This document shows positions 1-64,000 of a stretch of 64,000 nucleotides of DNA, piece after piece. The notes under the pieces were generated by a model. That model searched no databases. It saw only the letters and a list, made by a program, of their open reading frames with translations, and was not told the DNA's origin. The DNA comes from Pedobacter sp. FW305-3-2-15-E-R2A2 (lineage in GTDB: Bacteria; Bacteroidota; Bacteroidia; Sphingobacteriales; Sphingobacteriaceae), in the NCBI RefSeq assembly GCF_038446955.1, contig NZ_CP151803.1:248001-312000 (forward strand). Direction: 5' to 3'. Positions within the stretch are counted from its first letter, which is position 1; each line of letters starts with the position of its first letter. A program made the position numbers and the translations under genes.

Positions 1-338
1 TCATCTCTCTCCCTTGCGTAAGGCTCATAGTCATGGTTGGCATATACAGATTTGACGGTATAACTGTTCAAAATCTCGGGCCATACCTCTTCCGGGCTAC
101 CATATTTGGCTAGAATGCTGCTCCCTGATTGTTGAAGACTGGAATTTAGCGCCTCCAGGGTTTTATGAATGAAAGTTACTCTTGCGTCTTTTTTATCCGA
201 TAGCTTACTGAGGATGTTTTTGTCAAAAATGAAAAGTAACAATACCGGTAAAGGACTTCGGAGTGCTTCATATAATGCGGCGTTGTCTTCTAATCTTAAA
301 TCTCTTCGTAACCAGCAAATGTTAATTTCTGACTTCAT
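1..338 (-). CDS. phrB: Deoxyribodipyrimidine photolyase, N-terminal part (cut by window edge)
   Basis: Reading leftward from the ATG at 338, the frame stays open for 112 codons to the window edge. It starts MKSEINICWLRRDLRLEDN, the typical opening of the antenna-binding alpha/beta domain of class I photolyases and cryptochromes, followed by residues such as LLLFIFDK and YGSPEEVW that fit the same domain. The family repairs UV-induced cyclobutane pyrimidine dimers using blue light and FAD. The FAD-binding half lies outside the window, so CPD photolyase against another class I member cannot be settled. It starts 43 bp after the epimerase gene on the same strand, so the two are probably co-transcribed. 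Confidence 0.85.
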   Translation of the reverse strand, partial: MKSEINICWLRRDLRLEDNAALYEALRSPLPVLLLFIFDKNILSKLSDKKDARVTFIHKTLEALNSSLQQSGSSILAKYGSPEEVWPEILNSYTVKSVYANHDYEPYARERD

Positions 339-381
339 TATTTTAAAGGGGCTTGGGTTATGCCTGGTAAATCTGTTGGCC

Positions 382-1290
382 TTAGGCCTGGTAAATATCG
401 GTTAAAGCATCTTCAAGTTGAAGGTATTTAAATTGAAAACCGGTATCCAGGAGCTTTTGGGCGGAAGTATTGTTGCTGATCAGGGCAACGGAGCTCATTT
501 CTCCTAAAATAAGTTTTAAAATACTTTCCGGAATATTGACCGGCCATACTGGTCGGTGTAGTTTTTTAGCGATGGCTTTGGTTAGGCTTCTGTTGCTCAC
601 CGGGAAAGGGGCGCAGATATTATATGGGCCAGTCCATTGCTCGTTTTCGACTGCAGTCACAAATGCTTCAACCACATCATCGATATGTACCCATGGCACC
701 CATTGTTTGCCGCTGCCCAATCCGGCTCCAACAAAAAATCGGATGGGTTTGTCAAGAGCTGGAAGTGCTCCTTCATTTCTGGCAAGCACAAAACCTATCC
801 TGCATTTTACGATCCTCAGGCCTAAAGCCGTTCCTTCGTCAACAGCGGCTTCCCATTGCCGACAGCATTCGGCAAGAAATCCTGTTCCGGCAAGACTTTT
901 TTCCGTTAGAATTTCATCTCCGGCATCTCCATAATAACCTACTGCCGAGGCGGAAATAAAGGTCTGAATGTCTGCCTGTTGTTCTTTTATCAGTTGGTAA
1001 AGGAGTGCTGTCGATAAGACCCTGCTGTCGATCACTTTTTTCTTGCGGGCCGGGCTCCATTTTTCGCCGGCAACATTTTCTCCTGCCAGATGGATGATGG
1101 TGTCTATACCTTCCAGGCAACCGGGGTCTATTTGCTGTTGATAGACATCCCATAAAAAGACTTTAACGTTTTCTATCACAACAGGTTTTCTGGAGAGGAC
1201 GGAGATTTTATGTCCTTTCTCCTGTAAGGTCCGGATCAGTTTTTTGCCAATCAGGCCTGTGGCTCCGGTCATCAGAATGTGCTTCGTCAT
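382..1290 (-). CDS. TIGR01777 family epimerase (SDR39U1/YfcH-like)
   Basis: This 302-residue protein is an extended short-chain dehydrogenase-type NAD(P)-binding protein. The Rossmann motif TGATGLIGKKL is at residues 8-18, a YYGDAG active-site region lies near residue 118, and the C-terminal part (GEMSSVAL, then GF.F.YLQLEDAL) matches the DUF1731 tail of the YfcH/SDR39U1 family. The substrate of this family is not known. It precedes the photolyase gene with a 43-bp gap and is divergent from the DASH cryptochrome gene, which suggests that it belongs to the same light- or UV-linked transcription unit. No signal peptide is seen, so it should be cytoplasmic. Confidence 0.9.
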   Translation of the reverse strand: MTKHILMTGATGLIGKKLIRTLQEKGHKISVLSRKPVVIENVKVFLWDVYQQQIDPGCLEGIDTIIHLAGENVAGEKWSPARKKKVIDSRVLSTALLYQLIKEQQADIQTFISASAVGYYGDAGDEILTEKSLAGTGFLAECCRQWEAAVDEGTALGLRIVKCRIGFVLARNEGALPALDKPIRFFVGAGLGSGKQWVPWVHIDDVVEAFVTAVENEQWTGPYNICAPFPVSNRSLTKAIAKKLHRPVWPVNIPESILKLILGEMSSVALISNNTSAQKLLDTGFQFKYLQLEDALTDIYQA

Positions 1291-1406
1291 AATTTGTATA
1301 ACCGCTTAACGGCATTTTAGTTTGGAATTAAGTCTTTTTCTTGTAAATGTTTGTTGCGCTTATGTAAATATTGCTTTATGCATTCGTACTAAGCTAAAAA
1401 TTCGTA

Positions 1407-1414
1407 TATTTTTG
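1407..1414 (+). promoter_or_regulatory. Candidate -7 element of the DASH cryptochrome gene
   Basis: TATTTTTG matches the Bacteroidetes -7 consensus TAnnTTTG and ends 15 bp before the ATG at 1430. No clear TTTG at the -33 distance is present, so another factor or an activator may be needed. Confidence 0.4.
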
Positions 1415-1429
1415 TGAATTATATACTTT

Positions 1430-2731
1430 ATGTCCCCCTCATTAATGAAGTCTAAAAGAATATTAGTTTGGTTTAGAAATGATCTTCGATTACACGACAA
1501 TGAAATGTTGGTTGAAGCCATTGCAAAATCCGACAGTATTTTGCCGGTTTATTTTTTTGATCCTCATTATTTTCAGCCCACCATATTTGAAACGGATAAG
1601 ACCGGGGCACATCGGGCGAAGTTTCTGTTGGAAAGTGTTGCGGCACTAAGACAAGCTTTTCAGGAACTGGGTGGCGATATTTTACTGATGAAGGGAAGCC
1701 CGGAAGAATTAATGGCTAAATTGGTAGAAGACTATGAGATATCCGAAGTTTACCATCACCGTGAAGTGGCGCCGGAAGAGACCTTAATCTCTACTAAAGT
1801 AGAAGACCTTTTGTGGAAGCTTAAAATCAACCTGAAACATTTCATAGGACATACTTTATATAACAAAGAAGACCTTCCTTTTCCCATTAAGGATATTCCT
1901 GATGTCTTTGCCCAGTTTAAAAAGAAAACAGAGCGTGATGCCATCGTGAAATCCTGCTTTTTATCTCCTGAGGAGATCTCTTTTGTGGAGAATGAAGATT
2001 GGGGAGCGCTACCTTCCCTTGAAGACTTAGGTTTTGATTCCGCCATTTCTATTCCTGAACAATCATTTTTAGGTGGAGAGGATGCGGGCTTGCAACACCT
2101 GAAAGCATTGCTGGAAGAGGGCGCTGATATTTACCTGAAACCAGTGAAACAGAGTGCTGATAAACCTGGTTTTTCTTCCCGGTTGTCGGGCTGGTTGTCT
2201 TTAGGTTGTTTATCGCCGAGAAAGGTTTACTGGTTGGTAAAGGAAGCGGAGGCTACTTTTGGGGGGAATCCAAATTTCAATCAGATCCTTTTGGGTTTAT
2301 TGTGGCGGGATTATTTCAGGTTTATGTTTAAAAAACATGGAATTGAATTTTTTCAGGATCCTGATTTCGAAAAGGAATTATTTTCTATCGCAGATAATGA
2401 GAACCCTGCCTTACAAAAATGGAAAACGGGAAATACCGGACATGTCATGATTGACAAGTACATGCATGAATTGAATGAATCCGGTTTTATTCCTCATTCG
2501 GGGCGCTTATTGGTTGCTACTTTCCTGGTTCATGTTTTAAAAGTCCACTGGACGAATGGAGCAGTCTATTTTGAGGATAAACTCATCGATTATGCACCGG
2601 CAAGTAACTGGGGAAATTGGGCGAATGTAGCAGGCGTAGGGAAAGATGCGAAATCAAAAAATACCTTTGACCTCGATAAGCAAATCAAAATACTGGAAAC
2701 CGCTGTTTCCGATACAGCGCCGATGGCTTAA
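1430..2731 (+). CDS. DASH-type cryptochrome / photolyase-like flavoprotein
   Basis: The protein is 433 residues, usual for the DASH group. ILVWFRNDLRLHDNEML near residue 11 opens the antenna domain. The C-terminal FAD domain shows LLWRDYFRF near residue 290, TGNTGHVMIDKYMHEL near 337, and SNWGNWANVAGVGKDAKS near 393, which is the most DASH-like segment. Members bind FAD and often a folate antenna and repair single-stranded or looped dimers, or act in light signalling. An ATG at 1445 (MKSKRILVWF) is an equally good start, because the candidate promoter ends at 1414. The gene runs toward a B12-MerR regulator and away from the photolyase pair. Confidence 0.9.
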   Translation: MSPSLMKSKRILVWFRNDLRLHDNEMLVEAIAKSDSILPVYFFDPHYFQPTIFETDKTGAHRAKFLLESVAALRQAFQELGGDILLMKGSPEELMAKLVEDYEISEVYHHREVAPEETLISTKVEDLLWKLKINLKHFIGHTLYNKEDLPFPIKDIPDVFAQFKKKTERDAIVKSCFLSPEEISFVENEDWGALPSLEDLGFDSAISIPEQSFLGGEDAGLQHLKALLEEGADIYLKPVKQSADKPGFSSRLSGWLSLGCLSPRKVYWLVKEAEATFGGNPNFNQILLGLLWRDYFRFMFKKHGIEFFQDPDFEKELFSIADNENPALQKWKTGNTGHVMIDKYMHELNESGFIPHSGRLLVATFLVHVLKVHWTNGAVYFEDKLIDYAPASNWGNWANVAGVGKDAKSKNTFDLDKQIKILETAVSDTAPMA

Positions 2732-2796
2732 AAGCATTCTTTAAACTACTTTAGTTCCCCTTTTAACATTTATTTTCTATAAAAATTAAACAAAAA

Positions 2797-2837
2797 TTGT
2801 TTTTTAAACAAAGTTGTTTAACATTTGTTGTAAACAA
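2797..2837 (+). promoter_or_regulatory. Promoter of the B12-MerR gene overlaid with TTGTT/AACAA dyads
   Basis: TTG at 2797-2799, 19 bp, then TAACATTTG at 2819-2827 resembles the Bacteroidetes promoter with a one-base longer -7. Two inverted repeats cover it: TTGTTT-TTT-AAACAA (2797-2811) over the -33 region and TTGTTTA-N10-TAAACAA (2814-2837) over the -7 region, with a nested TTGTT-GTA-AACAA (2825-2837). The placement suggests autoregulation by the protein encoded next; this is inference. Confidence 0.5.
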
Positions 2838-2841
2838 TAAC

Positions 2842-3720
2842 GTGAGGAAATTTTCAATAAGTGATATAGAGGGGCTCATTGGGATTAAAGCACATACGAT
2901 CAGAGCCTGGGAGATAAGGTATAATCTGGTGCCACCCAAGAGAACACCCACGAACATTCGTTTCTACGATGAAGACGATCTAAAAATGCTGCTTAATATT
3001 GTGGCCCTGAACGAGAATGGCTATAAAATAAGCCGGATTGCCAAGATGACCCAAAAGCAGATCGCCGACCTGGTTACCCAGTTAAAGTCCGACCGGAGTA
3101 ATGATTCCGTACAGATGCTCAGCCTTTCCAATGCTACGATCGCCTATGATGAAGTTGAGTTTTCTGAAATATTGGGAAAATGTATTGAGGAGATGGGCCT
3201 GGTCAAAACGATGGATGTGGTTCTTTTTCCTTTTATGAAGCGGGTAGGGATGCTGTGGCAAACCGGCACGATTGATCCTTCTCATGAGCACTTTGCTTCC
3301 AACCTGATCCGCGACCGCATCATTGTGGAAATCGATAAAGTGGAAAAACCTGAAAAGGCGGAAGTAAAAAGGTTTCTGCTTTTTCTTCCCGAAGCCGAAA
3401 TGCATGAAACTGGCCTGCTTTTTGCCAGATACCTATTGAAGAGGTGTGGTCATGATACCCTATATCTGGGTTCAGAAATACCTTATACAGATCTTAAAAA
3501 AGTAGTGGCGTCCTATCAACCGGATTTCGCTTTTATAGTTTTAACTTCTTTAAATCTGGGTAAAGACATCAATAAAATTATAGGTAAAGTTATGGACAGT
3601 CTGAATGTTCCTTTGTTAGTTGCAGGTAGTTTAATCTCTGAATTTGATATCCTTGTGAAGGATCAGCTGACGCCGTTAAAGAATGTCTGTGATATGACCG
3701 ATTTTTTGGAAGATTTATAA
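2842..3720 (+). CDS. MerR-family regulator with B12-binding domain (CarH/LitR type)
   Basis: Residues 3-70 form a MerR winged helix (KFSISDIEGL, then HTIRAWEIRY). The middle has W139 followed nine residues later by E149-H150, the W-x9-EH signature of the four-helix B12-capping domain in CarH/LitR. The Rossmann-like domain keeps ExHxxG with H188, the usual lower cobalt ligand. Known relatives bind adenosylcobalamin in the dark as DNA-bound tetramers and fall apart in light. The start is set at GTG 2842 because an upstream TTG in frame (2797) lies within the promoter repeats. Its neighbours are photolyase-type genes, so light control of repair is likely but not shown. Confidence 0.85.
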   Translation: MRKFSISDIEGLIGIKAHTIRAWEIRYNLVPPKRTPTNIRFYDEDDLKMLLNIVALNENGYKISRIAKMTQKQIADLVTQLKSDRSNDSVQMLSLSNATIAYDEVEFSEILGKCIEEMGLVKTMDVVLFPFMKRVGMLWQTGTIDPSHEHFASNLIRDRIIVEIDKVEKPEKAEVKRFLLFLPEAEMHETGLLFARYLLKRCGHDTLYLGSEIPYTDLKKVVASYQPDFAFIVLTSLNLGKDINKIIGKVMDSLNVPLLVAGSLISEFDILVKDQLTPLKNVCDMTDFLEDL

Positions 3721-3726
3721 AGAAAA

Positions 3727-3759
3727 TTGCCTGACTTAATAGGTAAAATCCTAATTTTG
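3727..3759 (+). promoter_or_regulatory. Promoter of sucAB
   Basis: TTG at 3727-3729 and TAATTTTG at 3752-3759 with a 22-bp spacer match the Bacteroidetes -33/-7 pattern (the -7 exactly). The ATG of sucA follows 26 bp after the -7 element. Confidence 0.6.
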
Positions 3760-3785
3760 CATCACTTATAGCATATTCACACATA

Positions 3786-6581
3786 ATGGATAATTTATCT
3801 TATCTCAACGGCACAAATGCCGAATACATAGAGTCCCTTTATCAAACTTATAAAGAAGATCCCAATTCGGTTGAATTTGGTTGGCAGAAATTTTTTGAAG
3901 GCTTCGACTTCGGCAGAGACTCCTCTCCGGCATCAGCAGGAGAAGAAACTCCTGAGCATTTTCTAAAGGAGGTTAGTGTTTTAAACATGATCAACGGTTA
4001 CCGTCAGCGTGGCCACCTGTTTACACATACCAATCCGGTTAGAGAAAGACGTCAGCATCTTCCAACACTGGATCTGGAAAACTTTAAATTATCAGCGGCC
4101 GATCTTGATACAGTATTTAATTCAGGTGTTGAAATCGGCATCGGAGCAGCGAAATTAAGTGATATCGTTGCTTTCTTAAAACAGACTTACTGCCGTTCCA
4201 TAGGTGCAGAATATAAATATGTCCGCACGCCGGAGGTATTGTCCTGGATCGAGCATAAAATGGAAAGTGTGCGTAACACGCCAAATTTCTCTATCGAAGA
4301 AAAACGGAGAATTTTAAAAAAGCTGAATGAAGCGGTAAGTTTTGAGAATTTCCTTGGAACGAAGTTCCTTGGTCAAAAACGTTTTTCTCTGGAAGGTGCG
4401 GAAGCTTTAATTCCTGCATTGGATTCCGTGATTGAAAAAGGTTCTGAGCTGGGGATCGAAGAATTTGTGATCGGAATGGCGCATCGTGGAAGGCTGAACG
4501 TTTTGGCCAACATCATGCAAAAGACCTATAAGGATATCTTTGCTGAGTTTGAAGGTAAAGGGTACAGTGCAGCATCACCTTTTGGTGGTGACGTAAAATA
4601 CCATTTGGGTTACTCTACCGACGTAACCACCAATAATGGAAATAGTGTTCACCTGAGTTTATGTCCTAATCCATCCCACCTGGAAACAGTGAACGGAGTG
4701 GTAGAAGGAATGACCAGGTCTAAAATAGATTTTAAATACGGTGGTGATGATGCACGTATCGCACCAATTCTGATCCACGGTGATGCTTCTGTTGCCGGTC
4801 AGGGGATCGTATACGAAGTGATTCAGATGGCTGGCTTAGACGGGTACAAAACCGGAGGAACCATTCACCTGATCATCAATAACCAGATTGGTTTTACGAC
4901 CAACTTTAAAGATGCACGTTCGAGTACTTATTGTACAGATATCGCTAAAGTAACTTTATCTCCCGTTTTCCATGTAAATGGAGATGATGTGGAGGCTTTG
5001 GTTTATGCGATCAACCTGGCAATGGAGTACCGTCAAAAATATAAAAACGATGTATTCATCGATATTTTATGCTACCGCAGGTTTGGACATAATGAGGCGG
5101 ATGAACCTAAGTTCACACAGCCACTATTGTATAAAGCGATAGAGCAACATGCAAATCCGCGTGACATCTATGTTCAGCAGTTAATCAAAGAGGGTAAACT
5201 GGAAGCAAGTATGGCAAAAGAACTGGAAAAAGAATTCCGTGGTCTTTTGCAGGAGCGCCTGAATGAAGCTAAAGAAATTACTTCTACTTATCAGGATGTT
5301 AAATTTGGCGGTGCCTGGGCAGACATGCGTCTGGCTACGGTACAGGATTTTGAGACTTCCCCAAATACAGCGGTTAAGAAAACGACTTTGCTGGAAGTGG
5401 CCAAAAGAATCAGCAGCCTGCCTTCAGATAAAAAGTTCTTCAAGAAGATCGAAAAGCTTTTTGATGAGCGTAGTAAAATGGCAAATACCACACATGTGTT
5501 TGACTGGGCGATGGGTGAGCAACTGGCTTATGGTACTTTGCTTGCAGAAGGTAAACGTGTTCGTTTAAGCGGACAGGATGTGGAAAGAGGTACTTTCTCT
5601 CACCGTCATGCCGTTTTAACACTGGAAGATTCTGAAGAGGAGTACATCCCGTTGGCGCATGTTTCTGATCAACAGGCACCTTTCGATATTTACAATTCAC
5701 ATTTATCGGAATATGGTGTACTAGGTTTTGAATATGGTTATGCAATGGCCAACCCGAATGCATTGACGATCTGGGAAGCGCAGTTTGGTGATTTCTTTAA
5801 CGGAGCACAGATTGTAGTAGATCAGTATATTGCAAGTGCCGAAACGAAATGGCAACGTGAGAATGGTTTGGTGATGTTATTGCCACATGGTTATGAAGGC
5901 CAGGGTCCTGAGCATTCATCGGCACGTATTGAGCGTTTTATGGAGCTTTGTGCAGATTACAACATGCAGGTAACGAACTGTACCACTCCGGCGAATTTCT
6001 TCCATGCGATCCGCAGACAGTTTAAGCGTGATTTTAGAAAGCCTTTGGTCGTGTTTACACCGAAGAGTCTTTTGCGTCATCCTTTATGCGTTTCTAAATT
6101 AGAAGAGTTCACAGACAACAAATTCCAGGAAGTGATTGACGATGCAAATGTGAAAGCAGCATCAGTAAACAGGGTATTGTTCTGTAGCGGTAAGATCTAT
6201 TATGAGTTGTTGGAAAAACAACAAAAAGATCAGATCAAAGATGTGGCTATCGTAAGGGTGGAACAATTGTATCCAACGCCGTTGGCGCAGATGGAAGCGG
6301 TATATCAAAAATATAAAAATGCTAAAGAAGCCGTTTGGGTTCAGGAAGAACCTGAAAACATGGGTGCATGGCCATATTTGCTACGCAGGTTAAGAAAAAC
6401 TATCTTTAATGATATTGAGGTGATATCAAGAAAAGAAAGCAGCAGTACGGCATCAGGTTTTGCTAGGCAACATGCAGATCAGCAAGCTTATATTTTAGCA
6501 AAAGCTTTCGAAATGCCCGTAACGGAAACGGAGAAAGAGATTGCCAAGAAGTCTGTGAGTAAAGTTTATAATGTAGATTAG
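3786..6581 (+). CDS. sucA: 2-oxoglutarate dehydrogenase E1 component
   Basis: This 931-residue thiamine-diphosphate enzyme decarboxylates 2-oxoglutarate and passes the succinyl group to the lipoyl arm of E2 in the TCA cycle. Visible family segments are the N-terminal E2-contact helix ([20 protein letters not shown]), the active-site block [13 protein letters not shown] near residue 230, [15 protein letters not shown] near 296, and the ThDP/Mg-binding GDAS..GQG and INNQIGFTT near 330-370. The transketolase-like C-terminal half ([17 protein letters not shown] near residue 701) is complete. It lies 19 bp before sucB, forming a two-gene operon closed by the terminator at 7838. It is cytoplasmic; the length is normal for the family. 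Confidence 0.97.
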
Positions 6582-6600
6582 AAAATATAATACATCAGTT

Positions 6601-7821
6601 ATGAGTATAGAAATAAAAGTTCCGCCAGTAGGCGAGTCAATCACCGAAGTTGTTTTATCACGTTGGGTGAAAAATGATGGGGATGCAGTAGAAATGGATG
6701 AGGTAATTGCTGAATTGGAATCTGATAAAGCAACTTTTGAATTAACTGCAGAACAGGCCGGAACTTTAAGGACAGTGGCTAGTGAAGGCGATACATTGGC
6801 TATAGGTGCAGTAGTTTGTAAAATTGAAGACGGCGGTGCTGCTCCTAAATCTAAAGAAGCACCTGCAGCAGAAAAAGCGACTGTTGCTGAAGACACAAAA
6901 TCTGCTCCGGTAGCAGAGAAATCCGCAGACAGCTATGCAACAGGTACTCCATCACCATCGGCAGGAAAAATTCTTGCAGAAAAAGGAGTGGATGCCGGAT
7001 CGGTAAAAGGAACAGGTGTTGATGGAAGGATCACTAAAGAAGATGCATTAAATGCAGAAAAAGCACAGCCTAAAGCTGCTGCCCCTGCAACTGCTGCAGT
7101 TGTTGCCCCGGTTGCGGGCGCAAGAAATGAGCGCAGACAAAAAATGTCGCCACTACGTAAAACAGTTGCAAAACGTTTGGTAGCAGTGAAAAATGAAACG
7201 GCAATGTTAACTACTTTTAACGAAGTAAACATGAAGCCGATCATGGATCTTCGTGGAAAATATAAAGATCAGTTTAAAGAAAAATATGGTGTTGGTTTAG
7301 GCTTCATGAGCTTCTTTACCAAGGCTGTTTGTGAGGCAATGAAAGATTTCCCTGCAGTAAATGCAAGGATTGATGGCGAAGAATTGGTTTACAATGATTT
7401 TGTAGACATTTCTATTGCGGTATCTGCACCTAAAGGATTGGTAGTTCCAATCATCAGAAATGCAGAAAGCTTAACGCTTGCACAGATTGAAAAATCAGTG
7501 ATCGAACTGGCTACTAAAGCCCGCGATAGCAAATTGACGATTGAAGAAATGACAGGTGGAACATTTACCATCACCAATGGTGGTGTATTTGGTTCAATGA
7601 TGTCTACTCCAATCATCAATGCACCACAATCTGCCATCTTAGGAATGCACAATATCATTGAGCGCCCTATCGCTGAAAAAGGTGAAGTAGTGATCCGTCC
7701 GATGATGTATTTAGCATTGTCTTACGATCACCGTATCATTGATGGAAGAGAGTCTGTTGGCTTCCTGGTAAGGGTAAAACAATTGCTGGAAGATCCTGCA
7801 AGATTGCTTTTAGGCGTATAG
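6601..7821 (+). CDS. sucB: 2-oxoglutarate dehydrogenase E2 (dihydrolipoyl succinyltransferase)
   Basis: The 406-residue protein has one lipoyl domain (residues 1-78, lipoylated lysine in [11 protein letters not shown] near residue 43), an Ala/Pro/Lys-rich linker, an E1/E3-binding domain ([14 protein letters not shown]... near 118-154), a second Ala/Pro linker, and the trimeric catalytic domain from about residue 180. The catalytic His lies in [15 protein letters not shown] near residue 378. It transfers succinyl from E1 to CoA. It follows sucA by 19 bp. The matching E3 is encoded at 12383, outside this operon, and is probably shared with other complexes. Confidence 0.97.
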
Positions 7822-7837
7822 TCTGTACTAAGCATAT

Positions 7838-7876
7838 AAAAAAAATCCCCGGACGATGAGTCCGGGGATTTTTTTT
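7838..7876 (+). terminator. Rho-independent terminator of sucAB
   Basis: Stem AATCCCCGGAC / GTCCGGGGATT with loop GATGA (7844-7870), flanked by A and T runs, so it can also act on the leftward gene that ends at 7905. Confidence 0.9.
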
Positions 7877-7904
7877 ATGCCTGATTTTTGGCCTGGCTAT
7901 TCTT

Positions 7905-8636
7905 CTAGCCTGCTTTTCTGACTTTTCCTGATCCGCCAATTGCTTTGGTCACTGTTGGATTTCCGGTATAGTTCACATTTCCAGATCCTCCGATTGCCGC
8001 ATTGATCGTTTTTTCGGCGTTGATGTAAATGTTCCCTGAACCGCTGATGTGGGCATTTACTTCATCTGAAGACAGGCTGCTTCCAGAGAAACTTCCGGAT
8101 CCGCTGATGGCCACATCTGATTTTTTTGCTTTGCCTGAGAAAGACAGTTTTCCTGATCCACTGATGGCAGCCTCCAGGCTTTTTGCATTGATTGTTGCCT
8201 TAATGTTTCCGGAACCACTAACTGCAGCGTTAAACTCATCTGCATTGATGGTGTTTTCTACTTCAATGCTTCCTGAGCCTGACATCGCTAAAGAAGTTAA
8301 CTTCTTTACTGTAATGTAGGCGGTAATTTTGGAATTTGATCTTCCAAACCAGTTATTGGAGTTTTGTTTTTTCGGTCTGATGTGTAATGTACCATTTTTT
8401 ACTTCTGTAATCAGTTCGGCTATGCCTTCCTGATCTCCTTCCAGTCTGAGGCTCTCTGTGTTTCCGATTTTGACATAAACTTTAAGTGACCCGGCAATAC
8501 CGATTGCACTGAAGTTGCTTACTTTTCTTTCTTCATCAAGAAGATGGGAAGCACTGATTCTGATTGGTTTTTCCGCTTTGCTGATGGCAGTAAGGCTGAA
8601 AAATGCAAGTGTTAATATTAAGCTGAATTTTTTCAT
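7905..8636 (-). CDS. Secreted DUF2807 (GIN/head domain) protein
   Basis: From the ATG at 8636 the protein is 243 residues with an N-terminal signal peptide (MKKFSLILTLAFFSL). The body is built of regularly spaced SGSG turns (about eight, each preceded by a beta-strand such as AAISGSGKLSF or VAISGSGSFSG), as expected of the right-handed beta-helix of DUF2807 proteins common in Bacteroidetes. The function of the family is unknown; location is probably periplasm or cell surface. An upstream in-frame start at 8684 would put extra residues before the signal peptide and is less likely. It is convergent with sucB and follows the M1 peptidase gene by 54 bp on the same strand. Confidence 0.88.
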   Translation of the reverse strand: MKKFSLILTLAFFSLTAISKAEKPIRISASHLLDEERKVSNFSAIGIAGSLKVYVKIGNTESLRLEGDQEGIAELITEVKNGTLHIRPKKQNSNNWFGRSNSKITAYITVKKLTSLAMSGSGSIEVENTINADEFNAAVSGSGNIKATINAKSLEAAISGSGKLSFSGKAKKSDVAISGSGSFSGSSLSSDEVNAHISGSGNIYINAEKTINAAIGGSGNVNYTGNPTVTKAIGGSGKVRKAG

Positions 8637-8690
8637 GTGGTTAAGGTTTTCTATAAGACGCAAGCCATATTCAGTTTGTTGCAAGATTTA

Positions 8691-10346
8691 CTATAAATTT
8701 TTTATTTTAACATAAAAATTTGGATCTGCTTTGAAATTTTCTTTGTTGATTTGGCTGCTCAATCCGGTAGTTTTCCAATCTGTGGTCGGGTAGATGCTGG
8801 AAAAATGTTGATCTTTCAAGGTGACTTTTAAAGGCATGTCAAAGCCTTTGACACAAGAAGTCCACCTGTAGGAAAGTTTGCCATTTTCAATTTTGTATTC
8901 CAGGACAGGCACCATCGTTGTTCTTAAATACTGATCAAACACCTTTTCCAGTTTTAAGCCACTTTGTTTCATGATATATTGCTCCACCTGTTGGGTGGTA
9001 ACCGTTTGGTGGTAAAAAGTTTTATTCAATCCCCTGAGAATGGCTCTGAACTTCTCATCATCGTTGACCAGTTGTCTGATCAGGTGAACCAGGTTTGCCC
9101 CTTTAGGATACATGTCTCCGGAGCCTTCGTGGTTGACATTGTAAGCCCCGATGACCGGGATATCATTGGCAATATTTTTTCTGACTCCGATCACATAGGC
9201 TGACCCCGCTTCTTTTCCCTGGGTAGATTCTGTAAATAAAGCTTCAGAATAATTGGTAAATCCTTCATGTACCCACATGTCGGCAATGTCTTTTGTGGTG
9301 ATGTTGTTTCCAAACCATTCATGGCCGCTTTCGTGAATGGTGATAAAATCAAACTTCAATCCCCATCCTGTACCCGAAAGGTCCCTGCCTAAATAGCCCA
9401 TTTTAAAGAGATTGCCATAGGCAACGGCACTTTGGTGCTCCATGCCCAGGTGAGGGGCCTGAACGAGCTTATATCCATCTTCATAAAAAGGGTAGGGGCC
9501 GAACCAGTGTTCAAATGATTTGAGCATCGGTTTGACATCTGCATCCCAATGCGGTCTGGCTTTGGTACTGTCTTCTTTTAAAGCCCAGTAGTCTATAGAA
9601 AGCTTGCCTTTCTCACCGGAATACTCATCTGTCCAGTGGGCATATTTGCCAATATAAAAGGTCACATTGTAATTGTTGATCGGCTCGCTTACAAACCAAT
9701 TGTACTTTGTGTATCCGTCAGCACGCGCTTCTGTGCTTCTTAAACGGCCATTCGAAACCTCCTGAAGTCCTTTAGGAACACTGATACTGATCAGGATGCT
9801 GTCTACCTCATCACTTTGATGGTCTTTATTGGGCCACCAGCTGCTGGCTCCTAAGCCCTGGCAGGCAACGGAAACCCAGGGATTTCCGGATTTATCCTTG
9901 CTGAAAATAAAACCTCCGTCCCATGGCGGGGTTTTGGCAATGATTGGATTCCCGGAGTAAAATACGGTAAAACTTTCTTTACTTCCTTTGGGAATGGTTT
10001 GCTGAAAATCTACAAAAACCGCGTTGAACTCTCTTTTGAAAGGAACATTTTTGTTTTTATAAACCACTTTTTCTACCCTGAGGTTTTCGAACAGGTCGAA
10101 CTGTAATTTGCTGAAATCCTGGGTGGCGCTGAACTGGAATTCATTACTTCCGCTAATAAATTTCTGATCGATATCTACCTTGACATCCAGATGGTAGTAA
10201 TTGATGTCATAACAGGTGCGTAAAGGACTTAATGTTCCCCGAAGGCTATCTGCTCGACTAAATTTGGTTTTTCCGCTGAGCAGCTGCGCATTGCTCAGCT
10301 GCGTGCAGCCAAGCAATATCAGTGTTAAATATAAAATCTTCTTCAT
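8691..10346 (-). CDS. M1-family zinc metallopeptidase, secreted
   Basis: The 551-residue protein has a signal peptide, an N-terminal beta domain (residues 40-220), and an M1 catalytic domain. The zinc site is HESGHEWFGN near residue 337 with the third ligand in WVHEGFTNYSE 18 residues later; a GMEH segment near 304 stands in for the usual GAMEN exopeptidase motif. The family cleaves N-terminal residues from peptides. The usual long C-terminal helical domain is short here, as in other Bacteroidetes secreted M1 enzymes. It starts 8 bp after the CocE/NonD-type hydrolase gene, so both form one operon and may jointly degrade extracellular peptides. Confidence 0.92.
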   Translation of the reverse strand: MKKILYLTLILLGCTQLSNAQLLSGKTKFSRADSLRGTLSPLRTCYDINYYHLDVKVDIDQKFISGSNEFQFSATQDFSKLQFDLFENLRVEKVVYKNKNVPFKREFNAVFVDFQQTIPKGSKESFTVFYSGNPIIAKTPPWDGGFIFSKDKSGNPWVSVACQGLGASSWWPNKDHQSDEVDSILISISVPKGLQEVSNGRLRSTEARADGYTKYNWFVSEPINNYNVTFYIGKYAHWTDEYSGEKGKLSIDYWALKEDSTKARPHWDADVKPMLKSFEHWFGPYPFYEDGYKLVQAPHLGMEHQSAVAYGNLFKMGYLGRDLSGTGWGLKFDFITIHESGHEWFGNNITTKDIADMWVHEGFTNYSEALFTESTQGKEAGSAYVIGVRKNIANDIPVIGAYNVNHEGSGDMYPKGANLVHLIRQLVNDDEKFRAILRGLNKTFYHQTVTTQQVEQYIMKQSGLKLEKVFDQYLRTTMVPVLEYKIENGKLSYRWTSCVKGFDMPLKVTLKDQHFSSIYPTTDWKTTGLSSQINKENFKADPNFYVKIKNL

Positions 10347-10354
10347 GATTTAGA

Positions 10355-12232
10355 TTAGGGCTTTAATACCGTTACAGATACAGATGACGCATTCTGCTCA
10401 TCATGGTAAATGCGCTGAACTGCTTTTTGGAAATCGCTGTCAGATGCATGATAAATGTCGGTGAATTTCTGAGGATTACGGTCTACCAACGGGAACCAGG
10501 AGTTTTGTACCTGGATCATAATTCTATGTCCTTTTTTGAACGTATGTGCCACATCAGGAATGCTGTAGTTAACCTTTGTTACTTTTCCTGGAATAAAGGG
10601 TTCTGGTTTCTCAAAACTGTTTCTAAACTTTCCGCGCATCACTTCTCCCCGCACCAACATCTGATATCCGCCCATAATGATGTTTTTTGGATTAGGCTCC
10701 ATTGGAAGCGCATCTTCCGGATAAACATCAATCAGTTTTACCACATAGTCTGCATCTGTTCCGGAGGTAGAAATTACAAGATTCGCATCGATTGGCCCTG
10801 TTAACGTGAAATCCTCTTCCAAAACTTCCGTTTGGAAAACCTGTACATCAGGTCTGCGTGCTGCAAAGCGCTGATCATCGATCATGTATTCCCTTGTTCT
10901 TCTGGCTTGTACACCATCCTGATAAGGAACCGGATTGGCCGGGTCGGTTTCGTATTGGTTATAGCTATTGGAAACAGTAGGTTTTTTGAAGCTGAGTTTA
11001 CCTTCTGGCTGAAAATAAAGAGTTTTCTTTTCTGTATTCTGTGGCGGCCAGGTGGCAAAGCCTTTCCATTCATTGCTTCCCGTAATAAAGATATTCGCTT
11101 CTGCGATTTTAGCATCGGTCGCATCTTTCAGGTATTGCATGAAGAAAGGGAATTCCAGGTTCTTCTGGTACCAGGTACTTGTTGGCTGTCCGAAGCTGAT
11201 GTCTCCAAAGCTTTCTCCGGTTCCTCTTGACCATCCTCCATGAAACCATGGACCCATTACGAGGTTGTTTTTAGTCGTCGGGTTTTGTTTTTCTATAGCC
11301 TGATAAGTATGTAAAGCGCCATAAGCATCTTCTGCATCAAAGAATCCACCTACCACCAGTACCGCAGGTTTTATGCCTGTTAAATGTGGCCTGATGTTCA
11401 TCCCTTTCCAGAAGGCATCGTAGGTGCCATGTGTCATCAGGTCGTCCCAGAACTTAATGCTGTCGCCAAAGTATTTTTGTTTTACATTTTTTAATGCACC
11501 TACACTCAGGTAAAAACGATAGTTGTCTGTGATGGGATATTTGAAGGGTTTAGGTCCTTTGTCCGGGGTAATCGGTTTTGGTCTCGGCACGCCAAATGAA
11601 GAATAGAAGCTAAAGGCATCTGCTAACATAAAGGCGCCGTTATGGTGAAAATCATCTCCCATAAACCAATCGGTAACGGGTGCCTGAGGTGACACAGCTT
11701 TTAACCCTTCATGAGCGCCAGGCAGCGCAGCGGTAGAATAAAATCCCGGGTAAGAAATCCCATAAATCCCTGCTTTACCATTGTTGTCGGGAATGTTTTT
11801 GATAAGCCAGTCTATGGTATCATAGGTGTCTGAGCTTTCATCAATATCTTTTTTTCCTTTCTTTTGATCGATATGGGGTCTTACATCGACAAATTCGCCT
11901 TCACTCATCCATTTTCCGCGTACGTCCTGATACACAAAAATAAATCCTTCTCTAAGGAATAAAGGAGAGGGACCTAAGGTTGTTTTGTACTTGTCTTCTC
12001 CATAAGGGGAGACGGTATATGGCGTCCTGTTGATCATAAAAGGATATTTCTTTCCTTTATTCTTGGGGACATAGATTGCGGTAAACAATTTAATACCATC
12101 GCGCATAGGAATGCTGCGTTCGATTTTTGTGTAATTCTCGCGTACATACGCAGAATCTGACTGCTGGGCAAAGCTGGATGTACCTGCAAAAAACAGGATC
12201 ATCATTAACCAGGAAAATTTAAAGCGGGTCAT
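10355..12232 (-). CDS. CocE/NonD family (S15-like) hydrolase, secreted
   Basis: The 625-residue protein carries a signal peptide and an alpha/beta hydrolase fold opened by IPMRDGIKLFTAIYVPK (near residue 40). The nucleophile elbow is GISYPGFYS near residue 158, and LVVGGFFDAEDAYGAL near 305 holds the likely Asp of the triad; the His is in WFHGGWSR near 340. The C-terminal jelly-roll domain of X-Pro dipeptidyl-peptidases (from about residue 425) is present. Relatives include glutaryl-7-ACA acylases, cocaine esterases and X-Pro dipeptidyl peptidases, so the exact substrate is open. It is the first gene of a two-gene unit with the M1 peptidase. Confidence 0.9.
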   Translation of the reverse strand: MTRFKFSWLMMILFFAGTSSFAQQSDSAYVRENYTKIERSIPMRDGIKLFTAIYVPKNKGKKYPFMINRTPYTVSPYGEDKYKTTLGPSPLFLREGFIFVYQDVRGKWMSEGEFVDVRPHIDQKKGKKDIDESSDTYDTIDWLIKNIPDNNGKAGIYGISYPGFYSTAALPGAHEGLKAVSPQAPVTDWFMGDDFHHNGAFMLADAFSFYSSFGVPRPKPITPDKGPKPFKYPITDNYRFYLSVGALKNVKQKYFGDSIKFWDDLMTHGTYDAFWKGMNIRPHLTGIKPAVLVVGGFFDAEDAYGALHTYQAIEKQNPTTKNNLVMGPWFHGGWSRGTGESFGDISFGQPTSTWYQKNLEFPFFMQYLKDATDAKIAEANIFITGSNEWKGFATWPPQNTEKKTLYFQPEGKLSFKKPTVSNSYNQYETDPANPVPYQDGVQARRTREYMIDDQRFAARRPDVQVFQTEVLEEDFTLTGPIDANLVISTSGTDADYVVKLIDVYPEDALPMEPNPKNIIMGGYQMLVRGEVMRGKFRNSFEKPEPFIPGKVTKVNYSIPDVAHTFKKGHRIMIQVQNSWFPLVDRNPQKFTDIYHASDSDFQKAVQRIYHDEQNASSVSVTVLKP

Positions 12233-12352
12233 GTTGGGTATTGATTTTTATTGAAGCTTAAATATACAGAAAACGTCTGCTCATTTTAGCGATTGTAACA
12301 TTAAAGATGAGGAAAGAATTGGAATATGGGCGATTATTAGTGTTAGGTTTAT

Positions 12353-12360
12353 TAACTTTG
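12353..12360 (+). promoter_or_regulatory. -7 element of lpd
   Basis: TAACTTTG matches TAnnTTTG exactly and ends 22 bp before the ATG. No convincing -33 TTTG at the usual spacing was found. Confidence 0.5.
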
Positions 12361-12382
12361 TGCAACAAAAAAAATCCTTTAT

Positions 12383-13789
12383 ATGCAATACGATGTAGTT
12401 GTTATTGGCTCGGGCCCGGGCGGTTATGTTGGAGCAATCAGATGTGCCCAACTTGGCTTAAAAACGGCAGTGATAGAAAAATATAAAACTTTTGGTGGAA
12501 CCTGCTTAAATGTAGGTTGTATCCCTTCAAAAGCATTGTTAGACTCTTCAGAGCATTTTCACAATGCGGCACATACTTTCCAGACTCATGGGATCAACCT
12601 TAAAGATCTGAAAGTGGATATGCCACAGATGATTGCACGTAAGGATGATGTGGTGACACAGAATACGGTTGGAATCCAATATCTTTTCAAAAAGAATAAA
12701 ATTGATTCTTTCCAGGGAGTCGGATCTTTCGTAGACAAGAATACGATCAAAATCACCAAAGAAGATGGAACTACGGAAACGATCACTGCAAAAAATGTGA
12801 TCATTGCTTCGGGTTCTAAACCGACTGCTTTACCATTTTTACCGATCGATAAAAAGAGAATCATTACCTCTACAGAAGCTTTAAATATTAAAGAGGTTCC
12901 TAAAGAAATGGTCGTAATTGGCGGTGGTGTAATTGGCCTGGAATTGGGATCAGTTTACGCACGTCTGGGCACTAAAGTATCGGTGGTTGAATTTATGCCA
13001 TCTATCATTGGAACCATGGATGCGGGCTTAGGAAAAGAACTTCAACGGGTGTTGAAAAAATCTTTAGGCATGGAGTTTTACATGGGACATAAAGTGACCG
13101 GTGCTACTGCTAAAGGTAAAAGAGTAACGGTAACCGCAGACAATGCAAAAGGTGAGCAGGTAAAACTGGAAGCAGATTATTGCATTGTAGCAGTGGGTCG
13201 TACGGCTTATACTGCTGGTTTAGGTTTAGAAAACATTGGGATTACAACGGAAGAACGTGGTAACAAGATTCCGGTAAATGAGCATTTAGAAACTGCTGTT
13301 CCGGGTGTATATGCAATTGGTGATGTCATTAAAGGAGCCATGCTTGCGCATAAAGCGGAAGATGAAGGTGTTTATGTGGCAGAAACTATTGCAGGTCAAA
13401 AACCACACATCAATTATAACCTGATTCCTGGTGTAGTATATACCTGGCCTGAGGTGGCCTCTGTAGGTTATACAGAAGAACAACTGAAAGAAAAAGGTAC
13501 AGCTTATAAAGCAGGGTCATTTCCTTTCAAAGCAAGCGGACGCGCGAAGGCAAGTATGGATACCGATGGTTTTGTAAAAGTATTGGCTGATGCTAAAACT
13601 GATGAAATTTTAGGTGTTCACATGATTGGTCCGCGTGCAGCAGATATGATTGCTGAAGCGGTTGTTGCGATGGAATTCCGTGCTTCGGCAGAGGATATCG
13701 CAAGGATTTGCCATGCACACCCAACCTATACAGAAGCACTTAAAGAAGCGGCAATGGCGGCGACTGAAAATAGAGCAATACACATGTAA
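12383..13789 (+). CDS. lpdA: Dihydrolipoyl dehydrogenase (E3)
   Basis: The 468-residue flavoprotein reoxidises the dihydrolipoyl groups of 2-oxo acid dehydrogenases (and glycine cleavage H protein) with NAD. The FAD-binding GSGPGGYVGAI is at residues 9-19, the redox-active pair sits in GGTCLNVGCIPSKALL near residue 40, the NAD-binding GGGVIGLELGS near 180, and the dimer-interface active-site His-Glu in HAHPTYTEALKEA near 446. Length and motif order are normal. It stands alone under its own promoter, 4.5 kb from sucAB, which fits use by several complexes, including the glycine cleavage system whose P protein is encoded at 54514-57393. Confidence 0.96.
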   Translation: MQYDVVVIGSGPGGYVGAIRCAQLGLKTAVIEKYKTFGGTCLNVGCIPSKALLDSSEHFHNAAHTFQTHGINLKDLKVDMPQMIARKDDVVTQNTVGIQYLFKKNKIDSFQGVGSFVDKNTIKITKEDGTTETITAKNVIIASGSKPTALPFLPIDKKRIITSTEALNIKEVPKEMVVIGGGVIGLELGSVYARLGTKVSVVEFMPSIIGTMDAGLGKELQRVLKKSLGMEFYMGHKVTGATAKGKRVTVTADNAKGEQVKLEADYCIVAVGRTAYTAGLGLENIGITTEERGNKIPVNEHLETAVPGVYAIGDVIKGAMLAHKAEDEGVYVAETIAGQKPHINYNLIPGVVYTWPEVASVGYTEEQLKEKGTAYKAGSFPFKASGRAKASMDTDGFVKVLADAKTDEILGVHMIGPRAADMIAEAVVAMEFRASAEDIARICHAHPTYTEALKEAAMAATENRAIHM

Positions 13790-13810
13790 TCATTTGTGAT
13801 TGATCAAAGA

Positions 13811-13841
13811 AAAGGCTGCAGGTTAATCTGCGGCCTTTTTT
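13811..13841 (+). terminator. Terminator of lpd, overlapping the end of the convergent gene
   Basis: Stem AAAGGCTGCAG / CTGCGGCCTTT with loop GTTAAT, followed by a T run. The left arm and loop contain the stop codon of the leftward gene (13823-13825), and the right arm is within its last codons. Confidence 0.8.
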
Positions 13842-14638
13842 ATGCGCTCAGGATAACTTTCTCTCAATGCCCTGACTCCAGCTTCTATCAGCATTAAATT
13901 TTCTTCCAGGTGCCCGTGCTGAACTTCCACGTTCAGGTAAGGGATGTTGTTCTTCATCGCGTAAATCGAAAGGGAACCATCATCCTCTGCTTCCTGATGC
14001 TGCAGGACTACATTTACATTTTCTTTTTTCAACTGATTGAACAGTACTTTTTCGGTTACGAGGATCATATCATCCGGATCCATCAGCGGATTGACATGAA
14101 CGGAGTCTGCTATGTTTTCCAATTCTGCGCCGGGCAGATAGGAGGAAATGCCGAAACCTTCATCTGCGTTGTTATGAAGCGTGAAAATATAACCCTGCTT
14201 TGCAGGTTGGTAGAAGTTTAGAATTTCTTTGGCAATCTGTTCCAGCTGATCGGTGACTACCTCATCCGTTTTCCCATATTTCTCCAGGCCAAGGATAATG
14301 CCTGGTCTGGAATAGATGCTGTTTGGATCTGTCTGGTAGTCCTGCCCGTTATAGCTGAAAGCATAATTTCTTTGTCCGCCGTATTGACAATCAATGATAT
14401 TTCCTCCATTTAAACGGATATATTCAAATGCTGCTTTGACGCCGGTGTCTTCGTCATCGTGAATGGCCAGGAAGCTGATCTTCTGTGCGCCATATTTATA
14501 TTTTACCAGTTCAAGAGGCAGGTCGTTTAATTCAAGAATGGTAGAGTCCATGGTCATTCCTTCAAATACAGGAGGGTGCTGGGCGTTTGAATTCAGCCAG
14601 CCACAGGCAAGTGCGAGTAATAAGGCGTATTTCATCAT
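13823..14638 (-). CDS. Secreted protein of unknown function, possible metal-dependent hydrolase
   Basis: I do not recognise a named family with certainty. The 271-residue product has a signal peptide (MMKYALLLALACGW, cleavage probably after SNA) and then about 250 residues. Conserved-looking segments are AIHDDEDTGVKAA near residue 58, FTLHNNADEGFGISSYLPG near 152, and YLNVEVQHGHLEENL near 234. An early H..DE pair, a later His and a late Glu resemble the layout of M14-like zinc carboxypeptidases and amidohydrolases, but this is a weak resemblance. It stands alone, convergent with lpd, with its last codons inside the lpd terminator. Confidence 0.75.
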   Translation of the reverse strand: MMKYALLLALACGWLNSNAQHPPVFEGMTMDSTILELNDLPLELVKYKYGAQKISFLAIHDDEDTGVKAAFEYIRLNGGNIIDCQYGGQRNYAFSYNGQDYQTDPNSIYSRPGIILGLEKYGKTDEVVTDQLEQIAKEILNFYQPAKQGYIFTLHNNADEGFGISSYLPGAELENIADSVHVNPLMDPDDMILVTEKVLFNQLKKENVNVVLQHQEAEDDGSLSIYAMKNNIPYLNVEVQHGHLEENLMLIEAGVRALRESYPERIKKAAD

Positions 14639-14684
14639 GGCAGGTGTATAGCAAAACTCTGACCATTAATTTATGCTAAACAAA

Positions 14685-14715
14685 AAAGAGGAACCCTTTA
14701 TCGGGGTTCCTCTTT
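14685..14715 (-). terminator. Terminator of the RND efflux operon
   Basis: Stem AAAGAGGAACCC / GGGGTTCCTCTTT with a short loop. Read leftward it is followed by a T run (CAAAAAAG on the + strand), just after the stop codon of the pump gene. Confidence 0.85.
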
Positions 14716-14735
14716 GATAGGATTAGGAAGGTTGG

Positions 14736-17700
14736 TTAATGTCCGCCTTCCAGATCATATTCTTTTACATCTTTATGGTCGTAAGGCTCGGCGATCAGAT
14801 CTTCCATACTTTTGCCTTTTTTATTGAAGCCAAAGCGGTCTAAGATGCCGTCAAATACCTGGTACATTACCGGAACCACGATCAGGGTCAGGAATAATGA
14901 ACTGGTTAGTCCACCTACGATTACCCATGCCAGACCGTTTTTCCATTCTGCACCTGCACCACTTGCCAGGGCAATTGGAAGCATACCGATTACCATGGCA
15001 ATCGTTGTCATCAGGATTGGACGTAAACGGGCATGATTTGCCAAAACAAGGGCTTCATGCGTTGATTTTCCTTCTGCTTTCATCTGGTTGGTGAAATCGA
15101 CCAGGATGATCGCATTTTTCGCTACCAAACCAATCAGCATGATCAAACCTAAAATGGTAAAGATACCCAGAGAGTTGTTGGTTAATGCCAGTGCAAGTAA
15201 GGCTCCGATTACCGATAAAGGAATCGAGAACATCACCACGAACGGATAAACAAAGCTGTCGTAAAGGGCTACCATGATCAGGTATACCAGGATGATAGAA
15301 GCCATTAAGGCGATCCCTAAGGTACCAAAACCTTCGCTTTGGTTCTCCTGGTCACCGGCCCATACATAACTTACACCTACAGGCTTTTTCAACTGGCCGT
15401 TTTTCTCCATTTCTTCCAGTCTTGTCTGCAGCTCTGCTACGATCGTACCTGTTGGCCTACCGATAGACTGTGCTTTTACAGAAACGGAGGTACTCTTATC
15501 CCTACGTTCCAGCTGACTTGGTCCGGCACCTTCTTTAATATCTGCGAATTGAGATAGTTTTACCTGTTCTCCGTTGGCATTAATGAAGATCAGATTTCTT
15601 ACATCATCAATGTCTTTACGGTTGAAAGTCTGGTAACGGATGTTAATGTCGTATTCATACTCTCCTTTACGGTATTTACCATCTGTATTTCCACTAAATG
15701 CGGTTTGCATGGTTGTACCTACAGTTTGCAGTGTTAAGCCCAGGGCGGCCATCTTATCACGGTCTACCTGAACATTAATCTCCGGACTACCTTTCTCTAC
15801 GGAAAGCTTGATCTCGGCAGAGCCCTGGATCTTACTCAATACTTTCATTGCTCCTTCTGCATATTTCATGGCACTGTCCAGGTCTGAACCCATAACTACC
15901 ATGTCAATAGGCGCGTTTTCGGCAATACCTAAAATACTGATCGGCACTGTTTTTACTTTCGCTCCAACAAGGAATTTAGCCAGCTCACGACTTACTTTAG
16001 TCGCATAGATACTGGATTCATCCTCGCGATCTTTACGTTCCACCAATTTTACATTGATCTCCGATTTATAAGCGGTAGCCTGAGTACCTCCAAAGTCACC
16101 ACTGGATTGTCCTACAGTAGTAATCAATTGTGTGATTTCTTTTTTCGTTTGTAAGAAGGCTTCTGCCTGTTGTGTAACCTGGTTTGTTTTCTCGATAGAA
16201 GCATCTTTAGGAAGCTCTATCTGTACGAGGAACTCCCCTTTATCACTTTTAGGGAAGAACTCTGTTCCGATGAAACCACCAATGGTTAAGCCACATGAGC
16301 TGAGTAACAGGAGGAATACGCCGATTAAAGTGATGGCTTTATGACGTAAAGTCCATTCTAAAATGCCGGTTACCCAAACGGTAAACTGATGCAGTTGTTT
16401 TTCGAACCATAAGATGAAACGTCCGAATGCATTTTTACCTTCTATTTTTTCCAGTTTGCCGAAACGGGACGACAATAAAGGCACAATGGTAAATGAGGTG
16501 ACTAAGGATAGGAGGGTAGCGATAATTACCACCACACAGAACTGGCGTAAGATGTTGGATACCAGTCCGGAGCTCACCGCGATCGGGAAGAACACCACTA
16601 CAATTACCAGCGTAATGGAAACTACAGTAAATCCGATTTCGGCAGTGGCATCATAAGCTGCACGAACTTTGTTTTTACCCATCTCCATGTGCCTGTATAT
16701 ATTCTCCAATACCACAATCGCATCATCGACGAGGATACCTACTACAAGGGAAAGTCCCAGTAACGACATTAGATTCAGGGTGTAACCAAATAATCCAATC
16801 CCGATAAATGTAGCAATCAGGGAGGCTGGAATGGAAACCATTACGATAGCCGCATTACGTATGCTATGCAGGAAGAACAACATCACAAAGGCTACCAGGA
16901 CAATCGCGAGGATTAAATCGTGGATTACCGCATCGGCAGATTCCAATGTAAAGATGGAACTGTCGTTTACGATCAGCATTTTCAGATTATTGGCTTTGTA
17001 ATCTTGTTGAAGGGTTTCCACAATTTTATGCATTCCCTTACTTACTTCTACCGCATTCGCATCAGATTGTTTAATGATCTGAATCGCAATCGCACCTTTT
17101 CTGTCGATACGTGCAATTTTTTCTACTTCTTTCTGTGCATCCTGAACATCGGCAACATCGCTTAGCCTGATTTGTGCGCCGGCTTTGCTTGTTGATACGA
17201 CCAGATTTCTCAACTCGTCTATGGATTTGTATTTACCAGATAAACGGATCAGTACGTCCTGATTTTCAGTCTTCACACTTCCGGTAGGGAAATCCAGGTT
17301 GGAGGTTAAGATCGCTTGCTGAATTTGCGGTACAGAAAGTCCGTAACCTTGTATTCTATCTGCATCCAGTCCGACCACAATCTCCCGTTCCTGTCCACCT
17401 ACAAGGTTAACCTGAGCTACCCCTGTAACCCTGGAAAGGATCGGAGCAATACGTTTGTCAATTAAGTCGTAAAAGGCTGCGTCATCCATTTTCGCGGATG
17501 CCGACATGGTAATTACCGGTAAATCATCCAGTGAGAATTTATTCAGGGATGGTGGTTTTACGTCTGTCGGTAAATCGGCAAGGATCGCATTTACTTTACG
17601 CTGGGCTTCATTCAATGATAAATCCACATTGGCTTTATCATTTAAGGTGATGGTCACTACGGATAAACTCTCATAAGATACTGCATTCAGTTTCTTAATG

Positions 17701-17927
17701 TTTTCCATGGAGGAGACTGCATCCTCAATTTTCTTGGTGACGGTATTTTCCACCTCATTTGGTGAAGCTCCCGGATATATCGTGGAGATGGATACTACGT
17801 TGTTCGAGAACTTCGGCAACAACTCATAGCTCAAGCTGAAGTAACTCAATAGCCCCATCAGCGTTAATACGGTAAAAACCACAATAACGAGTGTTGGGCG
17901 CTTTATAGAAATTTCTGTTATTTTCAT
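14736..17927 (-). CDS. RND-family multidrug efflux pump, inner-membrane subunit
   Basis: The 1063-residue protein is a full AcrB/HAE1-type transporter: two repeats, each with one transmembrane helix (residues 13-33 and 530-550), a large periplasmic pore/docking region, and a cluster of helices (about 335-490 and 850-1020). Family segments include TIYPGASPNEVE near residue 48 and LGLSLVVGILVDDAIVVLENI near 391, whose acidic pair belongs to the proton relay. The final 25 residues form a charged cytoplasmic tail rich in Asp, Glu and His. It works with the adaptor and TolC-type genes upstream in the same operon (37-bp gap from the adaptor). The substrate cannot be predicted. Confidence 0.95.
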   Translation of the reverse strand: MKITEISIKRPTLVIVVFTVLTLMGLLSYFSLSYELLPKFSNNVVSISTIYPGASPNEVENTVTKKIEDAVSSMENIKKLNAVSYESLSVVTITLNDKANVDLSLNEAQRKVNAILADLPTDVKPPSLNKFSLDDLPVITMSASAKMDDAAFYDLIDKRIAPILSRVTGVAQVNLVGGQEREIVVGLDADRIQGYGLSVPQIQQAILTSNLDFPTGSVKTENQDVLIRLSGKYKSIDELRNLVVSTSKAGAQIRLSDVADVQDAQKEVEKIARIDRKGAIAIQIIKQSDANAVEVSKGMHKIVETLQQDYKANNLKMLIVNDSSIFTLESADAVIHDLILAIVLVAFVMLFFLHSIRNAAIVMVSIPASLIATFIGIGLFGYTLNLMSLLGLSLVVGILVDDAIVVLENIYRHMEMGKNKVRAAYDATAEIGFTVVSITLVIVVVFFPIAVSSGLVSNILRQFCVVVIIATLLSLVTSFTIVPLLSSRFGKLEKIEGKNAFGRFILWFEKQLHQFTVWVTGILEWTLRHKAITLIGVFLLLLSSCGLTIGGFIGTEFFPKSDKGEFLVQIELPKDASIEKTNQVTQQAEAFLQTKKEITQLITTVGQSSGDFGGTQATAYKSEINVKLVERKDREDESSIYATKVSRELAKFLVGAKVKTVPISILGIAENAPIDMVVMGSDLDSAMKYAEGAMKVLSKIQGSAEIKLSVEKGSPEINVQVDRDKMAALGLTLQTVGTTMQTAFSGNTDGKYRKGEYEYDINIRYQTFNRKDIDDVRNLIFINANGEQVKLSQFADIKEGAGPSQLERRDKSTSVSVKAQSIGRPTGTIVAELQTRLEEMEKNGQLKKPVGVSYVWAGDQENQSEGFGTLGIALMASIILVYLIMVALYDSFVYPFVVMFSIPLSVIGALLALALTNNSLGIFTILGLIMLIGLVAKNAIILVDFTNQMKAEGKSTHEALVLANHARLRPILMTTIAMVIGMLPIALASGAGAEWKNGLAWVIVGGLTSSLFLTLIVVPVMYQVFDGILDRFGFNKKGKSMEDLIAEPYDHKDVKEYDLEGGH

Positions 17928-17964
17928 CAGAATGTATTTATATTTTTCATTGTAAGGGCCTATT

Positions 17965-19029
17965 CTATTTCACAGGAGCAACCGGAGTACCGTCAATCAG
18001 GTTGATCTGGCCGCTGATGATCACTGTTTCGCCTTCTTTAAGACCGTCAAGGATTTCTACGTTTTCTCCGAGGATTCTTCCGGCAACTACTTTACGCAAT
18101 ACGGCTTTATTTCCTTCTCCTAAAACAAAGATCTGGTTGCTGCTTACGCTACCTACGAATGAACCGCGCGGGATCGTTAAGGAAGGTGCCTGACCTGGGA
18201 ACTTGAAGATTGCAGTACCGTACATTCCTGCTTTAATGGTATTTTTCTTGTTGTTCTCTACCATGATCTCAATAGGGAAGTTCAGGGAAGCATCCGCTTT
18301 AGCGGCAATGAAAGTGATTTTACCTACATAATCATCTGTAGGGAATACGTTTGATTTGATTTGTACCTGATCGCCAACTTTAAGATTCGCTACCTGCGAT
18401 TCGTTTACACTTACTTTCAGCTTCAATTTAGAAACGTCTACCAATTCAAACATTTGTGTACCCTGAGCATTTACGAAAGCACCTACTTCGATATATTTCT
18501 TGTTAACAATACCATTGATCGGAGATTTGATGTTGGCATCACTTACTCTTCTCTGCGTACTTTGTAACCTTAGTTTCGCATTTTGAACCAGAAGTCTAGC
18601 CTGATCCAGTTGCTGTTGTGTTACACCGCCTGTTTTGAAAGAGCTGCTATATCTGGCTTCATCTCTGATGGCATTTTGCAGATTTGCTTCTGCTGTTTCT
18701 TTATCTGTATTTAAAATCTCAGCATCAACACGGGCTAAAGACTGACCTTTAGTTACTCTATCGCCTTCCTCTACATAGATTTTGGTTACACGTCCTGCAT
18801 TTTCAGAAAGGAAGTTCAGTTCCTGATTAGGTGCAAAGGTCCCGTTTGCACTAAAATCAAGATTAATGGCTTGTTTCTGTATCACTGCTGTACGGACACT
18901 GATTGCACCGCTACCTTGAGCTACAATTGCCGTTTTTGCCGCATTTTTCTTTTTGTTATTGGTTAATACCAGGACGATGCCTGCGATGGCAAGTATGATT
19001 ACTAAGGCTGTAATAATTCCTCTTTTCAT
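17965..19029 (-). CDS. RND efflux periplasmic adaptor (membrane fusion protein)
   Basis: The 354-residue protein has an N-terminal membrane anchor (residues 5-25), a biotinyl-lipoyl-like segment (GRVTKIYVEEGDRVTKGQSL near residue 89), a short alpha-helical hairpin (about 110-160), a second lipoyl half (IKSPINGIVNKKYIEVGAFV near 167) and a beta-barrel region ending at a membrane-proximal domain. It links the pump to the outer-membrane channel. It overlaps the TolC-type gene by 4 bp (ATGA), indicating translational coupling, and precedes the pump gene by 37 bp. Confidence 0.94.
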   Translation of the reverse strand: MKRGIITALVIILAIAGIVLVLTNNKKKNAAKTAIVAQGSGAISVRTAVIQKQAINLDFSANGTFAPNQELNFLSENAGRVTKIYVEEGDRVTKGQSLARVDAEILNTDKETAEANLQNAIRDEARYSSSFKTGGVTQQQLDQARLLVQNAKLRLQSTQRRVSDANIKSPINGIVNKKYIEVGAFVNAQGTQMFELVDVSKLKLKVSVNESQVANLKVGDQVQIKSNVFPTDDYVGKITFIAAKADASLNFPIEIMVENNKKNTIKAGMYGTAIFKFPGQAPSLTIPRGSFVGSVSSNQIFVLGEGNKAVLRKVVAGRILGENVEILDGLKEGETVIISGQINLIDGTPVAPVK

Positions 19030-20384
19030 TGTAGTAGTGATTTTATATTTCCGTTTGATTTGATTAATTGAATTTCGGCAATTTTATAGTTTAATAATGC
19101 CTGGTTGTAACTGTTCTGAGCTTGTGTAAGTGCATTTTCTGTATCCAAAAGGTCAGTTAATGCCGCCAGTCCGTTATTGTAGTTGTTTTGAGTACTTTGG
19201 TAAATTTCCTGAGCAAGAATTACGTTTTGACGTTGAGCAGTGATGGTGCTTATGTTGTCTTTTAATTTGATTTTTGCATTTTCATACTCTACATTTAAAG
19301 CGTTTTTCATCTGTCTGATGTCTTCATCCGCTTTTTTAAGGTTTACATCAGCCTGACGTACTCTTGAACGGGTGGCGAAGCCATCAAATATAGGAACCCT
19401 CAGGGTGATCCCTATCGCAGCCATATCATACCAGTTCGCAGTCCCTTTACCTTTAAATAAATCAAACTTATTGCTAACGCCGTTATAGTTGTAGTTGCTG
19501 TTCAATGCAAGGGTGGGATAGTATTCTGAGACTTTCGCTTTTCTATCCAGTGTATATAGCTCTTTTTGAACATTGGCAATTTTTAGCTCAGTCCGGTTAC
19601 TCATGTCAATAGATTCCGCAATTTCTGGAAGGGTCTTGATCTCTGCCAGTTCTGTCTGTGGTAAAACGATAACCGTTTCTATCGGCATGCCCATAGAATA
19701 TTTCAACATGTTTTCCAATTGAGTGATGCCATTGATCAGCTGGGCCCTTTGAGTTTGCAGGTTGGTCAGGTTTACTTTGATCCGGTCTACATCGATCTTT
19801 TTCGCCAAGCCGTTTTTATATTGATCGGCAAGGATTCTTTCCACTACCTTCACATTTTTAATATTGGTGTCGATTACATTTAGTTGTTGTCTGTTCACCA
19901 ATACTGAATAGTAATTGTTGGCCACCTGCTCTATGATTTGTTCTTCAGAGAGCTGTGCATTTAGCTTATAATAACTCTCGCTGGTTTTTGCCGCTTTTAA
20001 TCCGGTGAAAACAGTTTGATTAAACAGTTGCTGATTAAACTGAAGACCTGCTCCTGCATTATATTTTGTACCTGCTTTAGCCACGATCACTTCGCCCGGT
20101 CTGTTCAGGAATTCTCCTGGCAGTACAATACTTTGAACGATAACATTGTCGGTCAGACTTGCACTTCCGGTAAGTTGTGGTAAAGCCTGCGCTCTGATCT
20201 CCTGGGTTTTAAACTTGCCTCCTTCTACGTCAAGATTAGCTTTTCGTACGGATACAGCGTTCTGAACGGCGTAATTTAATGCATCTTTAAGGCTCAGTGT
20301 CTGCTGAGCGGTTGCTGCATTCGATAATAATAACCCCAGCAGCAGTAGTGGAATTAATCTTACCTGTTTAATTATTGTATTCAT
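19026..20384 (-). CDS. TolC-family outer-membrane efflux channel
   Basis: The 452-residue protein has a signal peptide (start MNTIIKQVRLIPLLLLG) and two repeats of long amphipathic helices typical of TolC/OEP proteins; segments such as LKDALNYAVQNAVSVRKANLD (shortened here: LKDALNYA near residue 34) and ALTDLLDTENALTQAQNSY near 412 mark the repeat ends. It forms the trimeric exit duct of the RND system. It is the first transport gene of the operon, 24 bp after the TetR gene and overlapping the adaptor gene by 4 bp. Confidence 0.94.
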   Translation of the reverse strand: MNTIIKQVRLIPLLLLGLLLSNAATAQQTLSLKDALNYAVQNAVSVRKANLDVEGGKFKTQEIRAQALPQLTGSASLTDNVIVQSIVLPGEFLNRPGEVIVAKAGTKYNAGAGLQFNQQLFNQTVFTGLKAAKTSESYYKLNAQLSEEQIIEQVANNYYSVLVNRQQLNVIDTNIKNVKVVERILADQYKNGLAKKIDVDRIKVNLTNLQTQRAQLINGITQLENMLKYSMGMPIETVIVLPQTELAEIKTLPEIAESIDMSNRTELKIANVQKELYTLDRKAKVSEYYPTLALNSNYNYNGVSNKFDLFKGKGTANWYDMAAIGITLRVPIFDGFATRSRVRQADVNLKKADEDIRQMKNALNVEYENAKIKLKDNISTITAQRQNVILAQEIYQSTQNNYNNGLAALTDLLDTENALTQAQNSYNQALLNYKIAEIQLIKSNGNIKSLLQ

Positions 20385-20408
20385 GTTTATGATAATTTGG
20401 GGTCTGTT

Positions 20409-21014
20409 TTATTTTAATCCTTTGATAAATATTTTCGATAAGCTGAGCTGTTTCTCTAATATGGCTTTCATGTCTTTCTTGCTTGGGAAGAGTTCTTTGT
20501 TTCCATGGAGCAGGCATAGTGAAGTGATTCCTGACAGGCTGTCCAGATAGAGCTCGGCCATTTTGTTTACTTCACAAGGTGCGATCTCTTTATTGTCAAC
20601 TGCCCTTTGCAGGATTTCGGCATGAAGATTTTCATTTTTTGCTTTCATTTTCATGAAGGATTCCCTAAGCTCATCGGAGCTGAGAGAGGCATCCGGACTA
20701 CCACCCGAGAGGTGAAGCATATAATATTTCTGAAAAAAGCGGTGTTTAACTTCAACAAATGCTGCGAAACGCTCTTCAAGTGTGTCTTTTGCAAATTGAT
20801 CTCTTTCTAAAATCTCGAAGTAATCGGAGAAAATCTTATCAATTACTCCCAGTACCAGGCTGCTTTTATCGGGGAAATAATAATATAAGGAAGGTTTGGA
20901 TACTGATAAATCGTCCGCAATCTCGTTCATTGTGGTTTTATTAATTCCATAATGAATGAAGCGCTTTATCGCACCCTCAATAATCAGTTCTCTTTTTTTA
21001 TCTGTCTCTACCAT
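20409..21014 (-). CDS. TetR-family regulator, first gene of the efflux operon
   Basis: The 201-residue protein has an N-terminal TetR helix-turn-helix (residues 8-55: IEGAIKRFIHYGINKTTM, then VSKPSLYYYFPDKSSL) and an all-helical ligand-binding C-terminal domain. Because it lies 24 bp upstream of the TolC gene on the same strand, it is most likely the local repressor of the efflux operon and of itself. A dyad TTTGA-N4-TCAAA at 21043-21056, just before its start, is a candidate operator. The HTH is clearly similar to that of the neighbouring TetR at 21130, so the two look like tandem paralogs. Confidence 0.9.
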   Translation of the reverse strand: MVETDKKRELIIEGAIKRFIHYGINKTTMNEIADDLSVSKPSLYYYFPDKSSLVLGVIDKIFSDYFEILERDQFAKDTLEERFAAFVEVKHRFFQKYYMLHLSGGSPDASLSSDELRESFMKMKAKNENLHAEILQRAVDNKEIAPCEVNKMAELYLDSLSGITSLCLLHGNKELFPSKKDMKAILEKQLSLSKIFIKGLK

Positions 21015-21042
21015 TCTACTTTTCTACTTTCTGACTTTTTTC

Positions 21043-21056
21043 TTTGAACGGTCAAA
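21043..21056. promoter_or_regulatory. Inverted repeat TTTGA-ACGG-TCAAA upstream of TetR/efflux operon
   Basis: Exact 5-bp arms with a 4-bp spacer, located 29 bp upstream of the TetR start at 21014, in the place of the operon promoter. Candidate TetR operator (inference). Confidence 0.4.
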
Positions 21057-21088
21057 AATACTGCCATATTCCAGCAACAGAAACTTTA

Positions 21089-21103
21089 ATATGAAAATCA
21101 TAT
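21089..21103. promoter_or_regulatory. Inverted repeat ATATGA-AAA-TCATAT between the two TetR genes
   Basis: Exact 6-bp arms with a 3-bp spacer. It lies 26 bp after the stop of the upstream TetR gene and about 75 bp before the next start, so it could be either an operator or a weak termination structure. Confidence 0.3.
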
Positions 21104-21129
21104 AAAAGTTACATAAAAATGACGAAATT

Positions 21130-21738
21130 TTATTGTTTTATTTTCAATCCGTTTAAGAAGATGTCAGCAAACATCTTTTCTTTTAGAAAAATCTGTTTGA
21201 ACTGTTCTTTTCCGGGGAACATGCTTTTATCCTTAGACAGGATGTTGAAATGAATGCCAGATAAGGCATCGATGAATATTTCTGTCGCTAATTTGGTATC
21301 TGAGATCGCGAATTCTTTATTGGTTACACCCCGGCTAAACAGGGAGCCGATAATGATGAACTCAAAAGTCCTTGCTTTATGGAACTTCTCTGCGAGATTA
21401 TCTGGAAGTTCATTGCCAATAATCTGACTGGACTCCAGTATGTTGTAATACTTCTGTATAAAAGCCTGTCTTTTTTGTAGCAGTTTAAGTACACCTTCGG
21501 TTGCTGTTTTTGTTTTGTCAACGGATTTAACGAGGTCTCTGCTGATGATTTGCATGAGGTGTTCAATGGCACTTACGTACAGGCTCAGTTTGTCAGGGAA
21601 ATAATAATAAAGTAATGCTTTTGAAAAGGAGATATCCTTTGCGATTTCTGTCATGGTCGTTTTTGATAGACCATAATGGGCAAAACGCTTTAAAGCAGCC
21701 TCAATAATTAAAATTCTCTTTTTATCCTGATTTTCCAT
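21130..21738 (-). CDS. TetR-family regulator, second paralog
   Basis: From the ATG at 21738 (MENQDKKRILIIEAALKRF) the protein is 202 residues, matching the neighbouring TetR in length. The helix-turn-helix (HYGLSKTTMTEIAKDISF, then ALLYYYFPDKLSL) is nearly the same as in the other copy, while the C-terminal domain differs much more, which suggests duplication followed by change of ligand. A longer frame back to 21813 lacks family similarity in its first 25 residues. It is divergent from murB; a 12-bp palindrome at 21832-21843 in the shared upstream region may be its operator. Confidence 0.88.
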   Translation of the reverse strand: MENQDKKRILIIEAALKRFAHYGLSKTTMTEIAKDISFSKALLYYYFPDKLSLYVSAIEHLMQIISRDLVKSVDKTKTATEGVLKLLQKRQAFIQKYYNILESSQIIGNELPDNLAEKFHKARTFEFIIIGSLFSRGVTNKEFAISDTKLATEIFIDALSGIHFNILSKDKSMFPGKEQFKQIFLKEKMFADIFLNGLKIKQ

Positions 21739-21831
21739 ACAAATTCTAGTATTCCTCCTTTCTATAGCACCTTGTTGCTTATGATTTGAGCAATTGAGAC
21801 GAAAAATAGACAAATTTTTTAAATATTTATT

Positions 21832-21843
21832 TAAACATGTTTA
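21832..21843. promoter_or_regulatory. Perfect palindrome TAAACATGTTTA
   Basis: A 12-bp exact palindrome between the divergent TetR and murB genes. It occupies the expected -33 position of the murB promoter (-7 at 21861-21868). TetR proteins often bind such sites; which gene it controls is inference. Confidence 0.45.
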
Positions 21844-21860
21844 TTACACTCCTTAACAAT

Positions 21861-21868
21861 TACATTTG
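21861..21868 (+). promoter_or_regulatory. -7 element of murB
   Basis: TACATTTG matches TAnnTTTG and ends 30 bp before the ATG at 21899. It rules out the in-frame TTG at 21866 as the start, because that codon lies within the promoter element. Confidence 0.5.
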
Positions 21869-21898
21869 TACCCTATAGCAAATCAGTTCATTTTATCT

Positions 21899-22915
21899 AT
21901 GACCATCTTCCAGGAAAATATCTCATTAAAACCTTATAACACCTTTAGCATACCTGTTAGCAGCCATTATTTTGCAGAAGTATCTAGTCCATCTGGATTA
22001 GAAGAACTGTTGAAGTCTGCATTGATTAAGGAGCAGCCGCTGTTGATTTTGGGAGGCGGAAGTAATCTTTTATTTACGAAAGACTTTGATGGTTTGGTGA
22101 TAAAAATGAGTATCCCAGGGATTTCTGAGGAGATTCATGGGGATGAGGTCATCGTTACTGCCGGAGCAGGGGTGGTCTGGAATGACTTTGTAAACTATTG
22201 TGTACAAAAGGGTTTTGCCGGAGTAGAGAACCTGAGCCTGATCCCCGGGACGGTAGGAGCTTCCCCGATCCAGAATATCGGTGCATATGGCGTGGAGCTT
22301 AAAGATGTTTTTGAATCCTGTTCGGCTTATGAAATTGCGACGGGAAAACGCAGGACCTTTAATCATGAGGATTGTCGGTTTGATTATCGCGATAGCATTT
22401 TTAAAAATGAGCTGAAAGGCCAGTATATCATCACAGAGGTGAGTTTCAGGTTAAGCCGGGTAGCTAATATCAATACGCAATATGGCGCCATTCAGGAAGA
22501 ATTGGTTAAGAGGGGAATTACCCATCCAACAATTGCTGATGTTTCTGCTGTGGTCTCCCATATCCGGGTAAGCAAGCTCCCTGATCCTTCTACAATCGGC
22601 AATGCCGGAAGCTTTTTTAAGAACCCTGTAATTGAGCAGGAAGCCTTCCAAAAGGTCTTTGAAAAATTTCCTGAACTGGTACATTATCCAGCTGGGAATG
22701 GTAAAGTTAAACTCGCAGCTGGCTGGTTAATAGAACAATGCGGGTTTAAAGGTAAGGTGGTTGGACAAACAGGAACCTGGAAAAATCAGGCCCTGGTGCT
22801 TGTCAACCATGGACAGGCAAGCGGACAGGAAGTGTATAGTTTTTCAGAAAATATAATAGATACGGTAGCGGCCAGATTTGGTGTTCGACTGGAAAGAGAA
22901 GTAAATATTCTGTGA
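21899..22915 (+). CDS. murB: UDP-N-acetylenolpyruvoylglucosamine reductase
   Basis: The 338-residue flavoprotein reduces UDP-GlcNAc-enolpyruvate to UDP-MurNAc with NADPH in the cytoplasmic phase of peptidoglycan synthesis. The FAD-binding region shows LILGGGSNLLF near residue 52, LIPGTVGASPIQNIGAYGVE near 115 and the active-site Ser in GNAGSFFKNP near 235. Overall length and the SLKPYNTF N-terminus fit the type I (E. coli-like) enzyme. The start ATG at 21899 (MTIFQENISLKPYNTF) is placed by the family N-terminus and by the promoter. It stands alone, divergent from the TetR gene. Confidence 0.95.
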   Translation: MTIFQENISLKPYNTFSIPVSSHYFAEVSSPSGLEELLKSALIKEQPLLILGGGSNLLFTKDFDGLVIKMSIPGISEEIHGDEVIVTAGAGVVWNDFVNYCVQKGFAGVENLSLIPGTVGASPIQNIGAYGVELKDVFESCSAYEIATGKRRTFNHEDCRFDYRDSIFKNELKGQYIITEVSFRLSRVANINTQYGAIQEELVKRGITHPTIADVSAVVSHIRVSKLPDPSTIGNAGSFFKNPVIEQEAFQKVFEKFPELVHYPAGNGKVKLAAGWLIEQCGFKGKVVGQTGTWKNQALVLVNHGQASGQEVYSFSENIIDTVAARFGVRLEREVNIL

Positions 22916-23018
22916 CATAGCCCTTATGGTCATTGTCAACCCTAAAAAACAATTTGTTAACATTGGGATTGATTTTTTGGTACATATGTTGTATAGCATT
23001 TGGTGTGTAAGATTAAAC

Positions 23019-23048
23019 AAACGTTGAGCGCCACTCCTAAAAACGTTG
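23019..23048 (+). repeat. Direct repeat AAACGTTG, 22 bp apart, upstream of the ECF sigma gene
   Basis: Two exact copies of AAACGTTG (23019-23026 and 23041-23048) are spaced by two helical turns and end 32 bp before the sigma-factor start. They could be activator or regulator sites (inference). Confidence 0.35.
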
Positions 23049-23080
23049 TTTGCTTTTTTAACCTTAAAACTTAAAACATT

Positions 23081-23611
23081 ATGACAAAAAATGAATTCAA
23101 CCTCCAGTTAAATGACCATTCGGTTTCTTTGCAGTCATTCGCTTTAAATTTTACGAAAGACATTGAGGATGCAAACGACTTAGTTCAGGATACCATGTTA
23201 AAAGCGGTAACTTACTACAGTAAGTTTAAAGAAGGTACAAACCTTAAAGGATGGTTATTTACCATCATGAAAAACACCTTCATTAACAACTACAGACGTT
23301 TGGTGAAAACCAATGCATTAATTACCAAATCAGACGATATTTCTTCTGCCAATCTGCACTATAGTGCTGCAAAAAACACGAGCGACAGTAAGTTTATTAT
23401 AGGCGATATCAATAAAGCGCTTGCCACGCTTCAGCCGGAATATTATATTCCTTTCATCAAATATTTTGAAGGATATAAATATCATGAGATTGCTGAAATG
23501 TTAGAAATTCCAATAGGTACGGTAAAGACGAGAATCCACGTTGCCCGCCAGATTCTTAAAAAATATCTGAAAACCTATTCTAAAGAAATTTTGGGTGCAG
23601 AGGTTGTTTAG
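23081..23611 (+). CDS. RNA polymerase sigma factor, ECF type
   Basis: The 176-residue protein has sigma-70 region 2 (residues 18-85: DIEDANDLVQDTMLKAV, then NLKGWLFTIMKNTFINNYR) and region 4 (about 110-165: YHEIAEMLEIPIGTVKTRIH, an HTH). There is no anti-sigma gene next to it. In related Bacteroidetes a small sigma factor of this kind commonly precedes carotenoid genes (recalled, not searched); here the next gene is a lycopene cyclase, but a strong terminator lies between. It probably acts in a light or stress response (inference). The start ATG follows a long A-rich leader. Confidence 0.92.
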   Translation: MTKNEFNLQLNDHSVSLQSFALNFTKDIEDANDLVQDTMLKAVTYYSKFKEGTNLKGWLFTIMKNTFINNYRRLVKTNALITKSDDISSANLHYSAAKNTSDSKFIIGDINKALATLQPEYYIPFIKYFEGYKYHEIAEMLEIPIGTVKTRIHVARQILKKYLKTYSKEILGAEVV

Positions 23612-23628
23612 TCCTCCCCATGGTATTT

Positions 23629-23665
23629 AAAAGCGCTTTAACCTGGATGTTAAAGCGCTTTTTTT
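23629..23665 (+). terminator. Terminator of the ECF sigma gene
   Basis: Stem AAAAGCGCTTTAAC / GTTAAAGCGCTTTT with loop CTGGAT and a following T run. It separates the sigma gene from the lycopene cyclase gene. Confidence 0.9.
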
Positions 23666-23731
23666 ATGGCATAAAAAATTCATTGGTAAACGCCGTCAAA
23701 ATCATATTTTTGGGCTTAACTAATTAAATAA

Positions 23732-24403
23732 ATGAATTTTACTTATCTGTTGCTGGCACTTGGCATCCTGGTTATCCCGATGGTTCTGCTATCTGTTAAA
23801 AAAACAAGTTTTAACCAAAGCATAAAGTTTGCCATTCCAGCGGTGCTGATTACCGGAATTGCCTTTTCGATATTTGCAACAGTACTGGTGATGGTGGGTG
23901 CCTGGAGTTTTCAACCTGCTTACCTGACTGGTGTATCATTATGGAAAATTCCTGTAGAAGAATTTTTGTTTTCTATGGTCATTTCTCTGGCAGGAATTGG
24001 CATCTATGTTACCTTAAATGCGTTCTTCCCCAGCAATGCTTTAGATAAGTTTAGCCTTTCTTTTAGCAATCTGCTGATGGGGATTTGTGTTGCCATGCTG
24101 ATCTTTACTTATACCAAATGGTACAGTGCAATTTCATTTGGAGTACTGTTTGTCCTGATTTTTTACATTGAATACCTCAATAAACTGCGCTTCACCTATA
24201 AGTTTTACCGGGGATTTCTAGCAGTGTTGGTCCTTTTTTATATTGCTTATGGCGTTATTTCGACGTTGCCTGTGATTTCTTATACAGAGGTGATGAATTT
24301 AAAACTCGGTGCCATTCCTTTTGAAAGCCATTTTTACTTTATGGGAATGCTTTTGATGAGTGTTTACTTATTCGAGCTATTTAAAAGCAAGGCTAGAGCA
24401 TAA
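23732..24403 (+). CDS. Lycopene cyclase, CrtYcd type (membrane protein)
   Basis: The 223-residue protein is almost entirely membrane helices (about seven). Two similar halves are visible: the first ends with LWKIPVEEFLFSM (near residue 72) and the second carries LGAIPFESHFYFMG (near 190), each with the conserved acidic residue of the CarR/CrtYc-CrtYd domains. The family closes the ends of lycopene to beta-ionone rings. Gene length fits the fused two-domain form. The stop codon overlaps the next start (TAATG), so it is coupled to the cytochrome b5-like gene. No phytoene synthase or desaturase gene is present in the window. Confidence 0.85.
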   Translation: MNFTYLLLALGILVIPMVLLSVKKTSFNQSIKFAIPAVLITGIAFSIFATVLVMVGAWSFQPAYLTGVSLWKIPVEEFLFSMVISLAGIGIYVTLNAFFPSNALDKFSLSFSNLLMGICVAMLIFTYTKWYSAISFGVLFVLIFYIEYLNKLRFTYKFYRGFLAVLVLFYIAYGVISTLPVISYTEVMNLKLGAIPFESHFYFMGMLLMSVYLFELFKSKARA

Positions 24404-24639
24404 TGGATCTGCCGATTTATACCAAACAACAGCTGGCGCTTCGGAATGGGCAGGATAAGCCGCAGATCTGGGTTGCCTATCGTGGGATAATTTATGACGT
24501 TACAGAAAGTCGCCTATGGCGGAATGGTAAACATTATGAACACTGGGCAGGACAAGACCTTACTGAGGAGCTGCCTGACGCACCGCATACGGAAAATGTT
24601 TTTGAGAAGTTTATAGCGATAGGAAAGCTATTTAGTTAG
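24403..24639 (+). CDS. Cytochrome b5-like heme/steroid-binding domain protein
   Basis: This 78-residue single-domain protein resembles the cytochrome b5-like (membrane-associated progesterone receptor) domain: IYDVTESRLWRNGKHYEHWAGQDLTEEL, quoted here in parts (IYDVTESRLWRNG, HWAGQDLTEEL, DAPHTENVFEKF), gives the heme-pocket segments. It lacks a membrane segment or signal peptide and probably stays in the cytoplasm. It overlaps the lycopene cyclase stop by one base (TAATG), so it is translated with that gene; a role in electron supply to a carotenoid-modifying enzyme is possible but only inferred from position. Confidence 0.85.
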   Translation: MDLPIYTKQQLALRNGQDKPQIWVAYRGIIYDVTESRLWRNGKHYEHWAGQDLTEELPDAPHTENVFEKFIAIGKLFS

Positions 24640-24670
24640 ACAAGGATTGCTTTTGCAAGCAGTCCCTGTC
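24639..24670. terminator. Imperfect hairpin between convergent genes
   Basis: GACAAGGATTGCTT pairs with AAGCAGTCCCTGTC (one mismatch, one G-T pair) around a short loop. It starts on the last base of the cytochrome b5-like gene and ends 11 bp before the stop of the kinase. No T run follows, so termination is uncertain. Confidence 0.45.
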
Positions 24671-24681
24671 CAATTTATAAT

Positions 24682-25602
24682 TTATGCTTCGATAGTAAAA
24701 GCACTTAGTTTTACGAATTCCTGAATGCGTTCCGCTACTTCTGCATCCGTTAGGTTAAGAATTTTTTCTGTTCCAAACTTCTCTACGCAGAAAGAAGCAA
24801 GGGCTGAGCCATAAATGATGGCATTCTTCATATTGTTGAAATTGACTGTTCCTACTTTCGCAAGATAACCAATAAAGCCTCCTGCAAAGGTATCACCTGC
24901 TCCTGTTGGATCAAACACTTCTGCCAATGGTAAAGCTGGTGCAGAGAATATTTTGTCTTCATGGAATAACAAAGCACCATGTTCTCCTTTTTTAATAATC
25001 AGGTATTTAGGTCCCATAGTCAGGATCTTCTTAGCGGCTTTAACCAAAGAATATTCTCCTGAAAGCTGGCGGGCTTCTTCATCATTGATGGTCAGTACGT
25101 CTACCAGTTTAAGGGTTTCCAAAAGGTCATCCATCATGATGTCCATCCAGAAATTCATGGTATCTAAAACAATCAGCTTTGGTCTGTTTTTTAAACGCTC
25201 AATTACGGTACGCTGTACGATAGGAGTAAGGTTTCCTAACATCAGGTACTCACAATCCTGATAATTTTCCGGGATGATGGGATCGAAATCAGCTAAAACA
25301 TTTAATTCAGTTACCAAAGTATCCCTGCTGTTCATGTCATTGTGGTACTTTCCAGACCAAAAGAACGATTTCTCTCCTTCTTTTATCTGTAATCCTTCGG
25401 TATCAATTCCATGTTCATTGAATGTGTCAATGTCTGCTTTATGAAAATCATCACCAACAACAGCAACGATTTTTACTTTATTATAAAAGTAGGATGCAGC
25501 TAAACTTGCATAAGTAGCGGCTCCTCCGACTATCTTATCCGTTTTTCCGAAGGGAGTTTCAATAGCATCAAATGCCACAGTCCCTATGATTATCAAGCTC
25601 AT
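24682..25602 (-). CDS. PfkB-family carbohydrate kinase
   Basis: The 306-residue ribokinase-fold protein has the N-terminal PfkB signature region (VGGAATYASLAASYF near residue 26) and the C-terminal catalytic motif DPTGAGDTFAGGFIGYLA near 231, whose GAGD aspartate is the general base. It phosphorylates a sugar or nucleoside alcohol with ATP; the substrate is not clear from the sequence. It is a single-gene unit, convergent with the cytochrome b5-like gene and divergent from tRNA-Asn. Confidence 0.9.
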   Translation of the reverse strand: MSLIIIGTVAFDAIETPFGKTDKIVGGAATYASLAASYFYNKVKIVAVVGDDFHKADIDTFNEHGIDTEGLQIKEGEKSFFWSGKYHNDMNSRDTLVTELNVLADFDPIIPENYQDCEYLMLGNLTPIVQRTVIERLKNRPKLIVLDTMNFWMDIMMDDLLETLKLVDVLTINDEEARQLSGEYSLVKAAKKILTMGPKYLIIKKGEHGALLFHEDKIFSAPALPLAEVFDPTGAGDTFAGGFIGYLAKVGTVNFNNMKNAIIYGSALASFCVEKFGTEKILNLTDAEVAERIQEFVKLSAFTIEA

Positions 25603-25746
25603 AGATATCTTTTTAAAATTATTTTCAAATATTTCGCTGCAAATATTGCATAAATAAATTAAAACCCCTAATATTGCATTCCCAAAACGAACGAAACTTA
25701 ATGTTGTTTAAGACTTCAAAAAGCCGTTTTTTTGGATAGCCAGTAC

Positions 25747-25820
25747 TCCCGAGTAGCTCAGCTGGTTAGAGCATCTGACTGTTAATCAGAGGGTCACTGG
25801 TTCGAGCCCAGTCTCGGGAG
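25747..25820 (+). tRNA. tRNA-Asn (anticodon GTT)
   Basis: Seven-base-pair acceptor stem TCCCGAG/CTCGGGA, D arm with GCTC/GAGC and AGCTGGTTA loop, anticodon stem TCTGA/TCAGA with loop CTGTTAA (anticodon GTT), five-base variable loop, and T arm ACTGG/CCAGT with TTCGAGC loop, ending in discriminator G. CCA is not fully encoded (GCCCAA follows). Confidence 0.97.
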
Positions 25821-25827
25821 CCCAATT

Positions 25828-25862
25828 AAAAGCCTTTCAGTGAAAACTGAGAGGCTTTTTTT
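25828..25862 (+). terminator. Terminator of tRNA-Asn
   Basis: Fourteen-base-pair stem AAAAGCCTTTCAGT / ACTGAGAGGCTTTT (one G-T pair) closed by a GAAA tetraloop and followed by T residues. Confidence 0.9.
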
Positions 25863-25921
25863 GTTTCCGGAAAGATTTTTTATAATTATGTATTTCCCCT
25901 ATAAATTACCAAATTACGGAT

Positions 25922-27175
25922 ATGGGAAACGGTAGTGTGGCTCATTTTTATATGAATTTGAGTGACATGCTAACTAAATATAATAAGACAATCATCATGC
26001 TGCTCTCTCTCTTTTGGGGATTACCAGATGCTAATGCTCAAATAAAAGGTACAATTTGGGATACAGAAGGAATTTATAAGGTACCAGCCTATAAAGTCCT
26101 AAGTACAGATTCTGCGATTGGAATTGTATATCAGGGATTAGCTTATAAGGGCCGTCCTAAAAATGTATTCGCCTACTACGCCAGCCCGGGGACACTAGCC
26201 GGAGATCGTTCTAAGGATAAGAATTTGCCAGCGGTGATATTGGTTCATGGTGGCGGAGGGACTGCATTCAAGGCCTGGGCGTTATTGTGGGCTAAAAAAG
26301 GGTATGCAGCTATCGCGATGGATTTAAGAGGTAATGATGCGACCAAAAAACATATATCAGGCGGATTTGATGAACCGGCTGGCTTGACTCCTTATTATTC
26401 AATTACTTCGGATTTAAGTGAACAATGGATGTATCAGGCGGTAGCAGATGTAATTCTGGCACACAATCTAATCAGAAGTTTTAAGGAGGTGGACAGTAAT
26501 AGAACGGCGCTGAACGGAATCAGTTGGGGCGGTATTATCAGTTGTTCTCTTGCTGGTATAGACGATCGGTATAAGGCCGTAGTACCTGTATATGGATGTG
26601 GCTATTTGTTCGAAAACAGCGCGATGAAGCAAAATATCGATCAACTGAAGGATCCTAGCAGAGCAATCTGGATTAAGCAATATGATCCCTCTCAGTATGT
26701 GGGCAAAGCGAAAATGCCAGTATTGTTTATCAATGGGACTAATGACGGACATTTTTTTCTGGATAGCTACGAGAAAACCTATCGCATGGTAAATGATAGA
26801 AATCTTTCGGTTAAAATTGGCCTCAGGCATAATCATAGTTATGGCTGGGGAAATGAGGAAATCTATTCTTTCATCAATAGTTATTTGAATGGGACGACTC
26901 CTTTACCAAAATTAGAGGCCGTGGAAATTAAAAAGACTTCAATAAGAGCGAAAATTAAGTCTGTAGTGCCTATTGATAAAGCCTATCTCAATTATACAAC
27001 GGATACAACCACAGCGTTAAAAGACAAAAAATGGGAGCGTAAGGATCTGAAGATAAAAGGGGATCAGATTTGTTTATCGACACTTCCTGAAGGGGTTAAG
27101 ATTTGGTATTTGTCTATAGTTGATGACAGAGGGCTGCAAGTGTCGGGGGAGTTGCATTGGGGTGGTATCAATTAA
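25922..27175 (+). CDS. Secreted alpha/beta hydrolase (dienelactone hydrolase / acetylxylan esterase-like)
   Basis: The protein has an N-terminal signal-like segment (KTIIMLLSLFWGLPDANAQ) that starts about residue 22, so the ATG codons at 25952 or 25967 are better starts than the first at 25922. The alpha/beta fold shows the oxyanion-region VHGGGGTAFKAW near residue 108, the nucleophile GISWGGIISCSLAG near 198, an Asp in FINGTNDGHFF near 271, and His in LRHNHSYGWG near 303. A C-terminal region of about 90 residues (from residue 327) looks like a beta-sandwich. Substrate unknown, probably an ester or peptide; cell location is periplasm or outside. Confidence 0.82.
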   Translation: MGNGSVAHFYMNLSDMLTKYNKTIIMLLSLFWGLPDANAQIKGTIWDTEGIYKVPAYKVLSTDSAIGIVYQGLAYKGRPKNVFAYYASPGTLAGDRSKDKNLPAVILVHGGGGTAFKAWALLWAKKGYAAIAMDLRGNDATKKHISGGFDEPAGLTPYYSITSDLSEQWMYQAVADVILAHNLIRSFKEVDSNRTALNGISWGGIISCSLAGIDDRYKAVVPVYGCGYLFENSAMKQNIDQLKDPSRAIWIKQYDPSQYVGKAKMPVLFINGTNDGHFFLDSYEKTYRMVNDRNLSVKIGLRHNHSYGWGNEEIYSFINSYLNGTTPLPKLEAVEIKKTSIRAKIKSVVPIDKAYLNYTTDTTTALKDKKWERKDLKIKGDQICLSTLPEGVKIWYLSIVDDRGLQVSGELHWGGIN

Positions 27176-27271
27176 GATACTAAGCCTAAAGAATGAATCT
27201 TATTCAATGATCTGCAAACCTTCAGATTTGAATAGGGAATTAAATGAAAATGAAGTGTAAATTTTTAAAGA

Positions 27272-27817
27272 ATGGCAAATAAATTAGATAAAATAGTCAT
27301 CGTAGATATAGAAGCAACCTGCTGGAATACTGGACAACCGAAAGGAATGGAAAGTGACATTATTGAGGTTGGCGTATGTCTCCTGGATATTCGCACTGGC
27401 GAGATTTCCGAAAACAGAGGGATACTGGTAAAGCCAGAGCGGTCTGAGATCAGTCTTTTCTGTACTGAATTGACCACAATTACGCCACAAATGATCGAAG
27501 AGGAAGGGATCGCGTTTAAAGAAGCTTGTCGGATTTTGCAGGATGAGTACTTATCGCAAGGCCGGCCCTGGGCAAGTTTTGGCGCATATGATCAGAAGCA
27601 ATTTCAGAAACAATGTACCGCCATGAATATCGGGTATCCTTTTGGCCCTTCCCATATCAATGTAAAGACCTTATTTGCATTAAAAAAGAAGCTGAGCCAT
27701 GAAAAGGGAATGTCAGCTGCATTGAGTCTGCTCAAGATTCCCCTCGAAGGAACACACCACCGTGGTGTTGATGATGCAAATAATATTGCCAAAATACTGA
27801 ACTGGATTTTAAAGTAA
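27272..27817 (+). CDS. 3'-5' exonuclease, DEDDh type (ERI1/KapD-like)
   Basis: This 181-residue protein has the three exonuclease motifs: IVDIEATCW at residues 9-17 (first Asp and Glu), SFGAYDQKQF near 99 (second Asp), and HRGVDDANNIAKIL near 166 (catalytic His and last Asp). This is the ERI1/KapD-like set of the DEDDh superfamily, which trims RNA or DNA ends. No signal peptide is seen. It lies 96 bp after the hydrolase gene and 210 bp before the DUF3078 gene and appears to be alone. Its substrate cannot be told from the sequence. Confidence 0.88.
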   Translation: MANKLDKIVIVDIEATCWNTGQPKGMESDIIEVGVCLLDIRTGEISENRGILVKPERSEISLFCTELTTITPQMIEEEGIAFKEACRILQDEYLSQGRPWASFGAYDQKQFQKQCTAMNIGYPFGPSHINVKTLFALKKKLSHEKGMSAALSLLKIPLEGTHHRGVDDANNIAKILNWILK

Positions 27818-27942
27818 GGGATGGAAAAAATCTAAACCTATACAAAGGAAATCCCTATTTTCACACGTCGCAGAGGTTATGTGAAGAACTTTCTGGATTC
27901 CTTTTAGACCTTTTGATAGTGCTTTTGATGAAGATAGAAAGA

Positions 27943-27973
27943 TTGGACTTTTCTTGTTGAGATAATAAATTTG
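27943..27973 (+). promoter_or_regulatory. Promoter of the DUF3078-SMR operon
   Basis: TTG (27943-27945), 20-bp spacer, TAAATTTG (27966-27973): an exact -7 match. The ATG at 28028 lies 54 bp downstream, leaving a leader of about 45 nt. Confidence 0.65.
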
Positions 27974-28027
27974 TAATTTCACGACATTACCTATCTATTC
28001 TACACTTCATCTATCAATGATTTATCT

Positions 28028-28921
28028 ATGAAAAAAACAGCACTACTTTTGATCATCTCCTTTTTTAGCCTGATCGGCTATGCCCAGGAACCCGTTGCCC
28101 TGGACACCACAAAAAGATGGACCATCCATGGAGAAAATACCTTTTTAATCAACCAAAGTTCCTTTTCGAACTGGTCTGCAGGCGGTGTAAATGCCTTTGC
28201 CGGAAACCTGCTTTTTAATTACGATTTCAATTATAAAAAAGATAAATGGAGTTGGGATAATAAAGCGATAGTCGGTTTCGGATTGAGCAAACAGGAAGAT
28301 GTAGGCGTCCGTAAGAATGATGATAAAATCATTCTGAACAGTTTAGTCGGATATAAAGCCGCTAAATACTGGCTATATACCTTCTATGCTAATTTCCAGA
28401 CCCAGTTTGCGAATGGTTATTCTTACAAAGCGGACGGTACAAGAACATTGATTTCAACAGCTTTCGCACCAGCATATCTTACTTTTGGGCCTGGTTTTGC
28501 TTATAAACGTTCTGATAATTTTAGGGTCAATATCTCTCCTGCAGCTTCCAGGATTGTAATTGTCTCCGATAAAAGGCTGAACAGTCAGCCAGGTGGTGCT
28601 TTTGGCGTTAAGCAGGGAAAAACAACTGATTTCCAATTTGGAGCCTCATTAGATGCTTATTACAAAGTAAACCTGATGGAAAACATCAGCTTTGAGAATA
28701 TCCTGAAACTATATGCCAACTACCTTGACAAACCACAAAATGTAGTTACCGATTATACGGGCAATCTGTTTATGAAAGTAAATAAGTTTGTAACTGTAAA
28801 TGCCGGCGTACAATTAATCTATGATGATAAAACTGAAATTCTTAGAAAGGATGGCATCAATAAAGGCCCGGCTTTACAAGTGAAACAGATTTTTGGCGCC
28901 GGACTGACTTATAAATTCTAA
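28028..28921 (+). CDS. DUF3078 outer-membrane-type protein
   Basis: The 297-residue protein has a signal peptide (MKKTALLLIISFFSLIGYAQ) and then a series of alternating aromatic and polar beta-strands (for example NQSSFSNWSAGGVNAFAGN near residue 39, the mark of DUF3078 proteins) ending in an aromatic residue (TYKF), as expected for a beta-barrel or outer-membrane protein. The function of the family is unknown. It precedes the SMR transporter gene by only 2 bp, so the two are co-transcribed, but a functional link is not established. Confidence 0.9.
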   Translation: MKKTALLLIISFFSLIGYAQEPVALDTTKRWTIHGENTFLINQSSFSNWSAGGVNAFAGNLLFNYDFNYKKDKWSWDNKAIVGFGLSKQEDVGVRKNDDKIILNSLVGYKAAKYWLYTFYANFQTQFANGYSYKADGTRTLISTAFAPAYLTFGPGFAYKRSDNFRVNISPAASRIVIVSDKRLNSQPGGAFGVKQGKTTDFQFGASLDAYYKVNLMENISFENILKLYANYLDKPQNVVTDYTGNLFMKVNKFVTVNAGVQLIYDDKTEILRKDGINKGPALQVKQIFGAGLTYKF

Positions 28922-28923
28922 AT

Positions 28924-29253
28924 ATGAAATTTATCTATTTATTTGTAGCGATTACTGCCGAAGTAATCGCTACAAGTGCTTTAAAGGCGTCGGAACAGTT
29001 TTCTAAACTGATTCCTTCCCTTATTGTGATTGCGGGTTATATGATTGCCTTTTATTTTCTCAGCCTCACTTTGAGAACGATGCAGGTCGGTATTGCCTAT
29101 GCATTGTGGTCGGGTGTAGGTATTGTATTGGTTTCTGCTGCCGGATATTTTTTATACCATCAAAAGCTGGATTTACCTGCAATTCTGGGAATTTCACTGA
29201 TCATTCTTGGCGTGATCGTGATCAATGTGTTTTCTAAATCTGCGTCACATTAG
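28924..29253 (+). CDS. Small multidrug resistance (SMR/EmrE-family) transporter
   Basis: The 109-residue protein has four transmembrane helices. The first carries the essential membrane glutamate in AITAEVIATSALKAS (E13), and helices 3-4 contain AYALWSGVGIVLVSA and ILGISLIILGVIVIN. Members exchange protons for hydrophobic cations such as quaternary ammonium compounds or guanidinium. EmrE-type is favoured by the AEVIATS...EQF pattern over the SugE type. It follows the DUF3078 gene by 2 bp; its stop codon is part of a hairpin shared with the convergent LysR gene. Confidence 0.93.
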   Translation: MKFIYLFVAITAEVIATSALKASEQFSKLIPSLIVIAGYMIAFYFLSLTLRTMQVGIAYALWSGVGIVLVSAAGYFLYHQKLDLPAILGISLIILGVIVINVFSKSASH

Positions 29254-29272
29254 GTGCCGACTAAGCACCTAA
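29250..29272. terminator. Hairpin holding the stop codons of SMR and LysR genes
   Basis: TTAGGTGC-N7-GCACCTAA: exact 8-bp arms. TAG at 29251-29253 ends the SMR gene and the leftward stop at 29269-29271 ends the LysR gene, so both stops lie in opposite arms. There is no T run on either side. Confidence 0.55.
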
Positions 29273-30165
29273 ACCATTTCTTTGATAAAGATTTCTTCAA
29301 TCATTTTGATCTCTGTAGCGTAAATGGTTTTTTTGCGGGTGGAAAAATAGAGGGTGTTCTCAATGACGTCATTTCCTTCCCAGATCACCTTAATGTTGCC
29401 GCTCTCGATTTCTTTTCTGCATAAAAAATCAGGAATGATGGCCACTCCGTTTTGTTCGCTGATACAACGTACGATAGAGCTCAGGTTGGGCACAATATAG
29501 TTTGGCTTGAAGTCTGGGCGCTTATTGAAGTTGAGGTGCCAGAATCGCCTTAAATGCTCCATGTCTGCGGTGGTGCCATACCAGGTCTGTTTTTTAAGCC
29601 AGGCATGGACCTCTTGCATATTTCCTTCTTTGAGGAGCTCGTCAAAACCGGCAGTTGGTGTGGCCGACCCGCCCACCAGTACGATTTTCTCTTTGGAGAA
29701 AGGAAGGTAATTGATGTTATTGGAATCCCCTTTCTGAGGGGTGATGATCAAATCAAGAATGCCATTGTCGAGGTCGCTCAGCATTTCCGGATATTCTCCA
29801 AATTTGATGATGACATTAAAGGGAAGCTTCGGCAGGTAGGATTCCAAAGTAAATTGAAAGGTCTCAAAACACATTCCGATACTGATGGTAGGAGTATCTT
29901 TTTCTGTACTCTTATGAAAATGATGTTCCGCTGCTTCCAGTTTGGTTACTGCATCGAGTACATAATTGTAAAGTACTTTGCCGCGTTCAGTGGAAACCAT
30001 TCTTCTGGAAGTGCGGTCAAATAGCTTATAACCTACATAAGCTTCCAAAGAATTCAAATGCAGACTGACCCCGGGTTGGGAGATGTACAATATTTCAGCT
30101 GCTCCGGTTAGGGTCCCGGTTTCGTAAATCGCTTTAAATGTTCTAAACCATTCTAGATTAACCAT
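29269..30165 (-). CDS. LysR-family transcriptional regulator
   Basis: The 298-residue protein has an N-terminal winged HTH (residues 4-62: WFRTFKAIYETGTLTGAAEI and ISQPGVSLHLNSLEAYVG) and a periplasmic-binding-like effector domain from residue 91. It is divergent from the NAD(P)H quinone reductase gene at 30281, so it most likely activates that gene and the aldo/keto reductase gene. The effector is not known; redox-active or electrophilic compounds would fit its neighbours (inference). It is convergent with the SMR gene. Confidence 0.92.
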   Translation of the reverse strand: MVNLEWFRTFKAIYETGTLTGAAEILYISQPGVSLHLNSLEAYVGYKLFDRTSRRMVSTERGKVLYNYVLDAVTKLEAAEHHFHKSTEKDTPTISIGMCFETFQFTLESYLPKLPFNVIIKFGEYPEMLSDLDNGILDLIITPQKGDSNNINYLPFSKEKIVLVGGSATPTAGFDELLKEGNMQEVHAWLKKQTWYGTTADMEHLRRFWHLNFNKRPDFKPNYIVPNLSSIVRCISEQNGVAIIPDFLCRKEIESGNIKVIWEGNDVIENTLYFSTRKKTIYATEIKMIEEIFIKEMV

Positions 30166-30190
30166 GATCTTATGTATTATAATTATGATA

Positions 30191-30242
30191 CAAAGGTATG
30201 ATTTAAGTTATTTTAATTATACATGATCTTGCCATAATTTTG
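30191..30242. promoter_or_regulatory. Divergent promoters of the LysR and quinone reductase genes
   Basis: On the - strand TACCTTTG (30191-30198) and on the + strand TAATTTTG (30235-30242) both match the -7 consensus. Between them lies AT-rich DNA with TAATTAT repeats where a LysR-type dimer could bind (inference). Neither has a clear -33 TTTG, as expected for activator-dependent promoters. Confidence 0.5.
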
Positions 30243-30280
30243 TAGTCACAATACAAATGATAAAAGAGAAAATAAAGAAC

Positions 30281-30895
30281 ATGAAAATATTCATCATCAA
30301 CGGCGGACAGGTTTTTGGTCATTCAGGCGGTCGTTTCAATGCAACAATAACCGCGGAAACCATTGCTTTCTTTGAAAGCCAGCCAGGGTTTGAAGTCAGA
30401 ACAACCAGTGTAAATGACGATTATAACCCAATAGAAGAAGTAGAAAAATATACCTGGGCAGATGTCGTAATTTATCATACACCGATCTGGTGGTTCCAGG
30501 TACCACATGGCCTTAAAAAATACATTGATGTGGTGTTTACCGCAGGACACAATAAAGGCATCTATAAAAGTGATGGGCGTTCTTCGGAGAATCCAGCTCT
30601 CAATTATGGTACAGGAGGAATGCTCCATGGGAAAAAATATATGTTGACCACTTCCTGGAATGCGCCTAAAGAAGCGTTTACCCTACCTGGTGAGTTTTTT
30701 AATGAAAAGAGTGTAGATGAAGGACCTTTATTCGGATTTCATCGCATGAATGCATTTACAGGGATGAAACCCTTATCAGGAATACATTTCCATGATGTCG
30801 AAAAGAACGCGGATCTCGAAACCGATTTAACACGTTACAGAGCACATTTGGAGCAAACCTTTGTGGCTCAGTTATTAGAAGAAAATAGCTTATAA
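30281..30895 (+). CDS. mdaB: NAD(P)H quinone oxidoreductase, MdaB-like flavodoxin fold
   Basis: From the ATG at 30281 (MKIFIINGGQVFGHSGGR) the protein is 204 residues. It shows the flavodoxin-like phosphate loop, VVIYHTPIWWFQVPHGLKKY near residue 66 and GGMLHGKKYMLTTSWNAPKE near 115, typical of MdaB/NQO-type quinone reductases. It reduces quinones by two electrons, protecting against redox cycling. An in-frame ATG at 30257 would add eight residues and is possible. It is transcribed away from the LysR gene and lies 17 bp before the aldo/keto reductase gene. Confidence 0.9.
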   Translation: MKIFIINGGQVFGHSGGRFNATITAETIAFFESQPGFEVRTTSVNDDYNPIEEVEKYTWADVVIYHTPIWWFQVPHGLKKYIDVVFTAGHNKGIYKSDGRSSENPALNYGTGGMLHGKKYMLTTSWNAPKEAFTLPGEFFNEKSVDEGPLFGFHRMNAFTGMKPLSGIHFHDVEKNADLETDLTRYRAHLEQTFVAQLLEENSL

Positions 30896-30912
30896 ATATT
30901 GAAAATAAAGAA

Positions 30913-31902
30913 ATGGAATATAGAAAATTAGGTAAATCAGAACTGGAATTGTCGGCGATCACTTATGGCGCATTTGCGATTGGTGGTACAATGTGGGGAG
31001 GAAACGAGAAACAAAATTCAATAGCTGCGATTCATGCCTCTTTAGATCATGGAGTAAGTACCATTGATACTGCACCCTTTTATGGCTTTGGTTTAAGTGA
31101 GGAGTTGATTGGCGAAGCAATCAAAGGGAAAGACAGAAGTAAAATTCAGATCCTGAATAAATTTGGACTGGTATGGGACCAGAGCAATCAAGGGAAAGGA
31201 GAACATTTCTTTGATGCGGAAGAGAATGGAAAGATCTTACCGATTTACAAGTATGCTGCAAAGGCCAATGTGATCAAAGAGCTGGAGGAAAGTTTAAAAC
31301 GTCTGGGTACGGATTATATTGACCTGTTGCAATTGCACTGGCCGGATGCCAGCACACCGATTGATGAAACTATGGAAGCTTTGGAATTGCTGATTCAGCA
31401 AGGTAAGATCAGAGCAGCAGGGGTGAGCAATTATAATCTTGATCAAATGAAAACTGCAAATGAAAGCATCGCCCTTTCTTCCAATCAGCTTGCTTATAGC
31501 ATGCTCAACAGGGGGATTGCAGATGATGTCATTCCCTATGCAATAGCGCATGACATTTCTATCATTGCTTACAGTCCATTGGAAAGAGGTCTGCTGACCG
31601 GAAAGTATTTTAAAGATGCGACGTTAAAAACGAATGATCACAGGAATGGTTATTTTGGTCAGTTTGATGCGGAAAAAGTGAAAAGCTTTTTAGCAGCCAT
31701 TCAGCCTGTCGCTGATGCGAAAAATGTTTCTTTATCTCAGTTGGTTTTACGCTGGACCACCCTTCAGCCAGGAATCACTATCGTCTTGGCCGGAGCCAGA
31801 GATGCAAGCCAGGCCATTGATAATGCCAAAGCAATGGACATCACTTTTAAAAGAGATGAAATTGATTATATCAATGAACAGTTAAATAAGGTCAGCTTTT
31901 AA
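30913..31902 (+). CDS. Aldo/keto reductase
   Basis: The 329-residue protein has the TIM-barrel aldo/keto reductase layout with the catalytic set Asp-Tyr in TIDTAPFYGFG near residue 51-59, Lys in ILNKFGLVW near 82, and His in LLQLHWPDAS near 138, plus the NADPH-binding SPLERGLLTGK near 222. It reduces aldehydes and ketones with NADPH. It is 17 bp downstream of the quinone reductase gene and followed by a strong terminator, so the pair makes a two-gene operon under the LysR regulator. The natural substrate is not predictable. Confidence 0.93.
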   Translation: MEYRKLGKSELELSAITYGAFAIGGTMWGGNEKQNSIAAIHASLDHGVSTIDTAPFYGFGLSEELIGEAIKGKDRSKIQILNKFGLVWDQSNQGKGEHFFDAEENGKILPIYKYAAKANVIKELEESLKRLGTDYIDLLQLHWPDASTPIDETMEALELLIQQGKIRAAGVSNYNLDQMKTANESIALSSNQLAYSMLNRGIADDVIPYAIAHDISIIAYSPLERGLLTGKYFKDATLKTNDHRNGYFGQFDAEKVKSFLAAIQPVADAKNVSLSQLVLRWTTLQPGITIVLAGARDASQAIDNAKAMDITFKRDEIDYINEQLNKVSF

Positions 31903-31921
31903 GCAGATCAATGTACAACAG

Positions 31922-31961
31922 GCGCCCGGTTTCTTTTTTTGAGGCCGGGCGCTTTGTTTTT
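31922..31961 (+). terminator. Terminator of the quinone reductase / AKR operon
   Basis: Stem GCGCCCGG / CCGGGCGC extended by two G-T pairs and further pairs around a T-rich loop, followed by a T run (31953-31961). Confidence 0.85.
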
Positions 31962-32071
31962 AAGGCAAAGTCTGCTTTCTGCTTCATAAGGCGAACATTT
32001 AATCTTAACTTAGGTTTTAAAATCAGGCTTTACCAACAGAAGCAATGGTGGGATATAAAATCTAAATCAGC

Positions 32072-32962
32072 ATGTCAAATATTAAATTGATTATTGAAGA
32101 AAGGCCAAGTAATATTGGCAATTTCATGGTAGGCCGACTTTTACCATTCCGGGAGAAGCGAATGGTGGGCCCTTTTTCATTTATTGATCATATGGGCCCG
32201 ATTTGTTTAAGTGACCATGAGAATTTGGATGTTCCACCTCATCCACACATCGGTCTTTCTACGCTTACCTACCTTTTTGAAGGAAGCATTATGCATAAAG
32301 ACGGCCTTGGAACCGAGGTGGAAATAAAACCGGGACAAGTAAACTGGATGACTGCGGGAAGTGGAATTGTTCATTCTGAACGGACGCCTTCCTACCTTAG
32401 AGATTCTGATAAAATGCTTCACGGACTTCAGATCTGGGTAGCATTGCCTGCCGCACTGGAAAAAATGGCGCCCGAATTCTACCATGCAGGAGAGGAAGAT
32501 ATTCCCTCATGGGAGGAGAATGGAATCGCTTTTAAACTGATTGCAGGTGAAGCTTTCGGAAGAAAATCTCCGGTTCCGGTATATAGTCCACTTTATTTCC
32601 TGGAATTGAAAACAACCAACCGGCAAACGGTGACCATCGGTGCTGATTTGTTCGGAGAGAGTGCTTTGTACATCCTGGAAGGAGCAATTGAAAGCGAAGG
32701 TTATACTTATGAGCCGAAGCAGATCCTGGTGGCTAAAGACACTAAACTTTGCGAGTTCGTGATGCAGGAAAATACGACCGTTTATATTTTTGGAGGAGAA
32801 CCTTTTCCTGAAGAACGGATCATTTACTGGAATTTTGTGGCCTCAACAAGAGAAAGGATTGAAGAAGCGAAGACCATGTGGCTGGAACAATCTTTTGCGA
32901 GCGTGCCGGGAGAGACTGACTTTGTTCCCCTTCCGGAGCAGGGAAAAAACATTAAAAATTAA
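32072..32962 (+). CDS. Pirin-family protein
   Basis: The 296-residue bicupin shows the pirin metal site: PPHPHIGLSTLTYLFEG near residue 56 and GIVHSERTP near 101, which together give three His and one Glu. Some pirins have quercetinase (quercetin 2,3-dioxygenase) activity and others modulate proteins; the role here is open. No signal peptide. It is followed after 9 bp by a small acetyltransferase gene and 17 bp later by an FMN reductase gene, one operon. The LysR group just upstream is separated by a terminator. Confidence 0.92.
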   Translation: MSNIKLIIEERPSNIGNFMVGRLLPFREKRMVGPFSFIDHMGPICLSDHENLDVPPHPHIGLSTLTYLFEGSIMHKDGLGTEVEIKPGQVNWMTAGSGIVHSERTPSYLRDSDKMLHGLQIWVALPAALEKMAPEFYHAGEEDIPSWEENGIAFKLIAGEAFGRKSPVPVYSPLYFLELKTTNRQTVTIGADLFGESALYILEGAIESEGYTYEPKQILVAKDTKLCEFVMQENTTVYIFGGEPFPEERIIYWNFVASTRERIEEAKTMWLEQSFASVPGETDFVPLPEQGKNIKN

Positions 32963-32971
32963 ATTATATCT

Positions 32972-33253
32972 ATGAATATCGAACAGGTTAATGAGGAGAA
33001 AAAAGGCTGGTTTAAGGCTGTAGAAGATGGTAAGGAAGCTGGACTGATGACCTATGTCTGGGCGGGTCCCGGAAAAATCATTATCGACCATACGGAAGTA
33101 GACCCGGGGTTTGCAGGTAAAGGGGTGGGGAAGGCATTGGTATTGGAAGCCGTTCGTTATGCCAGGGAAAATAAAGTGAAAATCCTTCCTTTATGTCCTT
33201 TTGCCAAAAGTGTCTTTGATAAGAATGCAGATTTGCAGGATGTCCTTTTCTAA
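32972..33253 (+). CDS. Small GNAT-type N-acetyltransferase (YjdJ-like)
   Basis: The 93-residue protein is the short GNAT form: the acetyl-CoA-binding loop is VDPGFAGKGVGKALVLEA near residue 47 and the end shows ILPLCPFAKSVFDKN near 71. Such short members (YjdJ, Gtn1-like) are cytoplasmic and lack a known substrate. It lies between pirin (9 bp) and FMN reductase (17 bp) genes in one operon. Confidence 0.9.
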   Translation: MNIEQVNEEKKGWFKAVEDGKEAGLMTYVWAGPGKIIIDHTEVDPGFAGKGVGKALVLEAVRYARENKVKILPLCPFAKSVFDKNADLQDVLF

Positions 33254-33270
33254 TTAAAATAAAGAAACCG

Positions 33271-33807
33271 ATGAAAATTTTAGCTTTTGCAGGAAGTAAC
33301 AGCAGTAGATCAATCAATAGAAAATTAGTCATTCATACGCTGTCCTATTTTGAAGAAGAAAAGATCACTCTTTTAGATCTGAATGATTTTGAAATGCCAC
33401 TTTTTTCCGTAGATAGAGAACGTAATGATGGTTATCCTCATAAGGCTCATCAGTTGCTGGAACTTATTGCGGCATGTGATCTGATGATCGTATCACTGGC
33501 AGAACATAACAACAGCTATACGACCGCTTTTAAAAATGTAATGGACTGGTGCTCCCGCATCAATGGAAAGTTTTTTCAGAATAAACCAATGTTGCTGATG
33601 AGTACTTCTCCGGGAGGCTTTGGTGGCGGGAATGTCATGAATTCGGCGAAAGCCTACTTCCCGAAATGTAGTGCGAATATTCTCGACACTTTTTCTCTTC
33701 CTTCTTTTAATCAGAATTTTGAAGAAAATGAAGGAATCATTCATCCGGAGTTGAAAGCGGATTTTATGAGCAAGATAAAGGCAGTTAGGGAAGGACTAAA
33801 AAAATAA
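33271..33807 (+). CDS. NADPH-dependent FMN reductase-family flavoprotein
   Basis: The 178-residue flavodoxin-fold protein starts with the FMN phosphate loop AGSNSSRSINRKL at residues 6-18, and has SLAEHNNSYTTAFKNVMDW near residue 75 and LLMSTSPGGFGGG near 108. Members reduce FMN, quinones, chromate or azo dyes with NADPH. It is the last gene of the pirin operon, so it fits a redox detoxification function together with the upstream quinone reductase and aldo/keto reductase group (inference). Confidence 0.9.
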   Translation: MKILAFAGSNSSRSINRKLVIHTLSYFEEEKITLLDLNDFEMPLFSVDRERNDGYPHKAHQLLELIAACDLMIVSLAEHNNSYTTAFKNVMDWCSRINGKFFQNKPMLLMSTSPGGFGGGNVMNSAKAYFPKCSANILDTFSLPSFNQNFEENEGIIHPELKADFMSKIKAVREGLKK

Positions 33808-33894
33808 GCCGGAAGAGTCCCCCCCCGGCCTATCCTTATTAATCTCCCCTAAATAACTATATTTATGTATAGCTTAAGCCAAATGTATTTCTTT

Positions 33895-33942
33895 ATATGA
33901 AGCAAAAAAATACCTAATATTAGGTATTTTTTTGCTTCATAT
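33895..33942. terminator. Perfect 48-bp palindrome, bidirectional terminator
   Basis: Every base from 33895 to 33942 pairs with its mirror; the centre is AATATT at 33916-33921, with A7 (33904-33910) and T7 (33927-33933) runs and flanking GAAGC/GCTTC. It lies 87 bp after the FMN reductase gene and 20 bp after the end of the convergent CoA transferase gene and can stop both transcripts. Confidence 0.7.
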
Positions 33943-33962
33943 TGAATGGGAACTGCTTGGTT

Positions 33963-35243
33963 TTAAGCGTTAAAACGATCATGAAATGCCCGTTCCAGCG
34001 CTTCCCGATGCGTTGGATGCGCAAGACTGATCAATGCCATTGCCCTTTGTTTTAAACTCTTGCCAAACAGGTTCACCTTACCATATTCGGTAACCACCCA
34101 GTGCACATGGCCCCTTGTCGTCACCACTCCGGCTCCTTCTTTCAAAAAAGGTACGATCCTGGAAATTCCTTTCGAGGTAATGGATGGGAGTGCAATGATG
34201 GGTTTTCCACCCTCGGAGAGAGAAGCGCCATGAATGAAATCCATTTGTCCGCCAATTCCAGAATATTGATACGTGCCCATAGAGTCTGCACATACCTGAC
34301 CTGTTAAATCCAGTTCAATGGCCGAATTGATGGCCGTAACCTTTGGATTTTGACGGATGACACTGGTGTCGTTGGCATAGGAGATATCCATGACCCTGAT
34401 GCTGGGGTTATCATCCACAAAATCGTATAACTTTTTTGTTCCGATCATAAAGGAAGTAATGGATTTACCCCGGTTGATTTTTTTAAGGCTGTTGTTGATC
34501 ACTCCATTTTGTATCAATGGGATCACGCCATCGGAAAGCATCTCTGTATGTAGGCCAAGATTCTTATGACCGGTTAGGTTTTTCAATACCTGATCAGGGA
34601 TTCCGCCAATTCCCAATTGTAAGGTGGCGCCATCTTCCACAAGGGAAGCGATATTCGCTCCGATAGTTACCATGGCATCACTTGTTTTCGCGCCATAGTC
34701 TACTTCTGGCAATTCTTCTTCATGCCAGACCATCGACTGGAACTTACTGATGTGTACAAAGCCATCACCATGTGTTCTGGGTACTTTAGGGTTTACCTGG
34801 GCAATGATGTGCTTTGAGGTGTCTACAGCTGCTCTGGCGATGTCAACAGAGGTGCCCAGGGAACAATAGCCATGAACATCTGGTTCCGATACCTGGATTA
34901 AAGCCACATCGATAGGAAGGAAGCCTTCCTTAAACAATTTGGGAATCTGACTCAGAAAAACAGGAACATAATCACCATAAGGGCTGTTGACTACTGACCT
35001 GGTATTGGCAGAAACAAACAGGGAGTTAAAGAAAAAGCTTTCCCGGTAAGGGGCAGCGTTGAAATCAATGTCACCTAGGGTGGTAATACTGGTGATTTCC
35101 ACTTTTTTTAAATCTGCATGTCTTGCCTGCAGGGCTTTCACTAAATGAACGGGAGTGGCGGCACTGCCATGAATAAAGACACGGTCGCCGGATTTTATAG
35201 CTTGTACTGCTTGCGCTGCAGTAATGTAGGTAGGAGAATTCAT
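33963..35243 (-). CDS. Acetyl-CoA hydrolase/transferase family protein
   Basis: The 426-residue class I-like CoA transferase has two similar domains. GIGGIPDQVLKNL near residue 219 and LHTEMLSDG near 238 (the Glu is the likely acyl-CoA-bound nucleophile) and YQYSGIGGQMDFIHGASLSE near 328 are family marks. It moves CoA between carboxylates such as acetate and succinate or 4-hydroxybutyrate; the substrate is not clear. It is a single gene with its own upstream region, convergent with the pirin operon at the palindrome. Confidence 0.92.
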   Translation of the reverse strand: MNSPTYITAAQAVQAIKSGDRVFIHGSAATPVHLVKALQARHADLKKVEITSITTLGDIDFNAAPYRESFFFNSLFVSANTRSVVNSPYGDYVPVFLSQIPKLFKEGFLPIDVALIQVSEPDVHGYCSLGTSVDIARAAVDTSKHIIAQVNPKVPRTHGDGFVHISKFQSMVWHEEELPEVDYGAKTSDAMVTIGANIASLVEDGATLQLGIGGIPDQVLKNLTGHKNLGLHTEMLSDGVIPLIQNGVINNSLKKINRGKSITSFMIGTKKLYDFVDDNPSIRVMDISYANDTSVIRQNPKVTAINSAIELDLTGQVCADSMGTYQYSGIGGQMDFIHGASLSEGGKPIIALPSITSKGISRIVPFLKEGAGVVTTRGHVHWVVTEYGKVNLFGKSLKQRAMALISLAHPTHREALERAFHDRFNA

Positions 35244-35394
35244 TTGTTTAAAGGGCTTTATTGGAAATTAATCAAATGTTTATTTGGCTTAAGATAGTTA
35301 TATTTTGAGTTGAACCGGGTACAACGGGTATTCAAATCTGAGCGTAAATTTCCCGATAATTATCAGTTAGATAGGTGATAATGATCACTTTTGC

Positions 35395-35437
35395 CCCTGA
35401 TTGTCATCAGGGAAAAGAAGGATTTTTAGTAATTTTA
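35395..35437 (+). promoter_or_regulatory. Dyad and -7-like element upstream of the DUF1801 gene
   Basis: CCCTGAT-TGTC-ATCAGGG (35395-35412) is an exact 7-bp inverted repeat. TAATTTTA (35430-35437), one base off TAnnTTTG, follows 17 bp later and lies 13 bp before the ATG. Operator and promoter are inferred. Confidence 0.35.
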
Positions 35438-35450
35438 CCGTTTAGTAAAG

Positions 35451-35822
35451 ATGGAGATGAAAAGCAAGGCGGCAACTGTAGATGAATACTTTTTAGAGAT
35501 CCCTGAAAAAAAGGTGGCTGTGCCGGCGATGGTAAGGACGTTGTGTAAAGAAATGTTAATCGGATATGAGGAACATATGGCCTATGGAATGCCTGCATAT
35601 TCCAGAAATGGTCTTGTAGTGCTGGCCTTCGCCATTCAGAAAAATCAGATCAGTTTTTATCAGCTAAAGCAGGAAGCTCTCAAGACAAATGTTGCGTTAT
35701 CGCAGGGAATGGAGCCGGGGAAGCCGGTGATTCACTTTGACCGTTTGGAAGAAATTGATTTTGAATTAATCAGGAGGCTGCTAATGGATATTTTTAATGA
35801 TGAACAGGTCCATTTCGTTTAG
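35451..35822 (+). CDS. DUF1801 domain protein
   Basis: The 123-residue protein is a small single-domain DUF1801 member (VDEYFLEIPEKKV near residue 9, AYGMPAYSRNG near 43, ISFYQLKQEAL near 63). Relatives of the YdhG group have been proposed as intracellular iron chaperones, but the function is not firmly known. Its last 42 bp overlap the 3' end of the convergent hydrolase gene. Confidence 0.88.
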   Translation: MEMKSKAATVDEYFLEIPEKKVAVPAMVRTLCKEMLIGYEEHMAYGMPAYSRNGLVVLAFAIQKNQISFYQLKQEALKTNVALSQGMEPGKPVIHFDRLEEIDFELIRRLLMDIFNDEQVHFV

Positions 35823-36644
35823 CACCCTGGGATCGGTTAACAATTTCGAATGACTGGTTTCTTTGTATGCAGAAGCTGAGGTTTCCGGATGGTCTTTTAG
35901 AAATGCTTCGATATAACTGCTTGGAGAAATGAGGTCATTCGAGTCGTATATCAACAGATGTTTCAATTGATCTGAAAAGTCATAGATCTTATTCAATATA
36001 AAATACTCGGTTTTCTGCTCAAATAGCCGCTCAAAATCAGCAAAGAACCTTTCCTGTGCTTCGCTGGAGGTATTTACAGCCTCCATAGAGGCAATAAAGT
36101 TTTCTTTTAGATTTACCATTGGTGCAATGCTGATCAGTAACTGTGGATATGCGTTGCTTTGCTGTAAGGCTAAAGCATTGGCCATACCACCCAGAGAATG
36201 ACCGATCATGACCTGCGGTGTGCCTGCATGAATAAAGAGTTGTTTGATGGATTCTGCATAGAGGAAAAGGTTGCTGATTTCTCCTTCAGAACTTCCATTC
36301 CCGGGTGCATCGAAAGACCAGATTTCGAAATCCTTGTTTGCCCGCAGCATAGTAATCATTTCGCTGAAGTCACACCCTTTAGAGCCCCATCCATGGCTAA
36401 GTAGTATTTTAACAGGTCCATTCCCCCATTTAAAGCAATTGATGTTTAAATCCGACTGGCTAAAATACTGATCATGTATCTTTAAAGAGGTGATTTCTGC
36501 TTCTTCCAGTAATTTTTGCTGATGGAGGCGGGGCGGCATTTTTGGCGAATAACAGATCAGCTGCCAGAGCAGTGCTTGTAACTGATCAGGATCTTCGCCA
36601 GATAAGTTTTTGATGTCGGCTATGATCTTCCTCAGTTTTTTCAT
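35781..36644 (-). CDS. Alpha/beta hydrolase
   Basis: The 287-residue protein has the classic order: LLSHGWGSKGCDFSEM near residue 82 (oxyanion His-Gly), nucleophile elbow IGHSLGGMANALAL near 148, acidic residue in IYDSNDLISP near 233, and His in KETSHSKLL near 262. It is cytoplasmic by sequence. It lies 69 bp downstream of the membrane hydroxylase gene on the same strand and probably shares its transcript. It overlaps the convergent DUF1801 gene at its 3' end by 42 bp. Confidence 0.9.
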   Translation of the reverse strand: MKKLRKIIADIKNLSGEDPDQLQALLWQLICYSPKMPPRLHQQKLLEEAEITSLKIHDQYFSQSDLNINCFKWGNGPVKILLSHGWGSKGCDFSEMITMLRANKDFEIWSFDAPGNGSSEGEISNLFLYAESIKQLFIHAGTPQVMIGHSLGGMANALALQQSNAYPQLLISIAPMVNLKENFIASMEAVNTSSEAQERFFADFERLFEQKTEYFILNKIYDFSDQLKHLLIYDSNDLISPSSYIEAFLKDHPETSASAYKETSHSKLLTDPRVLNEMDLFIIKNIH

Positions 36645-36713
36645 GATTTTGTATTTATCTGCTCTTGATGTTCAAAATTGCGCAATAAAATGGGAAGATT
36701 ATTCAGCTTGGGG

Positions 36714-37604
36714 TCAGGATTGATCAATTAGCTCCTTTTGCAGGCTCCTGGATGTTTTACTTTCGCCATTGTGGCTCCATCCCGGAGGATAAAACAGGTA
36801 TTTTATCTTGTTTTTCCAGCCTGGTGCTTTTTTTACATCGTCAGAAAGCGCAATCAACTCATGGAAAATGATGTTTACAGCTCCTGGTTCCGGCTGACTG
36901 GTCAATCCATATTTGATTTCTTCTCCGGGAATTTCTTCCTGAAAAGTACCAAATATTCTATCCCATAAAATCAATACCATGCCCATATTTTTATCCAGAT
37001 AGCGGACATTGCTCGCATGATGAACCCGGTGATGGGAAGGGGTGACCAAAATATACTCAATAATAGGGTGCAGTTTACCGATCGCCTGAGTATGTACTAA
37101 ATTTCCATAAATCTGGGTGATCAGGTAAGCAAAGAGGATATCGAAGGCATTAAAACCCATCAATGCCAATGGCAGGTAAAAGAATACCCGGTATAATGGC
37201 TCAAAAACGGTAGAACGGAAACCTGTGGTCAGGTTAAAATATTCTGAGGAATGGTGTGTAACGTGCATTGCCCAAAACAGACGCACGTAATGTCCGGTGG
37301 CATGAAGCACCCAATAGAGAAAGTCCTGTGCCAGAATCAATACGGTCCAATAAAGGAAAGCATTAGAGATTTCAAAAAAGCGGTACTCGTGATAAAAGTA
37401 ATCGAGTAAGAAAAAGGTACCGGTTTTCATGGTCAGGTTGATCACAAAGGCGGCGGTCATCAGGTAAACATTGGTCCAGGTATCACGCCCATGATAAACT
37501 TTTTTATCATGGGCATAACTGAAGTACATTTCTACTAAAGTAAGTAGAATAACAAATCCAAAGAGGGAAACTATGCTCAGGTTTTTGTCTAATAATTCAT
37601 TCAT
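36714..37604 (-). CDS. Sterol desaturase / fatty acid hydroxylase superfamily membrane protein
   Basis: The 296-residue protein has about four membrane helices before and between the His boxes: HATGH near residue 101, HVTHH near 114, HHRVHH near 191. These ligate a di-iron centre in the superfamily, which hydroxylates or desaturates lipids. The start ATG is 2 bp after the DUF4249 stop, so it is in the same transcript as the TonB receptor locus. A substrate lipid is not predictable; bacterial members modify sphingolipid, carotenoid or hopanoid-type molecules (established for other members, not for this one). Confidence 0.92.
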   Translation of the reverse strand: MNELLDKNLSIVSLFGFVILLTLVEMYFSYAHDKKVYHGRDTWTNVYLMTAAFVINLTMKTGTFFLLDYFYHEYRFFEISNAFLYWTVLILAQDFLYWVLHATGHYVRLFWAMHVTHHSSEYFNLTTGFRSTVFEPLYRVFFYLPLALMGFNAFDILFAYLITQIYGNLVHTQAIGKLHPIIEYILVTPSHHRVHHASNVRYLDKNMGMVLILWDRIFGTFQEEIPGEEIKYGLTSQPEPGAVNIIFHELIALSDDVKKAPGWKNKIKYLFYPPGWSHNGESKTSRSLQKELIDQS

Positions 37605-37606
37605 TT

Positions 37607-38407
37607 TTACGGAATCACTAAAGTTCTTTTTTGAACGGTGTGAGCACTAAAAAAACCAAGAGCGCCACCGCTTATATTACTTATCGGGTTGGCTGGTGAT
37701 GCTCCATTATCAGAGCCTTCAGCGTTTTCCAGACTGTGGAGGTAAAGATAAGCAGAAGCATCAATACTGTGCATTTCTATCCCTAATTTGTCTCCTTTTT
37801 TAAAATCCCTTGACAAATCATCTGTCTCATTCTGAAAAGTTATGCCCGAATTTACTTCCTGTCCAGGTGTAAATTCATCGTTCGATACCATAAAATTTCG
37901 TTGTTTTTTGTCGTTAACGAATTGTTTAAACCAATAGAAATTGACATGTTCCAGTGGATCTTTATATTTTACATAAGCAAGTGTCCGTTTTTTGCCAAAG
38001 TCAGAAGGTTTCATATAGAAATCATCAAATGGTACATTTTCCGGCATAGTACTGGAAGCTGTAAACGTTTTTCCATCTACATTAACCGTCATCAAATAGG
38101 TTTGGCCTGGAGTGCCATTAATGGTATTGGTTTTGTAAACGCCAGGACTAGCTTCGGGAAGTGTCACAATGATGCCATTGTTTTCAATTTTGACAATTGC
38201 TCCGCTAATTCCGATAAACTGGTTGTCGTCTTTAAAGTTTTTTGTTTTACTCAGCAAGACCGAACAAACACCAGGCTCATTGGTGATCGTTCCCTCGATC
38301 ACATACTTTTCTTCATTTTCGGTACGATCTAATTCTATCACTTTCTCACAAGACCAAAACAAGGTGGAGAAGAGTGTCAAAAGCAATAATTTCGATATAT
38401 TTTTCAT
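37607..38407 (-). CDS. DUF4249 domain lipoprotein
   Basis: From the ATG at 38407 the protein is 266 residues: signal peptide with a lipobox cysteine (TLFSTLFWSCEK, Cys about residue 20) and a body of beta-strands. DUF4249 proteins in Bacteroidetes commonly follow a TonB-dependent receptor and may act as its surface partner, in the place of SusD. The upstream in-frame starts at 38506 and later lack the lipobox register. It starts 64 bp after the receptor stop and ends 2 bp before the sterol-desaturase-type gene. Confidence 0.88.
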   Translation of the reverse strand: MKNISKLLLLTLFSTLFWSCEKVIELDRTENEEKYVIEGTITNEPGVCSVLLSKTKNFKDDNQFIGISGAIVKIENNGIIVTLPEASPGVYKTNTINGTPGQTYLMTVNVDGKTFTASSTMPENVPFDDFYMKPSDFGKKRTLAYVKYKDPLEHVNFYWFKQFVNDKKQRNFMVSNDEFTPGQEVNSGITFQNETDDLSRDFKKGDKLGIEMHSIDASAYLYLHSLENAEGSDNGASPANPISNISGGALGFFSAHTVQKRTLVIP

Positions 38408-38471
38408 GTTAATTACTGTTTGCAAGCGGTAAGCGGATGATGTTTTCATCTGTATATTTTGAAGGATAGAT

Positions 38472-41117
38472 TTAAAATTTGAAATCATAGGAAACTGAAG
38501 GAACAAATTTGAATAATGTAGTTTTTACCGCTTCAGTTTTAGTAGGATCATTTTCTTTTTCCCTGAAATCGATTCTATAAGCATTTGCTCTTCCATAGGC
38601 ATTAAATAAACTAAAGTTGAGCTCTGAAGAGAATTTTTTTGTCTTTTTCAGGGTACGTGTGGCACCCAGATCTAACCTGTGGTATGCCGGCATTCGTTCT
38701 GCATTCCGGTTGGAGTAATAATAATAGCTTTCTCCCAATAAGTTGTATTTTGCATTAGGATAGGTCACCGCATTTCCGGTAGAGAAGACCCAGTTCGCAG
38801 AAACCGACCATTTTTTACTGAGTTGATACATGGTGACAATGGATATGTCATGGGTTCTGTCCTGTCTGGTATTGTACCATTCGTTATTATTGATTCCATC
38901 AACCTGTCTTTCGGATTTAGAAAGGGTATAAGCGATCCATCCGGTTAATTTTCCGGTTTTCTTTTTGATCAGCCACTCTACTCCGTAAGCACGTCCTTTA
39001 CCAAAAAGTAATTGGGTTTCTATAGGCTTGTTCGTATATATATCAGCTCCGTTGCGGTAGTCTACCTGGTTCTTAAGGTCTTTGTAATAAGCTTCAATGG
39101 TTAGATCGTAATTATTTTGACCCAAATTTTTATAATAGCCTAATGATACCTGGTCGCTCGTTTCCGGTTTGATGATATTTGTACTCGCTACCCACCTGTC
39201 TGTAGGCATAGACGCATTTGAGTTGGAAATTAAGTGGAGGTTTTGTGCATTCCTAACATAAGAAGCCTTAAGTGCTGTCGACTCGTTGAGCTGAAGTGCT
39301 GCGGCAAGTCTGGGTTCCAGGTTGAAATATGTTTTTACAATTTCCCCCTTTTTATAGCTGGTTTGACCTGTAACTGCACCTTCCTCATTGATGTTATAAT
39401 ATTCGCCTTTTCCAAGGATACTAAAGGCCGATAAACGCAGGCCATAGGTCAGGCTAAATGCATCACTCACCTTCCAGGTGTTGCTGGCATATATGGCGTT
39501 TTCCAGTGAATACCTGTTTTGGAGGTCTTGTGAAACCATTCCTGAATTTCCTGAAGCTCTGACTTCTCCGGGTTTAATGGTATGATAGATTGCATTCAGT
39601 CCAAAACTCAAGGTATTTTTATCGTTTACGTACCATTGCATATCCTGTTTGAAATTCCAGTCTTTAATTTGTGAAAATAAAGAAAGAGAACTTTCGTCCT
39701 GATCTACTTTGATCTTATAATCGTAGTTGCTAAAGATTAAAGAGGTATTGGAGAAAAATTTACTGCTGAAGATATGGTTCCAGCGAACCGTAGAAGTGAT
39801 GTTTCCCCAATCTATTCCGGCCAGTTTATCTGCACCCAGTACATCACGGCCTAAATAAGCCGAGACGAATAAACGGTCTTTATCTCCCAGAATGTAATTT
39901 GCTTTGGCATTAACATCATAAAAATAGAGCTTTGAGTTTTTTACTATGGAATCTGAGGCCAGTTTTAGAAAAGCATCTAAGTAAGTTCTTCTCGCAGAGA
40001 TCAGAAACGAAGATTTTTCTTTTTGTATCGGCCCCTCTACATTGATCCGGGCAGCAATCAGACCTACGCCTCCGCTGACGCCAAATTTTTGATTATTCCC
40101 ATCATTCATTCTTACATCCATTACAGAGGATAGCCCCCCTCCATATTGTGCGGGCATCCCACTTTTATAGAGCGTTACATTTTTAATGGCATCTGAATTA
40201 AAAGTAGAGAAGAAGCCAAGCAGGTGAGAAGCGTTGTAAACAGGTGCCTCATCCAGAAGAATCATGTTCTGGTCTGCACTTCCTCCTCTTACAAATAGGC
40301 CCCCGGTACCATCTCCGGAAGCTTTAACCCCTGGCAGGAGTTGCAATGTTTTAATGACATCCCGTTCGCCAAGCACAACGGGGATATTTTTTGTTTCGGC
40401 GATATTTAAGCGCTCCATGCCCATCTGTGGGTTGTCCAGGTTTCTTTTTGCTGTTGTGGCGCTAATCGTTACCGTCTCCAGCTCATTTGCATCATCATCT
40501 AAAGCGATGTTCAAGGTCATTGACTTATTCAGTTCTATAGGTTTTCTAAGGGTTTTGGACCCTATTGCACTGACCTCCATGATGTATTTTCCATTCGGAA
40601 CTGAAAGAGAATAAAAACCATATTCATTACTCATCGTGGCCAGTTTCGTTCCACTTAGTCTGATGGTTGCAGCAATCAGTGTCTCTCCTGTTTTAGAAGA
40701 AGATATTGTACCACCTATTGTGTGCTTTTCTTGGCTTGTTGCCGGATTCGCCGCCGGGTCGGCCGTAGACTTTTTTACTTTTTCAGCATCATACCGGATA
40801 TAAATTTCGTTGTCTAACTCGGAAAATTTAAAAGGTTGATTGGAAAGGGCAATAGTTAAGATCTCATTCAGGCTCTTGTTTTGGGCCTGAACATTAATCC
40901 TGACTTTACTGTTGGCAACTTGTTCATTAAAGGTGAATTTGATACCACTGGCCGTGCTGATCTTATCCAATGCTGTTTTTAAGGGCTCGTCTTTAAGACT
41001 AATACTGATTTTTTTCTCCAGAGGTGCCTGGGCATAAGACCTGGCCTGGACAAATACTAAAATGAGTAACAAGATGGCGATAAACGCCAGGAACCTTTTA
41101 GGTTCGTATTTTTTCAT
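38472..41117 (-). CDS. TonB-dependent receptor with STN signalling domain
   Basis: The 881-residue outer-membrane protein has a signal peptide, an STN domain (about residues 35-100: ISISLKDEPLKTALDKIS) that contacts FecR-type proteins, a carboxypeptidase regulatory-like beta-sandwich (about 130-215), a plug (ERDVIKTLQLLPGVKASGDG near 252, then LFVRGGSADQNMILLDEAPV) and a beta-barrel ending in an aromatic residue (VSYDFKF). With the FecR and sigma factors upstream it forms a trans-envelope signalling system. The transported compound is unknown; no SusD-like partner is present, only DUF4249. Confidence 0.95.
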   Translation of the reverse strand: MKKYEPKRFLAFIAILLLILVFVQARSYAQAPLEKKISISLKDEPLKTALDKISTASGIKFTFNEQVANSKVRINVQAQNKSLNEILTIALSNQPFKFSELDNEIYIRYDAEKVKKSTADPAANPATSQEKHTIGGTISSSKTGETLIAATIRLSGTKLATMSNEYGFYSLSVPNGKYIMEVSAIGSKTLRKPIELNKSMTLNIALDDDANELETVTISATTAKRNLDNPQMGMERLNIAETKNIPVVLGERDVIKTLQLLPGVKASGDGTGGLFVRGGSADQNMILLDEAPVYNASHLLGFFSTFNSDAIKNVTLYKSGMPAQYGGGLSSVMDVRMNDGNNQKFGVSGGVGLIAARINVEGPIQKEKSSFLISARRTYLDAFLKLASDSIVKNSKLYFYDVNAKANYILGDKDRLFVSAYLGRDVLGADKLAGIDWGNITSTVRWNHIFSSKFFSNTSLIFSNYDYKIKVDQDESSLSLFSQIKDWNFKQDMQWYVNDKNTLSFGLNAIYHTIKPGEVRASGNSGMVSQDLQNRYSLENAIYASNTWKVSDAFSLTYGLRLSAFSILGKGEYYNINEEGAVTGQTSYKKGEIVKTYFNLEPRLAAALQLNESTALKASYVRNAQNLHLISNSNASMPTDRWVASTNIIKPETSDQVSLGYYKNLGQNNYDLTIEAYYKDLKNQVDYRNGADIYTNKPIETQLLFGKGRAYGVEWLIKKKTGKLTGWIAYTLSKSERQVDGINNNEWYNTRQDRTHDISIVTMYQLSKKWSVSANWVFSTGNAVTYPNAKYNLLGESYYYYSNRNAERMPAYHRLDLGATRTLKKTKKFSSELNFSLFNAYGRANAYRIDFREKENDPTKTEAVKTTLFKFVPSVSYDFKF

Positions 41118-41229
41118 AACTTTATGTTTAAATATTGATTTTTTTGCTGCCCTATAGTTCTCAAGGCTCGGGCATTTATTAAATTGATTTAGATACTTGT
41201 CCGGGATTCTAGCTGTAGAACCCGGACAT

Positions 41230-42219
41230 TTATTTTAGGATTACATACTGTCCTCCGTCTTTTTTCCAATTGGCTTCCATTACTGTGCATAATTTATTTA
41301 GTGTCTGTGTGCTGGATTTTGTCATGTCCAGGTTTCCGTAAAACAGGCTTTTGTTCAAGTCAGGGCTTAACTGAATCTTAATCTGATATTGGAGTTCGAG
41401 GTCTTTTACAACTTCTGCCAATGCCGTTCCTTTATAATCAAAATGGCCTAAACGTCTGTTTAAGTAATCGCTTGCATTTGGAAAATTAGCTTTGCTGATT
41501 TTTCCTTCCGCCTTGTTAATGGTAACCTGCTGATTGGCAACAATGGTTTCCTCCGTTATGCCATTTTCCTTTTGCAGGGCAACAGCAACCTTTCCGGTAA
41601 CGAGTGTTACGCTGATATCCGGAGTTTGCGAATAGGCAGAAATGTTAAAGCTTGTTCCCAATACCCTGGTACTTACCTGTCCGCTTTGGATAATGAAAGG
41701 ATGGTTGGCATCCTGCGCTACTTCAAAAAATGCTTCTCCTTCCAGAGCGATCATCCGACTGTTCCCTACAAATTTTTCCGGGTATTTCAAGGTGCTGTTG
41801 GGGCTAAGCCATACCTTGGTGCCGTCCGAAAGCTCCAGTTGCTTCCGTTGTGCCTGGGCGCTGAAGCTTTGCAGCTGATGAGCCGGACTGATGGCATCCC
41901 AAACGGTTGATCTGAAAAAGAAAAGCCCTGTACATATGAGCAGGATTGCTGCGGCTGCGGCAACAGGCCGAAAGCCGTAGCGAATCCTGCGGGTTGGGGA
42001 AAGTTGAATCTCTTTTGCTTCTTTAGGCAGGAAATCAGGAATAAGACCTGTTTCGGGAACACGCTGGGTTTGATCCCAACTCGCAGACATCAGTTCAAGA
42101 ATGGTTTCATCATCCTCGTTATTGTCTATCAGCACAAAAAAGCGTTGCAGCTCTTCTGCTGTACACTGATTTGTCAAATACAATTGATATAGCCGTTTTA
42201 GTTCTTCTTTTTCTTCCAT
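41230..42219 (-). CDS. FecR-family anti-sigma/sigma-regulator
   Basis: The 329-residue protein has an N-terminal cytoplasmic part (about 1-80) that binds sigma, one membrane helix (VAAAAAILLICTGLFFF near residue 88), and the periplasmic FecR domain (QRKQLELSDGTKVWLSPNSTL near 125) with the DUF4974 C-terminal region (LGHFDYKGTALAEVVKDLEL near 255). It passes the receptor signal to the sigma factor. It is 112 bp upstream of the receptor gene and 47 bp downstream of the sigma gene in the same direction. Confidence 0.95.
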   Translation of the reverse strand: MEEKEELKRLYQLYLTNQCTAEELQRFFVLIDNNEDDETILELMSASWDQTQRVPETGLIPDFLPKEAKEIQLSPTRRIRYGFRPVAAAAAILLICTGLFFFRSTVWDAISPAHQLQSFSAQAQRKQLELSDGTKVWLSPNSTLKYPEKFVGNSRMIALEGEAFFEVAQDANHPFIIQSGQVSTRVLGTSFNISAYSQTPDISVTLVTGKVAVALQKENGITEETIVANQQVTINKAEGKISKANFPNASDYLNRRLGHFDYKGTALAEVVKDLELQYQIKIQLSPDLNKSLFYGNLDMTKSSTQTLNKLCTVMEANWKKDGGQYVILK

Positions 42220-42266
42220 GGTTTGACCCTTTCCTATCTACAATACAATTGTAAGGAAGAGAGGGA

Positions 42267-42890
42267 CTAGTTGGAATGAAAATAATTTGAGGAAACGATG
42301 ATGAATCCGATAATGCCGCCATTCTTACGCACATATTCGCGGACGAATTTGCTGGCCTCTACCATATGATTTTTTACCGTATTCTTAGAGATCTCCAGTT
42401 TTGATGCAATTTCCTCATGGCTGAGCTCTTCTGTACGGCTCATCTGATAGATCAGTTTCTTCTGTGCCGGAAGCAGTGCGATCGCATCCAGGTAGATTTT
42501 TCTGAGTTCCTTTTCCAGGAGCTGATCTTCGGTACGGTTGGCACTGATCTCCACCTGTTGAAAGACTTCTTCTTGCAAGGATTTGTCGCGGGCTACCTTC
42601 TTGAGGTGGTTTAAGACATGGTTGATCGTGATCTTTTTGATATAAGCATTAAAGGAAAGGTCTGTATTGATCTGAATCCTTTTCTGCCAGATCCGAATAA
42701 ACACCTCCTGAACAATTTCTTCAGCCGTATCAGTTGATTTGCTGAGCTGATAGGCATAAGTATGTACTTTTTTGCGGTACTGATTGTATATTTTTACGAA
42801 CGCAAGCTCATCACCTTCTCTGAGTTTAATCAGTAGGTCCTTATCTTCGAGCTGTTCCGTTTGATGTACCTGCATTGTTATAATCGCCAA
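42267..42890 (-). CDS. ECF RNA polymerase sigma factor of a FecR/TonB system
   Basis: The 207-residue protein shows sigma region 2 (LAFVKIYNQYRKKVHTYAYQ, then AEEIVQEVFIRIWQKR near residue 57) and region 4 (LSHEEIASKLEISKNTVKNH near 156), the layout of the Bacteroidetes expansion family. It is followed by FecR and the STN-containing receptor on the same strand, so it is expected to drive expression of that locus. An ATG six codons inside (42872) is an alternative start. Confidence 0.95.
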   Translation of the reverse strand: MAIITMQVHQTEQLEDKDLLIKLREGDELAFVKIYNQYRKKVHTYAYQLSKSTDTAEEIVQEVFIRIWQKRIQINTDLSFNAYIKKITINHVLNHLKKVARDKSLQEEVFQQVEISANRTEDQLLEKELRKIYLDAIALLPAQKKLIYQMSRTEELSHEEIASKLEISKNTVKNHMVEASKFVREYVRKNGGIIGFIIVSSNYFHSN

Positions 42891-43067
42891 TGTTAAATAA
42901 ATTTTTCAAGAAAAGGAGGTATAACTTAGGATTCGGACATTCAGCTTATAAAGGCCTTCTGTTTGACAAGCCTTGAAACTAATTGTTACATAAAGACGAT
43001 CATGGTTTGGTTAGAGAAATAGAGTTGTTATTCGTCTTCGTTTCTAAGGAGATAAGATAAATAAACC

Positions 43068-43103
43068 AACAAAGCCTTCCAAGTTGACTTGAAAGGCTTT
43101 GTT
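43068..43103 (-). terminator. Terminator-like hairpin after the metallophosphoesterase gene
   Basis: AACAAAGCCTT-CCAAGT pairs with ACTTGA-AAGGCTTTGTT (one mismatch) around a two-base loop, 23 bp beyond the leftward stop codon. The T-rich stretch read leftward is broken, so the strength is uncertain. Confidence 0.6.
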
Positions 43104-43126
43104 AAAGGAGGATTTTTATTGGAGTG

Positions 43127-44281
43127 TTATCTCCCGGTAAGGTCAACGGTAAAACTGTCGAACAAGGTAGCGTCCTGATCACTGTTTTTCCTGTCTTTTC
43201 CGGGAAGGGTATAATATTCTCCTTTGATGGCAAAGCTGAAGGGCGTTTTTTCAATGGCCACTTTCAGGAAGCCATGCCTGTTATCGCAGTAATTCTCCAG
43301 TTCTACCTGGTCAAACAATTCGCTTTCTGCATAATAGCTGGGCTCATAAGGATCTGCCAGGCCATGAAGCTCGTCGAAGCCTCCGGCACCAGCTACGATA
43401 AAGGGCACTGTTTTACCATCACTATAATGTTTGCTGAACCGTTGATAATTATGTACGTGGCCACTGAAGATGATGTCTGGTTTAACACCTGCTTCTTCAA
43501 AAGCAGATTCCAGAAATTCGATCATAGGCTGACTCGAGCCGTGGTTTACATCTGCAGAATAGGGGGCATGGTGCATGCAAACGATAATTGCTTTATCCGC
43601 GCTGTATTTCGCTGCTTCTTTAAGCTCTTTGATGAACCAGCTTCTTTGTTCTTTTTGAATGCAACCGTATTTAGGCACATTGGTATGAAGACCAATGATC
43701 GTTGCCAAAGGGGCTTGCATCGTCCAGTATACATTTGGCTGAACCTGGCTTTTTCGCTTTAACCCCGTTCCGAAATGGATGGTGGCCGGGCAGGTATTGC
43801 AGAATGCAGCATAAAAAGCTTCCAGGCTTTCGTAATGTTCCCTGCAATTTGGGTTTACATCGGTATCATGGTTTCCGGCAATAGCGTATATCGGACCCGG
43901 GTAGGTTTCATAAGGTTGCAGGAATTGCGATTCATACTGATCTGCTTCTCCGTAATGGTACACAATGTCTCCCAGGTGATATAGAAAGGAAGGACGTTCT
44001 TCCGGGCATATGGCATTTAAATATTGTTGCGCCATCTGTCCGGCGACTTGCTTCTGTAGTTCTGGTTGTTTAAAACCACCGGTATCACCCACCATATGGA
44101 ATACCATGGCCTGAGGTTTTTCCGAAGCAAATTCCTCTTCCAGTTTCAGGCGGAATGGATAACTTCCTGATGGCAATGGCAGTGGCTGAAAAGTATGACT
44201 GTCATCAATCTGACCTGTTTTAAAAACCGCTTTATAAAGAATTTTCGTGCTGATCATAGTCGTAGATTTATGGTTTGTCAT
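43127..44281 (-). CDS. Calcineurin-like metallophosphoesterase
   Basis: The 384-residue protein has the metal-binding series of the family: MVGDTGG near residue 63, LYHLGDIVYHYGE near 99, AIAGNHDTDVNPN near 133, IIVCMHHAPYSAD near 240 and FSGHVHNYQRFSK near 285. These coordinate two metal ions for phosphoester hydrolysis. No signal peptide is evident, so it may be cytoplasmic. Substrate unknown. It is a single gene, divergent from the WYL regulator. Confidence 0.92.
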   Translation of the reverse strand: MTNHKSTTMISTKILYKAVFKTGQIDDSHTFQPLPLPSGSYPFRLKLEEEFASEKPQAMVFHMVGDTGGFKQPELQKQVAGQMAQQYLNAICPEERPSFLYHLGDIVYHYGEADQYESQFLQPYETYPGPIYAIAGNHDTDVNPNCREHYESLEAFYAAFCNTCPATIHFGTGLKRKSQVQPNVYWTMQAPLATIIGLHTNVPKYGCIQKEQRSWFIKELKEAAKYSADKAIIVCMHHAPYSADVNHGSSQPMIEFLESAFEEAGVKPDIIFSGHVHNYQRFSKHYSDGKTVPFIVAGAGGFDELHGLADPYEPSYYAESELFDQVELENYCDNRHGFLKVAIEKTPFSFAIKGEYYTLPGKDRKNSDQDATLFDSFTVDLTGR

Positions 44282-44432
44282 GAAGTTAAGGGATCCATAT
44301 TAACGTATGATTAAGTGTCAAATATTTAACAGAAGTTTAAAATAATCCTAACATGACCGGAGGTGTTGAGCCTGCTTTTGTCTGGTTAAAATGAGGGCGA
44401 TAACCGGGATTCCAGAATTCAGATATAGCATG

Positions 44433-44440
44433 TATCTTTG
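44433..44440 (+). promoter_or_regulatory. -7 element of the WYL regulator
   Basis: TATCTTTG matches TAnnTTTG and lies 14 bp before the ATG at 44454, which fixes that start over the more distant ATG at 44391. Confidence 0.5.
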
Positions 44441-44453
44441 GAGAAAAAATGTA

Positions 44454-45167
44454 ATGGACGGTACTGAAACTCCGAGATTATCCCGGCTAACGGCCATACT
44501 GACACAGCTTCAAAGCAAGCGGCTCACGAATGCAACAGACCTTGCGAAGAAGTTTCAGGTGAGCATCCGGACCATTTACCGGGACATCCGGGCGCTGGAG
44601 GAAGCAGGAATTCCCGTGTTTACCGAAGAAGGTAAAGGCTATTCATTGGTGGAAGGCTACCGGCTTCCTCCGGTAAGCTTTACGGAAAGTCAGGCGAATG
44701 CGCTGATTACCGCAGAACAACTGGTGCTCAGGAACAAGGATGCTTCCTTTGTACGGGAATATAGTGATGCCATTACTAAAATCAAGGCGATATTACTGCA
44801 CAAAACAAAAGATAAAGCGGATCTGCTGTCTAAGCGGATTGCCATTAGAAATAATCCGGAGAACAACAGTACCAGCAATAATATGTCGGCGATTCAGCTG
44901 GCATTGACGAATTTCAACTTACTGAAAATTGATTACCATGCGGAACAGGCGGCGCGTACCCAAAGAACAATAGAGCCTTTTGCCATTTATAGCACTCAGG
45001 AAAACTGGATACTGATTGCTTTCTGCAGATTGCGACAGGAATACAGGGCTTTTCGGCTGGATAGAATTGAAAAGCTGGAGATTATGGAAGCACATTTTGA
45101 ACCCCATAAAATGACCCTTCCTGAATATTTTGCTTATTGTTTGGCAAAATCCAGACCCCTGACATAG
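44454..45167 (+). CDS. YafY-type transcriptional regulator (HTH-11 and WYL domains)
   Basis: From the ATG at 44454 (MDGTETPRLSRLTAILTQL) the protein is 237 residues. The N-terminal winged HTH (TNATDLAKKFQVSIRTIYRD near residue 24) is followed by a WYL domain (about 135-215; TIEPFAIYSTQENWILIAFC replaces the WYL motif, then EYRAFRLDRIEKLE). WYL domains sense small ligands or nucleic acid ends. A dyad (CTGACA-N6-TGTCAG) overlaps its stop codon and precedes the next gene, which it probably controls. Confidence 0.88.
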   Translation: MDGTETPRLSRLTAILTQLQSKRLTNATDLAKKFQVSIRTIYRDIRALEEAGIPVFTEEGKGYSLVEGYRLPPVSFTESQANALITAEQLVLRNKDASFVREYSDAITKIKAILLHKTKDKADLLSKRIAIRNNPENNSTSNNMSAIQLALTNFNLLKIDYHAEQAARTQRTIEPFAIYSTQENWILIAFCRLRQEYRAFRLDRIEKLEIMEAHFEPHKMTLPEYFAYCLAKSRPLT

Positions 45168-45193
45168 GGCTGTCAGCAGCGGCTTTAATTTTG
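45159..45193 (+). promoter_or_regulatory. Dyad and -7 element of the GyrI-like gene
   Basis: CTGACA-TAGGGC-TGTCAG (45159-45176) is an exact 6-bp inverted repeat that contains the stop codon of the WYL regulator, and TAATTTTG (45186-45193) is a consensus -7 just after it. The dyad lies where a repressor would block polymerase. The ATG at 45221 follows 27 bp later. Confidence 0.5.
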
Positions 45194-45220
45194 CTTCCTA
45201 AATCAATAGAAAAAAACAAA

Positions 45221-45679
45221 ATGGAAAAAGAAACACTTAAGCCATTCTTCGTGATTGGAATTTCTGTAAGAACAAGCAATGAAAACGGACAGGCTGCAAT
45301 TGATATTCCCGCACTTTGGAATCGGTTCAGATCGGAAAATATCGGAGCAAAACTCAGCAATAAAACAGGTGATGAAGTATACAGCATCTATACTGATTAT
45401 GAGGGAGATTATACTCGGCCTTACACCACGATCCTCGGATATGCGGTAGAAAATCTGGAACATATCCCTGAAGGAATGCGTGGGTTGGCGATTGAAGGCG
45501 GCGCTTATGAAAAACATCCCCTGAAAGGGAATTTATTACAGGGCCTGGTGTACAATGCCTGGGTAGACATCTGGAATTCAGGAATTTCCCGCGCCTATAC
45601 TGCCGATTTTGAGGTTTATGGGGCTGCTGCGCAAAATCCAGAGGATGCAGCGGTAGACATTTTTATCGCAACGCGGTAA
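45221..45679 (+). CDS. GyrI-like / effector-binding (AraC_E_bind) domain protein
   Basis: The 152-residue protein begins MEKETLKPFFVIGISVRTSN and contains IPALWNRF near residue 27, VYSIYTDYEGDYTRPYTTIL near 53 and VEVYG-like ends; this is the GyrI-like small-molecule-binding fold of the SOUL/BacE superfamily. Such stand-alone proteins often bind hydrophobic or cationic compounds. It follows the WYL regulator by 53 bp and is likely its regulated partner. An in-frame start at 45137 would place the start inside the upstream gene and its dyad. Confidence 0.85.
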   Translation: MEKETLKPFFVIGISVRTSNENGQAAIDIPALWNRFRSENIGAKLSNKTGDEVYSIYTDYEGDYTRPYTTILGYAVENLEHIPEGMRGLAIEGGAYEKHPLKGNLLQGLVYNAWVDIWNSGISRAYTADFEVYGAAAQNPEDAAVDIFIATR

Positions 45680-45690
45680 ATTGACCGTCA

Positions 45691-45723
45691 TTTGGTTCCA
45701 TTCCATATCTTTTGTTAAATTTG
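45691..45723 (+). promoter_or_regulatory. Promoter of the M13 peptidase gene
   Basis: TTTG (45691-45694), 21-bp spacer, TAAATTTG (45716-45723): near-perfect match to the Bacteroidetes consensus. The ATG at 45745 lies 21 bp further. Confidence 0.7.
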
Positions 45724-45744
45724 AATCATACCTAAATATTTTTT

Positions 45745-47787
45745 ATGATAAAAATGAAAAAATCGATTGGAATTCCTATGGTAGCAGGTTCCATGTTATT
45801 TCTCGCTGCTTGCAGTAACTCTGGTACAAATCAAGAGCTGCACTCGGGAATCATCCTTAAAAATATGGATACTACAGCCTCTCCGGGAAATAATTTTACG
45901 GAGTACGTGAATGGTACCTGGATGAAAAACACGAAGATCCCTTCAGATAAAGCTTCCTATGGCGTAGGTGCTATCGTTAACGATAAGGCTCAGGAAGATG
46001 TCAAGGCAATTATCGAGAATGCGGCTAAAGGCAGCGCTACCGAAGGTTCTGATGAACAGAAGATCGGCGATTTCTATGAATCTTATATGAACATGAAGGT
46101 GCGTGATTCTATCGGATTGGCGCCAATGGCTGCAGAATTTAAAAAGATTGATGCGATTGCTTCGGCAAAAGACCTTTCTGCTTACTTTGCTTACGCCAAT
46201 AAGATCGGAAATATCATTCCTTTTAATGTGGGGGTGATTGAAGATTTTAAAGATCCTAAGAAATATATGCTGTATACCTGGCAAGGTGGATTAGGGCTTC
46301 CTGAACGTGAATATTATTCATTGACAGATGCCAAATCTAAAGAGATCCGTGCCAAATATCAGGTTCATATTGAGCGCATGCTGACCCTTGGTGGCATAGC
46401 CGATGCGAAAGCGAAAGCTGCTCAGATCATGGCACTGGAAACACTGATTGCTTCCAGGCACATGAAGAAAGAAGAAACCAGGAATATGGCTGGCTTATAT
46501 AATAAATATGCCATCAAAGACCTGGGTAAACTGATGCCGGATTTTGACTGGACGACCTTGCTTTCTGAAGCAGGCGTTAAAAACCAGGATAGTTTGGTCG
46601 TAACTCAGGTTGCTTACACCAAGGAGTTGAATGGAATTCTGAAAAATACACCTTTGGATACCTGGAAAACCTACCTGAAATGGAGCGCTTTAACCGGAGC
46701 CTCAGGAGCACTGAATACCGCTGTAGATCAGGAGAACTTTGATTTTTATTCTAAAACCCTTTATGGTGTGAAAGAACAAAAACCTCAATGGCGCAGGGCA
46801 GTAGACGTGGTGAACGGCAGTTTGGGTGAGATGGTTGGTAAGCTATATGTGGAGAAACATTTTCCACCTGCAGCAAAAGAACGCATGCTTAAACTGGTAG
46901 ATAACCTGTTGAAAGCTTACGAATCAAGTATTAAAGAACTGGACTGGATGAGCCCGGAGACGAAAAAGCAAGCATTGGAGAAAATCAGTAAGTTCACCCC
47001 TAAAATCGGATATCCTGATAAATGGAGAGATTATTCTGCTTTAAAAGTGGTTAAACATGACCTTTATGGAAATGAGAAACGTGCTGCGGAGTTTGAGTAT
47101 AACCGTACATTGAATAAGTTGGGTAAACCTGTTGACCGTACAGAGTGGGGAATGACACCTCAGACGGTGAATGCGTATTACAATCCGACAATGAATGAGA
47201 TTGTGTTCCCTGCAGCGATTTTACAACCTCCTTTCTTTGATATGAATGCAGAAGATGCGGTAAATTATGGAGGAATAGGGGCGGTAATTGGTCATGAGGT
47301 TGGTCATGGTTTTGACGATCAGGGTAGCACCTTTGATGGTGATGGCGTAATGCGCAACTGGTGGACTGCAAAAGACAATTCAGAATTTAAGAAAAGAACA
47401 AATGCTTTAGTCGCGCAATACAGTGCATTTAAAGTGTTTCCAGACCTGAATGTAAATGGCGAATTTACACTTGGCGAGAACATCGGTGACCTTGGTGGAT
47501 TGAGCATTGCCTTAAAAGCCTACAAAGCGAGTCTGAATGGTAAAGCAGCACCAGTGATGGATGGTTTTACCGGTGAGCAACGTGTGTTTATCGGCTGGGG
47601 ACAGGTATGGTCAAATAAATCCAATGCAGAAGCATTGAGAAATCAGGTTGGGACAGACCCTCATTCTCCTGCACAGTTCAGGGTGAACGGCGTAGTGAGA
47701 AACATTCCTGAATTCTATACCGCTTTCAAAGTGAAAACGACAGATTCTTTATATCTGGCACCAGAGAAAAGAGTTAAAATCTGGTAA
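45745..47787 (+). CDS. pepO: M13-family zinc metallopeptidase, lipoprotein
   Basis: The 680-residue protein has a lipobox (LFLAACSNSG, Cys at about residue 23) and the M13 (neprilysin/PepO) layout. The zinc site is GHEVGHGFDDQG near residue 514 with the third ligand Glu in GENIGDLGGL near 572; the C-terminal VNAYYNPTMNEIVFPAAIL near 474 is the substrate-cleft strand and W end (VKIW) is usual. It cleaves small peptides at the surface or periplasm. A start at 45754 is also possible. It stands alone between two terminators or promoters. Confidence 0.95.
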   Translation: MIKMKKSIGIPMVAGSMLFLAACSNSGTNQELHSGIILKNMDTTASPGNNFTEYVNGTWMKNTKIPSDKASYGVGAIVNDKAQEDVKAIIENAAKGSATEGSDEQKIGDFYESYMNMKVRDSIGLAPMAAEFKKIDAIASAKDLSAYFAYANKIGNIIPFNVGVIEDFKDPKKYMLYTWQGGLGLPEREYYSLTDAKSKEIRAKYQVHIERMLTLGGIADAKAKAAQIMALETLIASRHMKKEETRNMAGLYNKYAIKDLGKLMPDFDWTTLLSEAGVKNQDSLVVTQVAYTKELNGILKNTPLDTWKTYLKWSALTGASGALNTAVDQENFDFYSKTLYGVKEQKPQWRRAVDVVNGSLGEMVGKLYVEKHFPPAAKERMLKLVDNLLKAYESSIKELDWMSPETKKQALEKISKFTPKIGYPDKWRDYSALKVVKHDLYGNEKRAAEFEYNRTLNKLGKPVDRTEWGMTPQTVNAYYNPTMNEIVFPAAILQPPFFDMNAEDAVNYGGIGAVIGHEVGHGFDDQGSTFDGDGVMRNWWTAKDNSEFKKRTNALVAQYSAFKVFPDLNVNGEFTLGENIGDLGGLSIALKAYKASLNGKAAPVMDGFTGEQRVFIGWGQVWSNKSNAEALRNQVGTDPHSPAQFRVNGVVRNIPEFYTAFKVKTTDSLYLAPEKRVKIW

Positions 47788-47807
47788 CATCATCCAGATT
47801 TAAAATG

Positions 47808-47841
47808 AAAAAGCCGGCTCCGTGATAAGGGCCGGCTTTTT
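47808..47841. terminator. Bidirectional terminator between M13 peptidase and CBS genes
   Basis: AAAAAGCCGGC / GCCGGCTTTTT around a 12-base loop with A and T runs at both ends. Confidence 0.88.
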
Positions 47842-47845
47842 CATT

Positions 47846-48274
47846 TTAGCTGCTGATATAACTCTCTAACTGAGAGATGGTTTGTTTTTGATCTTCCATA
47901 ATGAACTTGACCACATCGCCGATGGATACCATTCCAATCAACTGATTTTCCTGAATCACCGGTAAATGTCTGATGTGTTTATCGGTCATCGTTTGCATAC
48001 AATGGTCAAGGCTATCTCCCGGTGACACCGTAATAGGGTCGGCAGTCATAACTTCACTGAGCAGGGTATCTGCGGAAGCTTTTCCCTGAAGAATGATCTT
48101 TCGCGCATAATCCCTTTCCGTAAAGATTCCTAATAACTGACGTTCTTCCAGAATAAGCAGGGCACTGATGTTCTTTTCCATCATTACCCTTAGGGCATTC
48201 AGAACGGATGTGTCCGCAGGAACAGAAAAAATATCCGCTGATTTAGTGCTGAGTAGTTGTTTTACGGTTTTCAT
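47846..48274 (-). CDS. CBS-pair domain protein
   Basis: The 142-residue protein consists of two CBS domains: the first at about residues 10-66 (LNALRVMMEKNISALLILEE, then LLGIFTERDYARKI) and the second at 75-130 (DPITVSPGDSLDHCMQTM, then IRHLPVIQENQLIGMVSIGD). It probably binds AMP/ATP or a similar adenosyl ligand. No effector domain is attached. It lies 76 bp downstream of the GH3 gene on the same strand and shares the terminator with the convergent peptidase gene. Confidence 0.93.
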   Translation of the reverse strand: MKTVKQLLSTKSADIFSVPADTSVLNALRVMMEKNISALLILEERQLLGIFTERDYARKIILQGKASADTLLSEVMTADPITVSPGDSLDHCMQTMTDKHIRHLPVIQENQLIGMVSIGDVVKFIMEDQKQTISQLESYISS

Positions 48275-48350
48275 AACACATTAATAATTAGCTAATTAAA
48301 TTTACTGAAATAAAAGCTAATTTACAATGGGGACCTGCCGAAAAAATCTT

Positions 48351-49862
48351 TTACTTCATCATTGGCAATATTTCTTCCACATAGGTGCGTTCGTTGGCTA
48401 ACCTCGGCACTTTATGCTGCCCACCTAACTTACCCTTAGACTTTAACCAGTTGTAAAAGGTATTGTAAGGTGCATTGTGGACCTTTGGTCTGCGCAGGGC
48501 CATGTCTTTAAAGCGCTTGGCATCATAATCAGAATTTACTTCACGCAGTGTCTGATCCAGAACGTCTACAAACTTTTCAAAATCATTGGGTTGCTGATCG
48601 AATTCAATGATCCATTCATGGCCTCCCACTTCCTCTCCTTTAAAATAAATAGGACAGGCGGTGTAATCCTTGAAAACGGCTCCGGTTTCAGTACATGCCT
48701 TGCAAATGGCTTGCTCTGCATTGTCGATGATCACCTCTTCCCCGAATGCATTGATGAAATGTTTGGTTCTGCCGGTAATTTTAATGCGGTAAGGAGAAAG
48801 ACTGGTAAACTGGATCGTATCGCCAATCATATAGCGCCATAAACCTCCGTTTGTAGAAATAATGATCGCGTAATTTTTATTTAACTGAACCTGATCCAGA
48901 GCTAAAGTCTCCGGATTTTCCTCTTCTAATTGCTCGATGGGCAGGAATTCATAGTAAATGCCATAATCCAGCATGAGCAGGAGCTCATCTGAATCCCCCT
49001 CGTCCTGAATGCCAAAGAAGCCTTCAGAAGCATTGTAAGTTTCCAGGTAATACATTTCATTACAAGGAATCAATTCTTTAAACTGCTCCCGGTAGGGTTT
49101 GAAATTCACGGCACCATGAATGTAGAGCTCCAGGTTAGGCCATACTTCCAGCAGGTTCTTTTTTCCGGTGATTTCCAGGACCTTTTTTGCCAGGACAATC
49201 GTCCAGGTAGGAACTCCTGCAATATTGGTTACATTTTCTTTGATCGTTGCCTCCGCCATCTTTTCCATTTTCTCCTCATAGTTGTCCATTAAGGCGATGG
49301 AAATGTTTGGCGTGCGGTAATATTCCGCCCACATGGGCAGATTTTTGATCAGGACAGCAGAAAGGTCACCATAAAATGAGTCTTCATTCAGCTGGTTGAT
49401 CTGATGGCTTCCGCCAAGGACCAATCCTTTTCCTGTCAGGATCTGATTATCGGGACGGTTGTTGCAGAAGATCGATAAAAGGTCTTTACCCCCTTTAAAA
49501 TGACATTCCTGCAAAGATTCTTCTGATACCGGAATAAATTTACTTCTGTCGCTGGTTGTACCTGACGATTTCGCGAACCATTTAATTTCTGAAGGCCAAA
49601 GGATGTTTTGTTCCCCTTTAAGCATTCGTTCTATATATGGTTTTAAGGTGTCATAGTTCTGTATCGGTACTCTTTCCTTAAACTGTTTGGGAGAAAGAAT
49701 GGAGCGGTATTCATATTTCGTCCCCCATTCTGTATCCGCTGCGCTGGAAATCAGTTTCTGAAACCATTCTTCCTGTACATCATGCGGGTATTTCATGAAA
49801 AGCTCGATCTGATGGACACGCTTTTTCATATACCAGGTAAAAATCGAATTTACAATTGCCAT
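48351..49862 (-). CDS. GH3-family acyl-adenylate-forming protein
   Basis: The 503-residue protein is a GH3 auxin-promoter-family member of the ANL superfamily: FAKSSGTTSDRSKFIPVSEE near residue 112 (the P-loop), YLETYNASEGFFGIQDEG near 303 and WRYMIGDTIQFTSLSPYRIK near 364 (the ATP-binding Asp). Plant relatives join amino acids to acyl acids, but the role in Bacteroidetes is not known. It follows lptB by 19 bp in the recJ-lptB-GH3 run, a conserved neighbourhood by recall, and may be co-transcribed. Confidence 0.92.
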   Translation of the reverse strand: MAIVNSIFTWYMKKRVHQIELFMKYPHDVQEEWFQKLISSAADTEWGTKYEYRSILSPKQFKERVPIQNYDTLKPYIERMLKGEQNILWPSEIKWFAKSSGTTSDRSKFIPVSEESLQECHFKGGKDLLSIFCNNRPDNQILTGKGLVLGGSHQINQLNEDSFYGDLSAVLIKNLPMWAEYYRTPNISIALMDNYEEKMEKMAEATIKENVTNIAGVPTWTIVLAKKVLEITGKKNLLEVWPNLELYIHGAVNFKPYREQFKELIPCNEMYYLETYNASEGFFGIQDEGDSDELLLMLDYGIYYEFLPIEQLEEENPETLALDQVQLNKNYAIIISTNGGLWRYMIGDTIQFTSLSPYRIKITGRTKHFINAFGEEVIIDNAEQAICKACTETGAVFKDYTACPIYFKGEEVGGHEWIIEFDQQPNDFEKFVDVLDQTLREVNSDYDAKRFKDMALRRPKVHNAPYNTFYNWLKSKGKLGGQHKVPRLANERTYVEEILPMMK

Positions 49863-49881
49863 CTGTTACGGTGAATAAGGG

Positions 49882-50616
49882 TTATAATTTTTTAGTACGG
49901 AGCACGAAGTTTGATCCAAGATATACTCTTCTTACCATTTCATTGGCAGCAAGTACTTCAGGGGTGCCTGACTCTAATATTTTACCTTCAAACAGCAGGT
50001 ATGCCCTGTCCGTGATGGAAAGTGTTTCCTGTACGTTATGGTCGGTAATTAAGATCCCTATGTTTTTTTGTTTTAGTTTAGCTACAATCGTTTGGATCTC
50101 TTCTACTGCAATGGGATCGACCCCTGCAAAAGGCTCATCCAGTAAGATGAAATTCGGGCTTGCCGCGAGGGCTCTTGCGATCTCTGTTCTCCGGCGTTCT
50201 CCTCCTGAAAGCAGGTCTCCACGGTTTTTGCGCACTTTATGCAAGCTGAATTCGTTGATCAGTTCTTCCAGTTTCTCATGGCGCTCTTCCCGGCTCATGT
50301 TGGTCATCTCCAGGATGGCCATGATGTTATCTTCAACGGATAGTTTGCGGAATACAGAGGCTTCCTGTGCCAGGTAACCAATTCCTTTCTGTGCCCTTTT
50401 ATACATGGCATCAGCTGTGATATCCTCATCATCTAAAAAAATAGTGCCTTCATTAGGTTTGATCAAGCCGACAATCATATAAAATGAAGTCGTTTTTCCC
50501 GCTCCGTTAGGTCCAAGTAAACCCACAATTTCTCCTTGGCTCACAGAAAATGAAACGTCATTTACGACGGTTCTCTGCTTGTATTTTTTGATTAGATTTT
50601 CAGCTCTTAATATCAT
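49882..50616 (-). CDS. lptB: LPS export ABC transporter ATP-binding protein
   Basis: The 244-residue ATPase has Walker [14 protein letters not shown] near residue 34, Q-loop region, signature [15 protein letters not shown] near 138, Walker [17 protein letters not shown] near 158, and the switch His in [10 protein letters not shown] near 192. LptB powers extraction of lipopolysaccharide from the inner membrane with LptFG, which are not in the window. The EPF and VDP residues fit LptB over generic ABC ATPases. Its start lies directly after the recJ stop (no gap), and GH3 follows 19 bp later. Confidence 0.94.
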
Positions 50617-52314
50617 TTATATCTTAATCCCTTTAATATTCAATTGCAAACGTCTCTGTTCTTTCCAGATATTTTCTTCTATTGTATAACAAATAGAAAA
50701 AGGTTGGTTTGGTTGTAAGAGCGTTTCAAACTCTGCCAAGCCAAATCCAATGCTTTCAAAAATAGCTGAATTTTGTTGTTTTACATTTAATTTTAAATGT
50801 TTTGTCGCCACAACATAAGGCTTTGCCACCAGACTTACCCCATGTGTTACAAAAATAGGTGCCGGATTATGTGGTCCAAACGGCGCCATTTGTGAGATGA
50901 TGCGTTGAAATTTGCCATCAATCTGCGAAAATTGAATCTCTGTATCTATCTTTATTTCAGGACATAACAAGTCGTCGGTAATACTGGAAGCAACAATTTC
51001 TTCAAACCGCTCTGAAAAGGCATCGATATTTTCCGGCATCATGGTCAGTCCGGCTGCGAATTTATGTCCGCCAAACTGTACGAGTAAGTCTTCACAGCCC
51101 AATAGTGCTTCATAAAGATCAAAGCCAGCTACGGAACGTGCCGAACCGGTGAGCAAGCCATTGGATTTTGTCAGCACAATCGTTGGGCGGTAATATTTTT
51201 CGGTCAGACGGGAAGCAACGATTCCAATCACCCCTTTGTTCCAGCTTTCATGATACACTACTGTCGTTTTTTTATTGATCAGGATGTCGCAATCTGCGAT
51301 CAAAGCCAGTGCTTCTGCGGTAATGTTCTGATCGGAGGTTTTACGCTCTGTATTTTGCTGATTGATGAATTCGCTTTGCGACAATGCAATGCTGTCTTCC
51401 GCGCACAATAACATTTTTACGGCTTCATTGGCATGGTCCATCCGGCCAGCCGCATTGATCCTTGGTGCCAGTACAAAAACCACATCGGTCAGAGTATAAT
51501 CCTTGTTCCTTCCGGAAATGTCCATCAATGCCTTCAGGCCCATGCATGGATTCTGGTTTAACTTGATCAGTCCGTGGTAGGCTAATATTCTGTTTTCATC
51601 TTCTACGGGAACAATATCTGCGGCAATACTGACCATCACAAGGTCCAGGTATTGCTGGTATCTTTCTGCCGGAAGTCCATGCGTGATGCAATAGGCCTGG
51701 GCGAGTTTAAATCCGATTCCGCAACCTGCCAGTTCTTTAAAAGGGTAGGGGCAATCATTTCGCTTGGGGTCCAGTAATGCTGCTGCTGCGGGCAGCTCAT
51801 CTCCCGGAAGGTGGTGATCACAGATGATGAAATCTATACCCAGCGTATTTGCATAGGCTACCTTATCCACTGACTTGATCCCGCAATCCAGGGCAATGAT
51901 GAGGCTTTGTCCATTTTTATGGGCATAGTCAATTCCCTGGGTCGAGATCCCATATCCTTCCTTATGCCGGTCTGGAATATAATATTCAATATTTTCAGTG
52001 AACTGGCTGAAGAAGCTATAGGTTAGGGCTACTGAGGTGGTTCCATCCACATCATAATCTCCATACACCAGGATCTTTTCCTGTTTACGGAGGGCCAGGT
52101 CAATTCTTGCGATGGCTTTATCCATGTCCTTCATCAGAAAGGGGTCATGTAATTGTGCCATTTGTGGCCTGAAAAAATCTTTTGCTTCTTCAAAAGTAGA
52201 GATGTCCCTTTGTACTAATATCTGTGCTAAACTGTGGTCTATATTTAGTTGCTGTGCAAGCAAATCTGTCGTTTCTTTATTTCCCTGTACAGCTTGCACC
52301 CATCTTTTTTCCAT
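50617..52314 (-). CDS. recJ: Single-stranded-DNA-specific exonuclease RecJ
   Basis: The 565-residue protein has the DHH-family motifs: YGDYDVDGTTSVAL near residue 80, DCGIKSVDKVAYAN near 141, CDHHLPGDELPAA near 163 and NAAGRMDHANEA near 289 (metal-binding). The second half has the DHHA1 domain (near 365, GGHKFAAG) and a C-terminal OB-like region. RecJ degrades 5'-ended single strands in recombination and mismatch repair. Length is usual. The downstream lptB start is adjacent. Confidence 0.95.
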   Translation of the reverse strand: MEKRWVQAVQGNKETTDLLAQQLNIDHSLAQILVQRDISTFEEAKDFFRPQMAQLHDPFLMKDMDKAIARIDLALRKQEKILVYGDYDVDGTTSVALTYSFFSQFTENIEYYIPDRHKEGYGISTQGIDYAHKNGQSLIIALDCGIKSVDKVAYANTLGIDFIICDHHLPGDELPAAAALLDPKRNDCPYPFKELAGCGIGFKLAQAYCITHGLPAERYQQYLDLVMVSIAADIVPVEDENRILAYHGLIKLNQNPCMGLKALMDISGRNKDYTLTDVVFVLAPRINAAGRMDHANEAVKMLLCAEDSIALSQSEFINQQNTERKTSDQNITAEALALIADCDILINKKTTVVYHESWNKGVIGIVASRLTEKYYRPTIVLTKSNGLLTGSARSVAGFDLYEALLGCEDLLVQFGGHKFAAGLTMMPENIDAFSERFEEIVASSITDDLLCPEIKIDTEIQFSQIDGKFQRIISQMAPFGPHNPAPIFVTHGVSLVAKPYVVATKHLKLNVKQQNSAIFESIGFGLAEFETLLQPNQPFSICYTIEENIWKEQRRLQLNIKGIKI

Positions 52315-52372
52315 TAGTGTTTATTGTCTTTTTTTGTCGGATAATTGGTTATTCTTCGCTGCGTTCCCGAAT

Positions 52373-52390
52373 GCACAAGCGCTCTTGTGC
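52373..52390. repeat. Inverted repeat GCACAAG-CGCT-CTTGTGC
   Basis: Exact 7-bp arms with a 4-bp spacer in the region upstream of recJ (start 52314) and of the divergent MBL gene. Could be an operator or a leader hairpin of the recJ transcript; no T run. Confidence 0.3.
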
Positions 52391-52453
52391 GGTTATGACG
52401 CTCCGATGAACCTCTTGCTTGTGTTTTTAAGCCATAAGTTCCCAGAGGTTCCA

Positions 52454-52461
52454 TATCTTTG
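52454..52461 (+). promoter_or_regulatory. -7 element of the MBL hydrolase gene
   Basis: TATCTTTG matches TAnnTTTG and includes an in-frame TTG at 52459, which therefore cannot be the start; translation probably begins at TTG 52516. Confidence 0.45.
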
Positions 52462-52515
52462 CAACGAATCGTAAATATATCATTAAATTATTTCTTCTTA
52501 CTAATAACTACGCCA

Positions 52516-53280
52516 TTGCAAGTTTTCACTTTATATGAAGGATCTTATTCCGTAGATGCGACTAAAAAATTCCTTCCTTTTAATCCGGAAACGGATCACC
52601 CAAAAGACCGTCCTGCATCCTTGTTTATTCATGTTCAACCTTTCCTGGTGAAACTGGAGAATGACCTGATCTTGTTTGATACCGGTTTGGGCTATAGCAA
52701 TGAAAAAGGGCAGTTGATTTTGCACGAAAACATTAAAAAAGCGGGATTTAAACCGGAAGAGGTGACCATGGTGCTGATGTCTCATTTACATTTTGACCAT
52801 TCCGGAGGAATGATTCATCAGGTTGGGGATAAGGTCGAACTGAGCTTCCCTGACGCCGTTTATGTGATTCAGCGTGGAGAGTGGGAAAATGCCTTTACCA
52901 ATACTTCTTCTTCCTATAAAACAGAGATCTTCGATTTCTTACAGCGGAATGCGCAGTTGAATTTCATTGAAGGTTCCGGGCAATTGACGCCGGAAATTAG
53001 TTATGAGCTTACTGGAGCACATTGTCCTTTTCACCAGGTTTTCCTGCTGGACGATGGAACGGATAAAGTATTTTTTGGAGGTGATGTATTGCCGGAACCT
53101 GAGGAGTTACTGAGAAAGTTTATCGCCAAGTATGATTTTGATGGCAGAAAAGCAATGGAGCTTCGTGAAGAGTTCGGTCAGAAGGCAGCAGCAGAACACT
53201 GGAACTGCCTGTTTTATCACGGTAAGTCAAGGGCCACAGGTTTTGTTACTTTTAACGAGGGGCAGTTTAAAATCCATTAG
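52516..53280 (+). CDS. MBL-fold metallo-hydrolase
   Basis: From TTG 52516 (reads MQVFTLYEGSYSVD) the protein is 254 residues. It has the beta-lactamase fold zinc motif LMSHLHFDHSGGM near residue 87, a later His in GAHCPFHQVFLLDDG near 164, and an Asp in FFGGDVLPEP near 188. Family members include N-acyl-homoserine lactonase-like and other metallohydrolases; the substrate is open. No ATG is available in frame before the metal motif, so a TTG start is required. It is divergent from recJ and overlaps the convergent receiver gene by 14 bp. Confidence 0.85.
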   Translation: MQVFTLYEGSYSVDATKKFLPFNPETDHPKDRPASLFIHVQPFLVKLENDLILFDTGLGYSNEKGQLILHENIKKAGFKPEEVTMVLMSHLHFDHSGGMIHQVGDKVELSFPDAVYVIQRGEWENAFTNTSSSYKTEIFDFLQRNAQLNFIEGSGQLTPEISYELTGAHCPFHQVFLLDDGTDKVFFGGDVLPEPEELLRKFIAKYDFDGRKAMELREEFGQKAAAEHWNCLFYHGKSRATGFVTFNEGQFKIH

Positions 53281-53692
53281 TCTGCTGTTCGACTAATTTC
53301 AGCAGTTCGGTTAACCTTTCTATGGATAGCGGTTTGGAAATAAATCCTTTAACCATAGTATAGGTTTTTGCTTTTTCAATGTCATTCTCGTATACCGAAG
53401 AAGAGAGCATATACATGTCTACTTTTTGGGGTACACCTAGTTTTTCGTAGGCTTCCAGAAACTCCCATCCATTTAAAACCGGCATGTTAATGTCAATGAG
53501 GATCAGCTGTGGCAGGGTTTCAGCAGAACTGAGTACCCCCGTAAGATAGTCGATGGCCATTTGACCATTTGTTTTGGAGATCATTTCTACATTGTACCCC
53601 GTTTTTTCTACTATTTTTTTTATGATGAAAATATTGATGTCGTCATCATCAATTACAAGTAGCTTAATTTTTGAGGTCATCATAGAGGTCAA
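53267..53692 (-). CDS. Stand-alone response-regulator receiver protein
   Basis: The 141-residue protein is a single receiver domain: acidic cluster VIDDDDIN near residue 13, phosphoacceptor Asp in LILIDINMPVLNGWEF near 66, Ser/Thr switch in MLSSSVYEND near 96 and Lys in KGFISKPLS near 116. There is no output domain, so it is a CheY-like protein for phosphorelay or direct binding. No histidine kinase gene is nearby. The 3' end overlaps the convergent MBL gene by 14 bp. Confidence 0.92.
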   Translation of the reverse strand: MTSMMTSKIKLLVIDDDDINIFIIKKIVEKTGYNVEMISKTNGQMAIDYLTGVLSSAETLPQLILIDINMPVLNGWEFLEAYEKLGVPQKVDMYMLSSSVYENDIEKAKTYTMVKGFISKPLSIERLTELLKLVEQQTNGF

Positions 53693-53772
53693 AGCGTAAC
53701 GGTAAAATTCTTGTGTAACTATAAAGTTATAAAATATGTGTAAATGGCGGAAGTGATATCTATTATGTTACA

Positions 53773-53807
53773 AAAAAAAGGCCACTATACAATAATGGCC
53801 TTTTTTT
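53773..53807 (-). terminator. Terminator of the YceI gene
   Basis: AAAAAAAGGCCA / TGGCCTTTTTTT with an 11-base loop, located 18 bp beyond the leftward stop at 53825. The A/T runs let it work both ways. Confidence 0.85.
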
Positions 53808-53824
53808 AAATAAAATTAAACGAA

Positions 53825-54415
53825 CTATTTTTTAGCTACCAGTTTAATAGCCAGTTCAAATTCGTCATTTATCATCTTATCACCGATCTCAGGGAAGATA
53901 CTTTTAGATTTGTATTTAATCCCGAATTTGGTTCTGTCAACGCTTACTTTATCTGCTGAGGCAGTCACAGAGCCATCTGCGTTCCATGCTAAGGTAGCAG
54001 GGAAAGTGATCGAATTTGTAATTCCTTTGATGGTCAGATCTCCGGTTACATTTACGGTGTTTCCATTTCCGGCAACTTTTTTAATCGTGAATGTTGAGGA
54101 AGCAAATTTATCCGTTCCAAAAAAATCGTCTGCTTTTAAGTGCTTTTCTAAATTTGCGCTTTTGTCAGCATCCTTAATAGTGGTCATGTCAATCACGAAA
54201 TTACCGCCTGCTAATTTTTTTCCATTGAAGGACAATGAACCCGACTGAAGGTCGATAGTACCATTGTGACTACCTGTTAGTTTTTTGCCTACCCATGTGA
54301 TGGATGATTTTGATGCATCAACTTTGTAAGTATCTGCTTTAAATACCGGGGCTATGAAAGCCGATGAGGCAATTACTACAATCAGTAAGGCCAGGGAAGT
54401 TAATTTTAATTTCAT
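53825..54415 (-). CDS. YceI-family periplasmic lipid-binding protein
   Basis: The 196-residue protein has a signal peptide (MKLKLTSLALLIVVIASS) and the YceI/polyprenyl-binding domain: YKVDASKSSITWVGKKLTGS near residue 30, FVIDMTTIKDAD near 73, FTIKKVAGNGNTVNVTGDLT near 108 and EFELAIKLVAKK at the end. The fold is a lipocalin-like barrel that binds isoprenoid-type ligands. Role here unknown. It is a single gene, upstream of which lies a large AT-rich inverted repeat. Confidence 0.93.
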   Translation of the reverse strand: MKLKLTSLALLIVVIASSAFIAPVFKADTYKVDASKSSITWVGKKLTGSHNGTIDLQSGSLSFNGKKLAGGNFVIDMTTIKDADKSANLEKHLKADDFFGTDKFASSTFTIKKVAGNGNTVNVTGDLTIKGITNSITFPATLAWNADGSVTASADKVSVDRTKFGIKYKSKSIFPEIGDKMINDEFELAIKLVAKK

Positions 54416-54448
54416 GTTTAATGGTTTGTGGTTTTTCTATGCTTCGGT

Positions 54449-54502
54449 CAGTTTAGACCTTTTAATATATTCAGATGATAAATATATTAAAAGGTTTAAC
54501 TG
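54449..54502. repeat. Long AT-rich inverted repeat between YceI and gcvP genes
   Basis: Core arms ACCTTTTAATATATT (54457-54471) and AATATATTAAAAGGT (54481-54495) are exact over 15 bp with spacer CAGATGATA; outer CAGTT/AACTG extend it to 54449-54502. It is 11 bp past the gcvP stop and 33 bp upstream of the YceI start. It could end the gcvP transcript or be an operator; no T run follows. Confidence 0.6.
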
Positions 54503-54513
54503 ATTCCAGTATT

Positions 54514-57393
54514 TTAAACGGTTTCTTCTTCCATATAGCTTTCAATCGGAGGACAAGCACAAACCAGTGACCTGTCGCCGAATGAATCATTAACTCTACC
54601 TACTGAAGGCCAGAATTTGTAGGCCGCAACATAAGGAAGAGGGAATGCCGCAGTCTGTCTGCTATAGTTATGGTTCCATTCATCACCTGTCACAACTGTA
54701 GCCGTGTGTGGTGCATTTTTCAATGGGTTATCTGTTTTGTCTAAATCACCGTTTTCAACTCCCGCTACTTCTTTTCTGATGGCAATTAAAGCATCACAGA
54801 ATCTGTCTAACTCATGTTTAGGCTCACTTTCTGTAGGCTCTACCATTAGCGTGCCTGCTACCGGGAAAGATACTGTAGGTGCGTGGAAACCATAATCCAT
54901 TAAACGTTTTGCGATATCTACCACTTCGATTCCGAAGTTTTTGAAAGCTCTGCAATCCAGGATCATTTCGTGTGCGCAACGTCCGTTAGCACCTGAATAT
55001 AATACCGGATAATGTTGCTCTAAACGCGCTTTCATATAATTGGCGTTAAGAATTGCATGTTTGGTTGCGCTGGTTAAACCTTCGCCACCCATCATTGCGA
55101 TATAAGCATGAGAGATCACTAAGATCGATGCTGAACCCCATGGAGCCGAAGAAACCGCATGAATAGATTTTTCTTTGCTGATGTCTACTACTGCGTGAGC
55201 TGGTAGGTAAGGAACCAGGTGTTTTGCCACACCGATCGGACCCATACCAGGACCACCACCACCGTGAGGGATACAGAATGTTTTGTGTAAGTTAAGGTGA
55301 CAAACGTCAGCACCGATATTACCCGGGCTGGTTAATCCTACCTGAGCATTCATATTGGCACCATCCATATATACTTGTCCGCCATTTTCATGGATGATGT
55401 TACAGATGTCGATAATGCTTTCTTCGAATACCCCGTGTGTAGATGGATAAGTCACCATTAAGCAGGAAAGATTTTCTTTGTTCTCTTCTGCTTTAGCTTT
55501 TAAATCATCAACATCAATATTTCCGTTTTCAAGAGATTTTACGATGATGATTTTCATTCCTGCCATTGCTGCCGATGCAGGATTGGTTCCGTGTGCGGAA
55601 GAAGGAATTAAAGCAATGTTACGGTGATGATCACCACGATCCTGATGGTAAGCTCTGATCACCATTAAACCTGCATATTCACCCTGAGCACCAGCATTTG
55701 GCTGTAAACTCATTGCTGCAAATCCAGTGATTTCACTCAACCATTTGTCAAGCTCATTAAATACAGTATAGTAACCTGCAACCTGATCAGCAGGTGCAAA
55801 TGGATGGATTCTTCCGAATTCCGGCCAGGTCACAGGGATCATTTCTGTCGTTGCGTTTAGTTTCATCGTACATGAACCTAAGGCAATCATCGAATGACAA
55901 AGAGAAAGATCTTTTGCTTCCAATGATTTAATGTAACGCAACATTTCATGTTCTGAATGGTGTGCATTAAATACCGGATGGCCTAAGTAAGCAGAAGTAC
56001 GTTGAAGTGCTGCAGGAATAACCGTTGTTACATTTTCATCGGCCAGTTCTACTGCATCAGCAGCGATACCTTTCACTTTAGCAAAGATTTTCACCAACAA
56101 CTGAACATCTTCAATGGCAGTAGTTTCATCTAAAGCGATGGTCACTACACTTCCTTTGTAGTTCAGGTTGATTTCATTGTCGATACATTCTCTGTGGATC
56201 GAGTCTACAAGGTTACCAAGATCTAACTGAATGGTATCAAAGTAAACTTTATTCAATTGAGTATAACCTGCTTTTTCTAAAGATTCAGCTAAGGTTACGG
56301 CCAATCCATGAGTACGCTCAGCGATTAGTTTTAATCCTTTAGGACCATGGTAAACCGCATAGAAACCAGCCATAATTGCCAGTAATGCCTGTGCAGTACA
56401 GATGTTTGAAGTTGCTTTATCTCTACGGATATGTTGTTCCCTGGTTTGAAGGGCCATACGTAAAGCATAATTGTTATTGCTGTCAATCGTTACACCGATG
56501 ATACGTCCTGGAATGGAACGTTTGTACTCATCTTTAGTCGCGAAATAAGCCGCATGAGGACCACCAAAGCCCATTGGTACACCGAAGCGTTGTGTAGTAC
56601 CTACTACAATGTCAGCTCCCCATTCTCCCGGAGGAGTCAATAAGGTTAAGCTCAAAAGGTCTGCAACAACAGTAACTTTTACATTTAGTGTATGTGCGTT
56701 TTGTGCAAAATCAGTATAGTCAAATACTTCACCGTTGCCGGCTGGATATTGGATGATCGCGCCAAAGAACTCCTCATTAAGGATGGTGGTTTGGTGATCA
56801 CCTATTACTAACTCGATACCAAAAGGATTGGCACGGGTTTTTAGAATGTCAATAGTTTGAGGGAAAAGCAATTCAGATACAAAGAATTTCTTTGCGCCCT
56901 GATTTTTGCGTAAGCTGAACTGCATGAACATCGCTTCAGCCGCAGCAGTACCTTCGTCCAATAGGGAAGCATTTGCAATTTCCATACCGGTAAGGTCGAT
57001 TACCAGGGTCTGGAAGTTTAACAATGCCTGTAAACGTCCCTGAGCAATCTCTGCCTGATAAGGCGTGTATTGCGTATACCATCCCGGGTTTTCCATTACG
57101 TTACGTAAGATTACGCCTGGAGTGGTGGTGTCATAATATCCCTGACCGATATAAGATTTGAAAACCTTGTTTAAAGAAGCCGTTTGTTTTAAGCTGCTCA
57201 GGTAATCCTTTTCAGATTTCGCCTGTGGCAGGTTTAATGGCTGTTTCAACCGGATCGTTTGAGGAACGGTTTGTTCTATTAATTCGTCAACAGAACCTAG
57301 TCCCAGTGTGTGCAACATGGCATCGACATCGGCAGTGTTAGGGGCAATGTGACGATCTTTAAAGTCTTCTTTGTAATGAATATTTAAGCTCAT
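54514..57393 (-). CDS. gcvP: Glycine dehydrogenase (decarboxylating), P protein
   Basis: The 959-residue protein is the full-length fused P protein. It decarboxylates glycine with PLP and loads the lipoyl arm of the H protein. Visible marks are the N-terminal [14 protein letters not shown] near residue 14, [15 protein letters not shown] near 330 of the first half, and the PLP Lys in [16 protein letters not shown] near 695 with [13 protein letters not shown]-type region before it ([13 protein letters not shown] near 667). Other subunits (GcvT, GcvH) are not in the window, while E3 may be lpd at 12383. It stands alone. Confidence 0.96.
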
Positions 57394-57418
57394 GAAATCT
57401 ATGATATAAAAAGTTCCG

Positions 57419-57426
57419 CAAAGGTA
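57419..57426 (-). promoter_or_regulatory. -7 element of gcvP
   Basis: CAAAGGTA on the + strand reads TACCTTTG on the gcvP strand, 25 bp before its start; no -33 TTTG at the usual distance. Confidence 0.45.
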
Positions 57427-57470
57427 ATAAAAAATCCCCTTAGCTCTAAGCGTAAAAGACTTTGATCAAA

Positions 57471-58043
57471 CTAATCCCCAACCAGTACCCAGCCTTCTTC
57501 TTTTTTGAACTTTAATTTATAGGTTTTCGTGATGAAATTGCTTGCTGTTCTATTGTCTTTCAGGAAGATAGCGAAGTCATTCTGTTCCTTTTTTAAGGAT
57601 ACGGTGACTCTTGCTACTCTGGAATCACCTTTAATCAGCGTGATGGGTTTTTCGGGATCCAAAACATAGTCCAACACCCGGAGTGTTGCTTTTGAAGCAT
57701 CCTGTTTCAGGACATAAGGTTTTGATTTATCCGTTAATGAAATCTGATATACATACACACTGTCTTTCGATAAGAACTTTTTTTTCTGATCCTGTAAGGT
57801 CATTTCAACCAGGCCTTTTCCTTGCAGGCCCTTGTATTTCTCCAGCTCAACCTTATCATTTTTACTCCGGAATTTCATTTCTCCAACATTGATCCGGACA
57901 CTTTCGAATTCAGGATTTGCTTTCAGGTGTGCGGTAATGACATCTGTTGCGGTACCTTCGTCCAGGTTATCGGCACCACCTTTACAACCGGTGATAAAGA
58001 AAAGAAATACAGCAGAGATCGTTAATAAGGTTAAGTTTTTCAT
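57471..58043 (-). CDS. Lipoprotein of unknown function
   Basis: I do not recognise a family. The 190-residue product has a lipoprotein signal (start MKNLTLLTISAVFLFFITGC, lipobox Cys at residue 20), then a charged region rich in Lys, Glu and Asp with predicted beta-strands (for example FLSKDSVYVYQISLTDKSK near residue 88 and VTVSLKKEQNDFAIFLKDN near 146). It looks like a small periplasmic or surface domain. It lies 82 bp after the pdxJ gene and 77 bp before gcvP, all in the same direction. Confidence 0.75.
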   Translation of the reverse strand: MKNLTLLTISAVFLFFITGCKGGADNLDEGTATDVITAHLKANPEFESVRINVGEMKFRSKNDKVELEKYKGLQGKGLVEMTLQDQKKKFLSKDSVYVYQISLTDKSKPYVLKQDASKATLRVLDYVLDPEKPITLIKGDSRVARVTVSLKKEQNDFAIFLKDNRTASNFITKTYKLKFKKEEGWVLVGD

Positions 58044-58125
58044 AGTGTATGTTTTTTATGGTTATGAAGCGATCATGAGCTCCTTATGTGATTGTAAGAT
58101 CATGATGGTTTCATAGGAGGGGGAT

Positions 58126-58845
58126 TTAATCTTTTAGTTGTCTTAAATACATCTGAACGGTATTCTCTAATCCAAGGTATAGTGCATCACTGATTAAGGC
58201 ATGGCCGATGCTTACCTCCAGTAGTCCAGGGATATTGGCGGCAAAATAGCTCAGGTTCTGCAGGTCCAGATCATGACCTGCGTTGATTCCAAGGCCGAGT
58301 TCGTTGGCTCTTTTTGCTGCTGCAACATAAGGAAGGATGGCTTGTTCTTTATCGGTCTGGAAATGACGTGCGTAGTCTTCGGTATACAGTTCGATCCGGT
58401 CTGTTCCACTTTCCGCAGCTGCGTCGATCATTTCGACTACCGGGTCTACAAATATGGAAACCCTGATTCCGGCAGATTGGAATAAGCTGGTCATCTCTTT
58501 AAGGTATGCCTGATTTTTGATGGTATCCCAGCCGTGATTGGAAGTGATTTGTCCTTCGGCATCCGGTACTAAGGTTACTTGCGCTGGTTTGTTGGCGAGT
58601 ACGAGGTCTACAAATTTCTGTTCCCGGCAATTGCCTTCAATATTAAATTCTGTAGCGATTACGGCTTTCAGGTCAAACACATCCTGATAACGAATATGTC
58701 TTTCATCTGGTCGCGGATGTACGGTGATGCCCTCTGCGCCAAAGCGTTCACAATCTAACGCTACCTTTACCAAATCCGGATTGTTACCCCCACGACTGTT
58801 TCTTAATGTCGCGATTTTATTAATGTTTACAGATAATTTTGCCAT
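58126..58845 (-). CDS. pdxJ: Pyridoxine 5'-phosphate synthase
   Basis: The 239-residue TIM-barrel enzyme condenses 3-amino-2-oxopropyl phosphate with deoxyxylulose 5-phosphate in the DXP-dependent vitamin B6 route. Marks are the N-terminal [17 protein letters not shown] (near residue 4), the phosphate-binding [12 protein letters not shown] near 39, and [15 protein letters not shown] near 190. Length and motifs are normal. It is divergent from the MscS channel gene and followed by the lipoprotein gene. Confidence 0.95.
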
Positions 58846-58909
58846 GAGGTAAAAATAGTGGATTATTTCCTTATTTTGTTGTCAGCTATCACGATAATTT
58901 CTTACACCA

Positions 58910-60487
58910 ATGTCCAAAAAGTCCCTTTTTACATTTCTATGCCTGTTGAGTTTACAAAGTGTGTTGTATGCCCAGGAAGCTAAAGTTGATCTGAAAGGAT
59001 ATCCCGTTGTTGTACATCAGGATACGCTGTTTCACATTAAAAACAGATTGGGTTCTTTATCTGCTTCAGAACGCGCAGAACGCACTTCAGAAAAGGTGGA
59101 GAAATTGGCGGAGGACCTTCTTTTTGTCGCTGATTCTGTTAAGATTGAAGACGATTCTGTGGTTACTGACCTGGTCTACAAGGGGGATATTCTGATTAGT
59201 TTGTCTAAGGCTGATGCAGATTCGGTGCGTATGGATCAGCGTGTGCTTGCAAAAACATACCAGCAGATCATTGTAAAAAATGTAAAGGAATATAAAAGCG
59301 AGACTGATGTTTCCGAATTGTTGAAGCGTGCAGGTTTAGGACTCCTGATCTTATTGACGCTCGGGGCTTCTATCTTCTATTTAAATAAATACTCGAACCG
59401 TTTCCGTGCCTGGATCAGTGTGAAACTGCAGAAAAGAATCGGAAACATTAAAATCAAGGATTACGAGCTGATCAATAAAAGGAGTGAATTGTTGCTCATT
59501 GGCAGGTCATTGAATCTGCTTAAATTTCTGCTGATCTTTTTACTGATCTACATTACACTTCCATTGGTGTTCCGTCTTTTTCCGTGGACAAAGCCATGGG
59601 GAGATAGCCTGATCAGCTTTGTACTGAATCCACTGAAAAACATCTTCAGTGCAATGATCAATTTCATTCCCAATCTGATTACCATTGTGGTGATCGTTTT
59701 TGTCTTTCATTATATTAAAAAGGGAATTAAGTTTCTGGCCGATGAGATCGAGACGGAGAAACTCAAGGTGAATGGTTTTTATCCAGACTGGGCAAAGCCT
59801 ACCTATAATATTGTAAAGATTGTTTTGAATGCTTTTATGCTGGTGGTGATCTGGCCATTTATTCCAGGCTCTAATTCTGAAATTTTCAAAGGAGTCTCTG
59901 TATTTTTAGGACTGCTCATTTCTTTTGGTTCTTCTTCTGCCATCAGTAATGGGGTTGCAGGAATGGTGATTACCTATATGCGGCCTTTTAAACTCGGAGA
60001 CGTGGTTAAAATAGGGGATATTACCGGAGCAGTGCTCGAAAAATCTTTACTCGTGACCCGCTTAAAAACGATAAAAAATGAAATCATTACGATTCCAAAC
60101 AGTGCAATTTTAAATGGAAATACCGTCAATTATACAAGTTTATGTGGAAATGAGGGGCTGATCATCCATTCTACCCTGACACTGGGTTATGATATTCCCT
60201 GGACAACGATTCACGGTCTGCTGATCAATGCGGCACTCGCAACAGAGGGGGTAGTTAAGGAAAAGCAACCATTTGTATTGCAAACCAGTCTGGACGATTG
60301 GTATGTATCCTATCAGGTCAATGCTTATGTTAATAAACCAGAGATTATGGCTTTGATTTATTCAGAGCTTCATAAGAATATTCACGAAGCTTTTGATGCA
60401 GCAGGAGTGGAGATCATGTCGCCGCATTACCAGGCCATCAGAGATGGAAATGCGAGTACGCTACCAGGACAAGGTGCACAATTGTAA
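58910..60487 (+). CDS. Mechanosensitive ion channel, MscS family
   Basis: The 525-residue protein has a signal peptide, a periplasmic/extracytoplasmic region of about 120 residues, then membrane helices (residues 141-160, 203-227, 243-268, 295-315) before the pore helix GVSVFLGLLISFGSSSAISN near 328 and the beta domain PFKLGDVVKIGDITGAVLEK near 364, with PNSAILNGNTVNYTS near 404. It opens on membrane tension to release osmolytes. Extra N-terminal regions are common in larger MscS relatives. It is divergent from pdxJ. Confidence 0.93.
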   Translation: MSKKSLFTFLCLLSLQSVLYAQEAKVDLKGYPVVVHQDTLFHIKNRLGSLSASERAERTSEKVEKLAEDLLFVADSVKIEDDSVVTDLVYKGDILISLSKADADSVRMDQRVLAKTYQQIIVKNVKEYKSETDVSELLKRAGLGLLILLTLGASIFYLNKYSNRFRAWISVKLQKRIGNIKIKDYELINKRSELLLIGRSLNLLKFLLIFLLIYITLPLVFRLFPWTKPWGDSLISFVLNPLKNIFSAMINFIPNLITIVVIVFVFHYIKKGIKFLADEIETEKLKVNGFYPDWAKPTYNIVKIVLNAFMLVVIWPFIPGSNSEIFKGVSVFLGLLISFGSSSAISNGVAGMVITYMRPFKLGDVVKIGDITGAVLEKSLLVTRLKTIKNEIITIPNSAILNGNTVNYTSLCGNEGLIIHSTLTLGYDIPWTTIHGLLINAALATEGVVKEKQPFVLQTSLDDWYVSYQVNAYVNKPEIMALIYSELHKNIHEAFDAAGVEIMSPHYQAIRDGNASTLPGQGAQL

Positions 60488-60563
60488 GTGCCATTGGAGG
60501 AAACATTGTTCACAGTAGCTTTAGCATTAAGTACGACATTCTAGCGGAATGTTGCTTCATAAA

Positions 60564-60594
60564 AAAGGGCTGCTGTTTTACACAGCAGCCCTTT
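60564..60594. terminator. Bidirectional terminator between MscS and ahcY genes
   Basis: AAAGGGCTGCTGT / ACAGCAGCCCTTT with a five-base loop (TTTAC), flanked by A and T runs, 17 bp after the leftward ahcY stop. Confidence 0.88.
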
Positions 60595-60611
60595 CTATTT
60601 AAAAGATATTT

Positions 60612-61928
60612 CTAGTATCTGTAAGCTTCAGGTTTGAATGGACCTTCCACAGGTACACCAATATAATCTGCTTGATGTTGATCTAAAACATCCAGTTCCA
60701 CACCGATTTTTGCTAAGTGTAAACGGGCAACTTTTTCATCAAGATATTTAGGAAGAACATAAACTTTGTTCTCATATTTATCTGTATTTGTCCAAAGCTC
60801 TAACTGCGCTAAAGTTTGGTTGGTGAAAGAGTTCGACATTACAAAACTTGGGTGACCAGTAGCGCAACCTAAGTTTACCAAACGACCTTCAGCCAATAGG
60901 ATGATGTCTTTACCATCAATGGTATATTTATCAACCTGAGGTTTGATCTCAATTTTAGTATCACCATAGTTTGAGTTTAACCAGGCAACATCGATTTCAT
61001 TATCGAAGTGACCAATGTTACAAACGATAGTTTTATCTTTCATCAGTTTGAAGTGTTCTGCACGAACGATATCACAGTTACCGGTAGTGGTTACTACGAT
61101 GTCAGCTTCTTTAACTGCTGTAGCGAATTTTTTCACTTCATATCCTTCCATTGCTGCCTGTAATGCACAGATCGGGTCAATTTCAGATACAATTACACGT
61201 ACACCTTGTGAGCTTAATGATTCCGCAGAACCTTTACCCACATCACCGTAACCAGCAACAACGGCAACTTTACCAGCCATCATTACATCAGTTGCACGAC
61301 GGATCGCATCAACCAATGACTCACGGCAACCGTATTTATTGTCGAATTTAGATTTGGTAACTGAATCGTTAACATTGATCGCAGGTAAATGTAAAGTGCC
61401 ATTTTTCATGCGCTCATACAGACGGTGAACACCTGTAGTCGTTTCTTCAGATAATCCTTTAATTGCAGCAATCAGCTCAGGATATTTATCGAACACCATG
61501 TTGGTTAAATCACCACCGTCATCTAAGATCATATTTAATGGCTGACGCTCAGGACCAAAATGTAAAGTTTGCTCAATACACCAGTCGAAATCTACTTCAT
61601 TCAGACCTTTCCAGGCATAAACCTGAATACCTGCAGCAGCAATAGCCGCAGCAGCGTGATCCTGTGTAGAAAAGATATTACATGATGACCAGGTAACTTC
61701 AGCACCCAGTTCAACTAAAGTTTCAATTAAAACTGCAGTCTGGATAGTCATGTGCAAACATCCTGCGATGCGCGCACCTTTTAATGGTTTTGAAGGACCG
61801 AATTCTTCGCGCAATGACATTAGACCCGGCATCTCTGCCTCTGCTAATCCAATCTCTTTACGACCCCATTCTGCCAGTGAAATGTCCTTAACTTTATAAG
61901 GAACGTAAGTTGTCTCTACTGATGACAT
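60612..61928 (-). CDS. ahcY: Adenosylhomocysteinase
   Basis: The 438-residue enzyme splits S-adenosylhomocysteine into adenosine and homocysteine with bound NAD, in the methylation cycle. Motifs: [20 protein letters not shown] near residue 62, [16 protein letters not shown] near 82, NAD-binding [20 protein letters not shown] near 223, and C-terminal end PFKPEAYRY. Length is normal. It lies behind a near-consensus promoter with a leader of about 95 nt that holds a hairpin. Confidence 0.97.
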
Positions 61929-62025
61929 ATTTTTGTTTTTTAAGTTGTTGAATTGTAACGATTAATGAGCTTTTTCTATTCGTGCCGGGCGACTTGCACG
62001 GCTTTTTTCAAACTCAAATTTCTCT
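61929..62025 (-). promoter_or_regulatory. 5' leader of ahcY with candidate stem-loops
   Basis: Leader of about 95 nt upstream of the ahcY ATG. On the transcript strand it reads GAGTTT... (outer strand) and AAGCTC about 50 nt later, which can pair over 6 bp (one G-U); between them GCCGTGC...GCACG (within 61981-62002) forms a strong inner hairpin (CGTGC/GCACG). Two further pairings are possible (GCCG/CGGC). No known riboswitch consensus was recognised. Confidence 0.45.
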
Positions 62026-62029
62026 TTTG

Positions 62030-62061
62030 CAAAATTACACAATAGTTTGACCAAATTCAAA
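62030..62061 (-). promoter_or_regulatory. Promoter of ahcY
   Basis: On the transcript strand TTTG (62061-62058), 20-bp spacer, TAATTTTG (62037-62030) is the closest match to the Bacteroidetes consensus in the window. Transcription probably begins about 62024. Confidence 0.75.
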
Positions 62062-62293
62062 AACGTTATCTGTGATGAAGTGTCAGATTGTTAACATGAC
62101 ATTTACATGGTTTTGTCGTTTTTGTGAAGTGTTTATGCTACTCCTGAGAATTATAAGCAAAATGCCTTAGCTACCGTTGTTTCTGTCGGTTTTGTTTTAA
62201 TCTGTTGTTATTCTTTGATTTGCCGAGAAAGAGTTATTTATGTTTAGTATTTTGATTGTTATTGTTTTTAATTTAATGTTTTTGTGTCAAATA

Positions 62294-62323
62294 TTGTTAA
62301 TATTTCGAATATTCATATCTTTA
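62294..62323 (+). promoter_or_regulatory. Candidate promoter of the PKD-like lipoprotein gene
   Basis: TTG (62294-62296), 19-bp spacer, TATCTTTA (62316-62323; one base off TAnnTTTG). The ATG at 62344 is 20 bp away. The remaining 62062-62293 of this 415-bp intergenic region is AT-rich with no other clear feature. Confidence 0.45.
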
Positions 62324-62343
62324 TTTAAAATTAAATTAAAATT

Positions 62344-63615
62344 ATGAATAAATATTTATCTTTTGTAGCGTTGTTGTTGCTGTTTTCATGTTCAAAGGAA
62401 GCTTCTTTAGAGGAGAAATCTGCTTTAGTCAAAAAAGACGGAAATTCTATATCGTTAAGCGAAGCGATTTTGCAGATTAAGGCTTCCACTAAACAGTCTT
62501 CATCTGGAATTGCACATTTGGGTGCCGGAAAATCAGTTAGCGTCGATTTAAGTTCATTAGCAACTGGCTGTTTTGATCGAAATGATGTTTCTGAGGTACA
62601 GCTTTTGCGTACTCACGGAAGTGCTGCGATTATACAGCCGTATCATAATATGAATAATAAATTTGTAGCTATGTATGTAAGAAATGCTACAAATACCTTA
62701 GCGGGGAGTGGATACGCTGTGAAGTATCCATTTAAGCATGGAGCAATATATACCATTTCAGTAAATGTTAAATATGATGCTTATGAGGTTGAAGGGGATA
62801 AAGTTCAGTCTCCTAAGAGAAAGCCAATTCTTCAGGCGCAATTGTCAAATGATATCACAGAAAGTAATACAGGTTGCACAACATCCAGCCCCGTGAATTT
62901 GAATAATTTTACAAATAATGGGATTGTGCATCAATTGCCTAACGACAATGGAAATATGGTTCATTCCTTCACTTTTACCCCAGATAAATGTTTTGACTAT
63001 TTACGTTTTAGTGCATTGCCTAACTCAGGTAATTCCGCAGGAGCAGTTTGGACTGGGGATCTTACAATTTTGGAAACGAAGGGGCTGGATATTATCGGTC
63101 CGGAGATGTTAAACACGAATCAGGAGTCTCTATACAAAGTAGAATATAACGGTTTTCCGATTAATTCTAATTTCAATTGGGCGGTTACAGGTGATTTACA
63201 GATCATTGGCAATGCTGTGGGGCCTAATGTACTGATTAAGGCAAGTAGTTTAAAGGGAGGAACTATTGTAGCGAGTTTAAATGGTTGCAATATATTGTCT
63301 AAGGTTATCGAAAATACGGAGATGGTCCTCCCTCATGTTCAAACGTATGGCCCGATGTATGGAGGTAGCCCATATAATTATAGTGTCAGTAATGTACCTA
63401 ATGCGACCAGTTTTACTTGGGAGGTAGGCCCTGGCGGGCAAATTTTAAGCGGTCAGGGTGATAGGACTGTTGTAATAATATTTGATCAGATTTCAGAAAA
63501 CACTTATGATAGAGATGTTTCCATTTCAGTTACGGCGCATGGTCCCTTTGGCTCATCTCCCCGGGCGACCAGTTATCAAACCATACGCGGATGTAATAGT
63601 TGCCCAATACAGTAA
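62344..63615 (+). CDS. Lipoprotein with PKD/Ig-like beta domains
   Basis: The 423-residue protein has a lipobox (MNKYLSFVALLLLFSCSKE, Cys at 16) and a mostly beta body. A C-terminal region (about 335-415: NVPNATSFTWEVGPGGQILSG and TVVIIFDQISE) looks like a PKD-like domain of adhesin-type surface proteins, preceded by a similar unit near residue 255-320 (NSNFNWAVTGDLQIIGN). The N-terminal half (about 40-230) resembles no family I can name. The lower G+C of this stretch compared with its neighbours is visible. Probably surface-exposed. Confidence 0.82.
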   Translation: MNKYLSFVALLLLFSCSKEASLEEKSALVKKDGNSISLSEAILQIKASTKQSSSGIAHLGAGKSVSVDLSSLATGCFDRNDVSEVQLLRTHGSAAIIQPYHNMNNKFVAMYVRNATNTLAGSGYAVKYPFKHGAIYTISVNVKYDAYEVEGDKVQSPKRKPILQAQLSNDITESNTGCTTSSPVNLNNFTNNGIVHQLPNDNGNMVHSFTFTPDKCFDYLRFSALPNSGNSAGAVWTGDLTILETKGLDIIGPEMLNTNQESLYKVEYNGFPINSNFNWAVTGDLQIIGNAVGPNVLIKASSLKGGTIVASLNGCNILSKVIENTEMVLPHVQTYGPMYGGSPYNYSVSNVPNATSFTWEVGPGGQILSGQGDRTVVIIFDQISENTYDRDVSISVTAHGPFGSSPRATSYQTIRGCNSCPIQ

Positions 63616-63617
63616 AA

Positions 63618-63650
63618 TAAAAAAGCCTTTCATTTTGAAAGGCTTTTTTA
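63618..63650. terminator. Bidirectional terminator after the lipoprotein gene
   Basis: TAAAAAAGCCTTTCA / TGAAAGGCTTTTTTA with a TTT loop: exact 15-bp arms. Confidence 0.9.
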
Positions 63651-63683
63651 TGCAAAGCAGGTTTTCGTATTAAACGAAAGACA

Positions 63684-63854
63684 CTATTCTATGAACCTGC
63701 TTCCGGTACTCTCCGAAAATACCACCAGCAGGTCATATCCGTTAATCCATTCTTTCATGTGTTCAGAGATATTAAGGTCCTTAAAGCAGTTGTATCCGGC
63801 AACGCGGGTGATGATGAAGGACATTGGGGATATAAAACGTGTTTTGTCTATCAT
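63684..63854 (-). CDS. Possible small protein at the right edge (uncertain strand)
   Basis: A 56-codon frame read leftward, starting MIDKTRFISPMSFIITRVAG and ending SESTGSRFIE, has a protein-like composition (Ile, Phe, Asn, Lys) and lies 34 bp before the bidirectional terminator. It follows the cut MORN-like gene by 45 bp in the same direction. The opposite strand is also open in register (63639-63917) but has no good start codon, so the leftward frame is preferred. I do not recognise a family. Confidence 0.4.
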   Translation of the reverse strand: MIDKTRFISPMSFIITRVAGYNCFKDLNISEHMKEWINGYDLLVVFSESTGSRFIE

Positions 63855-63899
63855 GAACTGGACGCATCACCAATGGAAAGCAAACTAAGGGACCTGAAC

Positions 63900-64000
63900 C
63901 TAAAATTTTATGAGTAATTTTTCAGAATTAAGCTGTCCATTGCTATAGTATTCAAAAAACCAATCTCCATTCTTTTTAAGTACGATGCCGTTAGAAATAC
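63900..64000 (-). CDS. C-terminal end of a MORN/YwqK-like repeat protein (cut by window edge)
   Basis: The leftward frame enters from the right edge and ends at the TAG at 63900-63902. The 32 visible residues, with GDWFFEYYSNGQLNSEKL, contain the YYxNGQL pattern of MORN_2/YwqK-type repeats, which in Bacteroidetes occur in many secreted or antitoxin-like proteins. Only the last part is visible, so length, signal and function are unknown. Confidence 0.6.
   Translation of the reverse strand, partial: ISNGIVLKKNGDWFFEYYSNGQLNSEKLLIKF

Follow-up and report, generated by a model that had tools for sequence, protein, structure and literature searches.

What is a lycopene cyclase gene doing beside a gene for a small cytochrome b5-like protein and behind an ECF sigma factor gene, when no other gene of carotenoid synthesis surrounds it? 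This arrangement is found in Pedobacter sp. FW305-3-2-15-E-R2A2, in a stretch of 64,000 nucleotides (the window) that corresponds to bases 248001-312000 of the single 7.59-Mb contig of the genome. By cyclase identity, the closest named relatives are Pedobacter sp. KBW06 (92%), P. steynii DSM 19110 (90%) and P. caeni (80%). Below, loci with cyclase and b5 genes that have no crtI, no crtB and no hyp, a small unnamed gene, are called stripped.

Gene content of the locus

The open reading frames and coordinates that a first-pass annotation of the window had given for the three genes (Table 1) were reproduced exactly, and its naming of each gene agreed with profile searches. The sigma factor upstream of the cyclase is of the ECF type, with Sigma70_r2 and r4_2 over the Pfam cut-off and hence regions 2 and 4 without region 3; its neighbors in the window are murB and the cyclase gene, neither of which is an anti-sigma gene. 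The cyclase has the two-domain CrtYcd form. Pfam Lycopene_cyc matches two separate parts of it at 84.4 bits (cut-off 27), and NCBIfam names it a "lycopene cyclase domain-containing protein" at 48 bits (cut-off 39.4). The b5-like protein scores 38.9 bits for Pfam Cyt-b5 (cut-off 23.7) and has no NCBIfam match. In the TAATG overlap described earlier, the TAA stop codon of the cyclase (24401-24403) and the ATG of the b5 gene (24403-24405) have one A in common. The reported absence of crt genes also held, with no profile match to crtB, crtZ, idi or hyp167 in the window (E 1e-3) and a single, weak crtI-profile match at 12356-13786 (E=2.4e-4). A second, weak sigma-profile match is located in the window at 42270-42905 on the minus strand (E 2.6e-5).

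Table 1 Features of the cyclase-b5 locus (positions in the window)
Feature	Position	Strand	Remarks
ECF sigma factor gene	23081..23611	+	176 aa; member of ancestral locus; ORF and Pfam
Terminator-like hairpin, 3' of sigma	23629..23665	+	Folding energy
Promoter-like element TTG-N19-TATTTTTG	23683..23712	+	Upstream of cyclase
CrtYcd-family (PF18916) membrane protein gene	23732..24403	+	223 aa; probable ex-lycopene cyclase
Domain-1 motif PVEE (cyclase residues 74-77)	23951..23962	+	Intact in window protein
Pedobacter-specific conserved segment EYLNKLRFTYKFYR (cyclase residues 147-160)	24170..24211	+	Alignment
Domain-2 motif PFES (cyclase residues 196-199)	24317..24328	+	PxED in unstripped-locus cyclases
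Small cytochrome b5-like gene	24403..24639	+	78 aa; coupled to cyclase by TAATG

The hairpin in the gap between sigma and cyclase has a T run after its stem and a folding energy of -17.8 kcal/mol for 23620-23670 (z -5). A consensus terminator scan did not call it, we think because the stem consumes part of the T run. The promoter-like element was called with the Bacteroidota promoter consensus, and the sequence TA[TC]TTTTG before the cyclase recurs in 23 of 25 stripped relatives chosen from the 66 other stripped loci; the stretch sampled from each of the two exceptions (L148, L196) stops short, its start codon, picked mechanically, being farther upstream. As a hairpin separates them and the cyclase has a promoter-like element of its own, sigma and cyclase are probably separate transcription units. 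A partial palindrome, CAAAA-N6-TTTTG, overlaps this element in the window (23697-23712) and occurs in several relatives, and could be an operator.

A distant crt operon with its own cyclase

The first-pass annotation had raised the possibility of an orphan cyclase in a split pathway. The genome has one CrtYcd match, that of the window, one phytoene synthase and one crtI over the cut-off, and its crtI and crtB lie in the same operon-like run at 3.30 Mb, 3 Mb from the window. This run consists of a MarR-like gene (under the Pfam cut-off), crtI, crtB, a 167-aa gene that neither Pfam nor NCBIfam matches, idi, crtZ and a FAD-type crtY. We named idi and crtZ from our own reading of the sequence, and this crtZ has no Pfam hit. 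The crtY product scores 194 bits against 23.4 for Pfam PF05834 and falls below the NCBIfam cut-offs. The window cyclase accordingly has no adjacent crtB or crtI, the only ones being 3 Mb away in the company of another cyclase. As this complete operon carries its own CrtY, an outcome that the first-pass annotation had itself named as refuting its view, a split pathway is rejected for the species.

A stripped remnant of a carotenoid locus

The other possibility, gene loss from the interval between sigma and cyclase, is upheld by relatives, which keep crtI, crtB and hyp precisely there. In a family sample of 151 genomes (CrtYcd match in 118, crtB match in 121), forty stretches, such as L055, L082 and L086, were used to read the ancestral order, which is murB, sigma, crtI on the opposite strand, crtB, hyp, cyclase and b5, with PfkB facing b5 and often with crtZ before murB; L203 also shows this order. 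The window locus is a stripped remnant of this carotenoid locus.

The genus sample comprised 145 genomes, of which 139 have b5 (including 131 of the 132 good-quality ones) and 131 have crtB. One stretch was taken from each of the 138 other b5-bearing genomes, that of G135 representing the place of the cyclase, with b5 about 20 kb off. When states were assigned mechanically to these 138 loci, crtI-crtB-hyp-cyclase-b5 was found in 2, the same order without crtB in 54, partial variants with hyp in 2, cyclase-b5 without crtI, crtB and hyp in 68, and b5 only in 12. Of these 68, one (L103) has only a short, spurious hit on the opposite strand and another (L198) is truncated at the end of its contig. 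The stripped set comprises 67 loci, including the window, with cyclases of at least 150 residues; eight of the 67 are more diverged or in odd context, and loci showing neither murB nor sigma may have moved. On a FastTree tree built from 124 genus and 5 outgroup rows of murB, PfkB and sigma proteins, the stripped and b5-only loci account for 71 rows, of which 67 fall in one supported clade and four, on long branches, lie outside it. The stripped loci thus form nearly one clade, so stripping and the loss of Asp described below were one or a few ancient events and the 67 loci are not independent.

Three features of the crt clusters are recorded here in their own right. There is no crtB between crtI and hyp in L047, L048, L050 and about 50 further unstripped Pedobacter loci, the crtB match being elsewhere in the genome. 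Both kinds of crt cluster contain a protein of ~170 residues with a signal-peptide-like start, judged by eye (L009:8635-9138, L080:6447-7001); the two that were scanned have no Pfam or NCBIfam match, which suggests an unnamed carotenoid-linked family. In several relatives (L060:6327-6857, L082:3498-4028) a divergently oriented SRPBCC-type gene (PF10604 in L060) separates sigma from the cyclase or from crtI.

Loss of the domain-2 aspartate

The domain-1 motif PxEE and the domain-2 motif PxED are kept in every one of the 79 cyclases aligned outside the stripped set, of which 58 come from unstripped Pedobacter loci and 21 from elsewhere (16 at b5-linked loci of other genera, 5 in alternative crt operons). 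None of the 67 stripped cyclases has the domain-2 Asp, which is replaced by S, N, T, A, G, V or Q in 66 and falls in a gap in one (L102). The Glu preceding this position is kept in 66 of the 67, and in domain 1 E76 is present in 59 and the second Glu in 34. The window protein retains PxEE in the form PVEE and departs from PxED with PFES. It keeps PVEE and passes the Pfam cut-off for lycopene cyclase, and Ser for Asp may alter activity rather than abolish it; all six stripped proteins scanned are over that cut-off. We infer that lycopene cyclization has probably been lost. No plasmid relatives of the window cyclase were found and no credible relatives by sequence in the PDB, and an AlphaFold model built from ten rows was too poor to use (pLDDT 45).

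Residue E78 of CarRP would lie within the PxEE motif. A CarRP variant with E78K is reported to make lycopene, with beta-carotene undetectable (PMC8803881). CrtYcd has been reported in Bacteroidetes (Klassen 2010, PMC2889829), and the words "Pedobacter", "pseudogene" and "cytochrome b5" do not occur in that article's main text. No paper on a Pedobacter cyclase-b5 pair was found by title or start of abstract, in a search that covered subscription journals and preprints thinly.

A second cyclase in the same genome was considered as the cause of the Asp loss. Strong hits for FAD-type CrtY (E <1e-40, mostly with 12 candidates scored per genome) were found in at least 33 of the 145 genus genomes and, among the matches listed, in none of the 58 unstripped ones. 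Among 20 genus genomes of the family sample, nine that are stripped and bear crtB have a further cyclase apiece, four of them a CrtY and five a second CrtYcd, and the ten unstripped ones have no second CrtYcd and no strong CrtY hit. CrtY is also hit strongly, with E of 4e-39 or below, in 5 of 10 genomes of another genus (g21) and in G030, and the CrtYcd proteins aligned from four of these CrtY-bearing genomes (L067, L068, L073, L086) keep PxED. Redundancy is thereby weakened as the full cause, as a second cyclase alone does not explain the loss.

Persistence in genomes without the pathway

No crtB match was found in 14 of the 145 genus genomes, twelve of them of good quality and two (G159, G180) single-contig assemblies, and none of the 14 has crtI over the cut-off, for which an added control (G227) scores 414 bits. 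The cyclase open reading frame is kept in 12 of these genomes, including that of L102, which has no aligned domain-2 motif, and b5 is kept in all 14, two of which (G195, G250) have b5 only. P. steynii (G270) is one of the twelve that keep the cyclase, its lack of crt genes being less sure at 96% completeness. A sigma-profile match lies near b5 in 12 of the 14 loci (L122 in odd context) and is missing from L150 and from L090, the stretch of which starts at a contig end. On the FastTree tree, which includes 12 of these 14 crtB-less genomes and has many weak branches, at least 11 switches between presence and absence of crtB are needed. As cyclase and b5 persist in this way without detectable crtB or crtI, the donation of electrons to a carotenoid hydroxylase that was first suggested for b5 is ruled out as its sole role.

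Selection on the stripped cyclase

Rates were compared as Nei-Gojobori dN/dS in pairs preselected on shared 12-mers with dS of 0.05-1.5, which overlap and are not independent. Stripped cyclases gave 0.033-0.219, with a median of 0.11 (67 close pairs), and unstripped cyclases a median of 0.074 (315 pairs). The stripped cyclase is under purifying selection, and pairs in which both genomes are without crtB gave 0.095 (G223-G071) and 0.13 (G197-G244). As the stripped values are somewhat above the unstripped ones and reach 0.217 in a close pair with one crtB-less member (G244-G172, L096-L094), selection may be partly relaxed. The b5 and sigma proteins change more slowly than the cyclase, with sigma dN/dS of 0 to 0.06, mostly <0.03, among the close pairs listed.

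The 67 stripped proteins have a median pairwise identity of 43% and ten invariant residues, six of which (E147, Y148, R153, F154, Y159 and R160) lie in one segment, EY-x4-RF-x4-YR. Four of the six, E147, Y148, R153 and R160, occur without exception in stripped and unstripped Pedobacter proteins alike (67/67 and 58/58), and among 16 proteins of other genera E147 is present in 3, R153 in 2 and R160 in 0. With residues fixed in both groups and rare in other genera, the constraint on this segment would most simply have arisen within the genus ahead of the loss of the Asp, and have outlasted that residue. By the positive-inside rule, the four positive charges in the segment of the window protein suggest that this loop faces the cytoplasm, the side on which b5, having no evident signal peptide, would also be found. 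Linkage to b5 does not require the segment, which the b5-linked cyclases of other genera lack.

The b5 protein and its linkage to the cyclase

Cyclase and b5 frames overlap at 65 of 67 fetched stripped loci versus 10 of 57 unstripped loci, a count with mechanically chosen start codons that includes L198 and excludes the window. The b5 core has invariant H44, H47 and H62 in all 161 rows aligned (138/138 genus, 16/16 other-genus and 7/7 further rows), and these putative ligands would enable it to bind heme. The best PDB match to the window b5 is a bacterial b5, the closest solved relatives being 6nzx (E 1.1e-17) and 6vz6 (E 6.5e-16), and its match to PGRMC1 is weak (E 0.61). The b5 gene is not bound to the cyclase everywhere, as there is no cyclase hit at the b5-only loci (12/138 fetched genus loci), only the short opposite-strand hit at L103, and none within 1.5 kb of b5 in the seven genomes of a phylum sample whose flanks were read (L218-L224). 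In that sample b5 is present in 10 of 148 genomes and crtB in 145, a distribution too uneven for a usable test of co-occurrence. In other families (L218, L219, L220, L224) b5 is found near MurQ-like genes with no cyclase, and at most of these loci also near kinase-like or formimidoylglutamase-like genes, all named by eye.

Proposed role of the cyclase-b5 pair

Loss of neighbors and of the domain-2 Asp, purifying selection, linkage to b5 and persistence without detectable crtB or crtI are the observed properties of the stripped cyclase, which is probably reused for something else. With moderate confidence, we propose that a lycopene cyclase has here turned into a carotenoid-independent membrane protein that works with b5. 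The ancestral locus would have held sigma, divergent crtI, crtB, hyp, cyclase and b5, often with crtZ upstream of murB, and in one Pedobacter lineage crtI, crtB, hyp and crtZ would have gone from it, with a second crt operon and its own cyclase serving the pathway where a pathway exists. The old cyclase would have lost the acidic residue of its domain-2 PxED, and selection would keep it as a membrane protein whose role is independent of carotenoids and which is produced along with b5 through the overlapping frames. Given the coupling and the charged loop at 147-160, the most economical reading is that it anchors or partners b5 in the membrane through this loop, and we infer that the two proteins are in physical contact.

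A fuller history is offered more tentatively, as one we find possible and somewhat short of probable. The second function, seated in the charged EY-x4-RF-x4-YR loop and involving b5, would have been gained at the base of Pedobacter while the protein was still catalytic; catalysis would have been lost later, once another crt operon, with a cyclase of its own, served the pathway, and the protein would survive as a cyclase-fold pseudoenzyme and membrane partner of b5 in dozens of species, including carotenoid-free ones.

Purifying selection without carotenoids would also be expected of an enzyme that had moved to a new substrate, a non-carotenoid isoprenoid or a lipid, with b5 supplying electrons to a linked step, and the retention of the motif-2 Glu (66/67) and of E76 (59/67) indicates that part of the old active site persists. 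We nevertheless regard such an enzyme as unlikely, as in each of the old motifs the second acidic residue has either gone or varies, no further conserved enzyme lies between sigma and b5 in the stripped loci among the profiles searched, and there is no candidate substrate. It is more doubtful still that the window protein remains a cyclase of lycopene or another carotene, with altered specificity, forming rings on the product of the distant operon. Family, size, the intact PVEE and scores over the Pfam and NCBIfam cut-offs speak for an active cyclase, and split pathways with intact motifs do exist in a related genus (L072, L073), but the distant operon has its own CrtY, the domain-2 Asp is missing in 67 of 67, and the gene is kept in 12 genomes without detectable crtB or crtI, with selection evident in two pairs of such genomes. 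That the gene is a relic in slow decay, maintained solely because its translation overlaps that of b5, is disfavored as very improbable. The cyclase is gone from 12 loci, the tree has eight changes of label, of which starred branches force at least four, and the protein changes faster than b5 or sigma, but the dN/dS of 0.03-0.22 in close pairs, the frames still open at a median identity of 43% and the ten invariant residues all argue against decay, and a requirement for an upstream open reading frame would not preserve the amino acids of the cyclase.

If a carotenoid-independent partner of b5 is indeed what the cyclase has become, these loci offer a natural series in which an enzyme passes from pathway member to pathway-free protein, with a second constraint visible before and after, and a handle on what small bacterial b5 proteins do. 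As family models name the stripped proteins lycopene cyclases, cyclic carotenoids would be wrongly predicted in species that have no pathway.

Comparison with known systems

The window protein belongs to the same family as the CrtYcd-type lycopene cyclases of Bacteroidota (PF18916, TIGR03462), being a two-domain membrane protein of similar length, and the ancestral form of its locus likewise holds crtI and crtB. It differs from them in having PFES for the domain-2 PxED, no crt neighbors, relatives that persist without detectable crtB or crtI, and a Pedobacter-specific invariant segment. The FAD-type CrtY of the same genome (PF05834) nominally performs the same reaction as the CrtYcd family but is of a different protein family and lies inside the crt operon at 3.30 Mb. 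The sigma factor resembles other ECF sigma factors in having regions 2 and 4 only, within 176 aa, and differs in having no adjoining anti-sigma gene. The bacterial b5 proteins 6nzx and 6vz6, which are presumably members of the MAPR-like class, share with the window b5 a chain of 78 residues and a common core with an APH motif. Bacterial b5 proteins of the MAPR-like kind are described in an earlier report (PMC10093951). Unlike 6nzx and 6vz6, the window b5 is encoded by a gene that overlaps that of a cyclase-family membrane protein.
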